23,297 bases of DNA, from contig JAHFBR010000001.1 in assembly GCA_023249955.1 (NCBI GenBank), positions 1 through 23,297 on the forward strand. Reading direction: 5' to 3'. Made by a program: the position numbers and the translations under genes. A model generated the notes under the pieces. The model was not told the DNA's origin, did not search any database, and saw nothing but the letters and a program-made list of their open reading frames with translations. This document shows positions 1 through 23,297 of the stretch, in pieces. Within the stretch, counting starts at the first letter, position 1. Every line of letters starts with the position of its first letter. Source of the DNA: a bacterium. Its GTDB lineage: Bacteria > Babelota > Babeliae > Babelales > RVW-14.

Positions 1-833
1 TTGACCACCGGCGTTTTTAAAATTTTGGTATGCTGCGACGTTCTGCGAACATCAACCGCTGCAAGCCGCTCGGACTGACGCTCGTGCATCACACATTCGA
101 TCGGTGCAACCGGTTCCGGTTGTGGCACCACATCGGTCCAGGTTCCGGTATCAAAGTCGTCGGCTTTTGAAGCCCCCTCAGTAATCAGCACCTGGTTTGA
201 GCGCCGCACACGCGCCACAACTGCTTTCAACAGGCTGCTCAGCACAACAAATCTATTTCTTACCGCTCGCACCCCACGCAGCATAATCGGTACCAGCGGC
301 ACACGCAGCACCACGCACAGCGTTGTCCAGACCATGGCCCATACCACCAGCTGGCTGCCAAGATTGCCGGTCAGCTTGAGTAACAGCGTCGACCCCCATG
401 CACCAACAAAACCCCCAAAGCTTCCCGCTATCATATCAACGCGATACAGCGCCGCTATCGTTGAAGCTTGGATTGCCAAACTGGTAAGCAACGTTAGTCG
501 TCGCCACTCCTGCTTGAGTGGAACCTTGCGCACCAAAACGTAGAGCAAAAAACTGAGCGCCATCAGCAACAAATATGCCGCACCACCAAACAGAAAAAAG
601 CTGAGTGCCGCAACGTTTGCCCCAATCGCACCACACCAATTGGTCACCGCACCCTGCTTGCTGGAGTAATGCAACAACGTTGCATCAGAAGCACGGTATG
701 AAACAAATGCCAGCGCCAAAAATAGCCCAACGCCGGCCAGACCAACTGCAATAAGCTCTTTTTTATAATCGGATTCACGCACCTGAAGCGCATCGCGCGA
801 TGCAGCAGCACGTCTTTTATCAAACTTGAACAT
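1..833 (-). CDS. ftsK: DNA translocase FtsK/SpoIIIE family, N-terminal membrane part (runs off the left edge)
   Basis: This open frame runs without a stop from an ATG at 833 to the window edge, giving 277 residues. It shows four hydrophobic segments, near residues 28-46, 74-101, 112-130 and 161-180. After the first comes VSYRASD, in the place of the FtsK 'DPS' element. Glycine-rich pieces (GAIGANVAALSFFLFGGAAY, GSFGGFVGAWGS) match the FtsK 4TM domain. A polar, proline- and acid-containing linker begins near residue 210, as in FtsK before the motor domain. The AAA+ motor and gamma domain would lie outside the window. The family anchors at the division septum and pumps chromosomal DNA during segregation. 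The start has a purine-rich ribosome site (GGGGAGAGG) a few bases upstream. The call rests on the 4TM pattern only, so another four-helix membrane protein cannot be excluded. Confidence 0.8.
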   Translation of the reverse strand, partial: MFKFDKRRAAASRDALQVRESDYKKELIAVGLAGVGLFLALAFVSYRASDATLLHYSSKQGAVTNWCGAIGANVAALSFFLFGGAAYLLLMALSFLLYVLVRKVPLKQEWRRLTLLTSLAIQASTIAALYRVDMIAGSFGGFVGAWGSTLLLKLTGNLGSQLVVWAMVWTTLCVVLRVPLVPIMLRGVRAVRNRFVVLSSLLKAVVARVRRSNQVLITEGASKADDFDTGTWTDVVPQPEPVAPIECVMHERQSERLAAVDVRRTSQHTKILKTPVV

Positions 834-1044
834 AACCTCTCCCCCCCCAAAAAATGATCTTCCCCTGTTTTTAAGAATACGATCTAACAATGGTTTGATG
901 CAATGATTTTTATAACTCATTTTTATAACTCACCCCAACAACTTGAGGCATATGAGGCATATTGTTAAAAATATTTGACTCATATACCTCATTTTGGCAA
1001 ACTACACCTAGGTTCAATAAGTGTTGGCATAGAAGGAATATACG
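834..1044. promoter_or_regulatory. Divergent intergenic region with inverted and tandem repeats (candidate operator)
   Basis: This spacer separates the minus-strand ftsK start from the plus-strand regulator start. It holds an inverted repeat with 16-bp arms at 944-959 (TGAGGCATATGAGGCA) and 976-991, matching at 14 of 16 positions across a 16-bp spacer. It also holds a perfect 13-bp tandem duplication (TTTTTATAACTCA) at 907-919 and 920-932. All these elements share a TGAGT/TGAGG-like half site. A dyad in front of a gene with a C-terminal winged helix suggests an autoregulatory operator. A TTGACT hexamer at 975-980 overlaps the right arm and could be a -35 box, but no convincing -10 follows. 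The ribosome site AGAAGGA at 1031-1037 belongs to the downstream gene. Confidence 0.5.
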
Positions 1045-2421
1045 GTGAAGTACCCAGCAAATGAGTCCTCCACGCTAGAGTTCAAGCTTTCCATCCCCAA
1101 AAACGAGCAGATTATCAAAACCGTCATTGGATTTTGCAATCAAAATGGCGGCAAAATCATTATTGGGGTAAACAATGACCAAACCATTGTTGGTGTAGAT
1201 GAACAAACGGCTCAACAAACCATGGAGTATGTTGACAAATCGATTTTTGAAGCAACCACACCGCATATCATCCCCCGTGTTTACCTGCAAAGAATTGGCG
1301 AAAAAACCATTTTGATCATCGAGGTTTCTGCGGGCATGAACAAGCCCTATTTTTTAACATCCGAGGGACTGGAACGGGGAACGTACATCCGCCTTGGCCG
1401 CAACACATTGCGTGCAACAATGGACATTATCCAGGAGCTCCAATGGCAGGCACGTGGACGTTCGTATGATGCAATGCCGCTGTATGCCACCCAATGTAGT
1501 AGTCTTGATCATAAAAAAATTGATGCCTTTTTCCATGCAAAAGGAACTGATCGTAAAACCGGTACAGCTTCCGACACAATCCGCGCGTATCACGTGATCG
1601 CACAGGAGCATGGAATCGACTATCCAACGGTGGCGGGCATGCTACTTTTTGGTAAAAATCCGCAACAATTTTTATCCGAAGCGTTCATCATATGCAGCAG
1701 CTTTCGGGGCATTACTGGTCGCGAGGCCATCGCAACCAAAGACTGCACGGGAACACTGACTGAACAGTTCAACCAGGCGTACAACTTTATTGTCACAAAC
1801 CTCAACAAAGCATTTTCCATCACTGGCCCACGTCGCAAAGAGGTTTTGGAAATTCCGGAGGTAGCAATACGAGAACTCCTCATCAACGCAATTATTCATC
1901 GCAATTATCATCTTCCCGCTCCAACAAAGATCGCCATCTACGATAATCGTGTTGAAATTTTTAGCCCCGGCGGCTTTCCGGGACCATTAGATACAAACAA
2001 CCTCCTGCAAGGCCTATCCTACATTCGCAATACTATCATCTTTAAAATTTTTCGTGAAATGGGTTACATCGAAAAGCTGGGCTCTGGCTTTATAGCAGCA
2101 TTCCAAAACTATGCGAAACGTGGACTCCCAAAACCCGAGGTTGTTGAAGGAGAAAATTACATAAAATGCATCTTGCCACGCATGTCTAACCTTCGAAAAC
2201 AACCTCAGCGATCGTTGCAAGGCATTCATCAGCAACCGGAGCTTGAAGACATTTTACATCTTTTCAGAACAAGCACCGAAATAGCAGTTGGTGATGTCAT
2301 CAATAATTTGCGTATCCCTCGTGCAACAGCAACACGACGCCTTGCGCAACTCGTCCAACTCAATGTTTTAAGATCAGTTGGCCGAGGCAAGGCAACGCGG
2401 TACGTACTCGTCAAAACATGA
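1045..2421 (+). CDS. AlbA/Schlafen-type ATP-binding protein with C-terminal winged helix (putative transcriptional regulator)
   Basis: This is a 458-residue protein with a GTG start, placed 7 nt after AGAAGGA. Residues about 5-130 fit the Schlafen/AlbA_2 domain, with the N-terminal ESSTLEFKLS, the glycine-rich GGKIIIGV strand and ERGTYIRLGRNT. Residues about 270-370 fit the HATPase_c_4 domain usually fused to it: RELLINAIIHRNY is the N-box-like helix and EIFSPGGFPG the glycine box. The last 65 residues (LEDILHLF... ATATRRLAQLVQLNVLRSVGRG) read as a winged helix. The family is usually annotated as 'ATP-binding protein' or 'transcriptional regulator', and its biochemical role is poorly defined. 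The gene ends 3 nt before the convergent uppP stop, with no terminator between them. The inverted repeat upstream is a plausible self-binding site. Confidence 0.85.
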   Translation: MKYPANESSTLEFKLSIPKNEQIIKTVIGFCNQNGGKIIIGVNNDQTIVGVDEQTAQQTMEYVDKSIFEATTPHIIPRVYLQRIGEKTILIIEVSAGMNKPYFLTSEGLERGTYIRLGRNTLRATMDIIQELQWQARGRSYDAMPLYATQCSSLDHKKIDAFFHAKGTDRKTGTASDTIRAYHVIAQEHGIDYPTVAGMLLFGKNPQQFLSEAFIICSSFRGITGREAIATKDCTGTLTEQFNQAYNFIVTNLNKAFSITGPRRKEVLEIPEVAIRELLINAIIHRNYHLPAPTKIAIYDNRVEIFSPGGFPGPLDTNNLLQGLSYIRNTIIFKIFREMGYIEKLGSGFIAAFQNYAKRGLPKPEVVEGENYIKCILPRMSNLRKQPQRSLQGIHQQPELEDILHLFRTSTEIAVGDVINNLRIPRATATRRLAQLVQLNVLRSVGRGKATRYVLVKT

Positions 2422-2424
2422 GAC

Positions 2425-3294
2425 CTAGCGCATCATCCACACGGCGCATCCCAGCGGCACCAGCATGTACGCACTCAGCCACCACATCGTACGCGCCAAC
2501 GCCATGCGACACACACCATCAAACAGGCCGTAGGCCACCAACGCACATACCACCACCACGCCCAAGCTGGATGGCTGCAACACCAGCGCACGCACTTCAG
2601 GCAGACGCAGCAACGGGATGCCATGCCCAACCAATGCCGCAAGCATCAGGGGAAAGAAAAGTAAAAATGACGTTTGCAACGCACGACGCCGACTCATGCC
2701 CAACCACTGACCAACGGCAACGGTGCACGCAAAGCGTGAAATGCCGGGCAGCAACGCCAGACCCTGCGCCAAGCCCAAAATAAGACTACGCCCAACCCAC
2801 GAAAGTTTAACTGCTTTTTTTGGCGCAAAGCGCGTTGCATACAACATGACGGCGGTCACCGCAAACCCCACCACCAGCACCGGCAGACTCTGCACGGGCA
2901 CACCACGTTTGATTGCTTTTTTGATCGCGAAATAACAGATGGCCGTTGCACAATCAGCAACCTCAATCATGGCCACGATCGTCACCACCATCCGCACCAA
3001 ACGTTTGTGACTATCCGGCAGCGCGGCATATGAAAATTTTTTTGCCCGCCACGTGCGCCCCACCACACACAACTTACGCACCAAGCCCCACCATGCATTT
3101 TTAAAATACAGCGCAACAATCACCACCGTCGGTGCGTGCAGCAGATGATCAAAATGCTCGGGCAGTGCGATGTTAAACCCCTGTCCACGCTGGCTGAACC
3201 ACTGTTCAAGCAGCATCAGGTGCCCCGAACTGCTGATGGGCAGTGATTCGATAATGATTTGCGTGGCTATCACGATCAGTATTGGATCAAGCAT
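2425..3294 (-). CDS. uppP: Undecaprenyl-diphosphatase (BacA/UppP family)
   Basis: This 289-residue integral membrane protein belongs to the family that dephosphorylates undecaprenyl diphosphate, recycling the lipid carrier for peptidoglycan and O-antigen synthesis. The first signature is ESLPISSSGHLMLL (residues 16-29; family consensus E-lPISSTGHL). The second is PGISRFACT near residue 185, where the family usually has PG-SRSG-T; the arginine is kept but the following S-G pair is F-A. Several hydrophobic helices follow each motif, and the length is normal for the family. The ATG at 3294 is preferred to an in-frame ATG at 3345 because GAGGAGA lies about 7 nt upstream of it, and because the longer form would add a polar extension before the first helix. 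It lies 43 nt downstream of the nuclease gene, so the two may be cotranscribed through the palindrome between them. Confidence 0.85.
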   Translation of the reverse strand: MLDPILIVIATQIIIESLPISSSGHLMLLEQWFSQRGQGFNIALPEHFDHLLHAPTVVIVALYFKNAWWGLVRKLCVVGRTWRAKKFSYAALPDSHKRLVRMVVTIVAMIEVADCATAICYFAIKKAIKRGVPVQSLPVLVVGFAVTAVMLYATRFAPKKAVKLSWVGRSLILGLAQGLALLPGISRFACTVAVGQWLGMSRRRALQTSFLLFFPLMLAALVGHGIPLLRLPEVRALVLQPSSLGVVVVCALVAYGLFDGVCRMALARTMWWLSAYMLVPLGCAVWMMR

Positions 3295-3312
3295 AGATTT
3301 TCTCCTCAGAAC

Positions 3313-3339
3313 AAAACTGCAGACAGTGTCTGCAGTTTT
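3313..3339. repeat. Near-perfect palindrome between the DUF1016 and uppP genes
   Basis: Two 13-bp arms (AAAACTGCAGACA and its complement) flank a single central base. The element begins inside the stop codon of the upstream nuclease gene and lies 18 nt before the uppP start. The transcript would form a strong hairpin with A-rich and U-rich flanks, so it could act as a terminator or attenuator for readthrough into uppP, or as a protein binding site. A related palindrome sits inside the upstream gene at 4048-4066. Confidence 0.75.
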
Positions 3340-4363
3340 ACTCAATCTCTTTTAAAAGCAGCGCTATCTGTTCTGCTGAAGGCAGCTGTTCTTTCAACTC
3401 TTTGGGCAATTTTTTAACCAAACGGTAAGCTGCAACACCAATTGGCTTTTTTGTTTCGCGCAAAGCATACTCCACCGTTGTCTTGGTTTTTGTTTTGCAC
3501 AAAATGATCCCAATCGATGGATTCTCGCCACGAATTTTGACCATGTCATCAAGCGCCGCCAAGTAAAACTGCATCTTGCCAACATACTCTGGAACAAATT
3601 TGCCAATTTTAAGTTCGATCGCTACCAAACACTTGAGATGCCGATGAAAAAGCAAAATATCAATAAAGTACTCTTCATCATCAACTTCAAGTCGATACTG
3701 GGTGCCGATAAAAGCAAAGACGCCACCCATCTCGCGCAGGAATGGCTCAACCTTGGACACCAGCGCTGTTTCAAGCTGCCGCTCACTATGCTCAGGTCCC
3801 AACTCAAGAAAGTCAAAGGTGTACTCGTCTTTGACCAGAAGCTTTGCCTGCGTTCGTAGTGGCTCGGGAAGCGTCTTGTCAAAACTTGTCTGATTTAAAA
3901 ATGTTTTCTCGTAGGTCTGATCGTCAATGTGGTTGGCCAGCACACGCACGCTCCACCCATGCTTGCGGGTCATGCGTATGTAAAACTCACGCTCCAGAGC
4001 CTCTTTGCACTTGCTCAAAATGGTCACATGATGCGTCCAACTGATTTCTGCAGTCAGTGACTGCAGTTTTGGATTTTTGCCGTAAGAGTCGTACAGTTCA
4101 CGCATATGCCATATGTTGCGAGCTGAAAACCCGCGCATGTCGGGAAATGCCGCTTGCAAGTCATCCGCAAGCCTTTCGACAACAGCCTTTCCCTTGCCCG
4201 CTGTTTTTTGTCGCTCGATAATCGCCTTGCCGATATCCCAATACAGCATGATCAGCTCGCGATTAACTGTTTTGAGCGCTTGCAATTGTGCATCGCACAC
4301 GCGCTTTTTAATATTTTCAACAAGCGTTGCGTAATCACGCACCGTCGTTTGTTTCTTTTTCAT
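3338..4363 (-). CDS. DUF1016 / YhcG-type PDDEXK nuclease
   Basis: This is a 341-residue protein. The N-terminal half matches the DUF1016 N-terminal domain (VNRELIMLYWDIGKAIIERQ, FPDMRGFSARNIWHMRELY, LTAEISWTHHVTIL). The C-terminal half carries the PDDEXK-like core, with YFIDILLFHR supplying the aspartate and VAIELKIGKF supplying the E-x-K. It is followed by MQFYLAAL and GIILCKTK, as in YhcG proteins. These are predicted DNA nucleases, often found near restriction or defence genes or on mobile islands; the biological target is unknown. The ATG at 4363 is chosen because AAGGAAG precedes it by 6 nt; the longer frame adds a cysteine-rich stretch unlike the family. Its coding sequence contains a 19-bp palindrome (4048-4066) that is repeated, with paired changes, at its 3' end. 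Confidence 0.88.
   Translation of the reverse strand: MKKKQTTVRDYATLVENIKKRVCDAQLQALKTVNRELIMLYWDIGKAIIERQKTAGKGKAVVERLADDLQAAFPDMRGFSARNIWHMRELYDSYGKNPKLQSLTAEISWTHHVTILSKCKEALEREFYIRMTRKHGWSVRVLANHIDDQTYEKTFLNQTSFDKTLPEPLRTQAKLLVKDEYTFDFLELGPEHSERQLETALVSKVEPFLREMGGVFAFIGTQYRLEVDDEEYFIDILLFHRHLKCLVAIELKIGKFVPEYVGKMQFYLAALDDMVKIRGENPSIGIILCKTKTKTTVEYALRETKKPIGVAAYRLVKKLPKELKEQLPSAEQIALLLKEIE
4048..4066. repeat. 19-bp palindrome inside the DUF1016 coding region
   Basis: The arms CTGCAGTCA (4048-4056) and TGACTGCAG (4058-4066) flank one central base. On the coding strand it encodes LQSLTAE and is preceded by AAAA, like the palindrome at 3313-3339. The two cores differ only at one base pair per arm, and both arms changed together, so symmetry is kept. 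Confidence 0.8.
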
Positions 4364-4447
4364 GCGGCTTCCTTTCAATTGCTTGGAGTGTAACACGCAC
4401 TTTGTGGCGTCACAAGCCACTTGCCAGCCAACACCACAACAATGTTG

Positions 4448-4477
4448 TTGACAAACTGCCAGAACGTGCAATAGAGT
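4448..4477 (+). promoter_or_regulatory. Possible sigma-70 promoter of the first barrel paralog
   Basis: A perfect TTGACA at 4448-4453 is followed 18 nt later by TAGAGT (4472-4477), a weak -10 match (4 of 6). The coding start at 4542 lies about 60 nt downstream. The -10 is imperfect and spacings of 16-17 nt give other weak candidates. Confidence 0.4.
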
Positions 4478-4541
4478 GGGAACATGTCTGTCTGGAAAAG
4501 GAAAGTAAGTACATCTCTTAGCTATTCAATGAGGTTTTGCT

Positions 4542-6083
4542 ATGAATAAGCATATAAAAAAATTATTATGTGCCCTCTTGGCCATCAGCGCCACGCACCT
4601 TCAAGCGAGCAATCGCTACACCAACCAAACATATCTTGCACCGCGTCCACACGGCGTTAACTTGCCGATGGAATACACCGCGTTTCACGAACTGTTTGAA
4701 CGCAAGGTCGGCCATACTTTTGGTGGTAATTTGCAAGTGACCGGTTTTTATCAAGGGTCCACAGAATCTGAGGATATTGCGCGGTACTTTTTGTTTAATA
4801 AAAAAGATAGTATCACGTTGACCAAAGCAGCAGTTGCTGCCAACACAACAATTTCTACTGCTGCTGATCTAGATCTCGGCTATCTAATCCACGAGCAAGC
4901 AGGCGCCAACGCGCATTCCGCCAAAGTTACCTTCCGTCCGCAACAACAGTCATATGGCGTTCGTTTTGATTATCGCCAAGATCTGAGCAAGATCATGAAC
5001 GGTTTGTATTTCTATGCAAACGTCCCGGTTGTTTATGTTGAAAATAATGTTCGAATTGCTGTTTCGGCAGCCGGAAACTATTTGGTAGCAGATAACGTTA
5101 CACCCGTTGACACACCTGTCAAAACAGTTGTTGAAAAGTTCTTTAATGGAACATTTGAAAACACAGGTGCTGGTAACAACCACCAAGCCAAACTAACCAA
5201 CGCGCGCATTAGCGGCAAACAACGCACTACCAATCTTGCCGACCTGGACATGGGCCTGGGCTATCACTTCTGGAACAAAGAACGCTTTGCCATCGCACTC
5301 GCAGCTGCCGTCACCATTCCAACCGGCAACAAGGCCGAAGGCGTTTACTTGTTTGAACCACTTGCAGGCAATGGCAAACATTTTGCCGTCGGCGCTGATC
5401 TTGATGCGCACGTACGCATCTGGGGCAGACACGATCACAACGTCAAACTTGCGCTGGTTGCAAAATATCGCTACCTGTTTGAGCATATTGAAAGACGCAC
5501 GGTTGGTATCAAGGGTAGAAATTGGGGCCAGTATCATCTGTTAGCTACAACAAATTCACCAGCAGCAACTCAACAACTTACCCCTGCCGCCAACGTCCTG
5601 ACCTTCAACATGGACGTCACACCAGGCAGCCAATTTGATGGCGTCTTGAACATGTGCTACAACAACTGCAACTTCTCGGTCGATCTTGGCTACAACCTTT
5701 ATTACCGCGAAGACGAAACGGTAAAACTACGTGATACATTTACTGATAGTATCTATGCCATTGCAGCAAGAAATTTCGATACAAGCGCAGATTTTCTTGT
5801 GGTTGCTGCTGGCGCCCCAGTTACTCCTATCACCCCAAGCAATCGTATTGACGGTGACGTAGCAAACGGTGCAGCATCAATCCTGACCAACGCATCACTC
5901 GACTTCGATCGCGCAAAAACACCATCACAAACAACACACTCACTCTACGGCAATCTTTGCTATCACGTCAGCCAAGGTTCCAATCCATGGCTCCTTGCAA
6001 CCGGTGGCAAGTATGAATGGCCAGATCAAAACTCAGCGCTGCAACAATGGAGCGTATGGGGTAAAGTGGGGGTTGGTTTCTGA
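4542..6083 (+). CDS. Exported outer-membrane beta-barrel protein, paralog 1 of 3
   Basis: This is a 513-residue protein with a clear signal peptide (residues 1-22, KKLLCALLAISATHLQA, cleavage likely before SN). The mature N-terminus carries the paralog signature TYLAPRPHGVNLPMEYTAFHE. Further shared blocks are GVRFDYRQDL, LADLDMGLGYHFWNKE, VTIPTGNKAEGVYLFEPLAGNGKHF, KGRNWGQYHLL and VTPGSQFDGVL followed by DLGYNLYYREDE. Alternating polar and hydrophobic strands with glycine and aromatic residues, and a C-terminal strand ending in GVGF, fit a barrel inserted by the BAM machinery. No porin family could be named. The ATG follows GAGG by about 7 nt, and a strong terminator follows at 6105-6139. 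The paralogs at 16294 and 19094 share the same architecture, so this is a local expansion. Its role in transport, adhesion or surface coating is unknown. Confidence 0.8.
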   Translation: MNKHIKKLLCALLAISATHLQASNRYTNQTYLAPRPHGVNLPMEYTAFHELFERKVGHTFGGNLQVTGFYQGSTESEDIARYFLFNKKDSITLTKAAVAANTTISTAADLDLGYLIHEQAGANAHSAKVTFRPQQQSYGVRFDYRQDLSKIMNGLYFYANVPVVYVENNVRIAVSAAGNYLVADNVTPVDTPVKTVVEKFFNGTFENTGAGNNHQAKLTNARISGKQRTTNLADLDMGLGYHFWNKERFAIALAAAVTIPTGNKAEGVYLFEPLAGNGKHFAVGADLDAHVRIWGRHDHNVKLALVAKYRYLFEHIERRTVGIKGRNWGQYHLLATTNSPAATQQLTPAANVLTFNMDVTPGSQFDGVLNMCYNNCNFSVDLGYNLYYREDETVKLRDTFTDSIYAIAARNFDTSADFLVVAAGAPVTPITPSNRIDGDVANGAASILTNASLDFDRAKTPSQTTHSLYGNLCYHVSQGSNPWLLATGGKYEWPDQNSALQQWSVWGKVGVGF

Positions 6084-6104
6084 GCGGAAACACAAAAACG
6101 CTTT

Positions 6105-6139
6105 TCAAAAAAGGGCTGGAATTTCCGGCCCTTTTTTTA
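6105..6139 (+). terminator. Rho-independent terminator behind barrel paralog 1
   Basis: A GC-rich stem (GGGCTGGA, 6113-6120, pairing with TCCGGCCC, 6124-6131, with one T-G pair) has a 3-nt loop. A run of seven T follows at 6132-6138 and an A-run precedes the stem. It starts about 20 nt after the stop codon. Confidence 0.9.
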
Positions 6140-6170
6140 TTTCCCTAAAATAATTAAAGAAAATATGTTT

Positions 6171-6367
6171 GATTTGCAGAGCTGCGCCCTGCACCGCCCA
6201 CCCATTCGACTACGCAACACTGCGTGTTGCTTCGCTCAGGGCGAACGGAGTGGAAGAAAACGTCACTTTTAAATAATTGCTCCAAATAAGCGCGTCCGAA
6301 CAGGCAGAGCGCGTAGCGCGGTTGCCGTGAGTACGTCGCGTAGTGGGATCCAAGGGCGAAGCCCTGG
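6171..6367. repeat. Intergenic palindromic repeat, copy 1
   Basis: This copy begins GATTTGCAGAGCTGCGCC just behind the terminator of the plus-strand barrel gene. It recurs nearly identically, reverse complemented, at 14470-14694. It contains nested palindromes, such as GCAACACTGCGTGTTGC inside an outer ATTCG...CGAA(C) REP-like pair, and a GGGCGAAGCCC hairpin at its end. It lacks the 25-bp unit found in the other copies (junction between 6189 and 6190). No coding potential is evident. The piece at 6368-6452 is described separately. Confidence 0.85.
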
Positions 6368-6378
6368 TACGCGGGATT

Positions 6379-6434
6379 GTCAAGGGTCCTCGTAACAGGA
6401 CCCTTGACCCAGGTCAAGGAGTGGAGCTCCTTGA
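6379..6434. repeat. Two consecutive perfect hairpins between repeat copy 1 and the minus-strand operon end
   Basis: The first has 12-bp arms (GTCAAGGGTCCT at 6379-6390, complement at 6397-6408) around a 6-nt loop. The second has 8-bp arms (TCAAGGAG at 6414-6421, CTCCTTGA at 6427-6434) around a 5-nt loop. Neither is followed by a T-run, so they look like palindromic repeat modules rather than terminators. Confidence 0.75.
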
Positions 6435-6452
6435 TAAGAAATTTATACAAAT

Positions 6453-6486
6453 AAAAAAGGGCCATCGATTTTTCGATGGCCCTTTT
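6453..6486 (-). terminator. Rho-independent terminator of the minus-strand barrel/repeat-protein operon
   Basis: A 10-bp perfect stem (GGGCCATCGA, 6459-6468, with its complement at 6473-6482) has a 4-nt loop. On the minus strand it is followed by a run of six T (6453-6458). It lies about 25 nt beyond the stop of the 6511-7863 gene. The four T on the plus side could also give weak bidirectional activity. Confidence 0.9.
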
Positions 6487-6510
6487 CCTCAAAATTCTCT
6501 CTAAAAAAAA

Positions 6511-7863
6511 CTAAAAACTAAAACCAAGCTGTCCACCAATCGTCCGAGTGTCAATCAAATTCTTAGCATCATCAGCAAACTTAAAAAACAACGAAATCTG
6601 CGGCACAATGCGACGATGCGCATCTTCATCATCATCGCCATGCGGCGCCAAATTATAATCAACCGAGAAAATATAGTTGTGCACGTGCCATGCCCTCAAG
6701 CTGCGGGCAGAATTGATAATTGTTTTATCAAAGCCTGCAGTCTTTGGCGTCAGCTCATCTTCGTTGTGGCGCACAAACTGGTACGCAAATTTTGCCGACA
6801 AACCCTTGATGACCCGGTGAATACGAATAAACCCGTCAGCCTGCCACGTTTCACCATGCTTTTTGGTCGCACGTCCCTTGTTGATCAACAAAAATTCCGT
6901 TTGGTTAGGATGTGTTTTCAGGCGACGATTGTGTGTTTCATCAAACAAGAACGTGACATCATAATTTCCACCGACCGTGACGTGGTGCATCAGATCAACA
7001 TGAAATCCAACACCCAGCGGAATGCCCCAGGCGCCGTCGTTGCCCAGTGCCATGGAAAATGCTTGATCTTCATCACGCTTTTCCGCCGTTGGGCACGTTA
7101 CACCCAGCTTGGCTAAAAATGTGACGGTGTTGAAAAGTGAATGCTCGGTGTGGACGTCCTTGCGCCAGTCGATGAAGAATGAAACATCGCCAATGTCGGT
7201 TTTTTGCCAGTCGTCAAGATTGAGGTTGCCCATGCGTTTGACGTTATTTTTGAGATCGTTGGTGAGGAACTGTTGTACTCGTGTACCGCGTGGTAGAACA
7301 ATGCCTCCACCAATTATTGCGTTAGGATCGGTAAGATCCAGAATGCTCACATTACTAACTTTTTTGTAGACCACGGGAACAAATGCAGAAAACGAAAAAG
7401 TGCCAAAGGTTCTGGAGTGTAAAAAATGATAAGCGCTTAAGAAAGTAAAATCGGCTTCTTTAAAATTACCGGTGAGCAGTAGTTGTCCGGTCGTGCCGTC
7501 TGCTGGAAGGGGGGGGTCAAAGCTTACTCCCAGTGCTGTGAGCACACCAAAGCGGGCTGCAACAAATGCTGGATCTGCAGTGGCACCAGGAACAGGATCT
7601 TCTATCATTGCTAACGTCGCCTGCGTGTCATCATAAATTTGCAAAACATTGCGTGGATCACGATTCAAGTTACGGCATTTATCGCGTTCGCCCGCTTCAA
7701 CCTGCAGCCCAAGCATAAAATCGGTATCGCGATCAGCGAACGGCAGCTGAATGGCTGCGTCATATGAACGAAAAAAGTTGGTTGGTGCAAAGGCGTTTGC
7801 CTGCGCGGATGTCAGCAACAGGACCGCAGCTGCGGTGTGCTTTGTGTATCGTAACAAACTCAT
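6511..7863 (-). CDS. Exported outer-membrane beta-barrel-like protein (divergent from the three paralogs)
   Basis: This is a 450-residue protein with a signal peptide (residues 1-24, TAAAVLLLTSAQANA, cleavage before FAPT). The mature part has many short amphipathic stretches (FGTFSFSAFVPVVYKKV, LGVGFHVDLMHHVTVGGNYD, FKFAD) and ends in QLGFSF, a typical barrel-closing strand with terminal phenylalanine. It shares with the other barrel genes only the general plan, and lacks their PR-x-x-GV N-terminal motif. It is the second gene of an apparent operon, 56 nt behind the giant repeat-protein gene, with a hairpin in the gap. AAAGG stands about 8 nt before the ATG. Operon position suggests it works with the repeat protein, for example as an outer-membrane partner, but no POTRA or TPS-like domain is visible. 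No specific function can be assigned. Confidence 0.72.
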   Translation of the reverse strand: MSLLRYTKHTAAAVLLLTSAQANAFAPTNFFRSYDAAIQLPFADRDTDFMLGLQVEAGERDKCRNLNRDPRNVLQIYDDTQATLAMIEDPVPGATADPAFVAARFGVLTALGVSFDPPLPADGTTGQLLLTGNFKEADFTFLSAYHFLHSRTFGTFSFSAFVPVVYKKVSNVSILDLTDPNAIIGGGIVLPRGTRVQQFLTNDLKNNVKRMGNLNLDDWQKTDIGDVSFFIDWRKDVHTEHSLFNTVTFLAKLGVTCPTAEKRDEDQAFSMALGNDGAWGIPLGVGFHVDLMHHVTVGGNYDVTFLFDETHNRRLKTHPNQTEFLLINKGRATKKHGETWQADGFIRIHRVIKGLSAKFAYQFVRHNEDELTPKTAGFDKTIINSARSLRAWHVHNYIFSVDYNLAPHGDDDEDAHRRIVPQISLFFKFADDAKNLIDTRTIGGQLGFSF

Positions 7864-7886
7864 AGTTTTACCTTTCGTGAAGAGTT

Positions 7887-7912
7887 GTAGGGGCGGTTGA
7901 TGCCGCCCCTAC
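7887..7912. repeat. Intercistronic 10-bp stem-loop (REP-like) between the giant gene and the barrel gene
   Basis: GTAGGGGCGG (7887-7896) pairs perfectly with 7903-7912 across the loop TTGATG. It starts 7 nt after the giant gene's stop codon on the minus strand. There is no T-run, so it is more likely an RNA-stabilising or REP-type element that sets the ratio of the two gene products than a terminator. Confidence 0.75.
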
Positions 7913-7919
7913 CGTACCA

Positions 7920-10900
7920 TTACTCGTTAACTCTGACGCCCCAGTTGCCTGCAACAACCAAGCCACCTGATGCCGTATCGCGCACAGGGGTTCCACCAGC
8001 AGGATTTGCGGTAGTAATATTGAGCAGTGAAGTGATTGACTGTGCGGCGGCTAAATTATCAGAGGTGCGCATATCTACTAAGTCAGGTGTGCCGGATGAG
8101 AAGAGTACCGAACCATCGGTCGAAATTGATGTTCTTGATTTACCAAGGTTAATAACTGTTGGTGTGCCTATCGGTTTTACATCCGTACCAGATACGTTAA
8201 AGCGATATACCTTGGTCTCAGATCCTTTAACGGCCAACACATACAGATTCCCATCGCTCAAGCCGCCCTTATGTTCTGGTACAAGAACAAGCTGAACCGG
8301 TGTACCATCAATGCCTGGGATTTGAGTTAATGCAAGTGTATCCAAGTCATCGGTTTTAAATAATCCTGATGTTGTTGCAACGATCGCCAGCTTTTCAGTG
8401 AGCAAGAGATCGAGACCGAATTGATCAGTCAGTGGGAGGTTTTTTGTTAAATTGCCGTCTTTATCGATGGTGGTGATGTGCTCAAGACCGAGTGCGGCAA
8501 TTCTGCCTGTGAAGAGACCAGCAGGGCTCTTTGCCGCCAGTGCTCTGATATCACTACCCAGAGCAGCAACGGGGATAAAGTCTTTTACACCAAATCCCAT
8601 GAGATCTGCTAAGCCAGCTGCTGGTGGGGCTTCGCTATCCCATGGAACACTGATTTTTACCACGCCCTTTTCACCGCCAACGTAGAGGAAGCCTTCATCT
8701 TTATCATCGCGTCGTGCTACCTCTGCACAGGTCAGCGGTGCAATGGTCTTCAATGCCGTCTTGTCAAGCACAACAACTGTATCATTCATCGAAAAATCGT
8801 CCGTTGGCTCAAGCGGAGCTCCAACGCCGGTTTGAATCAACGCGATCTTGTTGTTATTCCCCAGTGCAACGGCCATCGAGAACTCGTCGGTCTTGAAGCC
8901 CTTGGTCTTTTCATCAAAGTTAACAACACGCGCAACGCCGCTTGGGAAAGATTTTGCAAGTTCTGAGCTCAGTTTTCTGCTTGTTGCTGCAACCTCCTCG
9001 CTCTTGCCCCATGCATCAGCCTTGACGGTTTGATTTCCATCACCATCAAGCCACATGAAGCCAGCGTTTTTATTGTTGAACCCAAAGCCTGCTACTTTAT
9101 CCGTGGTTCCTGCAACACGTTGCCATGGCGACCAAGCGCGGATCAGGCCGTTTTCGTCAAAGATTGCCGAGCTTTGGAAGATGCCGGCCTCAACGTTGCC
9201 TGCGCCAGCAGCACGTGTTTCAGCAAGCGAGACGTACACGGCATCACCCACGACTTGAATGTCGGTGATTGTTTTATCAGCGTCATCGCCACCAATCAGG
9301 GTTGGATCGGCACCAACGACCAGTGGGTTACCGGTGTTATCGGTAGTACTGCGATCGACCTTTGGCGACTCGTGGCCAACAATGTCTAAGTCTAACAATT
9401 CAAACGCCTTGTTTACATCCAGCGTTGCAAGACCGTCTTGAGCGTTATCGACTTTTGCCAACTGTCCAGCATTGTTATTCCCCGCAGGCATAACAGGAAG
9501 AGCAAAGACCCAAGACTTGAGCTCCTTCGTGTCGCCGTCAGCAACACCGCCATTAACAATCACATAGTCTTTGCCCGTGCTGGTGTGCATAGTGCGTACA
9601 GCGAATGCGGTTGCAAGCCAAGCCTGCTTATTTCCAGCGTCCTCATGGAAGCCGACAATTTGCTGTTCAGGATCGGTACCGAGTTTATTGGTAGGATTGA
9701 CGACCACCGGTTTGATGAATGCTTTTTTATTATCAACGCCTGCAACCAGGAGCGATACAACGCCGCCGGTTTTATCATTGCCTTCATCAACCATGGTTGG
9801 GTTGGCGGCATCATCGGCATTGCCGCGGCCTAAACTATTTAAACCAATGTACAAACGCTGAAGCTTGCTATCCCAATGCATGGCGACTTTTTCATCAAGC
9901 ATTTGTGCATAATTCATTGGATCAACGCCAGCAAGGTTACTGAATGCAACGTTGCGATCGGCAGCGGTGATATCTTTTGCTGCTAAATTCAGCGCAAGTG
10001 CCTTGGTGCCTGCGGCAGTAACATCAGCTGGATCTTTGAGAGCGATGTTAGCTCCGTCCTTTTGCAGAATTGCAAATCCACGATTTTTACCTTCGCTGTC
10101 AACATCATTAGTTGCCCAGGTACGCGCAAGGCCGCCCGTGACGATGGCATCGTGGATAGCCCACCCTAAAGCTGCTTTGAGCGAAGCAATAGCGCCGGCC
10201 TCGATGGTATCTGCGATTGGGAGACCCTCGGCTGCAACGGCAGCGGCATTAAGATCAGCAGCGTTGGCAACTGCTTGCAAGTTAGCCGCAGAAAATTTGC
10301 TTTTATCAATGTTGGCTCCATCGACCGCAAGTGCTGCGGCTGCAGCGGTAACAATGGCGCTCTTTGGAACCAATTTTGTTGCCGTAAATGCTGCTGTATC
10401 TCCAGTAGCTTTTGCCAGAGCTGCTTTGATGCCGGTTTGAAGCGCAGGAAATGGTTCATTGCCAGCCTGGATTGCTGTTGCAAGTTTTGAGATAGCAGCT
10501 TGTGCAATCGAATTTCCTGCGGCAGCTGTTTTAAGTTTGTCGATAACACCACTGGCTCCATCGCTCAGCAGAGCTTTAATTTGTGCCTCTTCGCTGTTCA
10601 TCGTGACCTTGCGCGCGGCAAAGCCAAGCGCGGCTTCGATTGCAGCGGCTGCGCCAAATTGTGGCTTATTTGCGGTGATGACGTTTACGTTTGCAACGCC
10701 CGCAGCAGCTGTAGCATCAGCAGCCTCCGCGATATCCTGGAACTTATTTACTGCTGCAATAGCATCTTCAACACCATTTGCACCAGCTACCTCAATCTTG
10801 CTTGCACCCTGAGCGATGGCAAGAAGTGCATCTTTGAGTGCTTTTGCATCGGTAGCAGGAGCTTTGGCAGCGGCTGCTACGCCATCCCCAATGATCATGT

Positions 10901-13900
10901 TTGCTTTGGTTACAGCAGCCTTGGTGCCTTCTTTGACGGCAGCAAGAATTGCTTTAGCAAGTTCATCTTTGGCAGCACCAGCGCCACCAATCTGGCCGAT
11001 AGCCGCTCCTGCATCGTTACCGTTAAAGTTTGCGGCTTTTGCAAGGTCATCAAGCATCGGTTCAACAAAATTCGTTTTGATATCTTTTTCTGATGTATCA
11101 ACCAACGTGTTACGCACGCCCCAGCCAAGCGCTCCGATCAGCGCGGCGGCTGCACCTGCGTCGGCGTCTTTGGCAACGAGGACGCCTGCTGCAGCACCGG
11201 GAACGGCAAGGTTGTCAACGATGGTGGCGGCGGCAGCGATTGGATCTGCTTTGGCAATACCTTCTACTTTCCCTTTGCCTAGAGGAGTGATCAAGTCAGC
11301 GATATCCTTTGCAGTCGCACCCGTGGATGCGGCAACGGTCGTTGGAAGCTGAGCTTCGGTTGATGCAGCAGGAAATGCGCTGTTGAGTGCTGCATCTCTA
11401 CCCATGGTGACAGCGGTTAGAATTGCATCGGCGATGGCTAAACGGGCGGTATCGTTGGCTCCTCCCGCAGTATTGAGCATGGTGATGGCATCGACAAGCT
11501 TAGCATGCTTAGTATCATTGATTGTTGGAGCAACAACCTTGTCAAGAAGGTCTGTAAGCAGCGGTTTAACAAGAATCAGATCTATGTACGCTGCGTTTTT
11601 GTTGATCACCTCAAAAGGATTTGCAATGCCCCAACCAAGGGTGCCAATGAGGGCTGCCGCTGGGCCATTATTCTTGTTGTTATCCTTCAGGGCGCCAGCG
11701 GGCATAACAAGAGCATCAACGACGGCGACAGCCTGTGGTCTTGTTGGCTTCGCTGCAACATCTTTGATTTGATCTGATGTGATTACGTTCTTTATGGCGG
11801 TCACATCCCCTCCAGCTGAAGTCTGGACCTTGGCGACGAGTGTTTTTGCGTTTGTATTTACCGCAGTAAATGCATTCGCTACAGCAGTGCCACGTCCAGC
11901 TTTAACAGCTGTGATGATTGCAGTGGCGATGGCAGTTCGGGCGGCATCGGCATTTTTATCGCCGGCATTATTGAGATCGGTGATAGCTTTAAGAGCTGTG
12001 GCATTGCCCGCCATCATAAGATTTGGAGCTGCTGCAAGTGCGCCAAGCATAGGCTTGACAATTTCAGTATCAACTGTCCCAGCATTGGTATCAACAATGG
12101 CTGTGTCGGGTGTTCCCATACTATCATTCTGTCCCGCTCTAATTCCCCATCCCAACGTCCCAATCAACGCAGCCGCGCTGCCATCTGCTGCTTTATTGCC
12201 ACCCAGGGGGCCTCCGCCTGCTTTTGCAAGGTCGTTAACGGCGTTGACGGCGTTTGCAATGGTTGCCTGGCCTGCAACATTTTGCATATCGTTTTGCTTG
12301 ATCAAATCTTTGAACGTGGCGGCGGTTGAGCCAACGGCGGCTTTTGCGATTGCTTTATCAAGATCTCCGCCAGCATTTTGTGTTGCGGTAAAAGCATTTA
12401 CAGCAGCTTGTGGAATGCGGCCGTCTGCAAGATCTTTTACGGCAGCTTCGACGACAGCGAAAAATGGTTTGGAGATTTTTGAGTCGCCCACGCCTCCGCC
12501 TCCACCGGCGGCTAATCCTAAGTCTGTATCGATCGCTTTAACAACGTGCTTGGCGACTGGTAAGTCCTTAAGGGCTCCGCCTACCTTTTCTAACTCAGCC
12601 GTGATTGCTGTGGCATCACCTTTAACATCACCTTCTGCGGAAGCTACGATATCCGCAGGGCCTACACTTTGTCCCGCAAACTTAAATTTCCCAATCGCAC
12701 GACCAATCATGCCACTCAGCGCAGTCTCGACACCACCTGCTGCGGTGTCAGCTCCGCCTGCTGCGGCTGCAGTGGCGGCAGCGTCAACCATACTTTCAAC
12801 ACTTGCATTTTTCGCGCGTGCTTCGTTCATGGTAATGCCTGTGGCACCATCGAATGTTGTGTTAAACGTTGGCGCAAGGGCGGTGACGACAGCCATGGTG
12901 ACTGGGTTGATATTTGCTTTCTCTTGGACTTGTGTTACGGCGTTGTTGACGCGTTTGGTGAGTGCGAGCTTCTTGGTGTCAGCGTCAGTTTGGTCATATT
13001 TTACTTCGTCAGCAACTGCGCCTTGCGTTGGTCCATCATTGGTCACTTTGTTTGCGGCATAGGCAGCAATGGTTTTTCCTGCAGCTGAATATTTTTTAGC
13101 AACTTGGTCTGCGCCTTCTTTGAATAAAGCTTTAATTGCCATTTTTGAAGCAACGTCTGAAACTTGTGGCGTTTCTCCTGAGCGCAGTGCCCATGCAACG
13201 CCGCCAGCAAGTGCCGCTGCGGTGCCGTTGTGGAGAGAATCACTATCGCTGCCCGCGTAAACAGCGTCTGCAACAGCTTCGAGAGCCTTATCTTTTTGGA
13301 AGCCAGGGGTAAAGAAAACGGGGTCGTTCTTGACGATGGCCGCGTTCTGCATTCGCTTGCCTGTGGTGAAGTTAATAGTCGCAGGCGTGACTTTAGTTTT
13401 ATCTAACGACAGTACTTTTACCGCTTTGTCTATCACTTCTTTGCCATCAACATCAGCACCAGCCTTCTCTGCAGCACTATGAACAGCCGTTGCTGTGTCA
13501 TTTTTTTTCACAACAGGTGCAAATGGGTTGGTTGCATCAATATTTTTATCAGCCTTGGTTTTTACAAGCGATTTTACTGAATTAAGAAATAGAGCATCAG
13601 CTGCAAGAAGTTGTGATGCTACCGCAGCCTTGGTCTTTGCCGCAATATCCATGGTTACTTTTTCTAGGATATCTTTGCTTGGTGTTCCTGGAATATCAGT
13701 GGTCTTGGCACCCTTTGCTGATCCATCCGCTACCGCAGCAAAAATCAGCGGGTCGCTTGCATCGGTGCCGGCGACGGCGACAACAGGGCCGCTGATGGTA
13801 ACAGGTTTTTTAGCGGCATCGAAAAGTGCAGCGCTTTCAATGGTGCCAGCACTGCTTTGCACAACAATTTTTTTACCAGCATCGCCATCACGCACAATCA

Positions 13901-14276
13901 AAAGTTTGCGGTCGTTATCAGGGCCAGCAAGAGCGAGCTTTGAGATTTTTTTATTGTTGAGATCGCCGGTTGTTGCAAGTCCGGTCAAAAGAACTTTGTC
14001 TTTACCTTTATTTGCCCCGTCTGTTTGTCGCACTGATTGTGCAACGGTGACTGCAGCGGCCTGGGGGTTTTTTTCTGTTACGCCAGCGGCACCGAGATAC
14101 AGCTTGTTATTTGCTTGATCGTAAACGGTGGTGGCAAAATCGACATCGGCGGGGGCGGTTGTTTTTTGCGTTACCGAACGTGTGATCAGATCATCATTTG
14201 CCTGCGCAACAGACATCGTGACAAGCGCTACGAACACAAACCTTGTGCCCACATGCGCCGTAGAAAATTTTTTCAT
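7920..14276 (-). CDS. Giant exported alanine-rich repeat protein with propeller-like flanks (2118 aa)
   Basis: This is a single open frame of 2118 codons, starting 5-6 nt after AGGAGAG. Residues 1-26 form a signal peptide (RFVFVALVTMSVAQA, then NDD). Residues 27 to about 195 are strand-rich (TTVYDQANNKLYLGAAG, RKLLIVRDGDAGKKIVVQSS). From about 195 to 1425 the protein is alanine-rich and helical, with seven degenerate units. Each unit is marked by a motif like AAALIGTLGWGIR, centred near residues 357, 520, 705, 877, 1047, 1213 and 1366, a spacing of 150-185. From about 1455 to the end it is again strand-rich with propeller-like blades (MHWDSKLQRLYIGLNSL, FLYVGGEKGVVKIS, GNLYVLAVKGSETKVYRF). 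The N-terminal LYLG piece resembles LYIG at 1470, so the helical array may interrupt one propeller. Only one cysteine was seen. The gene was not recognised; a surface or secreted structural role is an inference. Confidence 0.85.
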   Translation of the reverse strand: MKKFSTAHVGTRFVFVALVTMSVAQANDDLITRSVTQKTTAPADVDFATTVYDQANNKLYLGAAGVTEKNPQAAAVTVAQSVRQTDGANKGKDKVLLTGLATTGDLNNKKISKLALAGPDNDRKLLIVRDGDAGKKIVVQSSAGTIESAALFDAAKKPVTISGPVVAVAGTDASDPLIFAAVADGSAKGAKTTDIPGTPSKDILEKVTMDIAAKTKAAVASQLLAADALFLNSVKSLVKTKADKNIDATNPFAPVVKKNDTATAVHSAAEKAGADVDGKEVIDKAVKVLSLDKTKVTPATINFTTGKRMQNAAIVKNDPVFFTPGFQKDKALEAVADAVYAGSDSDSLHNGTAAALAGGVAWALRSGETPQVSDVASKMAIKALFKEGADQVAKKYSAAGKTIAAYAANKVTNDGPTQGAVADEVKYDQTDADTKKLALTKRVNNAVTQVQEKANINPVTMAVVTALAPTFNTTFDGATGITMNEARAKNASVESMVDAAATAAAAGGADTAAGGVETALSGMIGRAIGKFKFAGQSVGPADIVASAEGDVKGDATAITAELEKVGGALKDLPVAKHVVKAIDTDLGLAAGGGGGVGDSKISKPFFAVVEAAVKDLADGRIPQAAVNAFTATQNAGGDLDKAIAKAAVGSTAATFKDLIKQNDMQNVAGQATIANAVNAVNDLAKAGGGPLGGNKAADGSAAALIGTLGWGIRAGQNDSMGTPDTAIVDTNAGTVDTEIVKPMLGALAAAPNLMMAGNATALKAITDLNNAGDKNADAARTAIATAIITAVKAGRGTAVANAFTAVNTNAKTLVAKVQTSAGGDVTAIKNVITSDQIKDVAAKPTRPQAVAVVDALVMPAGALKDNNKNNGPAAALIGTLGWGIANPFEVINKNAAYIDLILVKPLLTDLLDKVVAPTINDTKHAKLVDAITMLNTAGGANDTARLAIADAILTAVTMGRDAALNSAFPAASTEAQLPTTVAASTGATAKDIADLITPLGKGKVEGIAKADPIAAAATIVDNLAVPGAAAGVLVAKDADAGAAAALIGALGWGVRNTLVDTSEKDIKTNFVEPMLDDLAKAANFNGNDAGAAIGQIGGAGAAKDELAKAILAAVKEGTKAAVTKANMIIGDGVAAAAKAPATDAKALKDALLAIAQGASKIEVAGANGVEDAIAAVNKFQDIAEAADATAAAGVANVNVITANKPQFGAAAAIEAALGFAARKVTMNSEEAQIKALLSDGASGVIDKLKTAAAGNSIAQAAISKLATAIQAGNEPFPALQTGIKAALAKATGDTAAFTATKLVPKSAIVTAAAAALAVDGANIDKSKFSAANLQAVANAADLNAAAVAAEGLPIADTIEAGAIASLKAALGWAIHDAIVTGGLARTWATNDVDSEGKNRGFAILQKDGANIALKDPADVTAAGTKALALNLAAKDITAADRNVAFSNLAGVDPMNYAQMLDEKVAMHWDSKLQRLYIGLNSLGRGNADDAANPTMVDEGNDKTGGVVSLLVAGVDNKKAFIKPVVVNPTNKLGTDPEQQIVGFHEDAGNKQAWLATAFAVRTMHTSTGKDYVIVNGGVADGDTKELKSWVFALPVMPAGNNNAGQLAKVDNAQDGLATLDVNKAFELLDLDIVGHESPKVDRSTTDNTGNPLVVGADPTLIGGDDADKTITDIQVVGDAVYVSLAETRAAGAGNVEAGIFQSSAIFDENGLIRAWSPWQRVAGTTDKVAGFGFNNKNAGFMWLDGDGNQTVKADAWGKSEEVAATSRKLSSELAKSFPSGVARVVNFDEKTKGFKTDEFSMAVALGNNNKIALIQTGVGAPLEPTDDFSMNDTVVVLDKTALKTIAPLTCAEVARRDDKDEGFLYVGGEKGVVKISVPWDSEAPPAAGLADLMGFGVKDFIPVAALGSDIRALAAKSPAGLFTGRIAALGLEHITTIDKDGNLTKNLPLTDQFGLDLLLTEKLAIVATTSGLFKTDDLDTLALTQIPGIDGTPVQLVLVPEHKGGLSDGNLYVLAVKGSETKVYRFNVSGTDVKPIGTPTVINLGKSRTSISTDGSVLFSSGTPDLVDMRTSDNLAAAQSITSLLNITTANPAGGTPVRDTASGGLVVAGNWGVRVNE

Positions 14277-14317
14277 ACAGCTCTCCTTTTTTTATCCTTT
14301 TTAACTGAGCTCTGTTG

Positions 14318-14346
14318 ACGATAGCAAGGAGATGAGGGGTGGTCAA
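14318..14346 (-). promoter_or_regulatory. Candidate sigma-70 promoter of the giant gene operon
   Basis: On the minus strand, TTGACC (14341-14346, 5 of 6 matches to consensus) is followed by a 17-nt spacer and TATCGT (14318-14323, 4 of 6). The start codon at 14276 lies about 40 nt downstream. The spacing is ideal and this is the best promoter-like pair in the region. Confidence 0.55.
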
Positions 14347-14415
14347 GAGTTTGGATTGTTGTAAAGAGTTCCACTCCTTTGACTTGGGATTAAAGAAGAT
14401 ATAATTTTTTGTTTG

Positions 14416-14466
14416 TGGGGCTTCACCCCACGCCCGACCTAAGGTGTTGAGTTCGAACACCTTAGG
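14416..14466. repeat. Two hairpins next to repeat copy 2
   Basis: TGGGG (14416-14420) pairs with CCCCA (14426-14430) over a 5-nt loop. CCTAAGGTGTT (14438-14448) pairs perfectly with 14456-14466 over a 7-nt loop. They occupy the same relative place as the pair at 6379-6434 beside copy 1, but have different stem sequences. Confidence 0.7.
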
Positions 14467-14469
14467 AAT

Positions 14470-14694
14470 CCCGAACCGGGCTTCGCCCTGGACCCACGGA
14501 CGCGACGTACTCACGGCAACCGCGCTACGCGCTCTGCCTGTTCGGACGCGCTTATTTGGAGCAATTATTTAAAAGTGACGTTTTTTTCCACTCCGTTCGC
14601 CCTGAGCGAAGCAACACGCAGTGTTGCGTAGTCGAATGGGTGGGCGGTGCAGGCCTGTCCTGAGCCCTGTCGAAGTGGGCGCAGCTCTGCAAAT
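14470..14694. repeat. Intergenic palindromic repeat, copy 2 (inverted relative to copy 1)
   Basis: Its reverse complement matches copy 1 (6171-6367) almost base for base through the GATTTGCAGAGCTGC start, the GCAACACTGCGTGTTGC palindrome, the CAATTATTTAAAAGTGACG segment and the CGCGTCCGAACAGGCAGAGC segment. Similarity fades at the GGGCGAAGCCC hairpin. It holds an extra 25-bp unit at 14652-14676 that is absent from copy 1 and present in copy 3. Positions 14695-14855 contain a diverged second REP-like piece (about 14721-14757, CCTGTCCCGAG...) and a short AAATGCGAAA direct repeat on the minus strand, with no evident gene. Confidence 0.85.
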
Positions 14695-14855
14695 CAAAAA
14701 TAATATTCTTGGGTTGGGTGTGGGGCCTGTCCCGAGTTCTATCGAGGGGTGAAGACCCACTACTAATTTTCGTGATCTCAAAACCATGAACAGATCGGCA
14801 AATGTCGCGAATCTTTTCGCATTTATTTCGCATTTAAAATCCAAAGAACAAAAAA

Positions 14856-15194
14856 CTATCGCCCTCGTTGCAAAGCAGCCGCATAATTAAAACTGTAAAA
14901 ATACTCTTGCCACTGTTCATCGGTGCTTTGGTAGATATTGTCATAAACAAAATGATCAACAAGAACCTCGCGTACGCGACAGATTTCTTTAAGGCGAGGC
15001 CCGCGGTTTTTGGGGTCCGCTTTGGTAAAATCTAAAAGCTCAAGTGCCCGTTCAAATGCCATTCTGCTGTATTCGGCGTTGCCTGCGCGTTTCCAGTGAA
15101 TGGTTCTTTCAATTTCCATGCCAACATTTGCAAGCTGTTCGGCGACAGAAAATTTGAACCAGCGGCCGTCTTCTAGGCCTTTGTGTATGATCAT
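14856..15194 (-). CDS. Small conserved partner of DUF5674 (unknown function)
   Basis: This 112-residue protein overlaps the upstream DUF5674 gene by 4 nt (ATGA), so it is translationally coupled. It reads as soluble and helical: KFSVAEQLANVGMEIERTIHWK, YSRMAFERALELLDFTKAD, RLKEICRVREVLVDHFVYDN and WQEYFYSFNYAAALQRGR. There is no signal peptide or membrane segment. From memory of the family, this small protein is a recurrent partner of DUF5674 in Candidate Phyla Radiation and Dependentiae genomes, but its function is not established. The RALELLDFT and FYSFNYAA parts appear to be its most characteristic segments. A two-gene unit of this size could be a toxin-antitoxin or nucleotide-binding module, which is speculation. 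Confidence 0.72.
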   Translation of the reverse strand: MIIHKGLEDGRWFKFSVAEQLANVGMEIERTIHWKRAGNAEYSRMAFERALELLDFTKADPKNRGPRLKEICRVREVLVDHFVYDNIYQSTDEQWQEYFYSFNYAAALQRGR

Positions 15195-15535
15195 GCTGTC
15201 ACCAATGCTGTAATAATTTCTCGTATGAGTTCCTGCACCTTGGGATCGTCAACCCCTCTTGTTTTATTTCCCCATCCCGGACGGAGGTTGATCATGGAGT
15301 CGAACACAATCCACTGCGGTGTTCCGAAGTTATCTGGATAAAGATTGATGCCCCAAAGATTTTTTTGAGCTGAGCCTTCTTCTAAAAGGTATTGCTCTTG
15401 GTCGGCGTGAAAGGGAGCATCAACTACCATTATTCTTTGTTCGACGTCGACGACTGCTTTGACTAAATTTCCAAACATTTTGTCAGACATTTTTTTGAGT
15501 TCTGATAACGAAATTTTTTCACGCACACAGAGCAT
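15191..15535 (-). CDS. DUF5674 family protein
   Basis: This 114-residue protein matches the remembered DUF5674 pattern along its whole length: an N-terminal VREKISLSELKKMSDKMFG, then LVKAVVDVEQRIMVVDAP, HADQEQYLLEEGS, NLWGINLYPD, FDSMINLRPGWGNKTRGV and a final VQELIREIITALV helix. The family has no known function. The conserved LWGINLYP and INLRP-x-x-GN-x-x-RGV blocks suggest a small-molecule or nucleic-acid binding site. The start has an excellent AGGAGG 7 nt upstream, and TATAAT lies at 15577-15582. It is first in a two-gene operon, overlapping its partner by 4 nt. Confidence 0.8.
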   Translation of the reverse strand: MLCVREKISLSELKKMSDKMFGNLVKAVVDVEQRIMVVDAPFHADQEQYLLEEGSAQKNLWGINLYPDNFGTPQWIVFDSMINLRPGWGNKTRGVDDPKVQELIREIITALVTA

Positions 15536-15576
15536 AGGTGCCTCCTGTCAAAGGGTTGATTGTCTTTGTTGCATCA

Positions 15577-15582
15577 ATTATA
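15577..15582 (-). promoter_or_regulatory. Perfect -10 box (TATAAT) of the DUF5674 operon
   Basis: TATAAT on the minus strand lies 42 nt upstream of the start codon. No good -35 hexamer stands at 17 nt, so activity may rely on an activator. A large inverted repeat (15612-15676) lies just upstream, where a regulator could bind. Confidence 0.55.
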
Positions 15583-15611
15583 TCACAGAATAATAAGAGA
15601 TTATCTAGTGC

Positions 15612-15676
15612 TTGCAAAGTGACGGCGCCACCGTCACTTTGAGACTCAATATGACGGTAGCGCCGTCACTTTGCAA
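15612..15676. repeat. Nested inverted repeat with 25-bp arms
   Basis: The arms 15612-15636 (starting TTGCAAAGTGACGGCGCC) and 15652-15676 are complementary at 24 of 25 positions, with a 15-nt spacer. The left arm itself contains a second palindrome (AAAGTGACGG, 5 nt, CCGTCACTTT). It lies in the long noncoding region between the DUF5674 operon and barrel paralog 2. Confidence 0.85.
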
Positions 15677-15688
15677 AAACAGGGGAAA

Positions 15689-15740
15689 AAGAGGGATTAA
15701 AAAAAGGGTCGTAGGGAAACCCTACAAAAAAATCCCTCTT
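15689..15740. repeat. Nested double hairpin
   Basis: The outer arms AAGAGGGAT (15689-15697) and ATCCCTCTT (15732-15740) enclose A-runs and an inner hairpin, GTAGGG-AAA-CCCTAC (15711-15725). It could be a terminator or a small structured RNA; no gene end abuts it on either strand. Confidence 0.75.
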
Positions 15741-16293
15741 GCCAAAATCTAAAATTGATTTAATCTCGAAGCGTTATGTTTGTTATCTCAACCTGAGTAA
15801 TGAAGACAAAAACAATCCGCAACATGACACATAACTGCAACAAACATCGTTTGAACGCGGCTTTGAAAAATTGAGATTGCTCATCACCCCCTGCCACACA
15901 CGAACCGATCGACAACTTACAACAACAAACTGTGCTTAAATACGCGCCAAACGTGGTCTGTTGCACAAGAAGCTTGATATGTAAATATGCATTCGTTAGC
16001 CTAATCATTGTAATTCAGTATTTGCTATTTCGGAATACTGATCTGCGGCTGGCACATGCGACGTTAAAGCTATGCGATTGGGGTAGTTATCGGTGTTTAA
16101 TCGAACCCGCGAGGAGGAAAGGAGGTCGCACAAAGGAAATTTTGCACATGCCTGTTATTTCATTAACCACGTGCTCGCGATGCATGTCTTTATAGATTCG
16201 TGCTGATGCACGGGATTCGATGAATACGAAATAAAAGACAAAAAAGGTAGTAAGTTTAACGTATACAACAGTTTTTTTGTGTGAGGTACGTAT
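15741..16293. other. Long noncoding leader region upstream of barrel paralog 2
   Basis: No convincing gene was found over about 550 nt. Open frames on both strands lack ribosome sites and look cysteine-rich and non-protein-like. There is a short hairpin (CGTGC-TGAT-GCACG near 16199-16212) and a TATACA hexamer at 16262-16267 without a good -35. GAGGT stands 6 nt before the ATG at 16294. A long 5' leader or a small RNA is possible, but none of the RNA families checked by eye (RNase P, tmRNA, SRP RNA, 6S) fits. Confidence 0.4.
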
Positions 16294-17826
16294 ATGAATA
16301 AGATGTTAAAGGGACTTTTGGTTTCCCTCCTTGCAGTGAGTGCTGCGCAAGTTGACGCGCACACCAACAAGACTTTCTTGTTGCCACGTTCGCAAGGCGT
16401 TCAACTTCCAATGCAATACACAACATTTCATGAATTAGTTGGCAGAAAAGCTGAAGATAAATTCGGCGGTAACTTTGCAGTTACGGGATTCTATTCGCAT
16501 TCGGCAAATGAAAGCGAAACGGCTGAGTACTTCTTGGTAAAAGACAAGAGCAAAATCACCTTGAACGCTCTTTCAACCGCAGCAGCCGGTAACGTCGGTG
16601 GCCTAACCTCTGCAGGCAATGATGTTGATCTCTTCTACATCATTCACAATCGTGACAGAACAGACGTTCAAGCTGCAGCAGAAGCCGGAACAACAACAAT
16701 CGCCCTTGACCCAGAACACAGTTTTTATGGCGTTCGCTTTGACTATCACCAAGATTTAGACAAAATCCTCAAAGGTCTTTATTTGTGTGCCAGTCTTCCA
16801 ATCGTTCACGTTGAGAATGATCCAGAACTCAGCGTAGTAAGCAACGGAACCTTGCCCGCTGCCAACCTTGCAGCAGGAGCTGACACTTCACTTAAGAACA
16901 ATCTTGAGAAGTATTTCCGTGGAGAGTTTGAAAACACACAAGCCAATAACTTGCAAGCCAAACTTACTAACGCAAAAATCGTCAGCTCAGACGAAACAGG
17001 CGTTGCAGATATTGACATCGCACTTGGTTACAAATTCTTGAACAAAGAAAAATACCATGCTGCATTGGCAATCGCTGTAACGATTCCAACAGGCGATGAA
17101 GCTGATGGCGTAACCATGTTCGAAGCACTTGTTGGTAACGGCAAGCACTTTGGCCTTGGCGGCGACTTCTGCGCAGGCGCACGTGTTTGGGGCGATATGG
17201 ACCACAACATCAAAGTTATGCTCAAGATGAAATATCGCTACTTGTTTGAAAATAGCGAAAAGAGAACACTTGGTATCAAGGGCAGAAACTTTGGCCAATA
17301 TTTCTTGCTTGGCAAAAGAGATGCCGCAGGCGCTAAACAACTCATTCCAGCAGCAAACGTCACAACACTCAATGTTGATGTAACACCAGGCAGCCAATTT
17401 GATGGCGTCCTTGCTTTTGCATACAACAATGGCGGCTTCTGCTTTGATCTTGGCTACAACATGTACTTCAGAGAAGATGAAGATGTTGAGTTGAAAGATA
17501 CATTTGAGACAGGCCTTTATACAATTGCAGCAAGATCTGCTGACACCGCTAATGCCTTCGCTAACCCAATTGTTGCCGCTAACAACATTACCGATGGCAA
17601 CGCAGCAGCTGGAGCAGCCTCCATTCTCAGCAAAGATAGCCTTGATCTTGGCACAGCCTCAACCCCATCACAATTCACACACACCATCTTCACAGCACTT
17701 GGCTTTACCTTCAAAGAGTGGGATAACCCTCTGATGCTTGGCGTCGGTGGCAAATACGAATTTGCTTCAGAAAACTCCGCGCTTGATATGTGGGGTATCT
17801 GGGCTAAGCTTGGTATCGGCTTCTAA
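16294..17826 (+). CDS. Exported outer-membrane beta-barrel protein, paralog 2 of 3
   Basis: This is a 510-residue protein with a signal peptide (residues 1-22, LLVSLLAVSAAQVDA, cleavage before HTNK). It follows paralog 1 closely in the blocks TFLLPRSQGVQLPMQYTTFHE, GVRFDYHQDLDKIL, ADIDIALGYKFLNKE, VTIPTGDEADGVTMFEALVG, RTLGIKGRNFGQYFLLG, VTPGSQFDGVLAFAYNN and DLGYNMYFREDEDVELKDTF. It ends in WAKLGIGF, a barrel-closing strand. Residues between the blocks differ most near 95-135, 190-220 and 435-460, which may be surface loops. It is monocistronic, with its own terminator at 17853-17882 and a long upstream leader. Barrel topology is an inference from strand pattern and the terminal phenylalanine; the substrate or ligand is unknown. 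Confidence 0.8.
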   Translation: MNKMLKGLLVSLLAVSAAQVDAHTNKTFLLPRSQGVQLPMQYTTFHELVGRKAEDKFGGNFAVTGFYSHSANESETAEYFLVKDKSKITLNALSTAAAGNVGGLTSAGNDVDLFYIIHNRDRTDVQAAAEAGTTTIALDPEHSFYGVRFDYHQDLDKILKGLYLCASLPIVHVENDPELSVVSNGTLPAANLAAGADTSLKNNLEKYFRGEFENTQANNLQAKLTNAKIVSSDETGVADIDIALGYKFLNKEKYHAALAIAVTIPTGDEADGVTMFEALVGNGKHFGLGGDFCAGARVWGDMDHNIKVMLKMKYRYLFENSEKRTLGIKGRNFGQYFLLGKRDAAGAKQLIPAANVTTLNVDVTPGSQFDGVLAFAYNNGGFCFDLGYNMYFREDEDVELKDTFETGLYTIAARSADTANAFANPIVAANNITDGNAAAGAASILSKDSLDLGTASTPSQFTHTIFTALGFTFKEWDNPLMLGVGGKYEFASENSALDMWGIWAKLGIGF

Positions 17827-17852
17827 TAAGCTTTTATCAAAAATAGCTTTCA

Positions 17853-17882
17853 TAAAAGGGTCGGGTTTCCCGGCCCTTTTTT
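17853..17882 (+). terminator. Rho-independent terminator behind barrel paralog 2
   Basis: GGGTCGGG (17858-17865) pairs with CCCGGCCC (17869-17876) over a TTT loop, followed by six T, with AAAA before it. Sequence and position closely resemble the terminator at 6105-6139. Confidence 0.9.
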
Positions 17883-17912
17883 ATTTCCCCAATAAATCAA
17901 GAACAAATTTTT

Positions 17913-18335
17913 GATTTGCAGGGCTGCACCCACTTCGACAGGGCTCAGGACAGGCCTGCACCGCCCAAAGGGTCAAACGCAGGAGATGTTTTTGCAAACA
18001 CCTCCTGCACCTCCGTGCACCAGGGCTTCGCCCTTGGATCCCACTACGCGGCGTACTCACGGCGACCGCGCTGCGCGCTACGCCTGTTCGGACGCGCTGA
18101 TTTGGAACAATTATTTAAGTTTGCGTACGCGCAAGTTTTTTCTAGATATTTTGCTTTGTAAGCGTAATCGAGCAGACGCAGCGCGGAGCGTCCAGCCGTC
18201 GCCAATGGGCTATGGCGGACAGGCCAGTCGCCGCGCCTGCCCGTCGTAGCTACCCTGAGCGTAGACGGGTAGAGCAGGCACTAGGGGCGCAGACCCTAGT
18301 GCGGGGATCCAAGGGTGCAACCCTGTCAAAAAACC
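17913..18335. repeat. Intergenic palindromic repeat, rearranged copy 3 with extra hairpin modules
   Basis: It begins GATTTGCAGGGCTGCACCC, like copy 1, and carries the 25-bp REP-like unit (17932-17956). A hairpin follows (CAGGAGATGTTT...AACACCTCCTG, about 17980-18006). Then a block at 18020-18118 (from CAGGGCTTCGCCC to CAATTATTTAA) runs in the opposite orientation to its place in copy 1. Further palindromes are CGCCA...TGGCG (about 18200), CCCGTC...GACGGG inside GCCTGC...GCAGGC (about 18235-18280) and CACTAGGG...CCCTAGTG (about 18279-18301). No gene is seen in the stretch. Confidence 0.75.
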
Positions 18336-18405
18336 ACTTTTTTAAGCAATTTTGCCATTTTTTCATTTCTCTTTGTCAAAACTCTTTATTTTTACATCCA
18401 GGCCC

Positions 18406-18414
18406 TGATACAAT
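18406..18414 (+). promoter_or_regulatory. Extended -10 promoter element of the basic exported protein gene
   Basis: TGATACAAT is a TGn-extended -10 (TACAAT, 5 of 6). No clear -35 is needed for this promoter class. The start codon is 63 nt downstream. Confidence 0.5.
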
Positions 18415-18476
18415 AAAACTAACGCTACGGATGTGCCGTGCGAAAAGCTAAAAAAAGCGGGGGATTAGGAGAAACA

Positions 18477-18857
18477 ATGAATACAAAAAGAATACTATCC
18501 AGCGCGCTGCTGTCCGCGCTGTTGATGACGTCATTTTCGTTTGTTCAAGCTGGAAAAAAAGTATCACAAGAACAGGCTAAGAAAACAGCAGGCGCCAAAA
18601 AAGGTGCTGGAGGCGCAACAAAAAGACAACGTACACAACGTACACCAAGAAAACGCGTAGCTCCTAAGGGTGGTCGCAGAACACGCACCACGCGTCGTGC
18701 AAAAACGGGCGCACCAAAAAAAGGCGCTGCTGCAACAACACGCAAGACGGTTGGCAAGCCAGGCGAAAAGCCAGCGAAACGCGGCTTCTTTAAGCGTGGC
18801 CAAAAGAAAGCAACCACAACGACACGTCAAACGACTGGTGCAACGTCAGGCAAATAA
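18477..18857 (+). CDS. Small exported, extremely basic (histone H1-tail-like) protein
   Basis: This is a 126-residue protein. Residues 1-25 form a signal peptide (RILSSALLSALLMTSFSFVQA, cleaved before GKK). The mature 101 residues are almost entirely K, R, T, A, G, P and Q, with low-complexity segments such as KKTAGAKKGAGGATKRQR, RRTRTTRRAKTGAPKKGA and KATTTTRQTTGATSGK. I saw no acidic residues beyond two glutamates and no cysteine. The composition resembles eukaryotic histone H1 tails or bacterial histone-like Hc proteins, but those are cytoplasmic whereas this one is addressed to the export pathway. The ATG at 18477 is preferred because AGGAGA is about 5 nt upstream and the signal peptide starts there; an in-frame upstream ATG adds a polar stretch. 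A hairpin terminator follows at 18894-18920. Alternatives are a periplasmic nucleic-acid or polyanion binder, or a surface mucin-like protein. Confidence 0.78.
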   Translation: MNTKRILSSALLSALLMTSFSFVQAGKKVSQEQAKKTAGAKKGAGGATKRQRTQRTPRKRVAPKGGRRTRTTRRAKTGAPKKGAAATTRKTVGKPGEKPAKRGFFKRGQKKATTTTRQTTGATSGK

Positions 18858-18893
18858 CTTTCACGGCACAAGCAATCGACACTAAGCTCGATC

Positions 18894-18920
18894 ACAAGGC
18901 GGTCCATGCGGCCGCCTTGT
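18894..18920 (+). terminator. Probable terminator behind the basic protein gene
   Basis: ACAAGGCGG (18894-18902) pairs with CCGCCTTGT (18912-18920) over a 9-nt loop. The following TCTATTTCT is only moderately T-rich. Confidence 0.6.
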
Positions 18921-19093
18921 TCTATTTCTACCAATCATCACCACAGTACATTAACCACCTCCTTACAAAACTCTTGCCATTCAATTCTTGATTGGCTAAC
19001 CTCAGGTGTAGTTTCAAAAAAATCATTCTGTCACTACCACAAGCGACAGCGCGTCGCTTCACAAAAAAAGGTAAGAAAGAAAGGAGACCAAGA

Positions 19094-20575
19094 ATGACGT
19101 ACAATAAGATTGTTTACAATCTTTTTATGGTTGCTGCTTTGGTATGGGGTAGCGCTGCTGCACGAGGCTTTTCAGGCTATTCACAAAAAACGTATCTGTC
19201 CCCCCGCTCGCACGGTGTTAACACCGCCATGGAGTACACCACGTGGCATCAACATGCATACAAAAAACACAAAGTCACGAATCGCTCTCATTTTCAAGCA
19301 GCACCGTTTTATCAAAAGTCACAACGAGCTGCAGAGTTAGGTAAATATTTTGGTATTGGCAACGGCAAGAATAGTTTTAAAATTGGCTTGTTGCCACCGG
19401 ATGCTCAAGCTGCTGATCTCGACAAGGGCTTGATCATTCACGACCAGGGAGCTCGAGCCGATGGTTTACGCGGCACCGTCGCTTTCAATCCAGAGCAAGA
19501 GGTCTTTGGCTCACGCTTGGATTTTTTCCAAGACGTGAATCACCCTGTTGCAGGGCTCTTTTTTAAAGCCAGCGCGCCGTTCGTACACGTAGCCAACACC
19601 ATGGGCCTCAAAGTCACTGATGGACATGCAACACCAGCCTTTGGTACCAAAACATTCACTCTGGAAGACTTTTTTGCAGGACGCGTTCAAGTTCTTGCAG
19701 CTGATGACGGTACCAATCTCCAAGATCCACTCACCAAAGCAAAAATTGCCGGCCGCCGTACCGCACAAGGTATTGCCGACATCGATTTGGGCCTTGGCTA
19801 CAAGTATTTGGATGAAGAAAAACGCCACGCATTTATCAGCGTTGAAGTCACCATTCCAACCGGAACCAAGGTACGCGGTGAGTATCTGTTTGATGCCGCT
19901 TACGGCAACGGCCGCCACTTCGGACTCGGCGCAAGCCTTGATGCCGGCCTTGAGCTGTGGAGATCGGACAAATCGACGCTCCGCGCCTTGTGGGTTGCTC
20001 GCTACAAATACCTTTTTGAGGGTACTGAGAGCAGAACACTGGGTGTAAAAGGAGTGCCATTTGGTCAGTATTTCCTAGCTGGAACTACAGATCCTGCAGG
20101 CACTGGTACAGCACAAACTGGCAAAGCATTGTTTCCTTTAGCCAACGTTCTTACCCAAGGCCTCACCGTCAAGCCTGGCAGCATGCTGGATACCTCGCTT
20201 GATTTCGCGTTTAACAGCAATAACTTCACTATCGACGTAGGCTACAACCTGTTCTGGAGAGATCAAGAAACGGTACACGCGAAGGCTGCCTTTAGTCAAA
20301 ATTTGGCAATCGCCGCTGGAGCCCATGATACAACAGGCCCACTGGTCGTTCCCGCTGCTGTATTCCTGAATAACATTGGATCACTTCTTGACATCTCCAC
20401 CGTCAAAACACCGTCTCTGTTAAGCCACAAACTCTTTGCTGGCTTTGGCTACAGCGGTACGATGTACAAACATTGCCGCTGGTCGGTTGGCTGTGGCGGA
20501 TCATACGAATTTGCTACCTCCAATGCTGATATCGAAAACTACGCTGTCTGGTTGAAGGGCGGCCTCTCGATATAA
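19094..20575 (+). CDS. Exported outer-membrane beta-barrel protein, paralog 3 of 3 (most divergent)
   Basis: This is a 493-residue protein beginning at the ATG 6-7 nt after AAGGAGA; the open frame extends further upstream but without signal-peptide character. The signal peptide is about residues 1-23 (VYNLFMVAALVWGSAAA). The paralog signature is present as TYLSPRSHGVNTAMEYTTWHQ, followed by GSRLDFFQDV, IADIDLGLGYKYLDEE, VTIPTGTKVRGEYLFDAAYGNGRHF, RTLGVKGVPFGQYFLAGT, VKPGSMLDTSLDFAFNS and DVGYNLFWRDQE. It ends in WLKGGLSI, so the terminal residue is isoleucine rather than the usual barrel phenylalanine. It has its own terminator at 20606-20630. Divergence from paralogs 1 and 2, which resemble each other more, suggests an older duplication. 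Function is unknown. Confidence 0.78.
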   Translation: MTYNKIVYNLFMVAALVWGSAAARGFSGYSQKTYLSPRSHGVNTAMEYTTWHQHAYKKHKVTNRSHFQAAPFYQKSQRAAELGKYFGIGNGKNSFKIGLLPPDAQAADLDKGLIIHDQGARADGLRGTVAFNPEQEVFGSRLDFFQDVNHPVAGLFFKASAPFVHVANTMGLKVTDGHATPAFGTKTFTLEDFFAGRVQVLAADDGTNLQDPLTKAKIAGRRTAQGIADIDLGLGYKYLDEEKRHAFISVEVTIPTGTKVRGEYLFDAAYGNGRHFGLGASLDAGLELWRSDKSTLRALWVARYKYLFEGTESRTLGVKGVPFGQYFLAGTTDPAGTGTAQTGKALFPLANVLTQGLTVKPGSMLDTSLDFAFNSNNFTIDVGYNLFWRDQETVHAKAAFSQNLAIAAGAHDTTGPLVVPAAVFLNNIGSLLDISTVKTPSLLSHKLFAGFGYSGTMYKHCRWSVGCGGSYEFATSNADIENYAVWLKGGLSI

Positions 20576-20605
20576 CGCGTTATCTACCGAATATTATATG
20601 ACGCA

Positions 20606-20638
20606 GGGGAAGGCATTCGCCTTCCCCTTTCGCTTTTC
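20606..20638 (+). terminator. Rho-independent terminator behind barrel paralog 3
   Basis: GGGGAAGGC (20606-20614) pairs perfectly with GCCTTCCCC (20619-20627) over the loop ATTC, followed by TTTCGCTTTT. It starts 30 nt after the stop codon. Confidence 0.82.
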
Positions 20639-20706
20639 TCCATCCCCAGCTTTCTTTTCTTCCTGTAACCCCAGCATCGCCTTCAACACGCTTTTTGGTG
20701 GTTTTT

Positions 20707-20828
20707 AGGCCGAAACGGCCTTTGTGCCAGCAAAATTATTATTGTAAGCTAATAATAACGCAAACCCAGCCAGAAAAGCTGTGTTCTGCGTACCGGAGGT
20801 TATGGTGTTTTACTGGAGGTTATTATGA
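20707..20828 (+). promoter_or_regulatory. Structured leader with duplicated ribosome site before the helical exported protein
   Basis: The leader contains AGGCCG-AAA-CGGCCT (20707-20721) and TTATTATT...AATAATAA (20736-20758). It then has GGAGGTTAT twice (20795-20803 and 20815-20823). The second copy is the ribosome site of the gene at 20825. The first lies just before an eight-codon frame (20802-20828, MVFYWRLL) whose TGA overlaps the gene's ATG. Its spacing of 2 nt is short for efficient initiation. Confidence 0.4.
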
Positions 20829-22456
20829 AACACGTACGCTTATTATTCATCGCAAGCGTATGCGCATTGGCAAGCATACCAACATCTATGACTTCACTTC
20901 AGGCCATGTATCGTCAACCCGCAACACTTCAAGCAACGTTTGCTGAGGCTACTCACAATCTTGACGAGGTGCAAGGAGCGATCATTGCTGCGGCAAATTT
21001 TAATGAAAAAATAGCGCAGCTGGACACTATTCAGCTTCGCCAAGCTCAACTAACAGAATGTGCTAATACTGTTAACAGCAACCTTATTCATAGTGTACAA
21101 ACAACCGGCATTTGTCTTTCAGGCATGCAAACCATTGCTCGCCATTGCGCAACAATCTTGCAAAACATTACAGATTCTTTCAACGCAGCAGACCAGCGAT
21201 CGCTTGATATCGAACCGGTTAAAATAACACTACAAGCTTTCAAAACCAAAATTCTTGGTTTTACACAATTGTTTGTTCCAATCGTTAACGAATCTGTAGA
21301 TGGTCGCTTTAAAAGCATGCTCTATCCTAAACACTTACAACCAGCTCGCCAAGCATGCGACCTTGTTGATCAAGTTTTAAAAAATATTGAACAAACCAAC
21401 ACAGCTCTAGCAACTATTAACGAAACAAAGCAAAAATTTGAGCTGAAATGTAATGCAACGTGTGACAACACATCATACATGCAACAGTACTTGCCACAAC
21501 CAAGTGATGAAATTAACGGTATGGCCGAGAGAATCGCTCACCTTAATGAGGTCGAAGCTACCCATGCACACTTGATGCAAGGCTTTGCACAATACTTTGA
21601 TACAATCATAAATAATACCGGTGATGCCAAAAACCATATCATGCAAGCAATTGATGATCACGTACATCCTGATCTTAATCATCATATGGCACAAACACTA
21701 AACCGCATGGGCCTTAATGGCGCAATGATTATGGAATACGTTTTTCAGCAAATCATTCTTCCATACAAAATCATGACTAACTTGCCTCAACCAACCGTAC
21801 CTAACATCAATACCATCAGCCAATACGCTGAATGGTTCGTTAATGTGCACGCGCCAGAGAACCTTAATGATGTAAACCTTGTAACATTATACAAATTTAT
21901 TGTTGAGCTGCTTAACGCAGATCCATCATCTGCTGAACTCCGCGCTACGTACGGCAACCAAATAGTAATTAACTGTATTGAAGCATTACATACCCTTGCA
22001 AACACCAACGAGCTTGTTCCGTATACTCACGTACGCCAAACCATTGCAGCTGCCAACGAAGCAGTAGCATTTGGTATCAACGTTGCTCCAATATATCAAA
22101 TGCTATACGAAGCTCTCAAAAAATATATTGTCACTACAAGCAAATTGGCTCTTAACGATGTTAACGCAGCAACAGCTGTTCACACTGTTCTTGAACTCGT
22201 CCGAGAGCAAGAATTTGCTCGTGACCTCTTCGCAACAGCTCGCGCCACCATGGAAGCTGCAACGTATCGCTGGCTCTGCGGCTGGAAAACAGCAAAGCAG
22301 CTTGACCGTGCTCGCAAAAATAAAGAACTCGCACCCAGAATCGCAGAGATCTTTGCATTAACAGAAATCTTTGCGTTAGCAGATGCAATTAATGCTGAAG
22401 AAGAAGTAGACGCAGAAGATGACGACAGCGTCGAGGGTGAAGAGCCTGCAGAATAA
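20825..22456 (+). CDS. Exported helical protein with acidic C-terminal tail (unknown function)
   Basis: This is a 543-residue protein whose start lies 5 nt after GGAGG. Residues 1-27 form a signal peptide (LLFIASVCALASIPTSMTSLQA). The rest is predicted mainly helical, with heptad-like and amphipathic stretches (ATHNLDEVQGAIIAAANFNEKIAQLD, ACDLVDQVLKNIEQTNTALATINETK read in parts). Cysteines occur in the N-terminal half (TECANTV, GICLSG, RHCATIL, ARQACDL, KCNATCDN) and could form disulfides outside the cytoplasm. The C-terminus has a short tandem IFALTEIFALAD followed by a strongly acidic tail (NAEEEVDAEDDDSVEGEE). No catalytic motif or named domain was recognised. It is a stand-alone gene between two terminators, convergent with fabF. 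A secreted or periplasmic host-interaction protein is one option. Confidence 0.78.
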   Translation: MKHVRLLFIASVCALASIPTSMTSLQAMYRQPATLQATFAEATHNLDEVQGAIIAAANFNEKIAQLDTIQLRQAQLTECANTVNSNLIHSVQTTGICLSGMQTIARHCATILQNITDSFNAADQRSLDIEPVKITLQAFKTKILGFTQLFVPIVNESVDGRFKSMLYPKHLQPARQACDLVDQVLKNIEQTNTALATINETKQKFELKCNATCDNTSYMQQYLPQPSDEINGMAERIAHLNEVEATHAHLMQGFAQYFDTIINNTGDAKNHIMQAIDDHVHPDLNHHMAQTLNRMGLNGAMIMEYVFQQIILPYKIMTNLPQPTVPNINTISQYAEWFVNVHAPENLNDVNLVTLYKFIVELLNADPSSAELRATYGNQIVINCIEALHTLANTNELVPYTHVRQTIAAANEAVAFGINVAPIYQMLYEALKKYIVTTSKLALNDVNAATAVHTVLELVREQEFARDLFATARATMEAATYRWLCGWKTAKQLDRARKNKELAPRIAEIFALTEIFALADAINAEEEVDAEDDDSVEGEEPAE

Positions 22457-22492
22457 CTTTTAATAAGCTCTCAACACCCAACCCACCCAAAA

Positions 22493-22514
22493 CTCCCATA
22501 AGTTTTTATGGGGG
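22493..22514 (+). terminator. Hairpin behind the helical exported protein gene
   Basis: CCCATAA (22495-22501) pairs with TTATGGG (22506-22512) over a 4-nt loop. It is GC-poor inside and lacks a following T-run, so it is probably an accessory to the stronger hairpin downstream. Confidence 0.45.
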
Positions 22515-22526
22515 CTAGGGCACCCA

Positions 22527-22560
22527 AAGAGCCCTCTTGGTTTCGGCCAGGAGGGCTCTT
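22527..22560. terminator. Bidirectional terminator between convergent genes
   Basis: A 14-bp stem (AAGAGCCCTC at 22527-22536 with its complement at 22551-22560, extended inward by TTGG/CCAG) has the loop TTTCGG. It lies 1 nt beyond the fabF stop codon and about 70 nt after the plus-strand gene. T-runs are short on both sides, but the position between convergent genes supports a shared terminator. Confidence 0.75.
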
Positions 22561-22561
22561 G

Positions 22562-23297
22562 TTATCTCCACCGCTTCAACGCAAGCACCGCATTGGCGCC
22601 GCCAAAGCCAAAAGAGTTTGAGAGTGCATGAGAAATTTGTGCAGAGCGTGCAACATGTGGCACATAATCAAGATCACAGGCAGGATCAGGGTCATCCAGA
22701 TTGATGGTGGGCGGCAACAGTTGATAATGCAGAGCCAGCGCAGCAAACGCAGCCTCAACACCACCCGCAGCGCCCAACAAGTGCCCGGTCATAGATTTGG
22801 TGCTGCTGACCGCAGCGTGTCCGACGGTTGTAGGATCAATATGAGAACCAAAAACTTTTTTGAGCGCAATAGTTTCAGTTGCGTCATTCATGGGCGTACC
22901 GGTACCGTGGGCATTGATGTAGCCAACGTCTGATGGTTGAATGCCAGCATCCGCCATTGCCGCCAGCATCGCACGTACAGCTCCCTCACCCTCGGGGTGA
23001 ATGGCCGTCATGTGATAGGCATCAGAACAGGCTCCGTAACCAACCAGCTCAGCATAAATCCGTACACCACGCTTCAGGGCCAGGTCTGCACGTTCCAGCA
23101 CCAAGATCCCCGCACCCTCTCCCATCACAAAGCCGGTACGGTTGAGATCAAACGGCCGGCTTGCGGCTGCTGGGTCTCCTGACCAGGTCGATAGGGCACG
23201 CATGTTGCCAAAGCCTGCAAGTGCCACCGGGGTCACACAGCTTTCGGTTCCACCCGCAAGCATGTAATCGGCGTAGCCATCACGAATCATGCGAAAT
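22562..23297 (-). CDS. fabF: 3-oxoacyl-[acyl-carrier-protein] synthase II, C-terminal part (5' end outside window)
   Basis: This is the C-terminal roughly 245 residues of a beta-ketoacyl-ACP synthase, which elongates acyl chains by condensing malonyl-ACP with acyl-ACP in type II fatty acid synthesis. Visible hallmarks are the MLAGGTESCVTPVALAGF block, RPFDLNRTGFVMGEGAG, the first catalytic histidine in INAHGTGTPMNDATE, and the lysine-histidine pair of STKSMTGHLLGAAGG. The terminal SNSFGFGGANA glycine loop is also present. The nucleophilic cysteine lies upstream, outside the window. The frame continues to the window edge (phenylalanine and arginine before the internal methionine at 23290), so that methionine is not the start. 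FabF is favoured over FabB by the motif wording (GTGTPMND, GHLLGAAGG). Confidence 0.95.
   Translation of the reverse strand, partial: FRMIRDGYADYMLAGGTESCVTPVALAGFGNMRALSTWSGDPAAASRPFDLNRTGFVMGEGAGILVLERADLALKRGVRIYAELVGYGACSDAYHMTAIHPEGEGAVRAMLAAMADAGIQPSDVGYINAHGTGTPMNDATETIALKKVFGSHIDPTTVGHAAVSSTKSMTGHLLGAAGGVEAAFAALALHYQLLPPTINLDDPDPACDLDYVPHVARSAQISHALSNSFGFGGANAVLALKRWR

Follow-up and report, generated by a model that had tools for sequence, protein, structure and literature searches.

We asked what kind of protein carries a long alanine-rich repeat array between two strand-rich parts, and what such an array might do, at a locus from the Dependentiae/Babelota, little-known bacteria that live as parasites inside protists. 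The window analysed here is a whole contig (JAHFBR010000001.1; 23,297 nucleotides) of a 1.06-Mb assembly in 141 contigs (GCA_023249955.1; 86% complete). Positions 7920..14276 of its reverse strand, on which all features described below lie, hold an intact open reading frame of 2118 amino acids, with an ATG start, no internal stops and a stop codon at 7920-7922. The N-terminus (residues 1-26; 14199..14276) looks by eye like a signal peptide, in agreement with an earlier note on this sequence, and has no lipobox; of the 96 family members with an initial methionine, 2 have a lipobox-like motif, neither being the window protein. The sole cysteine, rightly counted in that note, is residue 1850. Pfam gave no family for the protein at an E value of 0.1.

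The interrupted scaffold

A search with the full-length protein recovered, besides itself, a single relative of 3345 amino acids (P0002), and a first contig scan with it gave 30 pattern matches and no relatives. With the C-terminal 666 residues as the query, 89 of the order's 101 genomes yielded relatives. When a relative served as the query, the same scaffold was matched in 91 of the 101 Dependentiae/Babelota genomes searched; no scaffold match was seen in the other 10, 5 of which are among the 68 high-quality genomes. We gathered 98 scaffold open reading frames, 87 of them 850-1110 amino acids long, and 12 relatives were found in named genomes, including Candidatus Dependentiae, Babeliales, TM6 and isolate Noda2021, a kinship that places the window in this phylum. 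Some members of the window's taxonomic family hold several scaffold genes per genome. Phage records queried with the C-terminal 666 residues gave no matches, Pfam found no family for 10 scaffold relatives at 0.01, and the WD40 profile matched neither the window protein (E 0.1) nor those relatives (0.01). Sequence searches of the PDB returned 8 rows for the C-terminal 666 residues, 1 for an alignment of the barrel-type family described below and none for the scaffold alignment, with no convincing relative among them; the best row, an antibody light chain at 0.0038, was taken as chance.

We built a scaffold profile from the 87 frames of 850-1110 amino acids, leaving out the window protein and P0002. 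None of the 87 has the array motif, and by this survey the scaffold proteins of the phylum typically lack the array. Profile nodes 6-175 matched residues 13-187 of the window protein (26.6 bits; i-E 1.5e-10, two sequences searched) and nodes 182-187 matched residues 1400-1405, the strand after the array gap resuming at 1400 and not at 1455, where the earlier note had placed the restart. Residues 27-187, ahead of the array (13716..14198), would form the first part of an N-terminal propeller, and residues ~1400-2118 (7920..10079; profile match 340.6 bits) the rest of that propeller together with a C-terminal one. The relatives behind the profile had been collected by searching with the C-terminal part of the window protein; the match of residues 13-187 does not depend on that choice, whereas the C-terminal match does. 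The two blade-like strings that had been likened to each other, one on either side of the array, both lie within stretches aligned by the profile. In alignment A1 (85 of 88 listed references used), all 85 relatives have a loop of 10-20 amino acids (median 12) at the insertion point; in the propeller-like model of one relative, this point falls within the N-terminal half, in a short loop. The suggestion that the array breaks into a propeller is supported, with array-free relatives aligning on both sides of a single point: on these alignments, the array interrupts a conserved scaffold at one place, where it replaces a short loop.

Units of the array and their relatives

The array spans residues 188-1376 (10149..13715). 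It is alanine-rich as first described (23.9% alanine versus 12.7% in the flanks), but at about 1190 residues it is shorter than the estimated 1230. Its motif lies at seven places (residues 353, 517, 701, 873, 1043, 1210 and 1363), 153-184 residues apart, in keeping with the predicted spacing of 150-185. A motif scan built from those very seven places is circular, and an earlier fixed pattern matched 3 of the 7 only. In leave-one-out profile tests, units 3-7 scored 11.6-41.9 bits versus a shuffle best of 1.8-5.6 (200 shuffles each): 30.9 bits for unit 3 (residues 531-714; 12135..12686), 41.9 for unit 4 (715-889, with the end set at 886 in these tests; 11610..12134), 40.3 for unit 5 (890-1056; 11109..11609), 11.6 for unit 6 (1057-1223; 10608..11108) and 24.1 for unit 7 (1224-1376; 10149..10607). 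The divergent unit 1 (188-366; 13179..13715) and unit 2, the weakest (367-530; 12687..13178), failed as whole units, at 0.9 and -6.2 bits, respectively. A profile made solely from the units of P0002 recovered units 3-7, with 34.3 bits for unit 6, and not units 1-2. When the motif was rescored using units 3-7 only, against 300 shuffles, unit 1 was clear (0/300) and unit 2 marginal (4/300). What had been counted as seven repeat units resolves, by these profiles, into five firm units, one that only the motif supports and one marginal case; the leave-one-out failure of units 1 and 2 rules out seven equally good ones. Units 3-5 resemble one another most. Identities of 32-44% between aligned units are too low for collapsed repeats, and an assembly artefact was rejected on that ground.

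The units had also been described as helical. Repetition holds for five of them, and helices appear in one low-confidence model of a single unit (query residues 860-1060, which cover unit 5), all-helical at a pLDDT of 61.8, with four other models at 43.8-46.1. Foldseek with this unit model gave 24 rows, none at an E value of 0.001, and we take the helical fold as only a hint.

Across scaffold proteins from beyond the window's taxonomic family (78,761 residues), no place reached the threshold of the seven-place motif score, and the array alone as a query retrieved only itself among 7987 scored candidates. Homologs with other unit numbers, for which the earlier note had proposed a search, do occur. 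P0002 is broken at the same scaffold point as the window protein, by ~2360 residues that hold 10 motif places and three double-length gaps; the gaps suggest ~13 units, the three boundaries without a motif being placed half-way. Within P0002, unit pairs 3/9 and 6/12 match in both directions and 7/13 in one (32-40% identity), the offset of six that duplication of a block is expected to give. Window units 3 and 5 match P0002 units 3 or 9, and window unit 6 matches unit 6; the matches of unit 7 with unit 13 and of unit 6 with unit 9 are confined to the motif (21-24 amino acids), the last being out of order. The two proteins also group in a tree of 33 sequences (support 0.878). The unit matches and the tree grouping together point to one shared insertion, and the comparisons support growth of the array by duplication of units and blocks.

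Related units are not common to all inserts of the family. One relative (L026) has two units and another (L030) the motif only, while three more (L028, L029 and L119) have neither; the other large inserts of the family show no sequence relationship. By genome, two related units (E 0.00017 and 2.5e-05) were placed in another loop of a gene of G009, and G003 shows a motif-level trace of the array. That the array query hit none of 101 genomes but the window's own, and that the first and second units are unrecognisable as whole units, would be expected if functionless alanine-rich sequence had simply accumulated in a tolerant loop. We consider such drift very improbable, as the reading frame is open throughout, the motif is retained in units of proteins that have diverged, and the window protein shares both its insertion site and its tree grouping with P0002.

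The propeller scaffold and its barrel-type neighbour

The fold of the scaffold was modelled on a relative of 957 amino acids (L059), for which AlphaFold2 gave a nearly all-strand structure (pLDDT 87.7; pTM 0.90). The model has 35 strands of at least 3 residues before residue 540, of which 27 were taken as blade strands of the first ring, the blade letters (a-d) being our reading of the strand list. Its best structural matches, by Foldseek and by VIA-align, are beta-propellers; the VIA-align matches mostly cover residues 478-957, which makes the test of the first ring less direct. A double beta-propeller is defined by two rings of four-stranded blades within a single chain; both rings are seen in this model and carry over to the window protein by alignment. 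The scaffold thus looks like a double propeller of which the array would split the first ring. Query-normalised whole-chain TM-scores of 0.15-0.24 in Foldseek suggest that the two-ring arrangement is unmatched by a known structure. The top rows include the eukaryotic proteins Lgl2, Gemin5 and DDB1 and the repetitive propeller protein 2ymu, which likewise have more than one propeller per chain (three rings in DDB1). All four differ from the scaffold in their low identity (about 8-12%), in those whole-chain scores and in its lack of a WD40 or other Pfam match, and the window protein is an exported bacterial one with a putatively helical array in a loop.

Adjacent to the propeller gene, 56 bases downstream on the same strand, lies a gene for a protein of 450 amino acids that ends in phenylalanine (6511..7863). 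We infer that it is a barrel-type outer-membrane protein from its signal-like start and terminal phenylalanine, both judged by eye, and from weak matches in its family to OMP_b-brl (Pfam; 2 of 45 members, best E 0.0018) and outer_TDE1717 (NCBIfam; one match, 0.077). No match of the family in Pfam (45 members surveyed at E values up to 1, with 11 families seen), NCBIfam or PDB sequences was convincing. The earlier note had placed a barrel protein in the same operon, and a gene of this type proved to be a conserved neighbour: in fetched stretches around the 98 scaffold genes, surveyed for open reading frames of at least 200 amino acids, 85 have it as a same-strand neighbour, downstream in 76 cases and upstream, in reverse order, in 9. 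Adjacency here means a distance between open frames of -200 to 500 bases downstream or 700 upstream, irrespective of any small frames in between; the downstream distances run from -148 to 198 bases. Of the 13 scaffold genes without an adjacent barrel, 5 are cut by the end of a contig or stretch. The two gene orders do not form clean clades, as the 9 reversed-order barrels share a clade with 3 others and 8 of the 9 corresponding propellers with 2 others. Third downstream of 15 of the 98 scaffold genes is a gene that by eye resembles type II/type IV pilus inner-membrane components. Every one of the 101 genomes matches the barrel family, from 1 to 7 times each, while 10 of 101 lack a scaffold match, so either the pairing is not obligatory or some scaffolds were missed.

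A large exported protein with a barrel partner is also the layout of two-partner secretion and of the type IX proteins PorP/SprF. The window protein has no Pfam match of the two-partner type, the 45 barrel family members gave neither ShlB nor POTRA matches, and PorP_SprF was absent from their Pfam matches and from the NCBIfam matches.

Possible roles of the module and its arm

We propose that two genes make up an envelope module common across the Dependentiae/Babelota, a tandem double beta-propeller and a barrel-type outer-membrane protein of about 430 amino acids, and that the gene described here supplies its exported half. In the window's lineage, one short loop of the N-terminal propeller has given way to a tandem array of ~170-residue alanine-rich units. 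The outer-membrane barrel may provide a docking site for the propeller; the array would then act as an arm that lets one propeller face reach farther, most likely away from the cell and towards its protist host. We prefer this outward orientation because the inserts are lineage-specific and variable and the bacteria live inside protists. We give this account, taken as a whole, about even odds. The new surface or secretion system that the earlier note held possible goes beyond these results, and the form without an array is the usual one in the phylum.

Another possible role for the same pair would lie inside the envelope. Propellers serve as periplasmic partners of barrels, as BamB does with BamA, and BamB and TolB are single periplasmic propellers of Gram-negative envelopes, BamB being a lipoprotein. 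The double propeller could likewise be an assembly or gating subunit of its barrel and the array a periplasmic spacer, a role consistent with the signal-like N-terminus with no further sorting signal by eye, with presence in 91 of 101 genomes and with pairing to a barrel gene in 85 of 98 cases. The likeness to BamB and TolB extends to an exported propeller working with an outer-membrane system; the window protein would have two propellers, it has no Pfam match, its only cysteine is far from the N-terminal position required of a BamB-like lipoprotein, and 94 of the 96 family members have no lipobox. A housekeeping subunit would not usually carry large lineage-specific inserts or be present, as happens in part of the window's family, as several scaffold genes per genome, and 10 of 101 genomes gave no scaffold match. 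Loop conservation is of no help in deciding: the two classes of N-terminal propeller loops are equally conserved (0.31 and 0.33), and no conserved binding face stands out. We regard the periplasmic role as a serious rival to the outward arm, though a somewhat doubtful one.

It is also conceivable, if unlikely, that the protein is released altogether, type II secretion being one possible route, to act within the host; the barrel gene would then be a mere neighbour. In the available parts of the report on Babela massiliensis, a member of the same phylum, type II is the only secretion system reported. The repeat proteins listed there, some with predicted secretion, include beta-propeller proteins, and these are given a likely part in host interaction (PMC4378268). 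The pilus-like gene found near 15 of the scaffold genes would fit such a route, but adjacency of the barrel in 85 of 98 cases, 9 of them in reverse order, is too regular for chance, and we favour the propeller-barrel module.

Neither a propeller-barrel gene pair nor a helical array is described in the same parts of that report, and the window protein, with its one cysteine, differs from the propeller and large secreted proteins described there (PMC4378268). Signal sequences are given for 44% of Chromulinavorax proteins in the available text on that organism (PMC6561590). The literature searched, which covered few subscription papers, held no description of a propeller-barrel gene pair and none combining beta-propeller, insertion, alanine-rich and helical repeats, and the pair looks undescribed.

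With forms that are array-free, of 7 units and of about 13 units on hand for comparison, the array offers a clear natural case of a repeat growing within a loop of a closed propeller. Belonging to no named family and with its scaffold matched in 91 of 101 genomes, the propeller-barrel pair is a candidate hallmark of the phylum's envelope. More tentatively, the pair may constitute a phylum-wide outer-membrane display system in which the propeller face is a platform for swapped and duplicating loop inserts, arms of 7 to ~13 units among them. If so, lineages of these bacteria would change their contact with the host by plugging different inserts into the propeller loops.

Exported-looking proteins encoded near the window's array-bearing gene

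Three paralogous barrel-like exported proteins of 510-527 aa each are encoded on the plus strand of the window (4542-6083, 16294-17826 and 18992-20575), all within one 23-kb contig. Their mutual phmmer E-values range from about 1e-159 to 1e-83, and relatives were found in three of the stretches of DNA that we fetched around genes for the scaffold, the phylum's propeller-like exported protein family. A 543-aa exported-looking protein (20825-22456, plus strand) had no match in a Pfam search, nor any relative among the ORFs of at least 200 aa in the fetched stretches. We also observed a 139-aa ORF (18438-18857, plus strand) in which a signal-peptide-like stretch is followed by a tail very rich in Lys, Arg, Thr and Ala; a Pfam search returned no match for it, and to judge from its sequence the product appears to resemble an exported polycation.

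Neighbours of scaffold genes in the fetched stretches

A gene resembling, by eye, a ComM/Mg-chelatase-type ATPase lies upstream on the opposite strand of 43 of the 98 scaffold genes, and a type II/pilus inner-membrane-like gene, also judged by eye, is the third gene downstream in 15 of the 98.

Unusual scaffold genes in other genomes

In genome G009, two overlapping frames seem to share one scaffold gene (L026, 6752-12425), which was treated as two pieces; the split may reflect either a sequencing error or a real break. A scaffold gene of G003, which is cut by the contig end (L119, 7026-12461), encodes more than 1100 residues beyond node 364 of the scaffold profile that have no match in either the scaffold or the alanine-rich units of the window. 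Two further scaffold proteins, of 1357 aa in G045 (L131, 4922-8992) and 1858 aa in G044 (L136, 6593-12166), have extra length that looks like repeated propeller parts rather than a helical array.
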